Assembly: GCA_024685975.1 (NCBI GenBank)
Contig: JAIBDZ010000007.1
Location: 1-64,000 of the forward strand
From: Piscirickettsiaceae bacterium
Lineage (GTDB): Bacteria; Pseudomonadota; Gammaproteobacteria; Nitrosococcales; Methylophagaceae
Direction: 5' to 3'
Length of the DNA stretch: 64,000 nt
In this document: positions 1 through 64,000 of the stretch, piece by piece
Numbering within the stretch: the stretch's first letter is position 1
Layout: every line of letters begins with the position of its first letter
Position numbers and translations under genes: made by a program
Notes under the pieces: model-generated
Databases searched by the model: none
What the model saw: the letters and a program-made list of their open reading frames with translations, nothing else
Told to the model about the DNA's origin: nothing

Positions 1-8
1 AAAGATCA

Positions 9-299
9 TTAGCCTTCAATAACGGCAACGATATCTTCTTCACGCATGACCAATAATTCTTCGCCATCAACTTTAATTTCTGTTCCAGCGTACTTACCAA
101 ATAAAACCTTATCGCCAACAGAGACATCCATTGCGCGTACATCACCAGAATCAGTAATACGGCCTTTACCTGCAGCAATGATTTCACCACGGTCAGGTTT
201 TTCTGTTGCACTACCTGGTAAAACGATACCTCCGGCACTCATCTTTTCTTCTTCCATTCGGCGAACGATCACACGATCATGAAGGGGACGAATATTCAT
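9..299 (-). CDS. groES: Co-chaperonin GroES (start trimmed to [10 protein letters not shown])
   Basis: Translation [40 protein letters not shown]...EDIVAVIEG is canonical GroES; the listed ORF has a spurious N-terminal extension. Confidence 0.97.
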
Positions 300-388
300 A
301 TACACTATCCTCAAAAAATGTCTAACAAAAAGGTTGAACCCCATACATGGGGCTAGAAAACGAAACTTCAAGACCTAATTGCAAAAAT

Positions 389-844
389 TTATCGCATTTT
401 TTTATCATCCTCGTCGTCGACGATTTCACCTTCGATAATATTTGTTTCCTTATAGTGACGCTGTTCGCCGTACATACTCGAACCTGACACAAAAGTACCT
501 CGCTGTAACATTTGTTTAATCAAGGCCTGACGTAGCGGCGGGATTAATAATAGGAAGCCCAAAATATCGGTCACAAATCCCGGTGTGAGCAACATGGCGC
601 CACTTATTAATAGCATCACCCCTTCCAACATAGCCAATGCCGGTAACTCGCCTTGTGCCATAGAAAGCTGAGCCCGCTGTAAAGTGCTCAACCCTTGTTG
701 TCTGAGTAATGCAGCACCGATCACGGCTGTTGCTACCACCAGAAAAACGGTCCAACCAGCGCCAATAATGTCGCCAACTTGGATGAGAAAATAAATTTCA
801 ATTATCGGTATCAGTAAAAACAACAAAAATAATGATCGGAACAT
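389..844 (-). CDS. fxsA: FxsA family membrane protein
   Basis: Multi-TM protein with FxsA-like pattern (IEIYFLIQVGDIIGAGWTVFLVVATAVIGAALLRQQG), adjacent to groES. Confidence 0.85.
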   Translation of the reverse strand: MFRSLFLLFLLIPIIEIYFLIQVGDIIGAGWTVFLVVATAVIGAALLRQQGLSTLQRAQLSMAQGELPALAMLEGVMLLISGAMLLTPGFVTDILGFLLLIPPLRQALIKQMLQRGTFVSGSSMYGEQRHYKETNIIEGEIVDDEDDKKMR

Positions 845-1072
845 AATGCGTCCTAAATGAGGTTGGTAACTCTATAGATGGTGGTATTCCCTCGACATTT
901 CAAGGTATATCGTCCTTATCTCTACGTTGTATAAAAGAGACAAAATGGGCGATTTGTCTCTTTGTAATTAAACCGTCACATATCCTTCATGATTATGAAA
1001 TATAGCCAGACTACTGTGTGGGGACTCGGTTCAGCTAGACCCTGTTTTTTTTTATTGAATGAGGATACCCCC

Positions 1073-2260
1073 TTGAAAATTAAATCTACATCATTATTAA
1101 TCGCTGGTGCTTTATTCGGCGCAGCTGTTATGCCAGCACAAGCGAGCAACGAAGCCATGATGGACTTATTAAAAGTTCTTCACCAAAAAGGCACTATTTC
1201 TGATTCAGACTACGATTTATTATCAAATGCGGCAGCAGCAGATAAAGAAGCTGGTGACCATGTTGCAATGCAAGTAGAAAAAGCAACAAAGAAAACAAGC
1301 TCTTTAAAAGCACTTGAATGGGCTGAGCGCATCAAAATTAAAGGTGACATGCGTTTCCGTCACGAAACTGAAAATGTTGATAACGGCATCTCTTCTACAA
1401 ATGATGAAGATCGCTTACGTATCCGTGCTCGTATCGGTGCATACGCACAAGTTAATGACACAACAAAAGCAGGTATCCGTTTAGTGACAGCTTCTGGCAG
1501 TGCAACATCAACTAACCTATCTCTAGAAAACAACTTTGCTAGCACAGATGTTGGTATCGACTTAGGTTATATCGATTGGGCACCAACTATGTTAGGCGGC
1601 AACACCAACATTGTTGTTGGTAAAATGAAAAAACAATGGCAGTCAGTGAATGACGTTATCTGGGATGGTGACACAAACCCAGAAGGTGCCATGATCAAAT
1701 CTAAATTCAAAGTCAACGGCATCACATTATTGCCTTCTGCTGGTTACTACGTGTTAGATGACAACGGCAACGATTCTTTCAAAGATGACAGCCACGTAGG
1801 TCACGCTCAATTAGCCGCTAAATTTGGTAAAACAAAATTAGGTGTTTCTTACTACGGTTTCGAAAACATGAACACAGTCAGCGAAGAAGAACGCATGTTT
1901 GAAATCTTCGGTGAAACAGCGATTCCAAGCACACCTGTGACTGTTTACGCAAGCTGGGTTAACAACAGCAACGCTGATGCACCTGGTGATGATGACAATG
2001 CATACTCAATTGGTGCAAAAGCCAAATTGGGTGACTTCAAATTGGGTTACGAATACCGTGACTTAGGTGTCAACGCAGTTAACGATAACTTTGATAACAG
2101 TGACTTCTTGAGCGATTCAGAAGGTAGCATCTTCAAAGCCTCTTACGCTATCGACAAAAACTTCTCTGTAGGCGCGACATACTACACATCTGAAACCAAT
2201 ATTAATGGTTCTGATTTAGAAGTTGATTTACTACACTTAGACCTTAAAGCTAAGTTCTAA
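1073..2260 (+). CDS. Putative outer-membrane porin (probable TTG start at 1073)
   Basis: Signal peptide LKIKSTSLLIAGALFGAAVMPAQA, then a beta-barrel-like repeat pattern ending in Phe (LKAKF); the listed 989 start adds an implausible N-terminus. Confidence 0.75.
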   Translation: MKIKSTSLLIAGALFGAAVMPAQASNEAMMDLLKVLHQKGTISDSDYDLLSNAAAADKEAGDHVAMQVEKATKKTSSLKALEWAERIKIKGDMRFRHETENVDNGISSTNDEDRLRIRARIGAYAQVNDTTKAGIRLVTASGSATSTNLSLENNFASTDVGIDLGYIDWAPTMLGGNTNIVVGKMKKQWQSVNDVIWDGDTNPEGAMIKSKFKVNGITLLPSAGYYVLDDNGNDSFKDDSHVGHAQLAAKFGKTKLGVSYYGFENMNTVSEEERMFEIFGETAIPSTPVTVYASWVNNSNADAPGDDDNAYSIGAKAKLGDFKLGYEYRDLGVNAVNDNFDNSDFLSDSEGSIFKASYAIDKNFSVGATYYTSETNINGSDLEVDLLHLDLKAKF

Positions 2261-2298
2261 GCTTGGTTAGATATACTACAACGTCTCCGTAGTATCGA

Positions 2299-2330
2299 AA
2301 CCCGCATGGTGAGCCATGCGGGTTTTTTTT
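2299..2330 (+). terminator. Rho-independent terminator after porin
   Basis: AACCCGCATGG-tgag-CCATGCGGGTT followed by a T-run. Confidence 0.92.
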
Positions 2331-2362
2331 AACTTATTTCACCCCATTTGAGCTAATTTTCT

Positions 2363-4144
2363 ATGACCGATGAAGAGTTAAAACAAGGACAGTCACTCGA
2401 TGAAATCCTCGCAGTAGGCGCGATATCAACATTGTTTCAACCCATTGTCTCTTTAAAAGACAATACGATTTATGGTTATGAAGCATTAAGTCGTGGCCCT
2501 TCTGACAGCCCTTTACACTCTCCTATCACCTTATTTGATGCTGCAAGTCGTCACGGACGCATCGCCGAATTAGATTTATTATGTCGTGAATTAGCCATCA
2601 AACAATACAGTCGTTTAAATTTACCGGCTAAACTCTTTCTCAATACCATCCCTGCTGTATTATTGCAGGCAGATTACCAACACGACTTAACGCGCAAGTT
2701 TTTAAAACAAGCGGGCATGAGTCCAAATCAAGTCGTCATCGAATTAACGGAACAATACCCTATCGATGATTACCGCCTAATGCGTGATGCCACAGCGCAT
2801 TATCGTGCGATGGGATTTTCAATTGCCTTAGATGATCTCGGTGCAGGCTATTCCGGTTTAAGAACTTGGGCAGAATTAAAACCCAACTTCGTTAAACTCG
2901 ACCGCCACTTCATTCAGAACATCCATGAAGATCGGACCAAATTCCAATTTGTTCAATCCATGTTAGATATTGCTCACAGCATTGATTGCAAAGTCATCGC
3001 AGAAGGCATTGAAGTCAGGGAAGAATATCTCGCCAATCATGAAATGGGCAGCGATTTTGGCCAAGGGTATTACTTTGCCAGACCCAATCAGCGCCCTTTA
3101 AAGCAAATCAATCCTAGCTTATTTCAACAACGCCAAGATAGTTACGAGCGGTTATTCCAAAAACGTTCTGAACATCGTGTCAATAAACTGCTCATCCAAC
3201 TACAACCCGTTTATGACACGGAAAATATCATCGAAGTCGGCGAGCGGTTTCAAAACGACCTCTCCCTCACCGCCTTGCCTGTAATTACCAAAGATAACAA
3301 ACCCTTAGGCATGATTTCACGCAACGAATTTATGGCTGTTTTTGCCAGCCGCTATGGTCGTGACTTACATGGTCGAAAGCCAATTAGTGAATTTTTAAAC
3401 GTCGCACCATTAATTGTTGATATTGATATGCCACTCAAATCACTGAGTAATCTCATCACAAGCAATGATAATGGCGACAAATATAGTGTTTTCATTATCA
3501 CAGAGCATGAGTATTACTGTGGTGTCGGTAATATCATGGACTTATTACGTCTTATCACCGAGATGCAAATCACTTCAGCACGCTATGCGAATCCCTTAAG
3601 TGGTTTACCCGGCAATGTGCCTATCAGTGAATATATTAAACAAGCTATCGAACAAAATGAGCCTGCGGTTTTATGTTATATCGATCTAGATAATTTCAAA
3701 CCCTATAATGATACTTATGGGTATGAGAAGGGCGACAAAGTCATTTTAGATACCGTCAAACTGCTCAACCAAGTGACCGCCGTTGATTATGATTTTGTCG
3801 GTCATGTTGGTGGTGATGACTTTATTGTCATTTTCAAACAAAAAGATTGGTTAGAGAAATGCCAAACATTACTCCAATTATTCACCGCTCTTCACCCGCA
3901 TTTCTACCATAAAAAGCACATAGAACAGCAAGGCATTGAAGCCCAAGATCGCCAAGGAAACCCCCATTTCTTTCCGCTATTGAGTTTGTCCATTGGTGTT
4001 GTTGATTTGGCTGACTTCCCAACGATCAAAACAGAGTCCGAAGTCGCTGAAAAAGCCACTAAAGCGAAATCATTAGCGAAGAAAATAACCGGAAATAGTA
4101 TTTATAAATTAACGCAAGAATCAGCATTGTTAATCGCGAGTTAA
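2363..4144 (+). CDS. EAL - CBS-pair - GGDEF domain protein (c-di-GMP signalling)
   Basis: YGYEALSRG (EAL motif), CBS-like LPVITKDNKPLGMISRNEF, and GHVGGDDFIVIF (GGDEF-family motif written GGDDF). Confidence 0.9.
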   Translation: MTDEELKQGQSLDEILAVGAISTLFQPIVSLKDNTIYGYEALSRGPSDSPLHSPITLFDAASRHGRIAELDLLCRELAIKQYSRLNLPAKLFLNTIPAVLLQADYQHDLTRKFLKQAGMSPNQVVIELTEQYPIDDYRLMRDATAHYRAMGFSIALDDLGAGYSGLRTWAELKPNFVKLDRHFIQNIHEDRTKFQFVQSMLDIAHSIDCKVIAEGIEVREEYLANHEMGSDFGQGYYFARPNQRPLKQINPSLFQQRQDSYERLFQKRSEHRVNKLLIQLQPVYDTENIIEVGERFQNDLSLTALPVITKDNKPLGMISRNEFMAVFASRYGRDLHGRKPISEFLNVAPLIVDIDMPLKSLSNLITSNDNGDKYSVFIITEHEYYCGVGNIMDLLRLITEMQITSARYANPLSGLPGNVPISEYIKQAIEQNEPAVLCYIDLDNFKPYNDTYGYEKGDKVILDTVKLLNQVTAVDYDFVGHVGGDDFIVIFKQKDWLEKCQTLLQLFTALHPHFYHKKHIEQQGIEAQDRQGNPHFFPLLSLSIGVVDLADFPTIKTESEVAEKATKAKSLAKKITGNSIYKLTQESALLIAS

Positions 4145-4145
4145 C

Positions 4146-4574
4146 TTAAGCGGGTTGAGGTAGTTTCGCCAAAACATGTTCGACCCGTTTTTTCACTTTA
4201 TCTCGGGTCTGACGATAAGCGTCTAATACCGCTTTTGTATCCCCTGTCACTTTTGCAGGATTACTTAAGGGTAAATGAATCTTCATTGTTTCAAAGCTCA
4301 TAATGGGGCATTGCTCTTCGACTTTATCACATAATGTGACAATCAAATCCGCCCACTCTAATAATTCGCTGTTCACCCTAACAGGGACTTGCTTTGACAT
4401 ATTAAGACCAACTTCATTCATCACTTTAATCGTTAAAGGATCAATATCTTGAATCGCAATGCCGGCTGATTTTACTTTCACAAGATCGCTCGCCAGCTCT
4501 CTAGCCCAAGCTTCCGCCATTTGGGAGCGACAAGCATTATCTGCTGACAAAAATAATACGCGAATTCGACTCAT
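4146..4574 (-). CDS. arsC: Low-molecular-weight phosphatase-type arsenate reductase (ArsC-like)
   Basis: Translation starts MSRIRVLFLSADNACRSQMAEAWARE; phosphatase loop present as SADNACRS, matching the CxnxCRS-like family only partially. Confidence 0.75.
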   Translation of the reverse strand: MSRIRVLFLSADNACRSQMAEAWARELASDLVKVKSAGIAIQDIDPLTIKVMNEVGLNMSKQVPVRVNSELLEWADLIVTLCDKVEEQCPIMSFETMKIHLPLSNPAKVTGDTKAVLDAYRQTRDKVKKRVEHVLAKLPQPA

Positions 4575-4733
4575 GTTTTTATCCTAACTATATAGCAACG
4601 CAGTACCATAACAGGCTTATATTACAATCAAATGAATCACATTTTGACCTGCCTTTTTTGTGAACGAAATCTAATATTCTCATCATGCATCTGATAGAAT
4701 AAATTTTCTTCCATTGAGTGACAGTAGCCAACC

Positions 4734-5408
4734 GTGAAAAAACTGATTCAACCTCTTATCCTCGTTTTTATTATTCTTTTACCTTCATATGCCCTCGCAG
4801 AAACGACCCGCTACGTTTCTGATGAACTCGAAATTACGATGCGTAATGGTAAAGGCGTCAAATTTGCCATTCGTAAAATGTTGCGCAGCGGGACCCGTTT
4901 AAGCGTGATTGAGACGGATTCATCCGGTTACTCCAAAGTCCGCACACCAGGCGGAACGGAAGGCTGGGTATTAACCCGTTATCTAAGTAATGTGCCAAGT
5001 GCTCGCAACCGCGTCGCCGATAGTGAACAAAAAGCGGCCAACCTTGAGCTTGAACTCACAAAAGCAAAAGAAGAAATCCAACAACTCACCAGCCAAAAAG
5101 ACAGTACAGGCAGTGAAAATATGACGCTGAAAGAAACAGCCCAACGTCTTCAGAAAGAGCTGGATGATTTAAAAAGAACCGCTTCTAATGCCGTCGCATT
5201 AGATAATGAAAACCGCAAGCTGAAAGAACAGATTCAACAAATGGATCATCAAATGCAATCCATTACCCATGAAAATAACACCTTAAAAGATAGCGAAGCC
5301 AAGAACTGGTTTCTTATCGGCGCAGCTGTGCTCTTTGGCGGCATCATTTTAGGGCTTCTGTTACCTAAATTACGCCTACACAAGAAAAACAGTTGGGGCA
5401 GCCTCTAA
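4734..5408 (+). CDS. Signal peptide - bacterial SH3 - coiled coil - TM protein (TIGR04211-like)
   Basis: SH3b region RYVSDELEITMRNGKGVKFAIRKMLRSGTRLSVIE...GTEGWVLTRYLS, then a long coiled coil and C-terminal TM. Confidence 0.82.
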   Translation: MKKLIQPLILVFIILLPSYALAETTRYVSDELEITMRNGKGVKFAIRKMLRSGTRLSVIETDSSGYSKVRTPGGTEGWVLTRYLSNVPSARNRVADSEQKAANLELELTKAKEEIQQLTSQKDSTGSENMTLKETAQRLQKELDDLKRTASNAVALDNENRKLKEQIQQMDHQMQSITHENNTLKDSEAKNWFLIGAAVLFGGIILGLLLPKLRLHKKNSWGSL

Positions 5409-5430
5409 ATCCCCCTCGCCTTATAACGCT

Positions 5431-5460
5431 AAAAAAGCCTGCATTATGCAGGCTTTTTTT
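5431..5460 (+). terminator. Rho-independent terminator
   Basis: AAAAAAGCCTGCA-tta-TGCAGGCTTTTTTT. Confidence 0.9.
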
Positions 5461-5497
5461 TGCCCAAAGAAAACTTTACTGTCATAATATGCAAAAA

Positions 5498-5517
5498 TTG
5501 ATATATACATATTTCAA
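5498..5517. promoter_or_regulatory. Candidate ArsR operator
   Basis: Imperfect 20-bp palindrome TTGATATATACATATTTCAA (16/20 symmetric) just upstream of the arsR start codon. Confidence 0.5.
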
Positions 5518-5540
5518 CATATAAATAATCGGAGAAGATA

Positions 5541-5894
5541 ATGACAATACAAGCTGATGATGTTTATTCCGTGTTATCCCATCCTATGCGTCTACGTGCC
5601 CTTGTTTTGATTCATCAAACCGATGAGTTATGTGTCTGTGAATTAACCCATGCCCTAGGCCTAGCCCAACCTGTTATATCAAGACACCTTGCCCAATTAA
5701 AAGAAGCGGGCCTATTACTCTCCCGCCGGCAAGGACAATGGGTTTATTACCGTATACATACGGACTTACCAACATGGGTACAACAATTAATCCTGATTAC
5801 AGTTGAAGGCGTCAAAAACACCTCACCGTACAGCGATGACATTTTACAACTCAACACAATGGCAAACCGTCCCGGTCTTGCTTGTTGCTCATAA
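5541..5894 (+). CDS. arsR: ArsR family transcriptional repressor
   Basis: ELCVCELTHALGLAQPVISRHLAQLKEAGLLLSRRQGQWVYYR: wHTH with the CVC metalloid-binding motif. Confidence 0.93.
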   Translation: MTIQADDVYSVLSHPMRLRALVLIHQTDELCVCELTHALGLAQPVISRHLAQLKEAGLLLSRRQGQWVYYRIHTDLPTWVQQLILITVEGVKNTSPYSDDILQLNTMANRPGLACCS

Positions 5895-5903
5895 GGAATC
5901 AGC

Positions 5904-6914
5904 ATGGCTTTACGTATCGGCATCAATGGCTTCGGTAGAATGGGCAAGCTTGCTCTTCAAGCGGGTTGGGATAATCCCGCATTAGAATTCGTACACATCA
6001 ATGAAATAAAGGGTGGAGCAGACTGCCACAGTCATTTACTCCAATTTGATAGTATTCATGGACGATGGGATAAAGCAATTCATCATACCGATAACGATAT
6101 TATCATTGATGATACGACCATCAGCCTAAGTCAAAAGGCTTCGCCAGAAGAGGTCAATTGGGCTCAATATAATGTCGATATCGTGTTGGAATGTAGTGGT
6201 AAATTCAAAACAGAACAACAACTACAGCCTTACTTTGATCAAGGCGTGCAATATGTTGTGGTCTCGGCACCTGCACCCGATCCCGCCCTTAACATTGTCT
6301 ATGGTGTTAATCATCACTTATTTGATCCAAAACAACACCGCATTGTCACCGCGGCATCATGCACCACCAACTGTTTAGCCCCCATGGTCAAAGTGATGCA
6401 TGAATCACTCGGCATCAAACATGGTTCTATTACCACCATCCATAATATTACCAATACACAAACCATCGTCGATAAAGGGCACAAAGATTTACGCCGAGCC
6501 CGAGCTTGCGGTCAATCACTGATCCCCACCACAACCGGTTCAGCTAAAGCGATTACAACCATTTTTCCTGATTTAAAAGGCAAGCTAAATGGTCATGCCG
6601 TTCGTGTCCCTATTCTCAATGGCTCTATCACTGATTTTGTCTTTGAATCTCAACGTGATACGACAGAACAAGAGATCAATGCGTTATTCGAACAAGCGGC
6701 TAAACATGAATTACAAGGCATCTTAGGTTATGAAACACGTCCTCTTGTCTCAGTCGATTATACCCATGACCCAAGATCGAGCATTATTGATGCGCTGTCG
6801 ACGATGGTCGTCAATAAAACACAGGTCAAACTGCTCGCTTGGTATGACAATGAATGGGGATACGTTAACCGTATGATCGATATTGTCACCTTAATTCACG
6901 ATTCGCTAGATTAA
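5904..6914 (+). CDS. ArsJ-associated glyceraldehyde-3-phosphate dehydrogenase
   Basis: [15 protein letters not shown]...[11 protein letters not shown] active site; sits between arsR and arsJ. Confidence 0.92.
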
Positions 6915-6947
6915 GCCGTCGTCATCCCCTATAGGTAAAGCAAGGTT

Positions 6948-8156
6948 ATGAATTCAATAAAAAGTATTCAACAATACGCCATTATCAGTGGTAGTTATTG
7001 CGCTTTCACATTAACGGATGGCGCACTACGTATGCTAGTGGTGCTATATTTTTACCAACTGGGTTACTCCCCTCTAGCCATTGCCAGTTTATTTTTATTT
7101 TATGAATTCTTTGGCATTGTCACCAACCTTGTTGGAGGATGGCTGGCATCACGGTTTGGCTTAAACAATACCATGCATATTGGCATGTTATTGCAGATCG
7201 GTGCCTTAATTATGCTCACCGCACCACCCGAGTCTTTGACCGTCATTTACGTCATGGCGGCACAAGCCATTTCTGGTATTGCAAAAGATCTTAATAAAAT
7301 GAGTGCCAAAGCCGGCGTGAAATTGCTCTTGCCCGAGCACCAAGCGCAATCAAGCCAGCTCTTTCGTTGGGTGGCCATACTAACAGGCGCAAAAAACAGT
7401 TTAAAAGGCGTAGGATTCTTTATCGGCGGGTTACTGTTATACCTCTATGACTTCAAAACTGCGATGATTATCTTGGCCTTAGGCTTACTGGTGGTGTTAA
7501 TCACCACCTTAATTTATTTACCTAGAAATATCGGTAAAACTAAAAATAAACCTAAATTCACCCAGCTCATTACTCACTCTCCCACCATCAACTGGCTATC
7601 TGCCGCTCGTTTTTTCCTATTTGGGTCACGTGATGTCTGGTTTGTCGTCGCTCTGCCTGTTTATCTCTCCAGTACTCTCAATTGGAGCCATGAGCAAACA
7701 GGAGGCTTCTTTGCACTGTGGGTTATTGGCTATGGCTTTATTCAGGCCTTAACGCCCAAACTATTAGCAAAGCATCATCCCACGGGTAAGTCCGCACAGT
7801 GGTTAGCTTGGTTATTAATGCTATTCCCTACAGGCATCGCTCTTGTACTAGCAGTCGGTCTTGATCCGACAATGGCCATCATTACAGGTTTAAGCCTCTA
7901 TGCAGTCGTTTTTGCTATCAATTCTGCTGTTCACTCCTACCTGATTGTCGAATGGTCAGATCACGATAAAGTGGCGATGAATGTGGGCTTTTATTATATG
8001 GCCAATGCTGGCGGACGCTTAACAGGGACTATTCTCTCTGGACTTATCTTTCAATATTATGGCCTGATTGGTTGTCTGCTGACGGCTTCACTGTTTGTCA
8101 CCAGTGCGGCACTTATCTCAAGCAAACTTACCCTGAACGAAAAAGCCCCAGTTTAA
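6948..8156 (+). CDS. arsJ: MFS efflux transporter ArsJ (1-arseno-3-phosphoglycerate export)
   Basis: 12-TM-like MFS protein directly downstream of arsR-GAPDH; sequence style YAIISGSYCAFTLTDGALRMLVVLYFYQLGYSPLAIASLFLFYEFFG is ArsJ-like. Confidence 0.9.
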   Translation: MNSIKSIQQYAIISGSYCAFTLTDGALRMLVVLYFYQLGYSPLAIASLFLFYEFFGIVTNLVGGWLASRFGLNNTMHIGMLLQIGALIMLTAPPESLTVIYVMAAQAISGIAKDLNKMSAKAGVKLLLPEHQAQSSQLFRWVAILTGAKNSLKGVGFFIGGLLLYLYDFKTAMIILALGLLVVLITTLIYLPRNIGKTKNKPKFTQLITHSPTINWLSAARFFLFGSRDVWFVVALPVYLSSTLNWSHEQTGGFFALWVIGYGFIQALTPKLLAKHHPTGKSAQWLAWLLMLFPTGIALVLAVGLDPTMAIITGLSLYAVVFAINSAVHSYLIVEWSDHDKVAMNVGFYYMANAGGRLTGTILSGLIFQYYGLIGCLLTASLFVTSAALISSKLTLNEKAPV

Positions 8157-8168
8157 AACCAGGGCTTA
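8140..8168. terminator. Possible bidirectional terminator between arsJ and the BI-1 gene
   Basis: Imperfect stem aaaaaGCCCcaGTTT/AAACcaGGGCtt overlapping the arsJ stop. Confidence 0.35.
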
Positions 8169-8194
8169 ATGAACAAAACACAACAGGGTAATCA

Positions 8195-8863
8195 CTATTC
8201 GCCTTGTCCAAAGGCGCCCAGTAAATGCAATAAGCTTGTGAACAAGTTGAAAACAGCGACATAGAGTGTCACCGTCGCCATAATATAGTTTGTTTCACCA
8301 CCTTGAATGATGTTACTAGTCTCAAATAAGATCAGTCCTGCCATTAACAAGACAAACATCGCGGAGACCGCGAGCGACAGACCAGGCATCTCAAAGAATA
8401 TAGCGCCTAGACCCGCCACAAACCCGACTAGAATACCCACCATCAAGAAAGATCCCATAAAACTAAAATCTTTCTTACTTGTTAAGGCATAAAATGACAT
8501 AGCAAAAAAGACGATCCCTGTACCTGCCATGGCAGCCGTGACTATCTGACTACCATTAGCCATTGATAGATAACTATTTAATATCGGCCCAAGGGTATAG
8601 CCCATAAAACCGGTTAGTGCGAATACAAATGCCAGCCCTGTTGCACTATCCTTGTACTTTGATACCAAAAATAGTAGCCCGAAATAACCGACTAACGTCA
8701 GTACTAGGCCTGGATGCGGCAGGTTAAATAGCATTGCTAATCCTGCCGTAAAGGCACTAAACAATAGTGTCATCGATAACAACAAATATGTGTTACGAAG
8801 CACACTATTCGTGGCTAGTGCAGAGGCCTGCTTATCCATTTGTGTATTAACTCGAGTATTCAT
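8195..8863 (-). CDS. Bax inhibitor-1 / YccA family membrane protein
   Basis: Seven-TM protein with VLRNTYLLLSMTLLFSAFTAGLAM N-terminus typical of YccA/BI-1. Confidence 0.93.
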   Translation of the reverse strand: MNTRVNTQMDKQASALATNSVLRNTYLLLSMTLLFSAFTAGLAMLFNLPHPGLVLTLVGYFGLLFLVSKYKDSATGLAFVFALTGFMGYTLGPILNSYLSMANGSQIVTAAMAGTGIVFFAMSFYALTSKKDFSFMGSFLMVGILVGFVAGLGAIFFEMPGLSLAVSAMFVLLMAGLILFETSNIIQGGETNYIMATVTLYVAVFNLFTSLLHLLGAFGQGE

Positions 8864-8893
8864 TGTCTTTTCCTCTTGAACTCACGTTGTCAC

Positions 8894-9256
8894 CTAAGCC
8901 GTAACAAAATGCCTACTGGTTAAGTGATTTGGCTGTTTATTCTTCTTTAAACGCCCCACCCTACGGGCAACAATATGGCCTGCACGTTGGAACGCACGAT
9001 CTATTGCTGTATACATATCTTTTTGCTTACTTTTGATAATAATGTCGGGCATACCAACAAGTTTGACCTGTACTTGGCAGAGCTTGTCTTCCCCACCCTT
9101 TGGCCCATTGACATCTGAAAGTCGAACAACAGCACTTTTCAATCTTCTATGCTCATTAAAGTTAGAGAGTGTCGATTTAAGCTTTTTGGCAACATAACTA
9201 TTTAATGCTTTAGTCAACGTAAACGATCTTGCTTGAATATCAATATGCATCATCAT
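8894..9256 (-). CDS. HPF/RaiA family ribosome-associated protein
   Basis: MHIDIQARSFTLTKALNSYVAKKLKSTLSNF...QVQVKLVGMPDIIIKSKQKDMYTAIDRAFQRAGHIVARRVGRLK. Confidence 0.85.
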   Translation of the reverse strand: MMMHIDIQARSFTLTKALNSYVAKKLKSTLSNFNEHRRLKSAVVRLSDVNGPKGGEDKLCQVQVKLVGMPDIIIKSKQKDMYTAIDRAFQRAGHIVARRVGRLKKNKQPNHLTSRHFVTA

Positions 9257-9359
9257 CTCCTAAAAAAAAGTTGTTACGGTTGACATCGTAAGCTAGGAAT
9301 AATATAAGTAAAAGTCGAATTTTATATACAAATAGTTCGAAAATATCGAGGTATTTTGC

Positions 9360-10259
9360 GTGGTCAATTACAAGCACTTACATTATTTTTGGGTTACAGC
9401 TAAAGAAGGCAGTATCACCAAAGCAAGCGAGCGATTACACATCACCCCTCAGACGATCAGTGGACAGATTAGCCAGCTTGAAGAATATTATGACGTCGCC
9501 TTATTTAAAAAAGTAGGCCGTAATATTGAGCTGTCAGCTATGGGAGAGCTAGTTCTAAGCTATGCTGAGGAAATATTTTCTTTAGGTAATGAACTTGAAC
9601 AATTCATGCAGATGCAGCCTGAGGAGCAACCTAGCTTAATCAAAGTGGGGGTGGTCGATATTATTCCCAAACTGATTGCACAGCAGATACTGCTCCCAAC
9701 ATTAACGATGCCTCGTAATACCAAAATGATTTGTCGAGAAGCGGATCTAGACAGCCTACTTGCTGACTTGACTCTACATCGTTTGGATTTGGTTATTGCT
9801 GATCGCCCTATCCCAACGAACATCAGTACACGGGCCTACAGTTACAAACTCGGCCAATCCTCGATTAGTTTTTTAGCATCAGCTGAGATCCAAGATAGAC
9901 TTCAAGGTGACTTTCCTCAATGTCTTAACGCTGCACCATTACTATTGCCAGGTAGCGAAAGTCACCTTCGATTTGAAATAGAACAGTGGTTAAGCAAAAA
10001 CCACATCCACCCCCTCATTGTTGCTGAATTTGATGATAGCGCTTTAATGAAGGCCTTTGGTCAGGAAGGAGTAGGCATTTTCATCGCCCCCAGTGCAATT
10101 AAAGAAGCCGTTATAGCTCAGTACAACGTCCAATACATCGGTGAGACCGACGCCATCACCGAAACCTTTTATGCCATCTCAACAGAGAAGAAGGTCAATA
10201 ACGCTATCGTTTCAGAAATCATCGAAACAGCAAGCACTGTTTTATTTTCTGAGTCATGA
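9360..10259 (+). CDS. nhaR: LysR-family transcriptional activator NhaR (GTG start)
   Basis: MVNYKHLHYFWVTAKEGSITKASERLHITPQTISGQISQLEEYYDVALFKKVGR is NhaR-like. Confidence 0.88.
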   Translation: MVNYKHLHYFWVTAKEGSITKASERLHITPQTISGQISQLEEYYDVALFKKVGRNIELSAMGELVLSYAEEIFSLGNELEQFMQMQPEEQPSLIKVGVVDIIPKLIAQQILLPTLTMPRNTKMICREADLDSLLADLTLHRLDLVIADRPIPTNISTRAYSYKLGQSSISFLASAEIQDRLQGDFPQCLNAAPLLLPGSESHLRFEIEQWLSKNHIHPLIVAEFDDSALMKAFGQEGVGIFIAPSAIKEAVIAQYNVQYIGETDAITETFYAISTEKKVNNAIVSEIIETASTVLFSES

Positions 10260-10363
10260 GGAATGCTCGGTCTAATAGGATAATCTAATTCATCACTCAG
10301 GCTTGTTCTACCCCTTATACTCGTCCCGATAATGCTAACCCGCAAGAAGCTATCTAGAAAAGA

Positions 10364-10389
10364 GGCTGGTTGCTTGCGAACAACCAGCC
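10364..10389 (-). terminator. Hairpin, probable ilvD terminator
   Basis: Perfect 9-bp stem GGCTGGTTG-cttgcgaa-CAACCAGCC, followed on the minus strand by TCTTTTCT. Confidence 0.5.
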
Positions 10390-10411
10390 CCATTCATTTT
10401 ACCAACTTGTT

Positions 10412-12250
10412 TTAACTTAATTTGGACAAATCCCTCACTGCCCCTTTATCCGCAGAGGTTGCAAGCATAGCAAAGGCTTTTAATGCTGCCGAGACTTTAC
10501 GCGGTCTTGCTTCGACGGGTTTCCAACCTAATTGATCTTGTTCCACGCGGCGTTGTGCTAACTCCTCATCAGACAATAAGACATCAATTGTTCTATTAGG
10601 AATATCAATGCGGATTGTGTCCCCTTTTCTCACCAAACCAATCGCGCCGCCCGCAGCCGCTTCTGGCGAGACATGGCCAATCGATAAACCAGATGTCCCA
10701 CCAGAAAAACGGCCATCGGTTAATAAGGCACAGGCCTTACCCAGACCTTTAGATTTGATATAAGACGTTGGGTATAACATTTCCTGCATGCCAGGCCCGC
10801 CTCGTGGCCCTTCATAACGGACGATAACCACATCGCCAGCTTGAACTTGATCAGTCAAAATATGTTGTACCGCTTCATCTTGTGATTCTGTAATATGTGC
10901 TGGTCCTTCAAACACTAAAATAGACTCGTCAACACCGGCTGATTTCACCACACAGCCATCTACCGCAATATTCCCTCGTAAGACGGCCAAGCCCCCTTCC
11001 AATGAAAAAGCATGATCTAGCGAACGAATACAGCCTTCAGCACGGTCTTCATCAAGAGTTGGCCAACGCGTCGCTTGGCTAAACGCTTCTTGTGTCGGAA
11101 TGCCTGCTGGACCCGCCATATAAAACGTCTTCACGTCCTCAGATGGGTTACGCATAATATCCCATTCATCCAAGGCGGCTTTTAAGTCTGGCGCATGCAC
11201 TGTCGGCACATCGGTATGTAATTTTCCAGCACGATCTAACTCACCCAAAATCCCCATAATACCGCCAGCACGATGCACATCTTCAATGTGATATTGCGGT
11301 GTATTCGGTGCGACTTTACATAATTGAGGAATATCCCGAGACATACGATCAATGTCTTCTAAGGTGAAATCGATTTCTGCTTCTTGAGCAATTGCCAATA
11401 AATGCAAAATCGTATTCGTCGACCCGCCCATAGCAATATCTAAAGCGATAGCATTCTCAAAGGCCTTAAAGCCAACTGAACGCGGTAATAAACGCACTTC
11501 ATCTTGCTCATAATAGCGTTTGGCCATATCCACAATAGTTCGGCCCGCTTGTAAAAATAATTGCTCACGATCGGCATGCGTCGCCACAACTGTACCGTTA
11601 CCCGGCAATGACAAACCTAATGCTTCTGTCAGACAATTCATTGAGTTCGCTGTAAACATACCTGAACAAGAGCCGCAAGTTGGACAAGCGCTTCGCTCAA
11701 CAGCCGCGACGTCTTCATCAGATGCACTATCATCAGCCGCCATCACCATTGCATCGACAAGATCAAGTTTCACATCTTTACCGGCTAATTTTGTTTTACC
11801 CGCTTCCATCGGACCGCCAGAGACAAAAATAACCGGAATATTTAATCGCATTGCTGCCATTAACATGCCCGGCGTGATTTTATCGCAGTTGGAAATACAC
11901 ACCAGTGCATCAGCACAATGCGCATTCACCATATATTCCACCGAGTCAGCGATAATGTCGCGAGACGGCAATGAATAAAGCATGCCATCATGTCCCATCG
12001 CGATGCCATCATCGACAGCAATCGTATTAAACTCTTTCGCCACGCCACCGGCTCGCTCAATTTCACGCGCAACAAGTTGACCTAAATCTTTCAAATGGAC
12101 ATGACCTGGCACAAATTGCGTAAAAGAGTTAGCAATCGCTATAATTGGTTTTTTAAAATCATCGTCTTTCATCCCTGTTGCCCGCCAAAGCGCACGAGCA
12201 CCAGCCATATTGCGGCCTGCGGTCGATGTTTTAGAACGATATTCTGGCAT
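10412..12250 (-). CDS. ilvD: Dihydroxy-acid dehydratase
   Basis: [57 protein letters not shown]; full-length IlvD. Confidence 0.98.
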
Positions 12251-12368
12251 GGTAAATCCCCAAATTGACTCATTATTAATGGGCTAATGATATGTTTAGC
12301 CGTGTTATAAGTCCTAAATTTTACACGCAACTTTGCAACCTTGCTGAGACTACGATAAAAAGACTGTT

Positions 12369-13676
12369 ATGACAGACGCTAAAGACAGCCCACAACCGAC
12401 GCATTTTAATAACACCACCAGTTGGTTTCGAACCGCCGCGCCCTATATCCATGCGCACCGTGGCGCTACTTTTGTGATCTCTTTAGATGGTGAAACTGTC
12501 GGGTCTGATCATATCGACACGATTATTCACGATCTCGCGCTACTTAATAGTCTCGGCATTCGTTTGGTCATTGCTTTTGGCGCTCGCCCCCAAATCGAAC
12601 AAGCGTGCCAACACAACAATATCAACGTCAATTACCATCAAGGATTACGCGTTACAGATTTGGCTAGTTTAGAAATCGCCAAAACCACCATCGGTAAAAT
12701 CAGACTCGAACTCGAAGCAAAACTCTCTTTCAGCTTGCCCCATACGCCAATGGCTGAAGCGCAAATCAGATGCAGCAGCGGCAACTTTGTTACGGCCAAA
12801 CCGCTTGGCATAAGAGAAGGCGTTGATTTTGGCCATACGGGTGAAGTCAGAAAAATTGATGTCAAAGCCATAGAACAACAATTAGCCTTGGATAATATCG
12901 TTTTACTGCCGTCATTAGGTTATTCACCCACAGGCGAAATATTTAACCTTTCAGCAGAGGCTGTTGCCACCGCATCTGCTATTGCCTTAAAAGCCGACAA
13001 ACTTATTTTGATTGGCCCCGCTTACCCCGACTTGCCAAAAGAAATGTCATTAGCGCAAGCGGAAGACAGCATTGACCTGCACAACAACCCCACACTGACA
13101 GCCGCTATCACCGCCTGCCAAGAAGGGGTAAAACGCGCGCATTTATTAGACCGTCAACAGGACGACGCTTTATTACAAGAATTATTCAGTCGTGACGGGG
13201 CTGGCACGATGATCAGTGCCACCACTTATGACACGATTCGCATAGCCCAGATCCAAGATATTGCCGGCATTCTAGACTTGATCCAACCATTAGAGCAACA
13301 AGGGATTTTGGTCAAACGTTCGCGCGAAGATTTAGAGTTACACATTCATCGCTTTGTTGTCATTGAACGTGACGGCACTATTATCGCTTGCGCCGCATTA
13401 CACTTGTATCCTGAATCGCATGTCGGCGAGCTCGCCTGTCTTGCGGTGTCAGATCAATATCGAGGCCAAAGTAAAGGTGAGCAATTACTTACTGCCATTG
13501 AAGTGCAAGCCAGAAAACACAAGCTTAAAACCTTATATGTTTTGACCACACAAACCGCACATTGGTTTTTGGAGCAAGGATTCACTTCTGCGGAAATAGC
13601 TGACCTGCCTATAGAGAAGCAGACACTATACAATTATCAGCGCAATTCTAAGGTCTTTAAAAAAGCCTTACCTTAA
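12369..13676 (+). CDS. argA: N-acetylglutamate synthase (amino acid kinase + GNAT)
   Basis: AAK domain [13 protein letters not shown]...[20 protein letters not shown] plus C-terminal acetyltransferase. Confidence 0.95.
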
Positions 13677-14176
13677 TTGGCTTGATCAACCCGTTTTTTA
13701 TATTCAGGAAATAATAACGGCGCTAATTCATGTAAGGCTTTTTCGTATACTCTGCGCTTAAAGAAAACAATTTCTTTAGTTGGTGTCCAATAATCAACCC
13801 ACCGCCAGTCATCAAACTCAGGTTTATCAAACTGGTCGAGTTTCACATCTTCTTCATTGCCTGTGAAGCGCAATAAAAACCAACGTTGTTTTTGGCCAAT
13901 ACACAGCGGTTTATTGCCATAACGCAAATAGCGCTTAGGCAGCCGATAACGTAACCAGCCCCGTGTTTTACCAATCACCTCGACATGTTCCTCGCTCAAG
14001 CCAACTTCTTCCATTAACTCACGAAATACCGCTTCTTCTGGCGTTTCATGTGATTTAATGCCGCCTTGTGGAAACTGCCAAGAATCATGGTGCGCACGCT
14101 GCGCCCACAACACTTGATTATGCTCATTGCATAAAATAATGCCTACATTAGCTCGAAAGCCATCTTTATCAATCAC
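13673..14176 (-). CDS. rppH: RNA pyrophosphohydrolase (Nudix)
   Basis: [60 protein letters not shown]; Nudix box. Confidence 0.97.
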
Positions 14177-14327
14177 TCTTATATACTCTGCTTATCCTAC
14201 TGCATCAGTCTGGGATAGCATTTTAATTTTCAATAAGCGTTAGATTAGACAATCAACCTCATCTATGCAAACCATTTTGGCATACAATAGGCGCCTATTC
14301 CCGATTCAAACCATAAGACAACAGGCC

Positions 14328-14981
14328 ATGGCACTAGCAATTTTTGATTTAGACAACACCTTATTAGGCGGTGACAGCGATTATCTTTGGGGACAATATC
14401 TATCCGACAATAATTATGTGGATGCCGACAGCTACCAAAAAGCGAACCAAGATTTTTATGATCAATATGTCGCCGGCACCATGGATATATTTGAATTTCT
14501 TGCTTTTCAACTCAAACCTTTAGCTGACAACACACCAGAACAACTCCAACAATGGCGGCAAGATTATTTACAACAAAAAATTGCGCCTATCATGTTGCCC
14601 AAAGCCCAAGCCTTAATAGAACAACACCGTGCTCAAGATGACACATTGATGATCATTACTGCCACTAATCGTTTTATCACCCAACCTATTGCTGACCAAT
14701 TGGGCATTCCGCATCTCATCGCCACCGAAGCAGAACAAATCAATGGTCGCTATACAGGTAAAGTCGAAGGCACCCCTTCTTTTCAACAAGGAAAAGTCGC
14801 CCGTCTTCATGATTGGTTAGCCAATAATAATGCCGATTTAAAAGGCAGTTATTTTTATAGTGACTCACATAATGATTTGCCATTATTAGAATTAGTTGAC
14901 CATCCCGTCGCAGTTGATCCGGATCCCAACTTAAATATCACCGCGACACAAAGAGGTTGGCCAATCTTGAGTTTACGTTAG
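14328..14981 (+). CDS. HAD-IB family hydrolase (start trimmed to MALAIFDLDNTLLGG)
   Basis: DLDNTLLGGDSDYLWGQYL and YSDSHNDLPLLELVDHPVAVDPD motifs. Confidence 0.92.
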   Translation: MALAIFDLDNTLLGGDSDYLWGQYLSDNNYVDADSYQKANQDFYDQYVAGTMDIFEFLAFQLKPLADNTPEQLQQWRQDYLQQKIAPIMLPKAQALIEQHRAQDDTLMIITATNRFITQPIADQLGIPHLIATEAEQINGRYTGKVEGTPSFQQGKVARLHDWLANNNADLKGSYFYSDSHNDLPLLELVDHPVAVDPDPNLNITATQRGWPILSLR

Positions 14982-15051
14982 TTGCGTAGAGCAAATAGCC
15001 AATAGTTGGTACAATTTATACTTTTAATCTATTCAAATCAGGCCAAATTAT

Positions 15052-16494
15052 ATGGAATGGGAAGTTGTCATCGGGCTAGAAATTCATGCCCAACTCGCCA
15101 CCAAATCAAAGATTTTCTCTGGCGCCGCCACAACCTATGGCGCCCAGCCTAATACCCAAGCCTGCGCAGTCGATCTTGGCCTACCTGGCGTACTCCCTGT
15201 TTTAAACGAAGAAGCCGTTAGACTCGCCATCAAATTTGGTCTTGCCATTGATGCCGAATTAACAGAACGTTCCGTCTTTGCCCGTAAAAACTATTTTTAT
15301 CCTGACTCGCCAAAAGGCTACCAAATCAGCCAGTTTGAATTGCCCATCGTAGGCAAAGGCCACCTCACAATCGAATTGGAAGATGGCACCGAAAAAGTCA
15401 TCGGCATCACCCGCGCTCATCTTGAAGAAGATGCCGGCAAATCAATGCACGAAGACTTCCACGGACAAACAGGTATTGACTTAAACCGTGCCGGCACACC
15501 CTTATTAGAAATCGTCTCAGAACCCGATATGCGTAGCGCCAAAGAAGCCGTTGCCTACATGAAAAAAATCCATTCATTAGTCCGTTACATCGACATGTGT
15601 GATGGCAACATGCAAGAAGGCTCATTCCGTTGTGACGCCAATGTTTCCGTTCGTCCAATGGGTCAAGAAGAATTAGGCACACGGACAGAGCTCAAAAACA
15701 TCAACTCATTCCGAAATGTAGAACGCGCCATTAACATTGAAATCGAACGTCAAATCGAACTCATCGAAGATGGTGGTACCGTCGTACAAGAAACACGTTT
15801 ATACGACGCCGACAACAACGAAACACGCTCAATGCGAAGCAAAGAAGAAGCCAACGACTACCGCTACTTCCCTGATCCAGATCTACTGCCATTAGTGCTA
15901 GATAAGGACATGATCGAAGAAATTAGAGCCACACTGCCAGAACTTCCAAAAGCCAAACAAGATCGTTTTGTCGCAGATATGGGCCTCTCAAACTACGATG
16001 CCTCCGTACTCACCAGCAGCCGTGAATTAGCTGACTACTTCGAACAAGTGCTGGCAAAAACAGGCAACAAAGACCCAAAACTCTGTGCCAACTGGATCAT
16101 CACCACCTTACTAGGCGCCCTTAACAAAGCCAGCCTAGAAATAGACCAATCACCGATCAGTGCAGAACAGCTTGGCGGCCTATTAATCCGCATTAGTGAT
16201 AACACCATCTCAGGCAAAATCGCCAAACAAATCTTTGAAGCCCTCTGGAACAAAGAAGGCGAAGATGCTGATGCCATTATCGAAGACAAAGGCCTCAAAC
16301 AAGTCACCGACAGCGGCGCTATTGAAGCCCTTATTGACGAAGTAATTGCCAACAACGCTGCCCAAGTAGAACAATACCGCAGCGGTAAAGAACAAGTCTT
16401 CGGCTTCTTCGTTGGCCAAGTCATGAAAGCCTCAAAAGGGAAGGCGAACCCTGCTCAGGTTAATGAAGTATTGAAGGCGAAATTAAGTGGGTAA
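15052..16494 (+). CDS. gatB: Aspartyl/glutamyl-tRNA(Asn/Gln) amidotransferase subunit B
   Basis: [52 protein letters not shown]; full-length GatB. Confidence 0.98.
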
Positions 16495-16539
16495 AACTTC
16501 TCAACGTCAAACAGGCAAGGTTCTCTATCGTAGCCAATA

Positions 16540-17394
16540 ATGGGAAAATCTCAAGCCATGGAAGAAATAGTTAATGCAATTAGCAATAGAATAAAAACTC
16601 CATATTTTGGATATTCAATACTCGCTTTTTTTGCATTAAATTGGCGAGGTCTTTTCTTATTAGTCCTTACGGAAGGTACGCCACAACATAAGCTAGCCGC
16701 CTTTGATCAGGTAACCAACATCCAATCCTTAATAATTTTTCCTCTACTTATCGGTTCTATCATTGCATTGTCAGCACCATGGTTAAGATACTTATTTGAA
16801 CTTTTATCTACAAAGCCTTTTGCATTAGTAGATGAACTTAAACTTAGTTCTCTTCATACAATCACAATAAAACAAAAAGAATTAGAGCAATCTAGAGCCG
16901 ACCTATTTGCGCTAAAAGAAAATGAGCTTATTGAGCGAGCCGAACGTGACGAAAAAGTAAAACAATTCGCCAATAGTGATGAAAAAAAGAAACTTGAAAA
17001 TGAGTTGGAAAAGCTAAGGAAGGAAAGAAATTCATTATATGCCCAACCAGCCCCTAACTTTCCACCTTTTGGTGCTGATACAGATTTTACTGTTGCATCT
17101 TTAGATAAAAAAGATCCATCGACAACTTTAAAACTACTTTCTAAAAATGCTATAGAACTCCTTAAAACTTCAGCACAATCAATCTCTGAAATCATAATAA
17201 TCACACACTCAACTAAACAATGGGTCAAGATTGGCGAGCATTCTTTTGGTGAAAAAAATAACCAAACCTTTTTAAGCTATAAAAATGCTCTAGAAGAACT
17301 ACTCCACTATGACCTAATCAAACAGACATCTTCTAACGAAAAGCGATTTGGTTTAAGCGATAAGGGTTGGGAGTTAACTAGGTTATTAATTTAA
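16540..17394 (+). CDS. Uncharacterised protein: N-terminal TMs, coiled coil, possible C-terminal winged-helix-like region
   Basis: Intact 284-aa ORF; TM stretches (YSILAFFALNWRGLFLLVL, SLIIFPLLIGSIIALSA), Lys/Glu coiled coil, C-terminus EELLHYDLIKQTSSNEKRFGLSDKGWELTRLL. Confidence 0.7.
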   Translation: MGKSQAMEEIVNAISNRIKTPYFGYSILAFFALNWRGLFLLVLTEGTPQHKLAAFDQVTNIQSLIIFPLLIGSIIALSAPWLRYLFELLSTKPFALVDELKLSSLHTITIKQKELEQSRADLFALKENELIERAERDEKVKQFANSDEKKKLENELEKLRKERNSLYAQPAPNFPPFGADTDFTVASLDKKDPSTTLKLLSKNAIELLKTSAQSISEIIIITHSTKQWVKIGEHSFGEKNNQTFLSYKNALEELLHYDLIKQTSSNEKRFGLSDKGWELTRLLI

Positions 17395-17403
17395 CCGCCC
17401 TTG

Positions 17404-17703
17404 TTCGAAGCTGAACCGTGAAAAACTATTTGAGACAAATACGACGAGTGTTTGAGCGTAGCGAGTTTTCGTCGTATCTAAAATAGATTAAAAGTGAGGT
17501 AACCCGTAGGGCAAGCATGGGCCGGCCTTTTGTTTGGTTCCGTTTATATTGATTCGCCACATCCATGTAGCTCACCTTTTGGGCGCCTCCGGCGTCTTAA
17601 TTTGTTCCAGACAAATTTATGGCCACACAAAATAAATGAACGCCCCTCGTGGCAGCGAATCTAAAGTAACCCTAAATCAAACAACCACTATTATGCTTTT
17701 ATA
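17404..17703. repeat. Structured noncoding repeat, copy 1 (with ~80-nt insertion relative to copy 2)
   Basis: 17501-17551 is 49/51 identical to 18060-18110; core hairpin ATACGACGA (17439-17447) / TCGTCGTAT (17469-17477); both copies end at TTATGCTTTTATA. Confidence 0.85.
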
Positions 17704-17783
17704 CCAATAATATCAGACCACCGGTTTCGACTTAATGTCGAGTCAGGGAAATGCGTGGCCATTTCCCTAACAACCCTAGGCCA

Positions 17784-17913
17784 CCCCTTGTTTTGGCCTA
17801 CGGCTTCACTCATATTTTGATTATCTTAGGCCGTCGGCCAAAACTCGCTTCGCTCAAACACTGGCCGCCTCTATGCCTAAAAGAATCAAAATATTCGCCA
17901 AAACAAAATGGGG
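17784..17913. repeat. Large nested hairpin carrying the shared loop in inverted orientation
   Basis: Successive complementary blocks: TTGTTTTGGC/GCCAAAACAA, ATATTTTGATT/AATCAAAATAT, TTAGGC/GCCTAA, CGGCCA/TGGCCG around loop aaactcgcttcgctcaaacac. Confidence 0.85.
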
Positions 17914-17963
17914 ATATTGGGAAGAGTATTTAAATTATGGAAAGAACTTTAGTGTGCCCTGAT

Positions 17964-18181
17964 GCGAAGCCGAGATTCGGAAAATTATTTGGAATAGTGT
18001 GATAGCTGTTTGAGCGTAGCGAGTTTCTATCACACCCAAATCATTTATCGAAACGAGGGAACCCGTAGGGCAAGCATGGGCTGGCCTTTTGTTTGGTTCC
18101 GTTTATTTTGGCCAAGCAAAATAAATGAACGCCCCCACGGCAGTGGATTCAAATCAAGCAAAATTCCTTATGCTTTTATAA
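17964..18181. repeat. Structured noncoding repeat, copy 2
   Basis: Core hairpin GTGTGATAG (17997-18005) / CTATCACAC (18027-18035) around tgtttgagcgtagcgagttt; second hairpin GTTTATTTTG-gccaag-CAAAATAAAT. Confidence 0.85.
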
Positions 18182-18200
18182 ATATGGCCTTAGATCAAAC

Positions 18201-19484
18201 CTATAACTCAGCTATCTCCCGAGCAGCAGCTAAAAGTGCCAATCGAGCTATCACCCCATAAGCATAAAACCGATTAGGCTCTGCATCAGGCTGACCCGCT
18301 TTATCAGGAGTATTACACGCTTGAGCAAAGGCCAATGGTTCAAAGTGCATGCCAGGCGCATTTAAATTCTCATTTTCGCCTCGCCCCGTATGAACACGGT
18401 AAAAACCACCGATAACAAAATGGTCCATCATATACACAACAGGTTCGGCAACGGCGTTCTCTTCTCCGATAGTCTCAAAGCTATACACGCCTTCTTGCAC
18501 CAAGACATTATCAACCACCAGCCCTTCTTTACTCGAAGCCATTTTATTACGTTGTTTCCGGTTTAAACTTTCTACTTCTTCTGCACTTTTCACCATCATC
18601 ACGCCCATGCCGTATGTACCAGAGTCAGATTTCACCACGACAAAAGGTTCTTTCTCGATGCCATATTCATCGTATTTTTTTTGTACTTCTGCTAAGACTT
18701 TGGTGACATTTTTAGATAAACAATCCGAGCCTTCTCGTTCTTTAAAGTTAATCTTTCCGCATTGTGTCGATAATGGCGATAATAACCACGGATCAATATC
18801 AATTTGTGCGGCGAATTCTTCGGCAACAGCTTGGTAATGTTCAAAATGTTGAGATTTTTTACGGTTAATCCAACCGGCTTCTAAAGGCGGAGTGACTACT
18901 TGCTCCAGTCCTTCTAAAATGGCAGGTCGACCGCCCGATAAATCATTATTCATCACCACCAAACAGGGCGAATAATCTTCACCAACATAAACGCGATTGC
19001 CTTGACGAAATAGCGGTTCTAAACGACATTGTTTACCTGACGGCAAATCTAAGGTCATCGGCTCGGTGACATCCTCACGTAAACTCGCGATGCGTGCTTC
19101 GATACCCGCTTGTTCAAAGATCTGGCGCAAAGTTTCTAAACTCTCAAGATAAAATAAATTACGGGTATGATTTTCAGCAATGATTAAGGCTTTTTCTGCT
19201 TTTGGACAAGCGCGCTCTACCGCAGATTGCACCGCTTGAACACATAACGGCATAAAGGCCGCAGTTAAATTATTAAATCCTGCAGGAAATAAATTAGTAT
19301 CAACAGGCGCCAGTTTAAAACCCGCATTACGCAAATCAACCGAAGCATAAAAAGGTGCTGGTGTTGTCAGCCATTGTGAGCGCAACCATGTCTCTACTTG
19401 CGTTTGATTTTCTAATAAATGCGCTTCAAGATGGAGTAGAGGGCCCGTCAAAGCGGTCTTTAAATTGGGCACTGTTGCGGTCAT
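18201..19484 (-). CDS. gshA: Glutamate--cysteine ligase (TIGR02049-type, non-E. coli class)
   Basis: Translation (MTATVPNLKTALTGPLLHLEAHLLENQTQVETWLRSQW...VVKSDSGTYGMGVMMVKSAEEV) resembles the ferrooxidans-type GCL family. Confidence 0.82.
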   Translation of the reverse strand: MTATVPNLKTALTGPLLHLEAHLLENQTQVETWLRSQWLTTPAPFYASVDLRNAGFKLAPVDTNLFPAGFNNLTAAFMPLCVQAVQSAVERACPKAEKALIIAENHTRNLFYLESLETLRQIFEQAGIEARIASLREDVTEPMTLDLPSGKQCRLEPLFRQGNRVYVGEDYSPCLVVMNNDLSGGRPAILEGLEQVVTPPLEAGWINRKKSQHFEHYQAVAEEFAAQIDIDPWLLSPLSTQCGKINFKEREGSDCLSKNVTKVLAEVQKKYDEYGIEKEPFVVVKSDSGTYGMGVMMVKSAEEVESLNRKQRNKMASSKEGLVVDNVLVQEGVYSFETIGEENAVAEPVVYMMDHFVIGGFYRVHTGRGENENLNAPGMHFEPLAFAQACNTPDKAGQPDAEPNRFYAYGVIARLALLAAAREIAEL

Positions 19485-19717
19485 ATTTATAAGTCCTAAG
19501 ATCAATCAGAAAGCCATTTTAGAGCAGATAACATGTGAATCATCACACAGTTTTGAGTCACACTGTCATGCATACTACATTCTCGTATGTAACGACTAGT
19601 TATGGCAAGAATTAAGTTTAAAGCTTATTGTTTGGTTGACGATATAATGATATGTGATTATCCAAAAAAATCGCCCTTGTCTAACTTAACTTATAGCTAA
19701 AGGTGTAATGTAACGTT

Positions 19718-20464
19718 GTGAGTAATCAAACCGAATTTTCTGATTTAAAAGTCATGGTCATCGACGACAGCAAAACCATTCGTCGCTCTGCTGAGACACT
19801 GCTAAAAAAAGCAGGCTGCGAAGTGCTCACGGCTGAAAACGGCTTCGAAGCTTTGCCCATCATCAGCACAGAACACCCTGACATTCTTTTTATCGACATT
19901 ATGATGCCGCGGCTGGATGGCTACCAGACCTGCTCTCTGGTCAAAAGCAATCCCAACTTTAGCGATATTCCTATCGTTATGCTTTCAAGCAAAGATGGCT
20001 TATTTGACCGAGCGAAAGGCCGTGTCGTCGGTGCAGAAGAATACTTAACCAAACCGTTTACCAGAGAAGATTTATTAGGCGCTATTCGAACGCACTTATT
20101 ATCAAAAACAAACATCGCCCCTGCCGCGGCGGCTATAGCAGCCACTGATACACCAGCAGAACCTGAAGCCAAAACCCCTGAGCCAGAATTAAACGCAACA
20201 ACTTCAGTCGAGCCACTAGAGTTAACGATTGAAGAACCAGAACAAACCTCGGACGATGTTCCTAACGTCGAAGCTGACACCTCCGTTCAGGATCCTGAAC
20301 CAGTTATCACTGATGGCGAACCTTTATCCTTAGCGATTGAGGAAGAACCTGCTCCTGCAAATAATACCGACGAACAGATCGAACAGGAACACAACAAACC
20401 GTCTAGCACATCAGAACCTTTGTCTTTGGTCGATGATGACCCGCTCTCTTTGGATCCAAAATAA
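19718..20464 (+). CDS. pilG: PilG-like CheY response regulator with acidic C-terminal extension (GTG start)
   Basis: REC domain VMVIDDSKTIRRSAETLLKKAGCEVLTAENGFEALPIISTEHPDILFIDIMMPRLDGYQTC; first gene of the Pil-Chp cluster. Confidence 0.9.
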   Translation: MSNQTEFSDLKVMVIDDSKTIRRSAETLLKKAGCEVLTAENGFEALPIISTEHPDILFIDIMMPRLDGYQTCSLVKSNPNFSDIPIVMLSSKDGLFDRAKGRVVGAEEYLTKPFTREDLLGAIRTHLLSKTNIAPAAAAIAATDTPAEPEAKTPEPELNATTSVEPLELTIEEPEQTSDDVPNVEADTSVQDPEPVITDGEPLSLAIEEEPAPANNTDEQIEQEHNKPSSTSEPLSLVDDDPLSLDPK

Positions 20465-20466
20465 CC

Positions 20467-20838
20467 ATGGCGCTTATTCTCATTGCTGATGATTCTGCAA
20501 CGGAAGTCTATACGTTGAAAAAGATCTTAGAAAAGCACGAGCATCACGTCATCATTGCAGAAGATGGCCAACAAGCGATTGAGCTTGCTCAATCTAAACG
20601 GCCGAATTTAATCCTCATGGATGTTGTGATGCCAAACTTAAATGGCTTCCAAGCAACCCGTCATCTATCAAAAGATCCCAATACAAGCAATATTCCCATT
20701 ATTATCGTCTCGTCAAAGAACCAAGAATCCGATAAGTTATGGGGATTAAGACAAGGGGCTAAAGGGTATTTAAGTAAACCCATCGATGAGCAATTACTCA
20801 TAACAGAAGTCAATAAAATGCTAGGACTTATTGCATGA
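20467..20838 (+). CDS. pilH: PilH-like response regulator
   Basis: MALILIADDSATEVYTLKKILEKHEHHVIIAEDGQQAIELAQSKRPNLILMDVVMPNLNGFQATR. Confidence 0.93.
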   Translation: MALILIADDSATEVYTLKKILEKHEHHVIIAEDGQQAIELAQSKRPNLILMDVVMPNLNGFQATRHLSKDPNTSNIPIIIVSSKNQESDKLWGLRQGAKGYLSKPIDEQLLITEVNKMLGLIA

Positions 20839-21383
20839 GCCAAATTAATTCAGCACTAGATGTCATTCAATTATTACGCGATATCGAACAACGAAGCCAA
20901 CAAGGCGACATGCGTTTGTCACAACAAGATGACCGACAAGGCAGTTGGACCGCGATTGATTTTAGAATGGCGCAGCTTAACTATTTGATTCCCCTCACCG
21001 AAACGCGTGAAATTTTCCCTGTTCCACAGCAAATCACGCCTGTCCCCCGCGCCAAAGCATGGGTCTATGGCATTGCTAATTTACGGGGTGAATTATTGCC
21101 TATTTTTGATTTGAAATATTTTCTATTTGGGCAACCGTCAAAAGTCAGCAAAAGAAGTCGCGTATTAGTGCTGAATCATCCCGATCTCTATTCTGGTTTA
21201 CTGGTAGATGACGTGTTTGGCTTAAAACACTTTCAAACACCGCCAACGCAGAACACCCAACAGCATGATAGCTCCATTGCCAATTATTTAAATGGGCATA
21301 TCTCGCAAAAAGGGGCCGATTGGGACGTATTCAGTTTCCATAAGCTTGCCAACGACAAACGTTTTCTTAATGCCGCTAAATAA
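20835..21383 (+). CDS. pilI: CheW-domain adaptor PilI
   Basis: CheW-like fold (YGIANLRGELLPIFDLKYFLFG) and position in cluster. Confidence 0.9.
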   Translation: MSQINSALDVIQLLRDIEQRSQQGDMRLSQQDDRQGSWTAIDFRMAQLNYLIPLTETREIFPVPQQITPVPRAKAWVYGIANLRGELLPIFDLKYFLFGQPSKVSKRSRVLVLNHPDLYSGLLVDDVFGLKHFQTPPTQNTQQHDSSIANYLNGHISQKGADWDVFSFHKLANDKRFLNAAK

Positions 21384-21408
21384 TCATTAGGTTCAAGGAA
21401 CATAATAT

Positions 21409-22674
21409 ATGAACGCTTCAGACTTATTTTATTCATCATTATTCTCTAGCAAGAATATCTTGAATTTGTTTTTAACCATCGTTTTTGCCGCCTTAACCAT
21501 CGGCGGTATTTGGCTTGTCGCTTCAGGGCAAGCCCAAACGGTTTGGGACGACACGATTCAAGTCACCGTCGCGATTACCGTATTATTTATTCTCACCATC
21601 ATCATGGCGACGCGATTAAGTTATGTTCCCTTAAATAAACTACAAGCGTCATTAGACGATATCGAATTGCGTAACCGCCATAACCAAGACGCTATCTTGC
21701 GACTATTAGAAGAAATGGGCGATTTGGCGGATGGTGACTTAACGGTATCGGCGACGGTCACCGAAGATATTACCGGCGCGATTGCAGATTCGGTCAATTA
21801 CACTATCGACGAATTGCGTAATTTGGTCACACAAATCAATACCACCACCTTACAAGTCGCCTCAGCAGCACAAGAAACGCAAGCCACAGCACTTCACCTA
21901 ACCGATGCCAGTGACCACCAAGCACAACAAATTACTGAAGTCAGTAGCGCCATTAACGATATGGCGGGTTCTATCGAGCAGGTGTCTCAAAATGCCAGCC
22001 AATCTTCTGACGTGGCGAAACAGTCTGTAAATCTAGCCGCTCAAGGTAATGAAGCAGTGAAAAAAGCCATTTATGGTATGGATACGATTCGTGAACAAAT
22101 CCAAGAAACGTCAAAACGGATGAAGCGACTGGGGGAAAGCTCACAACAAATCGGTGACATTGTAGAACTTATCAATGACATTGCTGAGCAAACTAATATC
22201 CTATCGCTTAATGCCGCTATTCAAGCTACGATGGCCGGTGAAGCGGGGCGCGGTTTTGCCGTGGTTGCCGATGAGGTACAACGCCTGGCTGAACGTTCAA
22301 GTAATGCTACCAAACAAATCGATGCCCTCGTTAAAACAATTCAAAGCGACACCAGTGAAGCTATCAGCTCAATGGAACGCAGTACAACAGAAGTCGTCTC
22401 TGGTGCCAAATTATCACAAGATGCAGGGGCTTCACTTGAGCAAATTGAAGCAGTATCACATCGTCTAGCCGACTTAATTAACAATATTTCTGATGCTGCC
22501 AAACAACAAGCCGGTGCTGCTGTCAGCACATCAGACAGCATGAATGTCATTCAAGAAATCACGATGCAAACCTCGACAGGGACGAATGAAAGCGCCGCTT
22601 CTATCGGACGACTATTAGAGTTGACCAATGAACTTCGGACGTCTGTTTCAGGCTTTAAACTGCCTCAAAAATAA
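21409..22674 (+). CDS. pilJ: Methyl-accepting chemotaxis protein PilJ-like, short form
   Basis: MCP signalling tip [37 protein letters not shown]; two N-terminal TMs with almost no periplasmic loop. Confidence 0.9.
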
Positions 22675-22740
22675 GGATGAACGACAGCAATGCTTAATCT
22701 GACATTCACACTGACTTTCAGCGCATATTTGGGGTAGATA

Positions 22741-25700
22741 ATGGCTCAGCTAAATAGTGGCAATTATGATGCACTAGCATGGGTGCAAAATGAAGTGCAG
22801 CAATCCTTAGCGGACGCACTGCAAACCCTAACGCGGTTTATCGACGATCCAAGCGATACAGCAAACATAGAACCTTGTATCTCTCAATTGCATCAAGTCA
22901 ATGGCATTATGGAAATGCTGAACTTACAAGGTGCGCTAATTCTCAGCCAAGAAATGTTAGCGTCCGCCATTGCCATTAGAAACGCTGATAACAATGATTC
23001 TAGCCGCTTGCAAGATAGCTTACTTAAAGGGTTAATGTTACTGCCCAATTATTTGAAGCAAGTGGGGCCTAACGTTAATGACCATCCCATCCGTTTATTA
23101 TCCACCATTAATGAACTGCGCCTGAGCCGTGATGAAAAAGTATTAAGCGAAGTACAATTATTCAAACCAAACTTATCGATTCCGTTACCAGATGAAGTGA
23201 TGCCTAAACCGCATGACATCAGTACACAAAACATCGCGATTGATAAATTAAGCCATGCATTTCAAGTCTCATTGCTCAACTGGATAAAGAATAATGACGA
23301 TAAAAGCTTAGGCAGGCTACAACAGCTAATTCATTACCTCCGAACCCATGCAACACAAGAAAAAAATATTATCTTGTGGTGGGTCGCAGAAGGCTTAATT
23401 GAAGCCATTCAAGATAGCGGCTTAGAGCTAAATACCACCACCAAATTGAGTTTAAGTAAATTAAATGACCCCATCAAAACCTTATCAAAACATGATGAGC
23501 TTTATTTAATTTCTGTTTTTCCTACGTCTTTAGTCCAGCAAATCCTGTTATTAATCGCAAAATCGACAAGTACAGGGCCTCATGTCAGCTTGCTCAAAGA
23601 CAGTTTTGATTTAACTTTTTATGACGATGCCATTCACCAGAAAATTTATAGTTTTAGCAATGACGCATTAACAGAAGCACGAAGCGGCATTTTAGAACAA
23701 TTAGGCGACGTCAAAGAATTACTCAACCAATTTGATCGACACAGTGATGATGCACAAAACACTGTCGAACAGCTGAATAAAGAATTTAATACCTTGTCCA
23801 GCGCCTTAGATCTCATGTCTGAGTCACAGGCCAGTATTACCCTTCGCCAACACCAGCAAGATATTGAACATAAACTGAATCAAGATCAGCTACCCTCTGA
23901 CTTACAAATGATGGCTTTGGCTGATGACATTTTACGTATCGAAAATCAGCTCCAACAAAACCAACATGACGGCAGCACTAATTTTACTGACGATCCATTA
24001 CAAAGTGCCGTACTCAATGAATGCCTGAATGAATTAAGCCATATCAAAGAAAAGCTCATTCTCGTTGAACGGCAGCAACTCATCGCCAGCACGACACTCC
24101 CAGAAACAGCGCAACAACTGGATTTATTAGCCGGTAGCACAACCATGTTAAAACTCGATGACGTCACCAGCGTGTTGCAAAACACGTCAAACGTCATGAC
24201 ACAGCAACTCGAACAAGAAGACAACTTAACGGAGCTTGCTTTTGGCCAATTAGCTGAAATTATCGCCGCTATCGAACTCTATCTCGAGGGCTTAAGTCAA
24301 CACGGTCAACATCAATTTTTATTACTAGAACAAGCCCAATCGCATCTAGCACACTTTGGTCAGCAAGCCAGTGAACAACAACCTGAGCAGGAAGAAGCCA
24401 TCGAAGACATGATGTCCGAACCTGCTGAAACCAGTGTCGATCGATATATCCAACTTCAAGCGTTATTAGAGACCGAGTCTCAACTATCACCAAAACAAAA
24501 GACGAGTGTTGAACGCTATATTCAGCAATTGCCAACTCAAGCTGAGCCAAAACAAGCCACCAGTGTTGAGCGGTATATTCAGCAATTACCAATTCAAGCT
24601 GCGCCTAAACAAGACACCAGCGTCGAGCGGTATATTCAGCAATTACCAATTCAAACTGAGCCAAAAAAAGCCACCAGCATCGAGCGGTATATTCAGCAAT
24701 TACCAACTCAAGCTAAACCAAAACAAACCACCAGCGTTGAGCAGTATATTCAACAATTGCCAACTCAAGCTGTGCCAAAACAAGCCACGAGTGTTGAGCG
24801 GTATATTCAGCAATTACCAGCTCAAGCTGCGCCAAAACAAGCCACTGGTGTTGAGCGGTATATTCAACAATTAGAAATTGCTCCTACGTTAGATATCATT
24901 CCTACATTAGATCCCCCTATCATTCAATTTGCTGATGGCATTGATCCTGATATTGCCGATGTCTTTTTGGAGGAAGCCGATGAGGTGTTGGCAGAATTAG
25001 ATAATCTCATCCCAATTTGGATTGAACAACAAGACCAATCGGCACTCACCACCATTCGCCGCCATTTTCACACTTTAAAAGGCAGTGGCAGAATGGCTGG
25101 TGCATTAGATATTGGTGATTTAGCTTGGTCTGTCGAAGATCTACTCAATCACCTTCTTGATGGCACGATCGCCTCATCGCATGCCGTCATCGAAGTCATT
25201 ACTGATAGCCACCAGCTTATTCCCGCATTATTAACACGCTTTACCCAAGCAGAAACAAGTATTGATTCGCGCGCACAAACTTTACGCGACACCATTACAG
25301 CATTAATGACGCCTGAGGCTGAACTATCAGAAGAACAAGAGTTAGCTGCTATTTTTGCTGCTGAAGCCAATACTTATATTGCCACTTTCACAGAGCAAGT
25401 CACCCAGGCCGCACCGGATAAAATCATTGACGAAAACCTATTAAGAGCCGTTCATTCTCTTAAAGGCAGTGCAAAAACAGCACATTCGACAGCGCTGGCC
25501 GATCTTAGCGTCATATTAGACGCACGACTCAATACGCTATACCAACAACAGCCTTCGCTCACAGAATCACAACAAGCGACGCTCCAACGGATAGCACACG
25601 CTTTACCTGATTTATTGGCTCATCCCGAATCAGATATTCAACCTTATTTGCAAGAGATTGAATCACTGACTCCGGACGTCGAGGATCAAAGTTCTAGCCG

Positions 25701-28458
25701 TATCGCCCCTGAAATTCTCTCGGTCTTTATTCCTGAAACAGAAGAACTATGGGAGCAGTATCAATTATTACGACAACAACTCACCTTATTACCTGATGAT
25801 AAAGATTACCAAAAAGCGATTAGACACACCTTAAAACAATTAGCCGATATCGCAAACGACACCGGCATTGATGACCTTTCACAGTCTTATTCCTTATTGT
25901 CTCGTCTTATTCAAAAAGGACATTTGACTGACGAAACTTGCTTATCGTTAGTCAATACAGGTGAAAGAAATGTTAAGCAATTACTCAGAAACTATGTCGA
26001 AAACCAAGATGAAGTCGTCGATTTAACTAGCTATCAAACAACGATAGAAGATTACCTTGCTCATTTTTCTGCACCAGCAGAAACACGCATTGAACCTGTA
26101 GAGCAGACTGTTGAAACACCAGTGACGCTCGATACAGATCCTGAATTACTCGAAGCCTTCACCGAGGAATGCGCGGAATTATTAGCTTCCAGCGATATGG
26201 CCATAAAACAATGGCAACAAAACCCAGAAGATGATCAAGCCTCAATGCAACTGCAACGTGACTTACACACCTTAAAAGGTGGAGCACGTCTACTGGGTAT
26301 CAGCGCCATTGCTGACTTGACGCACCACACTGAGTCCTTAGTCCTTCAAGCTTGCGATAAACATACTGATGCTAATACTGACTTCTTCCATTTATTGCAG
26401 CGTTGTCAGGACAGATTGTCCGACATGCAAGATCAGCTCAGTCAACACACCAACATTCCCGCTGCAAATAGCCTTATCGCTGACATAGATGAGCTGACTC
26501 AACAAACCACACCTCAGGCTGATGATATTGAGATCGCCCAATTAACAGCAACACCTGAACTCGACAATGCTAGCCAAGTTGAACCAGCCCCTGTCAAACA
26601 AAGTCCTTCCGGCACAGAACAAGTGCGTGTTAAAGCAGAATTATTAGATTTTCTGACTAACTTCGCCGGTGAGGTCAATATTTCACGCGATCGCGTGAGC
26701 CAACAAAATGGGGCGATGCGACAACAGTTAAGTGAAATGGAATCAACGGTTGAACGCTTGCAAGAACAACTCCGCAAGCTAGAAATGGAAACAGAAGCCC
26801 AAATTCTATTCCGTTATGAAGACAATGCAAATAAAGCCTTATCTGACTTTGACCCATTAGAATTAGACCGTTTTTCACAAATCCAACAGTTATCCCGTGG
26901 GCTGACAGAAAGTGTAACCGATTTACATGATATTACTCGCTCACTAGAAGGTTTAGTACGTGAATCTGACACCATCTTAATCCAACAATCTCGACTTAGC
27001 ACAGACCTGCAACAAGGTTTGATGAATACCCGCTTACTGCCTTTTAGCGGCTTAGTGCCTCGATTCGAACGCATTGTCAGACAAACCAATGACGAAGTCG
27101 GTAAACAATCTGAACTCATTGTTTATGGCGCAGATCGAGAACTCGATAGAACGCTACTTGATCATATTGTCGCGCCAATAGAACATTTATTACGCAATGC
27201 CATCAGTCACGGCGTTGAAGATGTTGAAACGCGCCTGCAAGCAGGCAAAGATCCCGTCGCCCAACTCACCTTAACCATTACCCGAGACGGCTCTGAAATT
27301 CTCATGACTTTATCTGATGATGGTCGTGGTATTGATGTCGAGAAAATTCGCCAAAAAGCCTTAGACAAAGATCTCATTAATCCTGAAAAAATGCCGAGTG
27401 ATGACGAATTAGTTCAATTGATTCTCCACTCAGGGTTTAGTACCGCTGATGATGTATCCCAACTTGCAGGACGCGGCGTGGGTATGGATGTCGTCAATAG
27501 TGAAATCAGAACCTTAAAAGGCCGCTTATCAATCCAATCTGTTGCAGGCCAAGGAACCAGTTTCCATATCCGTCTACCGCTCACTTTATCCGTCATGCAA
27601 GCACTGCTTATTGGGTGTGCTGAGCAGCAATACGCAGTGCCTTTAGCATCAGTACATGCAGGAGAACGGATCAGCATCAAAGCCGTCAAAGCATTATTAG
27701 CCCAAGGCGATGAAGCACGATATGAATACAATGGTACTTATTACAAGTTCATGTCTTTAGCGACATTGCTGAATCAACCGTTTAAATTGCAAGATGAGCA
27801 TGCGCCTCAATTGCCGCTATTGTTATTTAGCTCTGGCGATACTCAAGTCGCTCTCGTGGTGGATACCATCTATAACAGCCGAGAGATTGTATTAAAATCC
27901 GTCGGAGAACAACTTGGCCATATTCCAGCCATCAATGGCGCCACGATCTTAGGTGATGGACAAGTCGTCTTCATTCTTGATATCCCAGCATTAGTGAACA
28001 CCATTGATCAAACCGTGGCAGCCGATAATCTACTCAACAGTGCCATTTCGACGCTAGAATCGTTACGTAACCGCCTACCTGTCGCGATGGTTGTAGATGA
28101 CTCCATTACGATGCGTAAAGCGTCGGCTAATTTATTAAAACGTCATGGTTTCGACGTCATTACCGCAAGAGATGGTATCGACGCTGTCGCTCAACTGAAC
28201 GAGCAATTACCCGATATCATCTTACTTGATATCGAAATGCCGAGAATGGATGGCTTTGAATTTGCCACCCTCGTCAGAAATGACCCACAATTGAGTCATA
28301 TTCCCATCATTATGATCACCTCTCGTACCGGCGACAAACACCGTAATAGAGCAAGAAGTATTGGGGTTAACGCCTACCTTGGTAAACCTTACCAAGAAGG
28401 TGAAATTGTCGACACATTACAAAATCTATTAGGGGCAAAATACCCCTACCGTGAATAA
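22741..28458 (+). CDS. ChpA/PilL-type hybrid CheA histidine kinase
   Basis: Three canonical Hpt motifs (RHFHTLKGSGRMAG, RAVHSLKGSAKTAH, RDLHTLKGGARLLG), HATPase (LLRNAISHGVED, DDGRGID, GRGVGMDVV), CheW and C-terminal REC (VVDDSITMRKASANLLKRHG). Confidence 0.95.
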   Translation: MAQLNSGNYDALAWVQNEVQQSLADALQTLTRFIDDPSDTANIEPCISQLHQVNGIMEMLNLQGALILSQEMLASAIAIRNADNNDSSRLQDSLLKGLMLLPNYLKQVGPNVNDHPIRLLSTINELRLSRDEKVLSEVQLFKPNLSIPLPDEVMPKPHDISTQNIAIDKLSHAFQVSLLNWIKNNDDKSLGRLQQLIHYLRTHATQEKNIILWWVAEGLIEAIQDSGLELNTTTKLSLSKLNDPIKTLSKHDELYLISVFPTSLVQQILLLIAKSTSTGPHVSLLKDSFDLTFYDDAIHQKIYSFSNDALTEARSGILEQLGDVKELLNQFDRHSDDAQNTVEQLNKEFNTLSSALDLMSESQASITLRQHQQDIEHKLNQDQLPSDLQMMALADDILRIENQLQQNQHDGSTNFTDDPLQSAVLNECLNELSHIKEKLILVERQQLIASTTLPETAQQLDLLAGSTTMLKLDDVTSVLQNTSNVMTQQLEQEDNLTELAFGQLAEIIAAIELYLEGLSQHGQHQFLLLEQAQSHLAHFGQQASEQQPEQEEAIEDMMSEPAETSVDRYIQLQALLETESQLSPKQKTSVERYIQQLPTQAEPKQATSVERYIQQLPIQAAPKQDTSVERYIQQLPIQTEPKKATSIERYIQQLPTQAKPKQTTSVEQYIQQLPTQAVPKQATSVERYIQQLPAQAAPKQATGVERYIQQLEIAPTLDIIPTLDPPIIQFADGIDPDIADVFLEEADEVLAELDNLIPIWIEQQDQSALTTIRRHFHTLKGSGRMAGALDIGDLAWSVEDLLNHLLDGTIASSHAVIEVITDSHQLIPALLTRFTQAETSIDSRAQTLRDTITALMTPEAELSEEQELAAIFAAEANTYIATFTEQVTQAAPDKIIDENLLRAVHSLKGSAKTAHSTALADLSVILDARLNTLYQQQPSLTESQQATLQRIAHALPDLLAHPESDIQPYLQEIESLTPDVEDQSSSRIAPEILSVFIPETEELWEQYQLLRQQLTLLPDDKDYQKAIRHTLKQLADIANDTGIDDLSQSYSLLSRLIQKGHLTDETCLSLVNTGERNVKQLLRNYVENQDEVVDLTSYQTTIEDYLAHFSAPAETRIEPVEQTVETPVTLDTDPELLEAFTEECAELLASSDMAIKQWQQNPEDDQASMQLQRDLHTLKGGARLLGISAIADLTHHTESLVLQACDKHTDANTDFFHLLQRCQDRLSDMQDQLSQHTNIPAANSLIADIDELTQQTTPQADDIEIAQLTATPELDNASQVEPAPVKQSPSGTEQVRVKAELLDFLTNFAGEVNISRDRVSQQNGAMRQQLSEMESTVERLQEQLRKLEMETEAQILFRYEDNANKALSDFDPLELDRFSQIQQLSRGLTESVTDLHDITRSLEGLVRESDTILIQQSRLSTDLQQGLMNTRLLPFSGLVPRFERIVRQTNDEVGKQSELIVYGADRELDRTLLDHIVAPIEHLLRNAISHGVEDVETRLQAGKDPVAQLTLTITRDGSEILMTLSDDGRGIDVEKIRQKALDKDLINPEKMPSDDELVQLILHSGFSTADDVSQLAGRGVGMDVVNSEIRTLKGRLSIQSVAGQGTSFHIRLPLTLSVMQALLIGCAEQQYAVPLASVHAGERISIKAVKALLAQGDEARYEYNGTYYKFMSLATLLNQPFKLQDEHAPQLPLLLFSSGDTQVALVVDTIYNSREIVLKSVGEQLGHIPAINGATILGDGQVVFILDIPALVNTIDQTVAADNLLNSAISTLESLRNRLPVAMVVDDSITMRKASANLLKRHGFDVITARDGIDAVAQLNEQLPDIILLDIEMPRMDGFEFATLVRNDPQLSHIPIIMITSRTGDKHRNRARSIGVNAYLGKPYQEGEIVDTLQNLLGAKYPYRE
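24502..24876 (+). repeat. 57-bp in-frame tandem repeat (about 7 units) inside the CheA kinase gene
   Basis: Units begin at 24502, 24559, 24616, 24673, 24730, 24787 and 24844; consensus T-S-V-E-R-Y-I-Q-Q-L-P-T-Q-A-x-P-K-Q-A. Confidence 0.97.
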
Positions 28459-28479
28459 CACAGCAATCATGGATACACT

Positions 28480-28938
28480 ATGGCTAACCTGACAACCGAC
28501 TTCATTCCTTGCATGTTAATTCCGTTGCAACAACACTATTTATTGTTGCCAAACAGTACCATTGCAGAAGTCATTCCTATGCCTCGCATTAGTCCTGCTG
28601 ATAACAAACCTGATTACTGGGTAGGTCAATATGCTTGGCAAAACCAACAAGTCGCCATCATTGACTTAGAAAGTATCATCGAGCAAAAACCTTATCACCA
28701 CGACCAAGCCAATAAATTATGTGTGCTTTATAGTATTAACGACAACCAATTACCTGCTTATGGCCTACCTTGCCACGGCGCACCACAATTAATTCACCTT
28801 AATGAAAGCGCATTGAGGCTAGTTCAAGACGATAATGATTTATCACCATATCTACATTGCAGAACCCATATTGGCAATAAAATAGCCTTCATTCCTAACC
28901 TCGATAAATTAGAAGAGATTATCGTTCAACACTTCTAA
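28480..28938 (+). CDS. CheW-domain protein (ChpC-like position)
   Basis: FIPCMLIPLQQHYLLLPNSTIAEVIPM...DYWVGQYAWQNQQVAIIDLESI; CheW-like, last gene of cluster. Confidence 0.8.
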   Translation: MANLTTDFIPCMLIPLQQHYLLLPNSTIAEVIPMPRISPADNKPDYWVGQYAWQNQQVAIIDLESIIEQKPYHHDQANKLCVLYSINDNQLPAYGLPCHGAPQLIHLNESALRLVQDDNDLSPYLHCRTHIGNKIAFIPNLDKLEEIIVQHF

Positions 28939-28982
28939 CTCAATTTCATCAACATGACGCTTTTTTAGTTTATGATAATGCC

Positions 28983-30923
28983 ATGTCATTATTATCAAAC
29001 TTTGCCGCTGGCGTATTCTGCTTATTTCTGTTCTCAAGTCAGGCTTTTGCTTCCTTAGCTGAGCAGCGTATTGTCTTTCAACAAGTGTTAACGTCGCTGA
29101 ATCAATTGTCTCCGACCCAGTTTGAGCATAAGTTATCCCAGCTTCAAAACTACCCCTTAAGTAACTATTTACAATATCGCTATTACTCAAGTCACTTGGC
29201 CGAAATTGATGAAACAACGTTAAGCCAATTTATTTCGCGCAATGACGACTATTTTTATGCTGATAGATTACGTCAACGTTGGCTAAACCATTTAGCTGAA
29301 ACAAAGCAATGGTCTCGCTTCTTAAAGCAATACAAAGCGCCACAAAGCGTCGCAAGACAATGCTTACGACTCCAAGCACTTATTCAAACCGGACAACACC
29401 AACAAGCGCTCAAAGATACCCCCGAGCTCTGGTTAACGGGCCGCTCTCAACACCATTACTGCGACCAACCTTTTGCCTTTTTTAAACAACAAGGAAAGTT
29501 GACCGAATCATTACGTTGGCAACGCATACAATTAGCCCTCGAACAACGGCAATTTTCACTGGCTAAGTATCTTGCCAAATCCGTCAAAAAACCTACGCAA
29601 GCAAAACAATGGGTTCAACAGTGGCACGCCATGCACAAGAACCCATCACAGCAATTAAGTAACATCGCTAGCCAACCCTTACCATCACTTCCTTTGCCCT
29701 TATCAGCAGACAAAGCCCAACGCGATCTCATTCAATATGGCTTAACACAACTAGCTCGCCGTTCAACTGACCTCGCATTTCAACATTGGCAACGTATCAA
29801 AACCCAATATCGCTTTGATCAACAGCAACAATATGATATTCAAGGGGCTATCGCCTTACGCGCAGCCTTAAACCGACAAGACGACACCTTACGTTATTAC
29901 GGTGATGTACCCCACGACCCTTGGCGAGTCAGGGCGGCCCTATGGCAACAAGACTGGCCTGCTGTCGAAAAAGCCATTCGCAGTTTAAAATTGGCCGATC
30001 AACAAACTACTCGTTGGCAATATTGGTTAGCACGAAGCTATGCCGAACAAGGCCATCAACACAAAGCAGACATCATTTACCATCAGCTTTTACCGCAGCG
30101 AGATTATTACAGTTTTCTCGCGGCTGACAAACTAGACAAACGCTATCAACTCAATCATCACCCATTGCAGTTTAATGAGTTGAATTTCAATAGTTTCTCT
30201 CAACGTCCTGACGTCGTTAGCTTGCATGAGTTTTATATTACCGGCTTCAATACCGAAGCCAGACAACAAAGCTATTATCTCAAGCAACGTCTTGATAAGC
30301 GTGAATTAGAAATGTTAGCCACACTCACGCATAAATGGGGTTGGCATAACCAAACCATTGCCTTATTAGGTAAGGCAAAATCATGGGATGACCTTGATTT
30401 ACGTTTCCCCGTTCTCTATGAACAACACATGGTAAGCGCAGGGAAAACGCATCACCTTGACCCATCCTGGTTATTAGGTATCGCACGTCAAGAAAGTGCT
30501 TTTAACCCTAAAGCACGCTCTCCTGTTGGGGCAAGAGGGCTCATGCAATTGATGCCAAAAACAGCCAAAAACATTGCAAAAAAAATAAAGGCGCCGATAA
30601 AGAGCTTATCTGAATTAAGCACGCCACACCGTAATATTGAACTGGGTACAGCTTACTTACGCCAAGTGTATGACCAACATCAACAAAACCCTGTTTTAGC
30701 CACCGCATCATATAATGCAGGCCCTCATCGGGTTTCCCGTTGGTTGCCTAAAGTCAGTCTACCTGCGGATATCTGGATAGAAAACATCCCTTTTAATGAA
30801 ACCAGAAAATACACCGCCAACGTTATCACTTATGCCGCTATTTTTGATCATCAACGGGGAAAATCGATTACCCGTATCAGTCGTCGCATGGCTGACGTTC
30901 ATCCGCCAAAAAGCGTAGAATAA
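28983..30923 (+). CDS. slt: Soluble lytic murein transglycosylase
   Basis: SLT domain: LDPSWLLGIARQESAFNPKARSPVGARGLMQLMPKTAK...ASYNAGPHRVSRWLP. Confidence 0.95.
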   Translation: MSLLSNFAAGVFCLFLFSSQAFASLAEQRIVFQQVLTSLNQLSPTQFEHKLSQLQNYPLSNYLQYRYYSSHLAEIDETTLSQFISRNDDYFYADRLRQRWLNHLAETKQWSRFLKQYKAPQSVARQCLRLQALIQTGQHQQALKDTPELWLTGRSQHHYCDQPFAFFKQQGKLTESLRWQRIQLALEQRQFSLAKYLAKSVKKPTQAKQWVQQWHAMHKNPSQQLSNIASQPLPSLPLPLSADKAQRDLIQYGLTQLARRSTDLAFQHWQRIKTQYRFDQQQQYDIQGAIALRAALNRQDDTLRYYGDVPHDPWRVRAALWQQDWPAVEKAIRSLKLADQQTTRWQYWLARSYAEQGHQHKADIIYHQLLPQRDYYSFLAADKLDKRYQLNHHPLQFNELNFNSFSQRPDVVSLHEFYITGFNTEARQQSYYLKQRLDKRELEMLATLTHKWGWHNQTIALLGKAKSWDDLDLRFPVLYEQHMVSAGKTHHLDPSWLLGIARQESAFNPKARSPVGARGLMQLMPKTAKNIAKKIKAPIKSLSELSTPHRNIELGTAYLRQVYDQHQQNPVLATASYNAGPHRVSRWLPKVSLPADIWIENIPFNETRKYTANVITYAAIFDHQRGKSITRISRRMADVHPPKSVE

Positions 30924-30927
30924 TCAG

Positions 30928-32169
30928 ATGGAATGTTATCTCGTCGGTGGCGGTGTTCGTGATCAATTATTAGGACTGTCGGTCAAAGACCGCGATTGGG
31001 TTGTCGTGGGTGCAAGTCCTGAACAAATGTTGGCGCAAGGGTACCAAGCTGTCGGTAAAGATTTCCCCGTTTTTCTCCATCCCAAAACACATGAAGAATA
31101 TGCCTTAGCAAGGACAGAACGCAAAACCGCACCCGGTTATAAAGGGTTTGCCGTTTATGCCGCTCCAGATGTCACATTAGAACAAGACCTTGCTCGCCGT
31201 GACCTTACCATTAATGCCATCGCACAAACCGCCGAGGGAGCGTTAATCGATCCCTATCATGGTCAACAAGATCTCAAAGATAAAATATTACGCCACGTCT
31301 CTCCGGCTTTTACTGAAGACCCCGTTCGCGTTCTACGACTCGCCCGCTTTGCCGCTAGATTTGACTTCACAATAGCACCTGAAACCAAGGCGCTCATTCA
31401 CACGATGATAACGCAACATGAACTGGAACACTTAGTCCCAGAGCGTGTTTGGCAAGAGCTTAGTAAAGCGATGCAGACTGAGCGACCTTCCCGTTTTTTC
31501 ACCACATTAAAAGAAGTAGATGCTCTGGCGATTCTTTTCCCCGAAGTCGATAGATTATTTGGTGTCCCGCAGCATCCTAAATGGCATCCTGAAATAGATA
31601 CGGGGCTTCATGTCATGATGGTCATCGATCAAGCCGCAAGACTCAGTCACGACAATGCCGTTATTTTCGCAGCCCTTTGCCATGATTTAGGTAAAGGAAC
31701 GACCCCTGAAGATATCTTACCGCAACACGATGGGCATGAAGCCCGTAGCATCGCGTTAACAGAAGCCTTATGTCAAAGGCTGCGCGTCCCAAATGATGTC
31801 CAATCTTTGGCAATCAAAACCGCGCAATACCATACCCATGTTCATCTACTTTTTCATTTATCGGCCCAAGAAATTGAAGAAGTCATTGGCGCTTTAGATG
31901 CCTATCGAAAACCGCAACAATTTGAACAATTTCTATTGGCTGGCGAAGCGGATTTTAGAGGGCGCCCCGGCTATGAAGAGGCCGATATGCCTAATATCGA
32001 TGTCTTTCGACAGTGTTACCAAGTTTGCAAGGATATCTCGGTCCAACCCATCCTCGATCAAGGGTTAACCGGTAAAGCCATCTCAGAGACACTGCGACAA
32101 CAACGTATTGAAGCCATCGACAAATTAATGCATAACATAAAACAAGAATACAAAACTAAACAACATTAA
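30928..32169 (+). CDS. cca: Multifunctional CCA tRNA nucleotidyltransferase with HD domain
   Basis: [36 protein letters not shown] region [12 protein letters not shown]. Confidence 0.97.
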
Positions 32170-32216
32170 CTCGTGTAATTGATCCTTATCGACTACACCC
32201 AACACAGGAAACCATA

Positions 32217-33200
32217 ATGACCACTGCTATTTCCGCCAACTGGACTAGCGTCAATGCTGCCTGCCAACCTCTTGTCGAACAATTGGTAGCCGATGCACAA
32301 GCTTTACAACTCAATATCAGCACGCTCTCTAACGGTACCCGCATCATTGATGCCGGTATTCATTGTGTTGGCGGATTGGAAGCCGGCCGACTTATTGGTG
32401 AAATTTGCATGGGTGGACTCGGCACAGCAACACTCGGTAGTAACAGCGGTTTTGAAAACTGGCCGTGGTCAGTCAATGTTCATGCTAAAACGCCCGTTTT
32501 AAGTTGTCTCGGTAGTCAATATGCTGGCTGGAGCTTATCCCATAAGAGCGAAGACAGTAAATTCTACGCATTAGGTTCAGGTCCAGGTCGAGCTCTAGCA
32601 GGTAAAGAAGAAGTGTTAAAAGAATTTGCCTACAAAGACACAGCCGATAGCACCTGCATTGTGCTAGAAGTAGATCAAATCCCACCCGTCGAAGTGTCAG
32701 AAAAAGTGGCCAAAGACTGCGGTATTTCACCAGACAAGCTGACTTTTATTCTCACGCCGACATCAAGCCTTGCCGGTGTAATGCAAATTGCGATTCGGGT
32801 ATTAGAAGTCGCTATGCATAAAGCCCATACTTTACATTTTCCAATGGACAAAATCGTCGATGGCTTTGGTGTGACGCCTGTCGCGCCTCCTGGTGGTGAT
32901 TTTATGACAGGTATGGGACGTACAAATGACGCTATTTTATATGGCGGACTTGTTCACTTATTTGTAAAAGCCACTGATGAAGAAGCCAAAGACCTCGCTG
33001 ATAAGATGCCAAGTAATACCTCATCAGACTATGGCCGACCATTTGCTGAGATTTTCAAATCTTATGAATATGATTTCTTTAAGATTGATCCCATGCTATT
33101 TAGCCCAGCCCAAGTCATCGTCACTAATATGAAGACAGGTAAGAGCTTTTCGGCAGGTGAACGTAATGCCGCCATGCTAGCCACATCATTTAATTTATAA
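32217..33200 (+). CDS. mch: Methenyl-tetrahydromethanopterin cyclohydrolase
   Basis: [38 protein letters not shown]...[23 protein letters not shown]. Confidence 0.97.
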
Positions 33201-33206
33201 AGCAAC

Positions 33207-34124
33207 GTGATGACAACAACACATATTGTCATCTTTAATGACACCCATGGTTGGCATAGTGAGCGATTATTAGCTGCGTTAGCACCTTATGATATTCAGA
33301 TCACATTATCTGATCTGGCGCATTGCTATGTCGACCTTGATCACCCGAATGGCTTTGTTATCCCTGAGTTAGGAGATAAATGGCCTGATGCTGTTATGGT
33401 CAGAGGCATCGCGCCCGGCACATTTGAACAAATCACCTTAAGAATGGATTTTCTCCATACTTTAAGTGAACATCATATTCCCGTCCTTAATAGTGCCAAA
33501 GCCATTGAACACACTGTAGATAAAGCCAGAACATCACTTCGGCTTCATAACGCTGGCCTGCCAACGCCAAGAACATGGGCCTGCGAAAATAAAGAAAAAG
33601 CCCAGTACATTGTTCAAGCAGAATTAGCAAAAGGAGCTGAGCTAGTCATCAAACCCTTATTTGGTTGCCAAGGAAAAGGCATTATTAAGGTCGCGAATCC
33701 CACAGAGTTCGAACAAGCTGATATCGTCGGTGATGTTTTTTATTTACAACATTACATCCCGCCTTACCAATCGGAAAAATGGCAAGATTGGCGGCTGATG
33801 GTGATTGATGGTGAAGTCTGTGCTGCGATGTCACGTCATGCCGATCATTGGATCACCAACTTCGCCCAAGGTGCGCAATGCTTACCTGCGACCATCAACG
33901 ATGAATTAGCACAGCTTGCGATTAAAGCGACTGAAGCCGTTGGCGCAGATTATGCCGGCGTCGACCTCATTCGTGACCAACAAGGCCAATTTACCGTATT
34001 AGAAGTCAATAGTGTGCCAGCCTGGAAAGGACTCTATCAAGCAACAGGCATTGATGCCGCAAAACCATTAGCACGATCTATCATTAATCGTATTAAGGCC
34101 AATACCGATTCCCAACATGCTTAA
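33207..34124 (+). CDS. RimK-type ATP-grasp ligase linked to H4MPT genes (Orf5/MptN-like)
   Basis: ATP-grasp motifs ELVIKPLFGCQGKGIIKV and FTVLEVNSVPAWKGL; directly downstream of mch. Confidence 0.85.
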   Translation: MMTTTHIVIFNDTHGWHSERLLAALAPYDIQITLSDLAHCYVDLDHPNGFVIPELGDKWPDAVMVRGIAPGTFEQITLRMDFLHTLSEHHIPVLNSAKAIEHTVDKARTSLRLHNAGLPTPRTWACENKEKAQYIVQAELAKGAELVIKPLFGCQGKGIIKVANPTEFEQADIVGDVFYLQHYIPPYQSEKWQDWRLMVIDGEVCAAMSRHADHWITNFAQGAQCLPATINDELAQLAIKATEAVGADYAGVDLIRDQQGQFTVLEVNSVPAWKGLYQATGIDAAKPLARSIINRIKANTDSQHA

Positions 34125-34965
34125 TCAAACGACTATGGCTGAAGCCATCACTTGGGCCTGTATTACGGAAGTCTCATCCCCCAAACCCGGGAACGTTAAT
34201 TTATACAGTGATGGTCATAATATGTCGGTACAACAATTTATTGACAGTGCTCACGCCATCGCCCCAATTCTCAGTAATCCCGCATATTCTGTCGGAGAAA
34301 GCATTTTAAAATCCGTCGAAGCTACAAAAAAAGTCGCTCATTGCAATACAAATTTGGGAATTATTCTTTTATTTGCGCCATTATGCGCAGCAATGCGACA
34401 AATTGATCATTTTGATGCCTTAATCCCGCAGCTCAAAAGCACACTCAATCAATTAACAAATAACGACGCAGATAACGCGTACCAAGCGATTAGGCTTGCT
34501 GAGGCTGGTGGCTTAGGGCAAAGTAACGAGCAAGACATTTTCTCCCCTCCTACTGTCACATTAAAGCAAGCAATGGAACTCGCAAAAAACCGAGATGCTA
34601 TTGCATTGCAATACTGTAATAATTATATGCAGGTTTTCGAAATAGGGCTTCCCCATTTGACAAAATCAATAAATTGTGGGGAAAGTGTTGAATGGGCTTG
34701 CGCTTTCGCGTATCTTAATCTTTTAACAGTCCTGCCAGATAGTTTAATTTGTCGCAAATATAGTTTAGCTTGCGCAATGAAAATTCAAGATAAGGCGACA
34801 CATACTCTTGGGAAGTTAAGTGAAAACAAGAGATTAAGCCAAATCGAGGCAGAGATAACCCTATGGGATAAAGAATTAAAACAGAAAGCAATTAACCCTG
34901 GCACGACAGCAGATTTGACCGCTGCCACATTGTTAGTTTACGCATTTAGCCAGGCGCTTTCATAA
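34117..34965 (+). CDS. CitG-like (triphosphoribosyl-dephospho-CoA synthase family) protein, H4MPT-associated Orf7-like
   Basis: EVSSPKPGNVNLYSDGHNMSVQQFIDSA is the CitG-family N-terminal signature; overlaps previous ORF by 8 bp. Confidence 0.83.
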   Translation: MLNQTTMAEAITWACITEVSSPKPGNVNLYSDGHNMSVQQFIDSAHAIAPILSNPAYSVGESILKSVEATKKVAHCNTNLGIILLFAPLCAAMRQIDHFDALIPQLKSTLNQLTNNDADNAYQAIRLAEAGGLGQSNEQDIFSPPTVTLKQAMELAKNRDAIALQYCNNYMQVFEIGLPHLTKSINCGESVEWACAFAYLNLLTVLPDSLICRKYSLACAMKIQDKATHTLGKLSENKRLSQIEAEITLWDKELKQKAINPGTTADLTAATLLVYAFSQALS

Positions 34966-35115
34966 AACCGAATTTCAGCCAGGTGCGCAAATAATAAAGC
35001 GCATCGACTGAGCAGGGCATACGTTCCTTTAATACGTATAACCTCGTTACTTGTTTTTTCAAGTGGGGAGTCATTTGAAAATTTTTAATTATTTTTTGGA
35101 ACAGGACAAAATAAT

Positions 35116-35634
35116 ATGCCAGTTATCGATCGTGTACTTGTAGGGGAATCTTTAGTCATTGAAGACGGAGATTTGGACAATGTTGCTCATATTGACTTAA
35201 TTATGGGTCCACGTGGCTCTGCCGCTGAAGATGCATTCTGCCGCACTTTAACAGATCAAAAACAAGGTGTTAACGGCCTTTTAGCTGTAGTTGCACCTAA
35301 CTTAATGGTTAAGCCTGCTACTGTTATGTTTAACAAAGTAACTATCAAAAACATGAAGCAAGCGGTTCAAATGTTTGGACCTGCGCAACGTGGTGTTGGT
35401 ATGGCTGTTGCTGAATGTGTTGAAGACGGTACTATCCCAGCTAACGAAGCAGATGATTGCTTTATCTGTGTGGGTGTATTTATCTCACCAACTGCTGATA
35501 GTGATGAAAAAATCCAAGATTGGAACTATCGTGCAACAAAAGAATCAATCAAACGTGCCGTTGCTCGTGAACCAAAAGCAGCTGACGTTGTAGCACAATA
35601 CAAGACTTCAGAACATCCATTTGGCGCAAAATAA
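35116..35634 (+). CDS. fae: Formaldehyde-activating enzyme
   Basis: [73 protein letters not shown]. Confidence 0.98.
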
Positions 35635-35637
35635 GCG

Positions 35638-36357
35638 TTAAATAGACTGCTCTATCCCGCTGGCATTTTTGCCAGCGGGATAATTGTGCAAAATAGCACG
35701 ATCAAAAGTACCATCATGTATCGCACTGGCAACTAGTACGTGAGATACCTGTTCATTCGCTAATGATATTAAATCATGCGATGAACGCACCCCTCCAGCA
35801 GCAATAACGGCCGCACTTGGCTTTTTTTGTTGGATCAGTTTAATCAACTGATAATCAGGTCCTTGGCCCATCCCAACATAATCCAAATTCATTGCTATTA
35901 CCTGTTGAGGCCATAACGTCTCTTGCTGCCATAAACTGGCTAACCCTAATAATTCACCCGCTTTAAAATCCAAAGACAAGATGAACGGCATATCGCTCTG
36001 CAAGATGGATAGATCCGTCAAGGTTTCACTCCCGACAACGGGTAACATCATTAAATCATGAACCCGTTCAATATCAGCTAATGACGTGACACCGCAATCT
36101 AGCCAAAAACACACATCAGGAAAACGGGCTACGATGCGCTCATACTGCTCCGATTGAAGCTTCTGCCCAGAAATACTATCTAAATCAGCAATATAAATAG
36201 TCTTAAAAGGAAATAAAGCCAAAATATCAGCAATAACATCTTCCAACTTAGTTGATGCCGTCACGAATGACTTCAAAGGGGCATATCTATCGCGCAGGCC
36301 AGCTTGTGCATGCACAACAATCCCCCCCTTCAGATCAATGACCGGTATAATTTCCAC
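35638..36357 (-). CDS. HisA/HisF-related TIM-barrel protein in the C1-cofactor cluster
   Basis: MEIIPVIDLKGGIVVHAQAG...DLDSISG...IAAGGVRSSHDLISL; HisA-like but located away from any his genes in the window. Confidence 0.82.
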   Translation of the reverse strand: MEIIPVIDLKGGIVVHAQAGLRDRYAPLKSFVTASTKLEDVIADILALFPFKTIYIADLDSISGQKLQSEQYERIVARFPDVCFWLDCGVTSLADIERVHDLMMLPVVGSETLTDLSILQSDMPFILSLDFKAGELLGLASLWQQETLWPQQVIAMNLDYVGMGQGPDYQLIKLIQQKKPSAAVIAAGGVRSSHDLISLANEQVSHVLVASAIHDGTFDRAILHNYPAGKNASGIEQSI

Positions 36358-36379
36358 AACCCTTCCTCATTAAAACATT

Positions 36380-37390
36380 ATGAACGTTTTTGTTTACGAA
36401 CATATCACCAGTGGCGCCCTCGTTGATGACATACTGCCATCAAGCCTGATGCGCGAAGGTGCAATGATGCGTGATGCCATCATTAACGACTGCCTACAAA
36501 CAAAACAATGCCAAATAAGTGTAATGCAAGACCACCGTCTTAAAAAGACGTTAAATTCAACCGAGTCGTCATCAATACAAAGCTTTACCGTCGATGACTC
36601 AACTCAATACCGACACTATTGGCAACATTGTTTGAATGCCTGTGACGCCATCATCATCATCGCGCCAGAATCAGATCAATGTTTAGCGACATTGCACCAA
36701 CAAGCCTTAAAATACAATAAGCGCTGTCTAGGCTCTTCACTTGAAGCCATCCGTATCACGTCTGATAAACAGCAGTGTCATCTAGTATTACAGCAACAAC
36801 AGTTATCCGTTCCCAATAGCGTATTAGCTAATCATTGGACACAACACGCTTTTAACAGTCCAAATGGATACATCAGCAAACCCATTGACGGTGCAGGATG
36901 TTTAAATACTTTCTTCTGGCCTGATAGAAAAGCGCTTGAAGCCGCCCTACCTCAACATCAAACCAGTGTCATACAAACTTTTATCCCTGGCCATACACTC
37001 AGCCTATCCTTGCTCTACTCCCAACAAGACAGTTGCGTTCTATCCATTAATCAACAGCATATTCGCTGCCAAGACAAACAATTTGAACTCAGCGCTTGCA
37101 GCATTAACGATGTCGATCCAAGCCACTTTTCGACACAGCAAGCCTATGCTTTGGCGCAACAAATACATAATGCTATCCCTGGTCTTTGGGGATTTGTGGG
37201 TATTGATCTGATAATTAATGACGATGCTTGTTATATTATCGATATTAATCCACGACCAACAACCAGCTATTGCGGCCTTCATCACTCATTAAACATCAAT
37301 CCAATGCAATTACTCTTTAATATCCTCGCTGATAAACCATTACCCCAAAATATCATGCACAATGCAACACCGGCTCACATCACGCTATGA
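36380..37390 (+). CDS. ATP-grasp protein, MfnD-like (tyramine-glutamate ligase family)
   Basis: C-terminal WGFVGIDLIINDDACYIIDINPRPTTSYCGLHHSL typical of MfnD-type ATP-grasp; context. Confidence 0.78.
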   Translation: MNVFVYEHITSGALVDDILPSSLMREGAMMRDAIINDCLQTKQCQISVMQDHRLKKTLNSTESSSIQSFTVDDSTQYRHYWQHCLNACDAIIIIAPESDQCLATLHQQALKYNKRCLGSSLEAIRITSDKQQCHLVLQQQQLSVPNSVLANHWTQHAFNSPNGYISKPIDGAGCLNTFFWPDRKALEAALPQHQTSVIQTFIPGHTLSLSLLYSQQDSCVLSINQQHIRCQDKQFELSACSINDVDPSHFSTQQAYALAQQIHNAIPGLWGFVGIDLIINDDACYIIDINPRPTTSYCGLHHSLNINPMQLLFNILADKPLPQNIMHNATPAHITL

Positions 37391-38424
37391 CATCATCATT
37401 GATTACAGGTTGGGATATTGGCGGCGCACACGTTAAGGTCGCGCAATGTACATCAACAGGACAGCTCATCGATGTCTTTGAGCTCTCTTGCCCTTTATGG
37501 TTAGGCCTCGAGCACCTCAGTAACGCCATTAACACCGCTCGCCAACAACTAGCCCCTAGCACTCGCCACGCCATCACTATGACGGGAGAACTAGTGGATC
37601 TATTTCCAAACAGACAAGCAGGGGTCGCGGCAATATTAACCCACTTTAATCAACATATCCCTGCAGAACAATGCCAAGTTTACGCAGGTCAAACTCAATG
37701 GCTCTCCCCCAATAATGCCCAACAATCATGGCCGCAAGTCGCTTCTCAAAACTGGCAAGCCAGCGCCACTTACGCCGCACAAAAAATCAGTGATGGGTTG
37801 TTTGTTGATGTTGGTAGCACCACCAGCGATATTATTGCGATTTCACAACATCAGTCCCAAGCCGTCGCCTTTAATGATTTTGAACGCCAAATCGCCCATG
37901 AATTGTATTATGCTGGTGCAATTCGCACGCCACTCATTGCCATCGCCCATCAAGCCCAATTTCAGCAAAACACGGTACCATTAGCCGCAGAATTTTTTGC
38001 CACCACAGCTGATTGTTGGATTTTAACAAATGCACTACAAGCAGAATCTATTAACGATCAAAGCGCTGATGGCAAAAGCTGGCAAAAACATCATTGTGTA
38101 CAACGCATTGCACGATTATTAGGAACAGATGCTGATGCGCACCCGATGACAGAATGGATACAATTAGCCCGTTGGTTCAATCAACAACAAACTTTGCGAT
38201 TAAGCCAAGCTTGTCAACACGTGATACAACAACACCCTGAACTACCGGATTCAGCGCCGCTTATTGGCGCGGGTGTGGGACGGTTTATGGTCAAATTATG
38301 TGCAGAACAACTAGCAAGACCATACCTCGAATTTGACGCATTGCTAGACAATAGCCACCAACACGCAGCCGATCATGCGCCCGCTGTCGCTGTAGCCCTT
38401 CTAGCTTGCAATGACATCACGTAA
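37387..38424 (+). CDS. Hydantoinase/oxoprolinase-like, H4MPT-linked C1 protein (MfnF-like, TIGR03123-type)
   Basis: ITGWDIGGAHVKVAQC...DGLFVDVGSTTSDIIAI; overlaps upstream ORF by 4 bp. Confidence 0.82.
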   Translation: MTSSLITGWDIGGAHVKVAQCTSTGQLIDVFELSCPLWLGLEHLSNAINTARQQLAPSTRHAITMTGELVDLFPNRQAGVAAILTHFNQHIPAEQCQVYAGQTQWLSPNNAQQSWPQVASQNWQASATYAAQKISDGLFVDVGSTTSDIIAISQHQSQAVAFNDFERQIAHELYYAGAIRTPLIAIAHQAQFQQNTVPLAAEFFATTADCWILTNALQAESINDQSADGKSWQKHHCVQRIARLLGTDADAHPMTEWIQLARWFNQQQTLRLSQACQHVIQQHPELPDSAPLIGAGVGRFMVKLCAEQLARPYLEFDALLDNSHQHAADHAPAVAVALLACNDIT

Positions 38425-38434
38425 AATACGCCCT

Positions 38435-39826
38435 ATGTCATCGAACTTGCCACCGTTATATCAATCGCTTCCTTATCATGCCGACTCAAGCCATTATTTC
38501 GAGCGTATCAGGCATTACGACTGGCCTGTTTTCTTTGATAGCACACCCTCGAGCCAGCACAGTAATCGTTACGATATTCTTACTGCTGCGCCATTCCAAA
38601 CCCTGACCACTTGGGGCGATACCAGTTATATTGAAAAAGAAGGCCATAAAGAGGGTTACCAACAAGATCCTTTTATTCTATTACAACAACAATTAGCCTT
38701 ATTCCAACACCCATCACTGCCTCATTTTCCTTTTTGTGGGGGGGCTATTGGGCTTTTTTCTTATGATTTAGGTCGACAACTAGAAACGCTGCCCTCCTTA
38801 GCTAAAGATCTTGAACAATGTCCGGAGATGTTAATTGGTTTTTATGATTGGGCAATTATTTCTGATCATCATACCCAGCAATGTCACTTGGTCAGTTTTG
38901 GTCATCATGACAAAACACAACACATCTGGCCGCGACTCATTGCACAATTACAAGATGAACAACAACCTGCTTTAGATAAAATGGTGGTAACAGGCGCCTT
39001 AGAAAGTCAATTGACCGAGGCCCGTTACCACGATGCTTTTCAACGCATAAAACACTATATTCGTGAAGGTGACTGCTACCAAGTCAATTTAGCCAAACGC
39101 TTTGAAATCTCGGCCCAAGGTGATCCATGGCATGCTTACTTACTACTCCGTGAGCATAACCCTGCTCCATTCTCGACTTTTTTTGATACGCCTCATCTGT
39201 CGATATTAAGTTCATCACCTGAACGCTTATTAAAATTAGATCAAACACAAGTCGAAACCAAGCCAATTAAAGGCACACGGCCAAGAGATCTTAACGATCC
39301 AGACAAAGATGCTGCACTCGCACAAGCATTACAGAACAGCACTAAAGATAGAGCTGAAAATTTAATGATTGTCGATTTATTACGCAATGATCTAGGAAAA
39401 GTGTGCCAGCCAGGCTCTATCGCCGTGCCTGCTCCTTTTGCCATTGAATCTTTTGCAACCGTCCATCATCTTGTAAGTACGATTACAGGCCAATTAGGGC
39501 AAGGACAAGATGCAACCACCTTACTCGAAGCCTGTTTCCCCGGTGGCTCTATCACTGGAGCCCCTAAACTCCGTGCGATGGAAATTATTGAAGAGTTAGA
39601 ACCTGAAAGACGTGGCGCCTATTGTGGTTCCATGGCTTATATCGGTTTTGATGGCAATATGGATAGTAATATTCTGATCCGCACCCTTGTTTATAATCAA
39701 CAGCGGCTTCGGTTTTGGGCTGGAGGTGGTATCGTAGCGGATTCTGATGCCAACCAAGAATACCAAGAAGTCCATGATAAAGCGGCGGCTATTTTTGGTG
39801 TCATCGAACGATTACGACAGCTATGA
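38435..39826 (+). CDS. pabB: Aminodeoxychorismate synthase component I
   Basis: IKGTRPRDLNDPDKDAALAQALQNSTKDRAENLMIVDLLRNDLGKVCQPGSI and GGSITGAPKLRAMEIIEELEPERRGAYCGSMAYIGFDG; start ATG 38435 fits better than 38411. Confidence 0.93.
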   Translation: MSSNLPPLYQSLPYHADSSHYFERIRHYDWPVFFDSTPSSQHSNRYDILTAAPFQTLTTWGDTSYIEKEGHKEGYQQDPFILLQQQLALFQHPSLPHFPFCGGAIGLFSYDLGRQLETLPSLAKDLEQCPEMLIGFYDWAIISDHHTQQCHLVSFGHHDKTQHIWPRLIAQLQDEQQPALDKMVVTGALESQLTEARYHDAFQRIKHYIREGDCYQVNLAKRFEISAQGDPWHAYLLLREHNPAPFSTFFDTPHLSILSSSPERLLKLDQTQVETKPIKGTRPRDLNDPDKDAALAQALQNSTKDRAENLMIVDLLRNDLGKVCQPGSIAVPAPFAIESFATVHHLVSTITGQLGQGQDATTLLEACFPGGSITGAPKLRAMEIIEELEPERRGAYCGSMAYIGFDGNMDSNILIRTLVYNQQRLRFWAGGGIVADSDANQEYQEVHDKAAAIFGVIERLRQL

Positions 39827-40404
39827 TCGTTGTCAAACTAGGTGGTAGCCTCTTTAGCAATCCTTTATTGACGACATGGTTAGAGCAACTGACACAACAA
39901 GCACAGCAGCACACTATCATCATTGTGCCAGGTGGCGGCCCTTTTGCCGATACAGTTAGACAGGCTGATATTGCACATGATCTCGATGCAACAACAACAC
40001 ATCATATGGCGATCTTAGCCATGCGGCAGTTTGGCTTATTGTTGCTCGATTTATGCCCATCAGCACAAAGTTATACCTACCCAAGCAACACAGCCACATC
40101 TTTACCACCATTATCGATATGGTTGCCTGATCAGCAGTTATTGTCAGCGCCCACGCTACCACATAGTTGGGATGTGACGTCTGATACATTAGCGCTATGG
40201 TTAGCCCAACAACACCATGCAGACTCGCTTACCTTACTCAAACACAATGTCACCCATCCATTTTCACTCGCTGAACTGAGCCAACACAATATCATTGATC
40301 AAGCTTTTGAAGCACAACTTCAACAAGCACCCATACCATTCACGATCGTTGATGCAAACACAGTACAAACTATCCATCGACATCCAGCATCCCACACCCC
40401 ATGA
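39823..40404 (+). CDS. Amino-acid-kinase family protein (MfnE-like)
   Basis: MIVVKLGGSLFSNPLLTTWLEQLTQQAQQHTIIIVPGGGPFADTVRQ; overlaps pabB by 4 bp. Confidence 0.82.
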   Translation: MIVVKLGGSLFSNPLLTTWLEQLTQQAQQHTIIIVPGGGPFADTVRQADIAHDLDATTTHHMAILAMRQFGLLLLDLCPSAQSYTYPSNTATSLPPLSIWLPDQQLLSAPTLPHSWDVTSDTLALWLAQQHHADSLTLLKHNVTHPFSLAELSQHNIIDQAFEAQLQQAPIPFTIVDANTVQTIHRHPASHTP

Positions 40405-41594
40405 CACATTTAACCGAACTCTATGAGCTGATCTCTCATATCAGCGAGCTCTCTAACAGCTCGGATACTCATAAGCAGGCAATACCGCCAATCACACAAC
40501 ATGCTTGTGAGCCGCAGCAATTTGCATCATTACTGAGTTTATTGTTACAAGAAGGTCAACAACATCAACGCCTAGATTGGGCAGCTCATATGACCAGCCC
40601 CATCTCTCATGCAGCCTTGATGGGGCAAATAGTTAATCAACTTCATAATGGTAATTTATTATCACCAGAGCTTTATCCTGTATTGGCTGACATTGAGCAT
40701 AGCACTGTGTCTTGGTTGAGCGAATTATTTGAGCAACCCTATGGTCATATGACAGCTGGCAGTAGTTACGGCAACCTAGAGGCCTTGTGGCAGGCTAAAC
40801 AAGCTAGTACACGTCGTACGGTCTATGCCTCGACCAGTACACACTACTCTATTCATAAAGCCTGTCAGTTATTAGACCTTGAGCTCGTCGAGATACCATG
40901 CAATTCAGTCCAACAACTTGACATCGAAGCCTTAGAAATAGCGTGCCAACAACAGCCGCCTCTTGCCATTGTAGCGAACGCTGGCACTTCAGCCTTCGGA
41001 GCATTTGATCCAATCGAAGCCTGTGTCAACATCGCCAAACAATACCAAGCATGGTGCCATATTGACGCTGCATGGGGTGGTGGACTCAAATTATTACCCG
41101 AATATGCACCACACTTTGGCTGCAAGCTATCGCAGGTTGATTCACTGTGTTTCGATCCGCATAAAGCCTGGGGACAACCCAAACCCAGTAGCTTTTTATT
41201 TTATCGACAACCAACATCCTTAATTTTTGACGCAAACTATCTCCAACAACCACCACAAGGACAGCTTCATGGCAGCCGTGGTGGTGAAGCGTGTTTACCT
41301 TTATGGCTAACATTACAAACCCAAGGCATAAAAGGCCTCACGCAATGGTGTCGCAATGCCATAACTGAAGCTCAATCTTTAGCTGACACATTACAAGAGA
41401 AAACAAATTGGGTTGTTTATCCGCAGCAGTCGGGCATTGTTTGTTTCCAATGCAGCGTCGATTTAACCCCACTGATTCAACAAGGCATATTATCTCTTGT
41501 TCAACACGAATCAGGGCCTATATATCGCTGTGTATTTATCGGTGAAAGCGTGTCATCTAAGGCGGTGACGACTCAATTACAGCCTTATTTTTAA
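40401..41594 (+). CDS. PLP-dependent group II decarboxylase (MfnA-like, tyrosine/aspartate decarboxylase family)
   Basis: TAGSSYGNLEALWQAK, HIDAAWGGGLKLLPE, SLCFDPHKAWGQPKPSSFLF (PLP Lys motif). Confidence 0.83.
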   Translation: MTHLTELYELISHISELSNSSDTHKQAIPPITQHACEPQQFASLLSLLLQEGQQHQRLDWAAHMTSPISHAALMGQIVNQLHNGNLLSPELYPVLADIEHSTVSWLSELFEQPYGHMTAGSSYGNLEALWQAKQASTRRTVYASTSTHYSIHKACQLLDLELVEIPCNSVQQLDIEALEIACQQQPPLAIVANAGTSAFGAFDPIEACVNIAKQYQAWCHIDAAWGGGLKLLPEYAPHFGCKLSQVDSLCFDPHKAWGQPKPSSFLFYRQPTSLIFDANYLQQPPQGQLHGSRGGEACLPLWLTLQTQGIKGLTQWCRNAITEAQSLADTLQEKTNWVVYPQQSGIVCFQCSVDLTPLIQQGILSLVQHESGPIYRCVFIGESVSSKAVTTQLQPYF

Positions 41595-43014
41595 TCTGAA
41601 TATGAATACTGTCAAAGCGCCGTAACCAAGAAGGCACTGAATTTAAAGGCTCAGGCCAAGTCTCACTGGCTGCCAGTGCGGCCTGTTTACTGTCGAATAA
41701 ACCATATAACAACACATGCCAAACTTTACCGTTTCGAGTACTTTCGAAAATAGCGACATCCCCTACCAATTGATACTTATCCATAAAGTCATAGACTTCC
41801 TGCCTATCCCAAGACCCCATTAGCTGAAAAGTATAATCTCTATCCGCTTGCTCAAGTATCCAATCTTTTTGGTGATAGTGTCTCAACACTGGTTCATTAG
41901 ACACTTCAGTCGATTCTTCAGCAGGAGCCACCGGCTGACTATCGACAGGGGTAATCGGTAAGTTTCCTGAAGTCTCAGGCGCATTTAATGGCGTCAGATC
42001 TGTTGGAATTTCAGCCAATAACTCTGCCAACTCATCGCGCTGCTCTTGCTCTTCTGTAACAACCAAAGGTAAAGGCTCTTCAGGTTCAAAATGTACTGGT
42101 TCATTCTCTTGCTGCATAGATTTATCTTGTTCATCAAACCAACCATTAATCGTATCTTGATAAGCCAATAACAATAAAATGCTCACGACAATAATGACAA
42201 CACCCATCCAGCGTTGTAGTAATTGTGTTCCCGCTTTTGCCCAAAAAGAAGATCGAGGTTTAATACCCAATAATTGTTGGTGTGCTAATTGATTGATTTT
42301 GGCTGGCACACCTTTAGAATGTTGATAAATCCGTTTCAAATCTTTATCTGAAAAGGGCGTATCACCTTGAAAGCCAACTCGCTTAAGCCGAAATAATAAA
42401 TACGCCGGTAGCTCTCTTTCAGGCAAAACCGGCAAACTCACGGTTTGCATACGACTATCAATAACAGAATAAAATTGATAGGGGCTGGAAGAAGCTAACA
42501 CCGCTTGCAGCAGGCCACCGCTTTCATCTTGTGCGGACAGCCAGTTAGCCAACATATCACGCAATTCCGCCGATAAAACATCTGCATTATCAATTAATAA
42601 CACGGGCGAGATCTTGAGTTGCCTCAACTGAGACAACCGTTGCATTAAGACGGCAATAGGATCGGTTGCTGATTCAATATCTTGGCTATTGACCCCAAAG
42701 GCAACCAAACAATTTGCTAATACAATATGGACATCCGTTTGCTGCTCGGCATCGATATAACACAATCGAAGCTCATCACCGGCACGTTGCATTAATTGAT
42801 GCAGCAAGGTCGACTTACCTAACCCCACATCAGCAACAACATTCACTACTTTTTCACTTGAGCGTAGCAGGTGGAGTAACAAGTTTAGGCGATGGCCAGC
42901 TTGACCTGCAGCAAAAAACAAATCTGTCGCAATAGTTTGATTAAATGGCGCTGCACGTAAGCCTAGCTTAGTAATATAAGCGGGTTCATTTGCTGACGTG
43001 GCCAAATCAGTCAT
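41557..43014 (-). CDS. AAA ATPase - TM - SPOR domain protein (DamX-like)
   Basis: Walker A ADVGLGKSTLLHQL, single TM, C-terminal SPOR-like QLMGSWDRQEVYDFMDKYQL; downstream of aroKB. Confidence 0.87.
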   Translation of the reverse strand: MTDLATSANEPAYITKLGLRAAPFNQTIATDLFFAAGQAGHRLNLLLHLLRSSEKVVNVVADVGLGKSTLLHQLMQRAGDELRLCYIDAEQQTDVHIVLANCLVAFGVNSQDIESATDPIAVLMQRLSQLRQLKISPVLLIDNADVLSAELRDMLANWLSAQDESGGLLQAVLASSSPYQFYSVIDSRMQTVSLPVLPERELPAYLLFRLKRVGFQGDTPFSDKDLKRIYQHSKGVPAKINQLAHQQLLGIKPRSSFWAKAGTQLLQRWMGVVIIVVSILLLLAYQDTINGWFDEQDKSMQQENEPVHFEPEEPLPLVVTEEQEQRDELAELLAEIPTDLTPLNAPETSGNLPITPVDSQPVAPAEESTEVSNEPVLRHYHQKDWILEQADRDYTFQLMGSWDRQEVYDFMDKYQLVGDVAIFESTRNGKVWHVLLYGLFDSKQAALAASETWPEPLNSVPSWLRRFDSIHIQIKNKAVIESSPP

Positions 43015-43026
43015 AGTTCAAATCAC

Positions 43027-44115
43027 TTACTGCGTAAATTCAGCTAATGTTTGAGCAAGACTATCACGATCATAATCATCACTTAATATCGCTTGCCCAA
43101 TACCTTTTAATAGTACTAGACGAATCACGCCGGCTTGAACTTTTTTATCCACAGCCATTAATTGCATAAAATCTTCGGATGACAAGTCACCTTCAACAGA
43201 CACCGGTAAATGTGCTGCACTCAATAAGGCTTTTATCCGTTCCACGTCAGTTTTTTTGATCCAACCTTGTCGACAAGATAAATCAGCTGCCATGACCATA
43301 CCAACTGCAATCGCTTCACCGTGCAAATAAGTCCCGTACCCTAAACCCGTTTCTATCGCATGACCAAAAGTATGTCCCAAGTTAAGCAAGGCGCGTACAC
43401 CTTGTTCGCGCTCATCTTGAGCAACAACATCCGCTTTATCTTGGCATGACCGTGCTATCGCTTCAGCCAACAATGTCGGATCGCGCTCGACAAGGCCTGA
43501 GATATTGTCTTCAATCCATGTAAAGAAATCAGGATCATTGATCAAACCATATTTAATCACTTCCGCTAAACCTGAAGCGAGTTGACGATCATCTAATGTA
43601 TTTAACGTCGCCGTATCCGCAATCACGCATTGAGGTTGGTAAAAAGCACCTATCATATTCTTACCAAGAGCATGGTTAACCGCCGTTTTTCCACCAACAG
43701 AAGAATCGACTTGTGATAATAATGTCGTCGGAATTTGAATGAATGGCACACCGCGCTGATAACATGCTGCAGCAAACCCTGCCATATCACCAATCACACC
43801 GCCACCTAAGGCAATAATCGTTACTTGTCGCGATAATTTGGCCGATAATAAACCATCAAAAATTTGATTCATTACGGTTAAGGTTTTAAATGACTCACCA
43901 TCAGGCAAAATAACAGTTTCACATTGCAGGCCTTGGTCTTTTAAAGTCGACACCACATCCTCTAAATATAAAGGAGCTACCGTCGTATTCGTGACAATAC
44001 AGACTGAGTCGGCCTGAATATGTTGTATCAGTAATTGAGGCTCATTTAATAAGTTCTGCCCAATATAAATTGGGTAAGAACGGTCACCTAAAGCAACTTG
44101 TAATGTTTTCATCAA
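43027..44115 (-). CDS. aroB: 3-dehydroquinate synthase
   Basis: [48 protein letters not shown]. Confidence 0.98.
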
Positions 44116-44120
44116 ATGTC

Positions 44121-44642
44121 TTATTGATCCAATTGTTCTAATTTTTTAATCAAATTCGACACCACATATTGGATCGATTGATCACCGGTTCTTAATTCCA
44201 CATCGGCAACACCTTGATAAAGTGGCGCTCGATGCTCAATTAAGGCTTTAATTGTTTCTGTTGGGTTAGCCGTTTGCAATAAAGGCCTATTTTTATCTTT
44301 TTTTGTTCGCTTAAGTAATTGCTCTAACGATGCCGACAGATAAACGACATATCCTCGCGCTCTTAACATACGTCTATTTTCTTCTAACAATACCGCTCCA
44401 CCACCAGTGGCAACAACTACATTTTTCTTAGCTGTTAGCTCAGCAACGACTTTTTGTTCACGTTGTCTAAACCCTTCCTCACCTTCCATTTCAAAAATCC
44501 ATGAAATAGACACGCCCGTTCGTTTTTCAATTTCCTTATCGGTATCATAAAAATCACGCTTCAAAGCCTTAGCCAACTGTCTGCCAACTGTCGACTTCCC
44601 AGCCCCCATCGGGCCAACTAAGAAAATATTACTTGCAATCAC
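44121..44642 (-). CDS. aroK: Shikimate kinase
   Basis: [55 protein letters not shown]. Confidence 0.98.
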
Positions 44643-44676
44643 GCTGTCATTATCTCAACTTTTTCAGGTATAAACA

Positions 44677-44703
44677 AAAAAGCCGGGACAAGCCCGGCTT
44701 TTC
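44677..44703. terminator. Bidirectional terminator-like hairpin between pilQ and aroK
   Basis: AAAAGCCGGG-acaag-CCCGGCTTTT. Confidence 0.85.
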
Positions 44704-44727
44704 GTTACATTATGTCATTAAAGTGAA

Positions 44728-46842
44728 CTAAAAGTTTAAACTGTCTTTAATAATTTTAGGGGTTACAAAGACAAGAAGCTCACGTCTTGTATCTTCATTA
44801 GTACTAGACCGAAATGCACCGCCGACCACAGGCAAGTCACCAAAGAATGGGACACGACTGCTACCTGTAATTTTTGATTGCTCATAAATTCCACCAAGCA
44901 CAACTGTTTCGCCGTTTTGGACTAAGACTTGTGTTTTAACACTACGGGTATCAATACTTGGTACACCTAAGAACACTTCACCGACTTCATCTTTATTAAC
45001 TTCCAAATCCATCACAATATCGTCATCTGGCGTAATTTGAGGAGTCACTTCCAGCTTCAATACGGCCTCTTTAAACGAAACTGAGGTTGCACCACTTGAA
45101 CTCGCTTCTTGGTAAGGGATTTCTGTACCTTGCTCAATTAATGCCGTTTGTTGATTTGATGTCACCACACGTGGGCTCGAGACAATCTCACCCTTACCTT
45201 CAGCTTGCATCGCGGACAACTCAAGCTCTAATAACAAACCTAACGGCAAACTAGATAACGCAAACCCTATTTGTCCTGCGGGGTTCGTTACCGGCAAGTT
45301 CACATTCAATCTATCATCTAATTCAAGATCTTGACCATTAATCGCTTGCGTAGTTGACTCAAGAGAGCCTGAACCCACAGTGAAAGAATCATCTGAGCTA
45401 TTTTGTTTTGTTGCACCGAAACGTACACCTAATTCTTTAGTAAAGTCATTATTTGCAATCACAATACGTGATTCAATAAGAACTTGTCGCACAGGAATAT
45501 CTAACTGATCAATCAGTTGGCTAATCTCAGTTAAATTTGTTGCTGTATCACGTAATAATAATGAGTTTGTTCTACCATCAACCGTCACGCTACCACGGGG
45601 AGATAAAAAGCCTGAACCAGACTCACCTTCAGAGCTTTCATTACTGATAATTTCAGCAATATCTGTTGCTTTTGCAAAATTCACTTCAACAATTTCTGAA
45701 TATAGCGGCTCTAACTCGACCAATTGTTTTTGCGCTTCTAATTCTTGCTTTTCCCTTGCCGCAATTTCGGCTGCAGGAGCAATCAACATGACATTACCAT
45801 TTTGACGCATTGCCAAACCTTTGGTTTTCAAAATGATATCCATGGCTTGATCCCATGGTACATTTTTCAAACGTAATGTGACATTGCCTTGAACTGTATC
45901 ACTAGTCACCAAGTTCAACCCCGTGAACTCAGCTAATAATTGTAAAACGGCTCTTACCTCAATATTTTGGAAGTTAAGGGATAATTTTTCGCCTTTATAA
46001 CCATATTGATCTTTTTGTACTTTAGCTAACTCTTCTTGTTTAATAGGTTTGACTTCGATTACCAATGTATTTTCTGATTGATAAGCCAAATGCTCAAACT
46101 GTCCTTTATTCGCTAAAACAAGTCGGGTACTGCCTGCTTTATATTCCGTTTCAATCGTTTGAACTGGCGTAGCGAAATCAATCACATCTAAACGACGGTG
46201 CAGGCGCTCAGGCAAACCAACACCCACTAAATCAACCACGACATTATTACGTTGTTGAGCCACATCCACTGTCGCACCATCATCGCTCAGCTCTATAATC
46301 AAACGACCTTCGCCCTCACTGCCACGTCTAAAGTCGACACCAGTCACTTGACGTCCAGCCATTGACGTTGATGAAACACTAGGTTGTGCACCACCATCCA
46401 CGGTCACAATCACAATATTCCCATCATGCTCAATGGTATAAGGTGATTTCTGAACTAAATTAACCACCATTCGCGTGCGATTCCCAGCCTCAACTGTTGA
46501 AACACTTCGCGTCATGCCAATATTAACTTGCTGCGTTTTTTTATCTAGCTGATTAGATACATCTGCAAAGTCCAAGACGACTCTTGCAGGATCATCAATT
46601 GAAAAACTATTTGGCTTTTCAATTGCTTCAGAGAAGGTGAGAATAATTTTAGCTTTCTCGCCCGGCAGGGACGAATACCCCATCGACTCTAATGCCACCG
46701 CAAAACTTTGCGAAGAAAAAGTAAGGAGGCTGATGATTGAAAACATCAACAAAAATATTTTATGAGACAGTTGTCCTGCCGATGAGTCAACCCATTGTTG
46801 TCTATTCATTGTCATTCCATCATTGCTAGTCATCATATTCAA
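44728..46842 (-). CDS. pilQ: Type IV pilus secretin PilQ
   Basis: AMIN domains, LSLNFQNIEVRAVLQLLAEFTGLNLV, secretin C-terminus VLGGIYEQSKITGSSRVPFFGDLPVVGGAFRS. Confidence 0.97.
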   Translation of the reverse strand: MNMMTSNDGMTMNRQQWVDSSAGQLSHKIFLLMFSIISLLTFSSQSFAVALESMGYSSLPGEKAKIILTFSEAIEKPNSFSIDDPARVVLDFADVSNQLDKKTQQVNIGMTRSVSTVEAGNRTRMVVNLVQKSPYTIEHDGNIVIVTVDGGAQPSVSSTSMAGRQVTGVDFRRGSEGEGRLIIELSDDGATVDVAQQRNNVVVDLVGVGLPERLHRRLDVIDFATPVQTIETEYKAGSTRLVLANKGQFEHLAYQSENTLVIEVKPIKQEELAKVQKDQYGYKGEKLSLNFQNIEVRAVLQLLAEFTGLNLVTSDTVQGNVTLRLKNVPWDQAMDIILKTKGLAMRQNGNVMLIAPAAEIAAREKQELEAQKQLVELEPLYSEIVEVNFAKATDIAEIISNESSEGESGSGFLSPRGSVTVDGRTNSLLLRDTATNLTEISQLIDQLDIPVRQVLIESRIVIANNDFTKELGVRFGATKQNSSDDSFTVGSGSLESTTQAINGQDLELDDRLNVNLPVTNPAGQIGFALSSLPLGLLLELELSAMQAEGKGEIVSSPRVVTSNQQTALIEQGTEIPYQEASSSGATSVSFKEAVLKLEVTPQITPDDDIVMDLEVNKDEVGEVFLGVPSIDTRSVKTQVLVQNGETVVLGGIYEQSKITGSSRVPFFGDLPVVGGAFRSSTNEDTRRELLVFVTPKIIKDSLNF

Positions 46843-46848
46843 CTGCCT

Positions 46849-47391
46849 TTAATTCACTTCTACAATCGAGAGTGTAGAATCACGCTCGATATATAAACCA
46901 TTGCCATCAGGGACAATTTCCTTTAACACAATTTCCAAATCACTAATCGAAACGACCTGTCCATGGTTCCTGCCCATATAATTCCCTACTTGGACACGGT
47001 TAATAATACCGTCTGACGCACGAACCAAAGCCCAAATGCCATCTTGCTCTAGTGAACCTACATATTGCAGATTCCCTAAGTCATAAGCTTCTAATGCTTC
47101 TTTGCGTCGATATAAGTCTGGTCGTATACCATTATCAATAATTTCTTTCTTCTCAACATTAACTGCCACCTCTGTCACAGTCGCAACAAAAGGGTCTCGT
47201 AGTGTTGAAGCAGCGTAAGCGAATTTTTCATAAGGTTTCATCACCGGCATTGGCTCAATATCGACCTTTTGTTCACTTTTCACTTTTGCGACATATGCTG
47301 ACAAATCAGACTTATCATCAACACAAGCCGTTAGCCCTAACAAGGGTATTAATAAGCTCATTTTTAATAAAGTAGAATACTTGTTTAACAT
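46849..47391 (-). CDS. pilP: Type IV pilus lipoprotein PilP
   Basis: Lipobox LIPLLGLTAC and conserved LRDPF...QYVGSLEQDGIWALVRASDGIINRVQVGNYMGRNHG. Confidence 0.95.
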   Translation of the reverse strand: MLNKYSTLLKMSLLIPLLGLTACVDDKSDLSAYVAKVKSEQKVDIEPMPVMKPYEKFAYAASTLRDPFVATVTEVAVNVEKKEIIDNGIRPDLYRRKEALEAYDLGNLQYVGSLEQDGIWALVRASDGIINRVQVGNYMGRNHGQVVSISDLEIVLKEIVPDGNGLYIERDSTLSIVEVN

Positions 47392-47397
47392 GACAAC

Positions 47398-47982
47398 TTA
47401 TTCCTCTTCATCAAAATAACGATACGTTTTAGCGGTCACTTCCATCGTCATGCCACCACTATTGCCATTTGGCGTCATCGTGAAGTTATGCATCGTCACA
47501 ATCCGAGGCAACGCAGCAACGGCACTAATGAATTCACCAAACTGATGATAATCGCCAGTCACACGCATCTGGATTGGTAATTCGGCATAGAAATCAACAG
47601 GCCGCTCGTTTTCCGGCTTAAATAATTCAAATTGCAAACCGTTGACTAAGCCAGTACGTGAGATATCGATCAATAAGTCTGCGACTTCACTTTTTCTCGG
47701 TAATTGTTGCAGCATTGACGCGAAAGTCACTCTCATCTCTTTCATCTGTTCGCGATAGGCATCCAGATTAAACGCTTTAGCTTGTTTGATTTCGAACTCT
47801 GTTTTTAACGCTGTTTCTTTTTGCTCTAACGTCACCAGCTCAGCTTGTTTATCTTTGATGATCATGTAATATCCAACGAACAACAGAACTATACACAACA
47901 ATAAAATTGAGATAACTTTGATCGCTTGTGGCCATTCACCTGGCTCATTGATATCAATATCATTGAAAGAAGGGATTTCCAT
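47398..47982 (-). CDS. pilO: Type IV pilus assembly protein PilO
   Basis: One TM, coiled coil, LPRKSEVADLLIDISRTGLVNGLQFELFKPENERPVDFYAELPI. Confidence 0.95.
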   Translation of the reverse strand: MEIPSFNDIDINEPGEWPQAIKVISILLLCIVLLFVGYYMIIKDKQAELVTLEQKETALKTEFEIKQAKAFNLDAYREQMKEMRVTFASMLQQLPRKSEVADLLIDISRTGLVNGLQFELFKPENERPVDFYAELPIQMRVTGDYHQFGEFISAVAALPRIVTMHNFTMTPNGNSGGMTMEVTAKTYRYFDEEE

Positions 47983-48533
47983 TACAACTCTCCTTCAACT
48001 GGTTTCAATTTCGACTCTTTAACTTGTATCGTAAAGCTTTTAGAGTTTTCTGAACGTTGAACCACATTCAAAGTGGATTCGCCAAATTCTGGATTCTCAT
48101 CAATTTGTCGCATAAATACGGAAACACGAGCATTGGAATCAGCGACACCATTAAAGATCAATTCATCCCCTTGCCGAGTCACTTTTTTCAGAGCAACGCC
48201 TTCAGGCACGATACGCGCTAAGGAATCTAATATTTTCACTGCTTTTGGACGACTTTGTTGTAACTCTTGAATAACCTGCATACGAGCAATTAAGCGCGTT
48301 TTCTCTTTTTCAAGTGTACTAATTTCTTTAATTTCTTTATCTAAAGCAGCTATTTCAGTCGACAAATAACGATTACGATCATTTTGTTCATCTAACATGC
48401 TATTCATAAACAGAACAGCACCGTAGAACAGGAGACCAGTCACTAATACAGCAGCAATGGTCGCCATGATAAATTGCTTTTTACGCTCTTCGCGTAGCTC
48501 TTCCCGCCAAGGTAATAAATTAATCCGTGCCAT
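47982..48533 (-). CDS. pilN: Type IV pilus assembly protein PilN
   Basis: MARINLLPWREELREERKKQF. Confidence 0.96.
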   Translation of the reverse strand: MARINLLPWREELREERKKQFIMATIAAVLVTGLLFYGAVLFMNSMLDEQNDRNRYLSTEIAALDKEIKEISTLEKEKTRLIARMQVIQELQQSRPKAVKILDSLARIVPEGVALKKVTRQGDELIFNGVADSNARVSVFMRQIDENPEFGESTLNVVQRSENSKSFTIQVKESKLKPVEGEL

Positions 48534-49621
48534 TAATCAAAACTCCTCATTGCCAATCCGCAGGCAATTAGCATCGATGGCGCATCATTACTTAGCGCTT
48601 GTATTTTGATTTTCGAGCCTAGAATCATATCCGAAAAAGGATTTGCAACGGTCACTGGGGTGCCTGTTTCTTGCTCGATCATGGTCGAGATACCTGAAAT
48701 AGAAGCACAACCGCCTGCTAGGAAAATATAGTCAATCGATTGATATTGAGTTGAAGCTGAAAAGAAAAACTGCAAAGTTCGCGTGACAGTCATCACCATC
48801 GAACGCTTAAAAGGATCTAAGACTTTTTCTTCGTAATCTTCGGGTAAATTATTTTGTTTTTTAGCCAAACCCGCTTCTTGGTAAGACATGCCGTAATGTC
48901 GCTCAATGTCTTCTGTTAGCATTTTGCCGCCAAAAGTCTGCTCACGAGTAAACACAATCTTGCCATCAACCAATACATGTAATGTAGTAACAGTAGCACC
49001 AACATCAACTACTGCTACCGTCATGCCTTGGCCATGATTTGGTAACTGTTCTCGAATCAAATGAAAGCTATTTTCAACTGTATACGCTTCCACATCAACG
49101 ACTTTAGGTTTTAAGCCAGCCTCTTCTAATGCGCTTGTTCTCGCATCGACATTTTCACTACGTGAAGCAGCCAAGAGTACGTCCATCGCTTCAGGATCAA
49201 CGACTGAAGGTCCTAAAACCTCAAAATCGAGTCTGACTTCTTCTAAAGGGTAAGGAATATAATTTTCAGCTTCCAGCATGATCTGCTCTTCCATATCACG
49301 CTCTGACATGTCGGCTGGAAAGGAAATCACTTTAGTAATTGCCGAATTAGCGGAGACGGCGACTGCAGCATCTCTTGCCTTTGTCCCCGACCTTTTCAAT
49401 GCACGTTTAATCGCTCCCGCGACTTCTTCGACATTGTCGATACGTCCTTCCACCACCGCATTCAGAGGTAGCGGTTCAACAGAATAAGATTCGACGCTAA
49501 ACTTGTCATTGACCCGTCCAAGCTCCAGCATCTTGATTACAGAGGAACTGATATCAATCCCAAGTATTGGAGATTTTTTTTGTCCAAACATTAACGACAT
49601 AACTCCTGATTTAACAGTCAA
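48533..49621 (-). CDS. pilM: Type IV pilus assembly ATPase PilM
   Basis: SPILGIDISSSVIKMLELGRVNDKFSVESYSVEPLPLNAVVEGRI; actin-like fold. Confidence 0.96.
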   Translation of the reverse strand: MTVKSGVMSLMFGQKKSPILGIDISSSVIKMLELGRVNDKFSVESYSVEPLPLNAVVEGRIDNVEEVAGAIKRALKRSGTKARDAAVAVSANSAITKVISFPADMSERDMEEQIMLEAENYIPYPLEEVRLDFEVLGPSVVDPEAMDVLLAASRSENVDARTSALEEAGLKPKVVDVEAYTVENSFHLIREQLPNHGQGMTVAVVDVGATVTTLHVLVDGKIVFTREQTFGGKMLTEDIERHYGMSYQEAGLAKKQNNLPEDYEEKVLDPFKRSMVMTVTRTLQFFFSASTQYQSIDYIFLAGGCASISGISTMIEQETGTPVTVANPFSDMILGSKIKIQALSNDAPSMLIACGLAMRSFD

Positions 49622-49639
49622 GCACTTGAGCTTACAATC

Positions 49640-49658
49640 ACAACTTAAAGTAAGTTGT
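49640..49658. promoter_or_regulatory. Palindrome in divergent pilM/ponA intergenic region
   Basis: ACAACTTA-aag-TAAGTTGT, perfect 8-bp arms. Confidence 0.4.
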
Positions 49659-49789
49659 TAAGACTATAGTGCATGTCCATATAAAAAACAATATGTTCCT
49701 ACAATTTTATTTTATGGTTTTACGCATTTCGTGAGTATACTTATAACTATCGAGCTAGCCGTTTTCAAGCGAACAATTATAAAAATATT

Positions 49790-52174
49790 ATGCTGCGTCA
49801 CATTAAATACCTTTTTGCCCTCCTATTTCTTGGACTTGTTCTCATTATTCTCGCAGGAGCTGGCATCTATTACACCCTAGCACCCAAGCTTCCCGACACA
49901 GAAACCTTAAAAGAGACACAATTACAAACACCTTTAAAGATTTATAGCAACGAAGGCCTATTAATAGCAGAATTTGGTGATAAGCGCCGCATTCCAGTTC
50001 AATATGAAGCCATTCCTAAGCAACTGATTCATGCTTTTCTCGCGTCAGAAGATGATCGCTTTTTTGAACATCCTGGTGTTGATTATCAAGGCTTATTGAG
50101 AGCAGCATACAGTTTGGCAACGACAGGCCAAAAGGCGCAAGGTGGTAGTACTATCACGATGCAGCTCGCTCGAAATTTTTTCTTAAGCACCGAAAAAACC
50201 TATTTACGAAAGCTCAACGAAATCATACTTGCCTTAGAAATAGAGCAAGTGCTAACAAAAGAAGAAATCCTCGCCTTATATCTCAATAAGATTTATCTTG
50301 GCAAACGCGCATATGGTATTGGTGCGGCAGCCAAAGTCTATTATGGCAAGTCTCTTGATGAGTTAACCTTATCTGAATCAGCCATGATTGCAGGCCTTCC
50401 TAAAGCCCCTTCTCGGTTCAACCCTATTGCCAATCCAGAACGCGCACTACAACGTCGCAACTACGTTTTAAGACGTATGACTGAAGTGGGTTATATCGAT
50501 CAAATACAATTTAATGACGCCATCAAACACCCTATAACTGCTCAATACCATAGCCGTGAAATAGAAGTCTATGCCCCTTATGTTGCGGAAATAATAAGAA
50601 ATAAACTGGTAGCAGAGCTCGGTGACGATGTTTATAACATGGGTTTAAATATCTACACCACCATTCAGCGCGACCATCAACAAGCTGCCAATACGGCATT
50701 ACAGAAAAGCTTATTAGCCTACGATCGACGTCATGGTTATCGTGGCCCTATCGAAACTATATCAGCTCTAGATCCCAATGCTGATTATGAACAATACCTC
50801 GCAGAATATAGCAATATCGGCCCATTACACCCAGCTATTGTATTAAGTCTCGATAAAGATAAAGCCCAAGTCTTTATTAAAGAACACGGTGTATTCGATA
50901 TTGATTTCAGCACTGTTTCTTGGGCAAGAAAACAGCTTAGTGCCAACAGCATGGGCCGTAAACCTCGTACAATAAAAGACGTATTTACAGTCGGCGACAT
51001 CGTACGGTTTTATCAAAACGATACATCCCAATGGCGATTAGCCCAGCTGCCAGAAGCGCAAGGCGCCTTAATTGCTGTTCACCCAGAAGATGGTGCAATT
51101 ACTGCACTCAATGGGGGGTTTGACTATTACAATAGTAAGTTTAATCGCGTCACCCAATCACGCCGTCAGCCAGGTTCAGGCTTTAAGCCATTTATCTATT
51201 CAGCAGCCATCGAAAAGGGCTACACAGCCGCGACCATCATTAATGATGCGCCAGTCGTATTAGATGATCCCAATGTCGTTGATATCTGGCGCCCATCAAA
51301 CTATAGCGGAAAATTCTATGGGCCCACTCGTCTTAGAACAGCCATCGCCAACTCTCGTAACTTAGTTTCAATTCGTATTCTGCGAGATATCACACCAGAC
51401 TTTGCTATTGAGTATGCTAAAAAATTTGGTTTTGAAATAGACCAAATGCCCCGTAACCTGTCCCTAGCTTTAGGCAGTGGTAGCGCCGCACCATGGGATA
51501 TGGCGCGGGCTTATGCCGCGATTGCAAATGGCGGATACCGTGTAGAGCCTTATCTTATTAAACGTATTGATAATGCTAATGGTGAAACAATCATGCAAGC
51601 CCAGCCCGATACGGTCTGCCCATATTGTCTTGCAACAGATACCAATGATGTCGAAGATGAAATGCCTCGCAAAGCTGCCACACGCATCATGACGCCACAA
51701 AATGCTTACATCATGAATAGCTTGTTACGTGACGTTGTCAAATATGGCACAGGTAAAAAAGCCATGACATTAGGCCGACAGGATTTGGCCGGCAAAACTG
51801 GTACAACCAATGATCAAGTTGACGCATGGTTTAATGGCTTCCACCCTGATCTTGTTGCCATTAGTTGGGTTGGTTTTGATTCACCACGTTCATTAGGTCG
51901 GTACGAAACCGGCGGTAAAGCCGCTTTGCCAATGTGGATAGACTTCATGAGAGTCGCTTTAAAAGATATTCCCGAAAAAGAACTAGAACTACCAAGAGAG
52001 ATGGTCACAGTTAAAATTGACCCTAAAACGGGCTTGCTCGCTTCAGACAATACCCTCAATCCTATCTATGAAAGTTTTCGACTAGAAAATGTACCTACCG
52101 ATTACAGCGACGCGAATACCGGTACCTATGGCACAGCTGATACACCCGCAGCACCATTAATTGATTTGTTCTAG
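49790..52174 (+). CDS. ponA: Penicillin-binding protein 1A
   Basis: GT51 motif EDDRFFEHPGVDYQGLLRA...GGSTITMQLARNFFLS and transpeptidase RQPGSGFKPFIYSAAIEKGYT, AGKTGTTNDQVDAWF. Confidence 0.96.
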   Translation: MLRHIKYLFALLFLGLVLIILAGAGIYYTLAPKLPDTETLKETQLQTPLKIYSNEGLLIAEFGDKRRIPVQYEAIPKQLIHAFLASEDDRFFEHPGVDYQGLLRAAYSLATTGQKAQGGSTITMQLARNFFLSTEKTYLRKLNEIILALEIEQVLTKEEILALYLNKIYLGKRAYGIGAAAKVYYGKSLDELTLSESAMIAGLPKAPSRFNPIANPERALQRRNYVLRRMTEVGYIDQIQFNDAIKHPITAQYHSREIEVYAPYVAEIIRNKLVAELGDDVYNMGLNIYTTIQRDHQQAANTALQKSLLAYDRRHGYRGPIETISALDPNADYEQYLAEYSNIGPLHPAIVLSLDKDKAQVFIKEHGVFDIDFSTVSWARKQLSANSMGRKPRTIKDVFTVGDIVRFYQNDTSQWRLAQLPEAQGALIAVHPEDGAITALNGGFDYYNSKFNRVTQSRRQPGSGFKPFIYSAAIEKGYTAATIINDAPVVLDDPNVVDIWRPSNYSGKFYGPTRLRTAIANSRNLVSIRILRDITPDFAIEYAKKFGFEIDQMPRNLSLALGSGSAAPWDMARAYAAIANGGYRVEPYLIKRIDNANGETIMQAQPDTVCPYCLATDTNDVEDEMPRKAATRIMTPQNAYIMNSLLRDVVKYGTGKKAMTLGRQDLAGKTGTTNDQVDAWFNGFHPDLVAISWVGFDSPRSLGRYETGGKAALPMWIDFMRVALKDIPEKELELPREMVTVKIDPKTGLLASDNTLNPIYESFRLENVPTDYSDANTGTYGTADTPAAPLIDLF

Positions 52175-52176
52175 TT

Positions 52177-53649
52177 CTATTGAACCAGTTTCACTTTCTG
52201 CTGTTGGCTCAAATTCCCATCAGGGTAATGACCATTCAGTAGTCTCAACTGCAATAAAGGGCTATTACTGATCGGTGATTGTGCTGACAACGTTGTATAA
52301 CTCTCATTTCGTCCAACTGTTTTAATGACTATTTTTTGTCCTTGAGCTAAAGCCATCTCGTCTTGCTTCAGACGATGGAAACTATTGACTGTCGCCAGAA
52401 AATCAACATCAAATTGGCTAAATTGTTTTTCTTCTTTGCTTCCTGATAAGAAAATAAATGCTTTCGTATCCAAATAAACCACACTGATCCGAGCTAAACC
52501 ACCATTAGGTATTTCAGTAATCGCAGTGTAGCCTTCTAAACCATCGGGACTTATCGTCATTCCACCCTTAAGATCTTCAATGCCTAAACGCTGCTGAATA
52601 AATTGTAGTGGGGTCAGACGACGATTCAAATCATCGGCCAATACTTCAATAAAGGCTTCTCCATTGTCAGCAATAGCTTGGATACGATCAGTTTGGTTAT
52701 TGATTTGCCAATTAAGAGGAAACCCTAAAACAAACCCCATATCAGCATGATAAAAATGTCGGCCATGGCGAACGCCTTGTTTCGCGCTATCACCAAATGC
52801 CATGCCATCAATATGATTTAAATAAACATCGCGATTGACTTTGCCACCCGCCATTTTATATTGATTTGCAGCCAAAACAACATTTTGCAAGCGGGTGTCA
52901 TTATCTGGGTGACTGGCAAAAACGCCATGATAAGCTTGCGGTTCTTTGCCTTGTTTTTTGGCTTCCATTTCAGCAAATGAAGCTTGATTCTTTAATACAC
53001 GAATCACATCCAACATCGCCTGTGGCTCATAACCTGCTCGCGCCAAGTACTCAGCGCCAAGCCCATCAGATTCAAGCTCATGTTCACGGCCATACCCACT
53101 CAATAAGGCCCCACCTAACACATTAAATAGATCCCGAGAGCCCGCTTGGCCTAATTCAGGCACTAAGATAGCACCAATCATATAACCAATATTAGCGGCT
53201 TGTGCTGCGCTTTGTTGGCGTACACCGTGTCTCGCCGTCACATGGCCAATCTCATGGCCTAATACAGCCGCTAATTCTGCTTCAGAATTAAGGTATGCCA
53301 TTAAACCGCGAGTAATATAAATATAACCACCGGGTAAGGCAAAAGCATTAATTACTGGCGAATCTAATACCGTAAACCGATAAATGAGATCATCACGATG
53401 GCTCACCACCGCAAGCTTATCGCCTACAGACTGCACATAGCGTTGCAATGCTTCATCTTCATATCGCCCATATTGAGCAATAATCTTAGGATGATTTTCA
53501 CGGCCAATGCTAATTTCGCTATCTTCATTCATCATGACAAAATCATTTTTGCCACTGACTGGATTCTGAGCGCAGCCTGATAGTATTACAAACAACAAAG
53601 CCCCTGCTGATAAGCAGAGGCTTTGCAATAATCGACGACTTGTACCCAT
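52177..53649 (-). CDS. M48 family metallopeptidase lipoprotein
   Basis: Lipobox VILSGC, zinc site VLGHEIGHVTARHG. Confidence 0.93.
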   Translation of the reverse strand: MGTSRRLLQSLCLSAGALLFVILSGCAQNPVSGKNDFVMMNEDSEISIGRENHPKIIAQYGRYEDEALQRYVQSVGDKLAVVSHRDDLIYRFTVLDSPVINAFALPGGYIYITRGLMAYLNSEAELAAVLGHEIGHVTARHGVRQQSAAQAANIGYMIGAILVPELGQAGSRDLFNVLGGALLSGYGREHELESDGLGAEYLARAGYEPQAMLDVIRVLKNQASFAEMEAKKQGKEPQAYHGVFASHPDNDTRLQNVVLAANQYKMAGGKVNRDVYLNHIDGMAFGDSAKQGVRHGRHFYHADMGFVLGFPLNWQINNQTDRIQAIADNGEAFIEVLADDLNRRLTPLQFIQQRLGIEDLKGGMTISPDGLEGYTAITEIPNGGLARISVVYLDTKAFIFLSGSKEEKQFSQFDVDFLATVNSFHRLKQDEMALAQGQKIVIKTVGRNESYTTLSAQSPISNSPLLQLRLLNGHYPDGNLSQQQKVKLVQ

Positions 53650-53708
53650 TAGTACGGCCTCAATTCAAATCATGATGTCAATATAGACATCTGATTGTAT
53701 AGATAAGT

Positions 53709-53909
53709 TTATTTTCCGTATTTCTGACGGAATTTATCAACACGACCCGCTGTATCTAGCATTTTTTGCTTACCGGTATAAAACGGATGACATTCTGAGC
53801 AAACATCTAGCGTTAATGCCTTTTCACGAGTTGAGCGTGTTTTGAATGAATTGCCACAGCTGCAAGTCACTTCAATTTCATTGTATTCTGGATGGATATC
53901 CGCTTTCAT
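53709..53909 (-). CDS. rpmE: 50S ribosomal protein L31, zinc-type
   Basis: [66 protein letters not shown]; four Cys retained. Confidence 0.97.
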
Positions 53910-54008
53910 ATCTGTACCCGATTTCTTAAATAAGACTTAAAAACAGTCCAAAGAGGACTATAGAACCGCATAATTCTACTGATCTATTTACTTATCAGCA
54001 ACTTTAAT

Positions 54009-54587
54009 TTAACTACTGGGCTTCTCAAGCATAATCCACGCTTGATTACGCATACCCGTATCATGTTGACCTAAAACTGATTCTTCTCGATAAATGCGCA
54101 ATTTCATGTCAGGAAACAGCCTTAATAACTCATTATCTTCTAATAAATAATCCGGGTTATTCGGCCCTTCATCAGACACTTTTTCCGCACAATATGTTTG
54201 ATATAACAACAAACCGCCAGGTTTAATAGCCGCTGACAATAAAGGACATAACTCACGCGATAAAAACAAACCCACAACCAACACATCGACACTATTTGCT
54301 TCGGGTGGATTTGCCACCACATCTCTCACTTCTGCTGTGATCGGCAATTGCCGTTGTTGTGCAAGCTCAGTTAAACGAGCAATCGCAACGGACGAAATAT
54401 CCCAAGCATGCACTGTTAACCCTTTTTCAGCCATAAGCAACGCATTCCCACCTAAACCGCACGCCAAGTCTAAAGCAACGCCTTCTGATGGCAGAAGATA
54501 GTGATTATGCTCTAAAATTTCAGTGACTTTAGGGGCACGTTCAGCGCTTTGATAAATACCATCCCATTTCTTTTGTACTGTTGTCAT
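54009..54587 (-). CDS. Class I SAM-dependent methyltransferase (start trimmed to MTTVQKKW)
   Basis: VALDLACGLGGNALLMAEKGLTVHAWDISSVAIARL. Confidence 0.88.
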   Translation of the reverse strand: MTTVQKKWDGIYQSAERAPKVTEILEHNHYLLPSEGVALDLACGLGGNALLMAEKGLTVHAWDISSVAIARLTELAQQRQLPITAEVRDVVANPPEANSVDVLVVGLFLSRELCPLLSAAIKPGGLLLYQTYCAEKVSDEGPNNPDYLLEDNELLRLFPDMKLRIYREESVLGQHDTGMRNQAWIMLEKPSS

Positions 54588-54589
54588 GA

Positions 54590-56041
54590 TTACCGTTTCC
54601 AAAATGCGGGCGTCAGCACCACAAGCAAAGTAAAGATCTCTAAACGACCCAATAACATCGCCATGCATAACACCCATTTCGATGTGGCATTAATATCACC
54701 ATAATGTAAACCCACATCGCCTAAACCTGGCCCCAAATTATTTAAACACGCTGTTACTGCAGAAAATGAGGTCACAACGTCAAGGCCCGTTGACATCAAA
54801 AGCAAATGCATAATGCTAAAGCAAAAGACATAAAGCGCCATGAATCCCCAAACCGCTCCAACGATTTTAGAAGGCAATGCTTTATTATTAATTTTAATCG
54901 TAAAAATAGCATTCGGATGAATCAAGCGTAGCACTTCACGATAACCTTGCTTTAACAGCAACATAACTCGAATCACTTTCATACCACCGCCGACAGAGCC
55001 CGCACAACCACCGATATAACTTGCCATCAATAACAATACGGGCAAGAATCCAGGCCACAAATAATAATCCGTAGTAGTAAACCCCGTTGTCGTCCCTATC
55101 GATACCGCCTGAAAAACACCTTGATGAATAGCCGTCCATACATCATCAAATGTATTCGTAAAATAAAGATACAACGCCGACACAATAGAAATGGCAGTCA
55201 GCACGAGCAAATACGCTTTTAACTCAGAATCACCCAAATAATGCTTAATTGAACGATGTCGCCAAGCCAGGAAATGTAATGAAAAATTCATGCCCGCCAG
55301 CAACATAAATAGAACAGCAACCATTTCTATAGCAGCACTATCAAAATAGCCCATACTGGCATCATAGGTTGAAAAACCACCAATCGCGACGGTGGCAAAA
55401 CTATGTCCAATCGCATCAAACCAGTCCATCCCGACCAAGTGATAAGCCACCGCACATGACACCGTCAAGCTTAAGTAGATATACCAAAGGGCTTTTGCTG
55501 TTTCGGTGATCCGAGGCGTTAACTTAGCATCTTTCATCGGCCCTGGAGTTTCAGCACGATAAAGCTGCATGCCACCGATACCTAATAACGGCAAGATTGC
55601 CACCGCCAACACGACAATCCCCATACCGCCAAGCCATTGTAAAAACTGTCGGTAAAACAATACCGCTTTCGGTAAATAATCTAAGCCTGTTAGTACTGTC
55701 GCACCCGTTGTCGTTAACCCCGAAATCGACTCAAAAACAGCATCAGTAAATGACATTTCCGGTACTTTTGTGAGGAAAAAAGGCACAGCCCCAGATAACC
55801 CCAGCGTCACCCAAAACATCACCACAACAAGGAAGCCATCACGGACTTTTAACTCTTTACGGTGGTGTCTAACAGGTAACCAAAATAAGATGCCGGTGAT
55901 AAGAAGAAGAAGAAAAGCAGTCAAAAAAGCTTGTGTCGAGCCATCTTGGTAATATAAAGACACAGCAATCGGTGGCAACATCGATAGACTAAACAAGCCT
56001 AATAAAATGCCCAAAATTCGCTGTATGGTTAAAAACTGCAT
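54590..56041 (-). CDS. trkH: TrkH family potassium uptake protein
   Basis: ESISGLTTTGATVL, SIGTTTGFTTTDY and GGCAGSVGGGMKVIR selectivity-type motifs. Confidence 0.95.
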   Translation of the reverse strand: MQFLTIQRILGILLGLFSLSMLPPIAVSLYYQDGSTQAFLTAFLLLLITGILFWLPVRHHRKELKVRDGFLVVVMFWVTLGLSGAVPFFLTKVPEMSFTDAVFESISGLTTTGATVLTGLDYLPKAVLFYRQFLQWLGGMGIVVLAVAILPLLGIGGMQLYRAETPGPMKDAKLTPRITETAKALWYIYLSLTVSCAVAYHLVGMDWFDAIGHSFATVAIGGFSTYDASMGYFDSAAIEMVAVLFMLLAGMNFSLHFLAWRHRSIKHYLGDSELKAYLLVLTAISIVSALYLYFTNTFDDVWTAIHQGVFQAVSIGTTTGFTTTDYYLWPGFLPVLLLMASYIGGCAGSVGGGMKVIRVMLLLKQGYREVLRLIHPNAIFTIKINNKALPSKIVGAVWGFMALYVFCFSIMHLLLMSTGLDVVTSFSAVTACLNNLGPGLGDVGLHYGDINATSKWVLCMAMLLGRLEIFTLLVVLTPAFWKR

Positions 56042-56048
56042 GCGTCGG

Positions 56049-57536
56049 TCAAACCTCGTGATCTAGCCGTCGATAATACGCCCACAACAGCAACATGAAT
56101 AGCATACCAGCAAAAATAGGCCATCGTTGCCAGCGTACATAAGGTGTTTCTCCACTTTGTGCCTGTATTTCATCGGTCAATACAGCCAACTCAAATTGGG
56201 GCGAAGTCGAGATAAACCGACCATGATGATCAATCAAAGCTGAGATACCATTAGTCGTCGCACGAATAATCGGTCGTCCCGTCTCTAAGGCACGATTTTG
56301 CGAAATTTGTAAATGTTGATGGGGAGCAAATGAGTCACCATACCATGCATTATTGGTTGCATTAACCAAAATAGTGGCTGCTGGCACGGTCGACAAAACT
56401 TCGTTTGAAAAGACATCTTCATAGCAAATCGACACACCGACAGCATGACCCGCCGCGGTTAACAATCCTTGATCTTCAGCACCCTTTGCAAAAGAAGACA
56501 TGGGTAAATCAAAAAAGGCGATCAATCCTCGCAGCCATTCAAACGGAATGTAATCGCCAAAAGGCACTAAATGTCGCTTATGGTAAAACCCTAACTGTTC
56601 GCCTAATGACACCATGCCATTGTAATATTGTTTGGTTTCAGCTTGATAAATAGGGAGTCCAGCTAGAATCGTCGTCTTATGCTCTATCGCCATCTCAGTC
56701 AAAGGGTCAAGGAAAAAAGGTTTAACCTGATGATAAAACGCCGTCACCGCATTTTCTGGCCAAACAATAATATCACTCTGCCAGTTTTCCTCTGTTTTTT
56801 GTTGATATAACGATAGCGTTTTAACAACTTGTTCTTTGTTCCATTTGATTTCTTGTGGCACATTACCTTGTATGATGCTCACCTGTAATGGTTCACCATA
56901 ATCTGTCGTCCAATCAATCGTTTGCAGCCCAGCGCCACCTGACCAAATCGCCACCACCCACAACAAACTGATCAACTGCTTTTTTTGCCAGCTATAGGCC
57001 AACAAAGCCGCTGACAAAGCCACAAGCCATGACACTCCTAGCGCACCGATAATCGGGATGTAGCCGCTTAAAGGCCCTTCGATCTGACTGACGCCAAACT
57101 CAAGCCAAGGAAACCCCGTAAAAAGCCAAGCTTTGAGCCATTCAAAAGCAAACCAGCCAACTGGTAATAGTAAAATATAATCACGTAGGGAGAAATGACG
57201 GTTATGGCAAAGTCGTTTTAGCACATACCCTAAGCCAGCTGTATAGAGCGCCAAAATAACAACGAATAAGGCAGTCAGTAATCCCGCCAACAGCATGCTG
57301 GCTTGCCCAAACACATGAATAGCGACAAACACCCAAGACACGCCGACACCAAACAAGCCGATGCCAAACAATAACCCTCGTATCGCAGCGACTTTTGCGC
57401 TAACGCCATCCCAAGCAAGAAATAACAATAATAGGCTGACAATAGCCAAAGGATAATAATGAAAAGGAGCGAAGGCCAAAGGCGCGATCATCCCTGCTAA
57501 TAAAGCAAGTCCATGTCCTAACCATTTCATCGTCAA
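56049..57536 (-). CDS. lnt: Apolipoprotein N-acyltransferase
   Basis: APLAFAPFHYYPLAIVSLLLLFLAW, nitrilase domain IVWPENAVTAF, SICYEDVF. Confidence 0.96.
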   Translation of the reverse strand: MTMKWLGHGLALLAGMIAPLAFAPFHYYPLAIVSLLLLFLAWDGVSAKVAAIRGLLFGIGLFGVGVSWVFVAIHVFGQASMLLAGLLTALFVVILALYTAGLGYVLKRLCHNRHFSLRDYILLLPVGWFAFEWLKAWLFTGFPWLEFGVSQIEGPLSGYIPIIGALGVSWLVALSAALLAYSWQKKQLISLLWVVAIWSGGAGLQTIDWTTDYGEPLQVSIIQGNVPQEIKWNKEQVVKTLSLYQQKTEENWQSDIIVWPENAVTAFYHQVKPFFLDPLTEMAIEHKTTILAGLPIYQAETKQYYNGMVSLGEQLGFYHKRHLVPFGDYIPFEWLRGLIAFFDLPMSSFAKGAEDQGLLTAAGHAVGVSICYEDVFSNEVLSTVPAATILVNATNNAWYGDSFAPHQHLQISQNRALETGRPIIRATTNGISALIDHHGRFISTSPQFELAVLTDEIQAQSGETPYVRWQRWPIFAGMLFMLLLWAYYRRLDHEV

Positions 57537-57551
57537 CCGACCTTCTTTACA

Positions 57552-58412
57552 TTATTCGTCGTCATCATCAACGGGCGTCGCGAGGACTTTCATTTCCAAT
57601 AAGTGCACACGCCTCATATCGGCACGAATAACAGTAAACTCAAACCGATCAATAGTGACTTTCTCGCCTCGTTCTGGCAAATGACCAAATTGATTCACGA
57701 CGTAGCCCCCGACGGTATCGAAGTCCTCATCACTCCAGTCGGCATCGAAGCGCTCATTAAAGTCATCTAACTCAGCCAGTGCTTTAATCGCATACGTCTC
57801 TTCATCACGTTGCAAAATAGGCGCATCACTATCAATGTCATGCTCGTCTTCTATTTCGCCAACGATTTGCTCTAATACATTTTCGATAGTGACCATGCCA
57901 GCCACACCGCCATACTCGTCCACCACAATCGCCATATGATTACGACGAATACGAAATTCGCCCAACAGCACATTTAAACGCTTACTTTCAGGGATAAACA
58001 CGGCAGGACGTAGTAATTCTCTTAAACTAAAATCAAATTCACCATTCGCCACAACCGTTGCCAACACATCTTTTGCTAATAAAATGCCAATCACATCATC
58101 ACGGTCATCATCAATGACAGGAAAACGAGAATGCGCTGTTTCGGTAATAAGCTTTAAAATCTCAGCAGCAGAAGCATCACGTGACACCATGACCACTTGC
58201 GAGCGAGGAATCATAATATCGCGCGCTTTCATCTGGGTGACGCCTAGTGCGCCTTCCACAATAGATAACGCTTCTGCATCTAAAATATGGCGCTCAGAAG
58301 CTGAACGGATCAACTCAATTAATTGTTCCTGATCTTGGGGCTCTAGAAACAATTTACTCAGTCTTTGCGACCAAGATAAAATTTTCGATCGCCCTTGCGG
58401 CCCTTCACTCAT
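57552..58412 (-). CDS. corC: CorC/HlyC-type CBS domain transporter protein
   Basis: VTQMKARDIMIPRSQVVMVSRDASAAEILKLITETAHSRFPVIDDDRDDVIGILLAKD. Confidence 0.95.
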   Translation of the reverse strand: MSEGPQGRSKILSWSQRLSKLFLEPQDQEQLIELIRSASERHILDAEALSIVEGALGVTQMKARDIMIPRSQVVMVSRDASAAEILKLITETAHSRFPVIDDDRDDVIGILLAKDVLATVVANGEFDFSLRELLRPAVFIPESKRLNVLLGEFRIRRNHMAIVVDEYGGVAGMVTIENVLEQIVGEIEDEHDIDSDAPILQRDEETYAIKALAELDDFNERFDADWSDEDFDTVGGYVVNQFGHLPERGEKVTIDRFEFTVIRADMRRVHLLEMKVLATPVDDDDE

Positions 58413-58428
58413 GATGACTTGATCCTAA

Positions 58429-58872
58429 TTATTGATAAGGGTCTGGAATAGATAAAGATTGAAGAATTTGCGTTTCTAAACTTTCCATTTCCACCGCCTC
58501 ATCATCATCGATATGGTCATAGCCTAACAAATGTAAACAACCATGTACCACCATATGTGCCCAATGATTTTCTAACGGCTTGTGTTGTGCGGTAGCTTCA
58601 CGCTCTACCACTGGCACACAAATCACCAAATCGCCCAATAACATAGGCGTTATCTCAATCTCTGCATCAAATGGAAATGACAACACATTGGTTGAGTTTG
58701 GTTTATTTCGATAGGTTAAATTTAATGACGCACTCTCTTGTTCGTCAACAAGGCGAATACTAAGTTCACAATCTTGTTCAACTTGAAATAATGCAGACTC
58801 TGCCCATTGTTGTAATGCACTTTGTGCTGGCACATCACCGCCATAGACCTGTTGCACATCGACTGTGACCAT
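58429..58872 (-). CDS. ybeY: rRNA maturation RNase YbeY
   Basis: NVLSFPFD and [25 protein letters not shown]. Confidence 0.97.
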
Positions 58873-59846
58873 TATTGTGATCGTCCCGCCTTTTCATAAG
58901 CCACAATGACTTTTTGTACTAAATTATGTCGCACCACATCTTTGGCTTGGAAAAAGGTAAATCCAATGCCTTCCACATCTTTCAATACTTCAATCGCATC
59001 ACGTAAACCCGATTTCTGCGATCCAGGTAGATCGATCTGAGTAATATCACCCGTAATAACCGCTGTTGAGTTATAGCCCAAACGAGTCAAAAACATCTTC
59101 ATTTGCTCTGTTGTGGTATTTTGCGCTTCATCTAAAATGATAAAAGATTCATTCAACGTCCGACCACGCATATACGCTAATGGCGCGACTTCAATCACAT
59201 TACGTTCGATCAGTTTTGCTACACGCTCAAACCCTAACATCTCGTAGAGGGCATCATAAAGTGGTCTCAAATACGGATCGACTTTTTGGGTCAAATCACC
59301 CGGTAAAAAGCCTAACTTTTCTCCCGCTTCAACGGCAGGGCGAACCAAGACAATTCGTCTAGCGAAATCACGCTCTAATGCTTCGACAGCACATGCGACA
59401 GCCAAATAGGTTTTCCCTGTACCAGCAGGGCCAATACCAAAATTAATATCATGGGTCATCACACGGCGAAGATACGCTTGTTGATTCTCCCCGCGCGCTT
59501 TAATTAAACCACGCTTGGTTTTAATCATGATGTCTTCAGGCGGTTTTTCTGTCAGCGTTTCTTGTCCGCCCACTTCACGAATAGCCAAATGCACTTGCTC
59601 TGGTGTCAATATCGCTTGCGAAGTTTCTGCATATAGCTCATGCACCACCTCTTGCACATCCGCCAGCACATTAGCTGAACCAATGATTTGAAACTTACCG
59701 CCGCGATTATTCACCTCGACGCCAAAACCGCGTTCCATCATGCGAAGGTGTTCATCTAAATGACCACACAAATTAGCAAGGCGATCATTATCGATAGGAC
59801 TTAATTCAAAACTAATGGTATCCAAAGTGGGGGCGCTCACAGACAA
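58872..59846 (-). CDS. PhoH family protein (YbeZ-like)
   Basis: [50 protein letters not shown]. Confidence 0.96.
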
Positions 59847-59859
59847 TCCTTAAAAATCA

Positions 59860-61197
59860 TTAAATAACAACCGAATCGGCCATTAATTCACCACGTAAAG
59901 AATTGGTATAAGCCTCAACAATACGTACATCGACAAACTTGCCAATCAACGACGCATCGCCAGCAAAATTCACCATACGGTTATTTTCTGTTCTGCCCGC
60001 CATATCACCATCATAACGCTGGCCTTCCCGCTCGACCAAAATGCGTTGCACTGAGCCCATCATACGCTCACTATGTTGTGCTTCGAACTCTCTTAAGCGG
60101 TCTTGTACAATTTTTAAACGCGCTTTTTTCACGTCATCAGAAATCGAATCAACAAAAGCCGAAGCAGGCGTACCCGGGCGAGCGCTATAAATAAAGCTAA
60201 AGGAATGATCAAACTCAATCTCATTGATCAAAGCCATTGTCGCCTCAAAATCCGCTTCCTGCTCATCAGGAAAACCAATAATAAAATCACTCGACATGCT
60301 TAAATCAGGCCGCACAGCTTTTAACCGTGCGATCTTATCTTTATATTCTTGAACAGTATGACCACGCTTCATCATTGCAAGGATCCGGTCAGAACCAGAC
60401 TGAACAGGCAAATGTAAATGACTCACAAGCTCTGGCACTTCACCAAAAGCATCGATTAAACTATCTGAAAACTCAACCGGATGGGATGTCGTAAAACGAA
60501 TGCGCTCAATGCCTTCAATCGCAGCAACGTAATGAATCAATAAAGCCAAATCAGCCGTGTCCTCATCTAATTCACCTTGGTAAGCATTGACGTTTTGCCC
60601 TAGCAAATTGACTTCGCGCACACCTTGCGCGGCCAAACCACGGATTTCAGTCAATACACTATCAACCGGGCGGCTGACTTCTTCGCCACGAGTATAAGGC
60701 ACCACACAGAAAGTACAATATTTACTGCACCCTTCCATAATAGAAACAAACGCCGTTGGACCTTCTGACTTTGCTTCTGGCAAATTATCGAATTTTTCGA
60801 TTTCAGGGAATGAAATATCCATTCGAGGTTGATGGCTTTGATGCACATCAGACAACATCGCTGGCAAGCGATGCAATGTTTGCGGGCCAAAAATCAAATC
60901 CACATACGGCGCACGACGACGAATCGCATCACCTTCTTGACTGGCGACGCAGCCGCCCACACCAATCACTAAGTTTGGTTTATCATCTTTCCAGCGCTTC
61001 CAGCGTCCGAGTTGATGAAACACCTTCTCCTGCGCTTTTTCACGAATAGAGCACGTGTTTAATAGCAACACATCCGCCTCTTCGGCATTATCAGTGCGCT
61101 CAAGTTGATGAGATTCCGCTAACACATCGGCCATCTTAGACGAATCATACTCATTCATCTGACAACCAAAGGTTCTAATATAAAGTTTTCCAGCCAT
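59860..61197 (-). CDS. miaB: tRNA-2-methylthio-N6-dimethylallyladenosine synthase
   Basis: [23 protein letters not shown], radical SAM motif [16 protein letters not shown]. Confidence 0.98.
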
Positions 61198-61733
61198 AAT
61201 ACATTCGACAAAAAATGGTCGCTTAGAATACTCTTTTTAGCCGCCGAATTCAAAACAAGTGATTGTTTTTGTTAAAAACACTGCATCATTCATCTCCACA
61301 TTGCGCATTTTGTCAAAACACTGATTTAACGCATCATCTTATTCCACAAAAATCTGATTCGTTTTATCACCTTCTCAACCCACTTATTGAGTCAATTTTC
61401 CTATTGGCTAGATAACGTCCTCAACACTTATCCCACTAATCCGATTTTGTTTATCAAACAGCCCATAACAAAATATGTCGTCAAATCACACAAAACAGAT
61501 AATGACAGCTAAAAAGCAGCTACAAAAAAGACTTTTAAATGCTCTTTTTCACGCCAAAACAACCTTAATCAAGCAATAATCGTTTTATTTTGCACCAATA
61601 GGTACAAATACTTACAGTCAAAAATAATCGTTAAAATACAACATCCTACAACAGTGCTGTCTTAAAAAAATGACTTTTTTAATTTATTTTTATACCAACC
61701 AGTTGATCTAAAAAAAATAGCGGGTATGGTGTG

Positions 61734-61788
61734 AGTCATATCACTTATTTTTAAATGACAACAAAAAAGAAATAAGTCATATCACTTA
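61734..61788. promoter_or_regulatory. Direct repeat pair upstream of mtoX
   Basis: AGTCATATCACTTA at 61734-61747 and 61775-61788, exactly 41 bp apart. Confidence 0.55.
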
Positions 61789-61829
61789 ATTTTTTAAGAG
61801 TAACCATTTAATTTTTGAGGACAGAAGCT

Positions 61830-61931
61830 ATGTTTTATATGCAAAAAAAATTAGCCATAGTTTGTTTGGTCAAAAACTTAAATGCGCTTAAAAAAAACCT
61901 CGAGCCGATGCCACCTTGTCAACACAAATAG
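61830..61931 (+). other. Small ORF (33 aa), possible leader peptide
   Basis: MFYMQKKLAIVCLVKNLNALKKNLEPMPPCQHK*, preceded by gagg-acagaagct; stop codon lies in the loop of the next hairpin. Confidence 0.35.
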
Positions 61932-61948
61932 ACAGACAGACAAGGTGG
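61911..61948 (+). promoter_or_regulatory. Perfect inverted repeat (possible attenuator or operator)
   Basis: CCACCTTGTC - 18 nt - GACAAGGTGG. Confidence 0.6.
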
Positions 61949-62027
61949 GAAAGAACATGTCACAAATGGTGGAGTTAAACCGGTAAAACGTAACGGTTTT
62001 GCACATAACAACATCATTTGACCATGT

Positions 62028-62056
62028 ATGTAAGGTCACCTCCTAACACCTTACAT
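62028..62056 (+). promoter_or_regulatory. Perfect inverted repeat with CACCTCCT loop
   Basis: ATGTAAGGT - cacctcctaac - ACCTTACAT. Confidence 0.55.
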
Positions 62057-62209
62057 TACACAACGGCGAAATTGAGAGGTTTTTATTATCCCTCCCTTTC
62101 TAAACTCGCCTCCCCTCTGCCCATAATTGATTTTGCCTCGCTGATAGGCAGGGTGAATTACGTCAGAGCTTTATCAAACTAATTAGGGATTTGTACTTTG
62201 GAGAGAAAA

Positions 62210-63604
62210 ATGAATCTTAAATTACACGTCAAAAAATCATTCAACATGTTGCTGCCAATGGCGGCTTCAATGTTGATCGCAGCACCGTTTATGCCAACGC
62301 CGGCAATAGCTGATGAGACATGTATGTCGCCTTATATGGCTAAAATTTCAGGTCAAGAAGACTTTGTTTATGTCTGGACATTGGGTGTTGAAGGACTAGG
62401 TGATGGTCAAGATAAATTGGTGACAATCTCAGTCAATCCTGATGCTAAAGACTACGGTAAAGTCAGACATGTCACATCAGTTGGTGGACGTAATGAAGCG
62501 CATCACTCAGGGTTTACGGATGATCGTAAATACTTATGGGCTGGCGGCTTAGATTCGAGCAAGATTTGGATTTTTGACGTTCACACTGATCCTGCAAAAC
62601 CTACCGTCACAAAAGTGATTGATGACTTTGTCAGCGTAACGGGTGGTGTTGTCGGTCCTCATACCCCTTATGCGCTTCCGGGTCGTATGCTTTGGACAGC
62701 ATTATCAAATAACCAAGATCACGGTGGACGAACTGCCTTAGTGGAATATACCAATGCCGGTGAATATGTAGATACCTATTGGATTCCAACCGATGACAAT
62801 CTTCAAGGCGCTGAAAAAACAGGGCAATATGCTGATGGTTATGGTTACGACATCCAAGTATTACCGCGTCGTAACATCATCATGACATCGTCATTTACTG
62901 GTTGGTCAAACTACATGATGGACTTCGGTCAAATGCTAAAAGATCCTGAAGCCATGAAACGGTTTGGTAACACCATGGTGATCTGGGATTTACATACTCG
63001 CCAAGCAAAACAAGTACTTGATGTCCCAGGTGCACCGCTTGAAATCAGATGTGCGTGGAACCCTGAACATAACTACTGTTTTGCGACAACAGCATTGACG
63101 TCTGAGATCTGGTTAATTGAAGAAGATGGTGAAGGTAAAGGTGGTTGGAAAGCCAGCAGTGTCGGCACTGTCGGTAATCCTGAAGACATGCCTCTGCCTG
63201 TCGATTTCTCAATTAGCAGTGATGATCGCATGATCTGGGTGAATACCTTAACCGACGGTAAAACACGTGGTTTCGATATTACTGATCCACATAATCCAAA
63301 ATTGGTTCATGAAGAACAGATCGGAAGACAGGTCAATATGGTGTCATCAAGTTGGGACAACAAACGCCTTTATTACACCACATCTTTGCTTGCAAACTGG
63401 GATAAAAAAGGTGAAGACAATGATCAATTCTTGAAACTTTACCATTGGGACGGTGAAAACATGGAAGAGCAATTCATGATCGACTTTACGAAAGAAAAGT
63501 TAGGTCGTGCTCATCAAATGCGTTTCGGTGCTTACTCTCTGTACGGTCAAAAATATCCAGAAGCGGATCTTAAGCCAGCGACAGAGCGGATTGCAGCAAA
63601 ATAA
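62210..63604 (+). CDS. mtoX: Methanethiol oxidase / SBP56 family, with signal peptide
   Basis: Signal peptide MNLKLHVKKSFNMLLPMAASMLIAAPFMPTPAIA, then SBP56 sequence SPYMAKISGQEDFVYVWTLGVEGLGDGQDKLVTISVNPDAKDYGKVRHVTSVGGRNEAHHSGFTDDRKYLWAGGLDSSKIWIFD; RBS GGAGAG upstream of ATG. Confidence 0.92.
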   Translation: MNLKLHVKKSFNMLLPMAASMLIAAPFMPTPAIADETCMSPYMAKISGQEDFVYVWTLGVEGLGDGQDKLVTISVNPDAKDYGKVRHVTSVGGRNEAHHSGFTDDRKYLWAGGLDSSKIWIFDVHTDPAKPTVTKVIDDFVSVTGGVVGPHTPYALPGRMLWTALSNNQDHGGRTALVEYTNAGEYVDTYWIPTDDNLQGAEKTGQYADGYGYDIQVLPRRNIIMTSSFTGWSNYMMDFGQMLKDPEAMKRFGNTMVIWDLHTRQAKQVLDVPGAPLEIRCAWNPEHNYCFATTALTSEIWLIEEDGEGKGGWKASSVGTVGNPEDMPLPVDFSISSDDRMIWVNTLTDGKTRGFDITDPHNPKLVHEEQIGRQVNMVSSSWDNKRLYYTTSLLANWDKKGEDNDQFLKLYHWDGENMEEQFMIDFTKEKLGRAHQMRFGAYSLYGQKYPEADLKPATERIAAK

Positions 63605-63648
63605 ACGTTAATCGTCTTTAAACTGAAGTAATAGAAGGAAAACTCACC

Positions 63649-64000
63649 ATGAAATATCCATATAAAGCTACTTTAACCCTTTTCATCGGCTTTATGGCTC
63701 CGTCCTTTGATGTCTTATCGTTTGATGGGGCTGCAGGAGCTAGTCCAGAAACCATTCTACTAGCACCAGGATATGGTGAGTTGAACTTTGAGGCACCTAA
63801 AGTGGGCAGTTATTCGCTGCCTACTTTAGGCAATGCCGCCGATGCCACCGTTGTTAATACCGATGGCGAAGAGGTGCAATATCACGATCTTTTTAAAGGT
63901 AAATACACCTTGTTAAATTTCATGTATACCCGTTGTAATGATATCAACGGCTGCCCCCTTTCTCATTTAGTGTATAGCCGAATTAAAGATTTAGCGGCAC
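63649..64000 (+). CDS. SCO1/SenC family protein, truncated by window end
   Basis: Open frame MKYPYKATLTLFIGFMAPSFDV...GKYTLLNFMYTRCNDINGCPLSHLVYSRIKDLAA; SCO-like fold with Cys pair; no stop before end of window. Confidence 0.8.
   Translation, partial: MKYPYKATLTLFIGFMAPSFDVLSFDGAAGASPETILLAPGYGELNFEAPKVGSYSLPTLGNAADATVVNTDGEEVQYHDLFKGKYTLLNFMYTRCNDINGCPLSHLVYSRIKDLAA

Follow-up and report, generated by a model that had tools for sequence, protein, structure and literature searches.

A dispersed bacterial fold-back repeat with a GNA-capped hairpin and a predicted pseudoknot triplex, probably kept for folding as single-stranded DNA

The three loop-sharing hairpins that lie between two genes of a marine bacterium in the window (the whole 64,000-nt stretch of contig JAIBDZ010000007.1 that was analysed) belong to a dispersed repeat whose flanking arms differ in sequence between copies yet stay complementary, while its loop stays near-constant. 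On balance, and by somewhat more than an even chance in our judgement, the sequences favour a non-coding fold-back (MITE-like) DNA repeat, the conserved strand of which is kept for its folding as single-stranded DNA and which is moved in trans as a non-autonomous element. Each unit would consist of a two-tier hairpin and, in most cases, an H-type pseudoknot after it that holds a pyrimidine-loop triple helix; the hairpin would be closed by a 20-nt loop that hardly varies and contains a d(GA-GC-GNA-GC-GA) mini-hairpin.

The original prediction had placed three hairpins with a shared loop in this interval, and all three were confirmed, with the arms as described and with the outer block of copy 1 present after a bulge. 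The core TGTTTGAGCG[T/A]AGCGAGTTT forms the apical loop of each (Table 1). An 18-nt pattern allowing up to three mismatches had four matches in the window, whereas 100 shuffles gave 0.23 on average and never more than 1, and the loop TGTTTGAGCG-N-AGCGAGTTT with up to one mismatch was not found beyond the three window copies in the source genome (68% complete). Three features go beyond what had been predicted: the GNA-capped mini-hairpin inside the supposed loop, the pseudoknot/triplex module downstream of it, and the recognition of 17725-18143 as one dispersed unit made up of two divergent elements.

Table 1. Repeat features in the window, with predicted pairings
Feature	Position	Strand	Details
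Copy 1 long hairpin	17426-17486	+	outer stem CTATTT/AAATAG (17426-17431/17481-17486); inner stem ATACGACGA/TCGTCGTAT (17439-17447/17469-17477); apical loop 17449-17468
Copy 1 mini-hairpin GA-GC-GTA-GC-GA	17454-17464	+	inside the apical loop; GNA triloop on two G-C pairs, with tandem G.A; both G-C pairs change in compensation among copies
Copy 1 second GNA triloop hairpin CCC-GTA-GGG	17503-17511	+	C(GNA)G triloop enrichment
Copy 1 pseudoknot/triplex module	17524-17641	+	S1 17524-17527; loop 1 TTTTGTTT 17528-17535; S2 17536-17551; S1' 17621-17624; S2' 17628-17641; split by nested mini-element 17552-17618
Copy 2 long hairpin	17812-17894	-	outer stem 17812-17831/17875-17894 (20 nt, 90% complementary); inner stem CGGCCA/TGGCCG (17835-17840/17862-17867); apical loop 17841-17860
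Copy 2 pseudoknot	17742-17784	-	S1 GTGGCC 17779-17784; S2 17760-17771; S1' GGCCAC 17755-17760; S2' 17742-17753; loop 1 purine-type; pseudoknot read from the sequence, relatives having the same plan
Copy 3 long hairpin	17978-18045	+	inner stem GTGTGATAG/CTATCACAC; apical loop 18007-18026
Copy 3 GNA triloop hairpin CCC-GTA-GGG	18062-18070	+	triloop enrichment
Copy 3 pseudoknot/triplex	18082-18130	+	S1 TGGCC; loop 1 TTTTGTTT 18087-18094; S2 18095-18110; S1' GGCCA; S2' CAAAATAAATGAAC 18117-18130; variable triplet in the G.A-T version
Composite unit	17725-18143		copy 2 (minus) and copy 3 (plus), 5' ends face to face

The proposals that the folded structure is maintained and that the family is widespread both held. 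A scan of the GTDB genome collection gave at least 116 stretches matching the loop, and the taxa among the matches listed include beta-, gamma- and deltaproteobacteria, Bacteroidota, Firmicutes, Melainabacteria and candidate phyla, as well as single MAG contigs labelled Nitrospirae and Aquificaceae. Among the matches listed, 93 of 123 exact loop matches (76%) had uninterrupted complementary arms of at least 6 bp, compared with 6.6% of random positions, and 103 (84%) had arms of at least 5 bp; many of those listed below 6 bp pair again past one mismatch. Copies of the loop lacking complementary flanks, which would have spoken against the prediction, are accordingly the minority. We assessed covariation by swap controls and compensated changes, and in 226 distinct copies, which are related to each other and so count as non-independent events, the perfect arm run averaged 8.2 bp, falling to 3.4 bp when arms were swapped between copies. 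The structure covaries, and its spread between phyla is patchy: an exact loop match occurs in 10 of 399 Pseudomonadota genomes, and a match within three mismatches in 35 of the 39 genomes of the window's family, where some single matches may be due to chance. The covariance models of Rfam 15 gave no match at gathering and only chance-like matches at relaxed E-values, and none of the papers searched on the subject printed the core sequence, three text matches being unrelated. A plasmid search returned one carrier record, from Variovorax. No carrier was found among phage records, and a phage element was rejected as the identity of the repeat, only six IMG/VR stretches having been obtained, two of which (L153 and L155) have no complementary arms.

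The loop is itself folded in a conserved way. Its 20 columns are near-invariant in 164 well-paired copies, the exceptions being the N of GNA, a T/C site, the last base and changes of G-C pairs, and because the changes at two G-C pairs come in compensated sets (GC/GC to CC/GG in nine well-paired copies, with one change to A-T and one to T-A), we read it as a mini-hairpin, GA-GC-GNA-GC-GA. The mini-hairpin is absent from standard folding program output since such programs give no special treatment to GNA triloops or to tandem G.A pairs. The 20 nt include d(GCGNAGC), and DNA hairpins of this sequence are extraordinarily heat-stable and nuclease resistant (PMC4686876). Once the search loop was masked, C(GNA)G triloops numbered 87 against 11.5 in shuffles (7.6-fold) and were six times as frequent as in the flanks, whereas RNA-type loops were at background (GNRA, 6 against 6.5; UNCG, 1 against 1.9). 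Mismatches showed only a mild excess of G.T over A.C (51 to 35), which weighs against the favoured reading.

On the 3' side of most copies there is a T-rich/A-rich hairpin, the loop of which pairs with the immediately preceding sequence to give an H-type pseudoknot. The T-rich loop 1 tracks the interruptions of the stem 2 purine strand, to which it is parallel, in the pattern of a triple helix. Given that a strict pseudoknot finder was too narrow (a score of at least 15 in 16% of cases, against 0.9% upstream), we used an anchored swap test instead. S1 was at least 6 bp long in 34% of modules and in 6.6% after parts were swapped between copies; similarly, the parallel loop-1 match ran to at least 8 in 54% of modules and in 13% of swapped ones. 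The triplet at the interruption covaries, changing from C.C-G to G.A-T: 58 distinct sequences have C/C/G and 10 have G/A/T, and this is seen in gamma- as well as betaproteobacteria. The clearest single case is at locus L265, CCTTGAC-TTTTTCTCTTTGG-TTCTTTTCTCTTTTCC-GTCAAGG-AAAAAGAGAAAGAAC. The third strand therefore matches the purine strand of the hairpin as an intrastrand triplex should, and a triplex is predicted at the level of sequence. Elements of type C, among them the minus-strand copy of the window, carry a purine-rich loop 1 instead, which might form a purine-motif triplex.

Dispersed DNA repeats able to fold into a one-strand triplex have precedents in BoxC, PIT and TM_ECO. TM_ECO is a G-rich class II intrastrand triplex of 34-37 nt (PMC4666352), whereas the triplex predicted here is mostly of a pyrimidine, class-IV-type kind, lies in a pseudoknot and is coupled to a GNA-capped hairpin. 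The module sequences did not match the TM_ECO/BoxC consensus, CCCTCNCCCN(3-6)GGGNGAGGGN3GGGNGAGGG (PMC4666352).

Whether the fold was an RNA hairpin or a DNA cruciform had been left open by the original prediction; the folding has stood, and the choice now leans towards DNA in single-stranded form. We consider single-stranded DNA the more likely working form of the conserved strand, an indirectly supported assignment, because of the triloop types, the lack of a gene-orientation bias and the lack of a conserved upstream sequence or promoter. In 175 copies, with genes taken as simple open reading frames, the context was convergent in 74, tandem in 90 and divergent in 11, so that the repeats sit at gene ends in either orientation and avoid divergent intergenic regions, and thus promoters. 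The tandem contexts divide into 44 sense and 46 antisense, and for this absence of bias a role as a 3'-UTR or riboswitch was rejected. No conserved promoter was found upstream of the aligned copies; conservation ends at the 5' foot of the stem, which argues against a common one. The strand bias in GC skew was weakly negative (-0.028, standard error 0.007) and was not used because the copies are related.

The same structures could belong to a structured non-coding RNA, or an RNA 3'-end or terminator element, that spreads with mobile repeats, and this, the strongest of the rival readings, we regard as unlikely. The pseudoknot triple helix and the capped hairpin would then do their work at the RNA level, where they might, for instance, block 3' exonucleases. 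Triple helices within pseudoknots are a classical feature of RNA, which counts against the DNA reading, and telomerase RNA is one example of the known RNA design in which the U-rich loop of an H-type pseudoknot sits in the groove of stem 2; the location of the copies at gene ends is consistent with this, as is a terminator-like T run after the outer stem at some Firmicutes and candidate-phylum loci. However, neither the even division of tandem contexts nor the missing upstream promoter is what such an RNA would lead one to expect, and the enriched triloops are of the DNA type while RNA-type tetraloops are not enriched. Moreover, an alternative RNA fold of the loop would drop the closing G-C pair in the CC/GG variants, and Rfam holds no match. 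STAXI, which likewise bears a pseudoknot and for which single-stranded DNA was considered, provides the converse argument, since its UUCG loops argued for RNA (Weinberg et al. 2010, PMC2864571), whereas here GNA triloops, a DNA signature, are abundant and UNCG is not enriched. A structure kept through full sequence turnover usually suggests RNA; in this repeat the types of loop speak for DNA, and the family would therefore offer a direct test of bacterial selection for folded chromosomal single-stranded DNA.

The fold-back repeat is mobile in some lineages, and is likely to be so in the window. The module of Flammeovirga (128 copies), Arcicella rosea (47 to 55 copies) and Sedimenticola (about 95 copies) is contained in short, amplified, non-coding units that have lineage-specific terminal inverted repeats and unrelated flanks, as is characteristic of MITEs. 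Five of eight testable Sedimenticola copies are bounded by perfect 8-bp target duplications (TACCCGGC, GCCCGGGG, AATAATCC, ACCGTGCA and CCCCGGAC), and mobilisation in trans in this one lineage follows from the terminal inverted repeats together with these duplications. The 8-bp duplication and the GTAA ends of these units recall IS66 and fit it as the mover, yet its transposase is present in Sedimenticola only as a broken copy, and this candidate was set aside. No target duplication was recognised in Arcicella or in the window's family, nor a shared terminal repeat in the latter. In that family the evidence is of dispersal: the composite unit recurs whole at unrelated loci, with 69-77% identity over about 405-440 bp (L214, L222, L225, L227 and L228), and in one Methylophaga genome polA and xerC are separated by only about 80 bp, while most of its relatives carry copies at this place.

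The repeat thus resembles MITEs in being short, non-coding, dispersed and palindromic, in its terminal inverted repeats, in having no transposase of its own and, in Sedimenticola, in its 8-bp target duplications; it differs in that the terminal repeats vary by lineage while an internal fixed-loop module is common to several phyla. An all-against-all comparison of 2158 reading frames near copies revealed no shared neighbouring gene or transposase, returning only ubiquitous families and reading frames that run through the repeats. In the proposed mechanism, transposases acting in trans would move the repeat non-autonomously, the cap and triplex would form when the strand is exposed in replication, transposition or recombination, and the two might then either provide an end that resists nucleases or mark the site that a host or transposition protein recognises. 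A bolder proposal, which we advance only tentatively and with rather less than even confidence, is that the GNA-capped hairpin and triplex pseudoknot constitute a conserved single-stranded DNA module that is common to unrelated transposable elements across phyla, and that some host or transposition protein, itself widely conserved, recognises it. If so, the module would be the natural equivalent in DNA of a structured RNA domain. The 20-nt loop should also serve as a bait in many phyla to find the protein that reads the repeat. Similar outer inverted repeats (AAAATACCTAC...) were also seen in a candidate phylum (L017) and in Lachnospiraceae (L028), which hints at one mover in different phyla.

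The repeats occupy intervals in which small genes change. Between gatB and gshA the window has a frame of 284 aa (with no Pfam or PADLOC match) where the relative L231 has an unrelated one of 152 aa, and the exchange of the adjacent gene breaks at the repeat boundary, because homology between the two resumes at window position 17725, the outer end of the composite unit. Downstream of glmU there are four different genes in five genomes, of which one encodes HNH and SRA domains and another T5orf172; elsewhere the neighbours of copies include YoeB-YefM and an AAA/TOPRIM-like pair that resembles HEC-01 models. Single-gene hot spots next to repeats were noted downstream of glmU (L214, L219, L223, L227 and L229) and at window 16540-17394, their contents in related genomes being often defence-like (HNH-SRA, T5orf172, DUF3592) or of no recognised family. 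The repeat would be a previously unrecorded class that marks variable intervals rich in defence genes. Bacteroides ihuae (L264-L265) has eight direct copies interspersed with small groups of genes, among them ATPases and toxin-antitoxin-like pairs, and one duplicated gene block is bounded by copies; 51-bp tandem repeats lie immediately upstream of one copy.

Such arrangements raise the question of whether the repeat, read as a folded single strand, acts as a site of recombination that shuffles small accessory genes between units. Integron attC sites are recognised in this way and keep their structure while their sequence varies. The eight-copy array with its duplicated block and the variable defence or toxin-antitoxin genes adjoining copies in Methylophagaceae are what this would predict, but we consider it improbable, given that most copies lie outside arrays, that homologous recombination between repeats also explains the duplication, and that no integron integrase was found by the B. 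ihuae array (on inspection of reading frames) or as a shared neighbour of copies. The resemblance to attC is one of working only; in this repeat it is the loop that is conserved, not the ends.

Even less probable is an origin without selection, in which template-switch repair perfects the palindromes and the loop is merely carried along; the correction of imperfect palindromes by template switching is an established process, but it does not keep a 20-nt loop between phyla during complete stem turnover, compensate two short pairs inside that loop, or yield a three-way triplex covariation.

The suggestion of a REP-like family with a linked Y1 transposase was not borne out, and a REP/REPIN family mobilised through a RAYT (Y1) transposase, to which extragenic palindromes in many copies and in inverted, REPIN-like pairs might point, was rejected for the genomes tested by Y1_Tnp searches and is the reading to which we give least credence. 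REPs, tagged GTAG or CGTC, are 20-60 bp long, have a conserved stem and an end tag, and are tied to RAYT (PMC3733652, PMC3116915); here the stem is free, the loop is fixed, the members of a pair come from different stem families that do not match each other, and RAYT is not linked. No Y1 gene was found in several carriers, complete genomes among them, including G035 (99% complete, 15 pattern matches), G095 (29), G096 (14), G090 (14) and G079 (12), and at about 50 Y1 loci examined none was flanked by the repeat, the only copy (L288) lying about 1 kb off with two reading frames between. Aligned copies have no fixed GTAG or CGTC end tag, and GTAG is present only as one form of the GNA hairpin (CCCGTAGGG / CCCGAAGGG / CCCGCAGGG).

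Two further kinds of element accompany the fold-back repeat. Near the copies at L125, L127 and L146 there is another dispersed palindrome, of the form ATTCCCGC...GCGGGAAT, which resembles the Neisseria dRS3 repeat. A second mini-element, of 50-70 nt, is nested in single-stranded parts of the first (the apical or the pseudoknot loop) and has variable stems of its own and fixed loops (AGGA/CTGGA, GNA hairpins, ATGGAT). Its Sedimenticola form (L357, L361 and L029) has two AYGGAY loops, a likeness to the TwoAYGGAY motif (Weinberg 2010) in name only, with no match in Rfam. It was seen as well in copy 1 of the window and at L310, L311 and L317, and a single such insert is the sole difference between L307 and L308.
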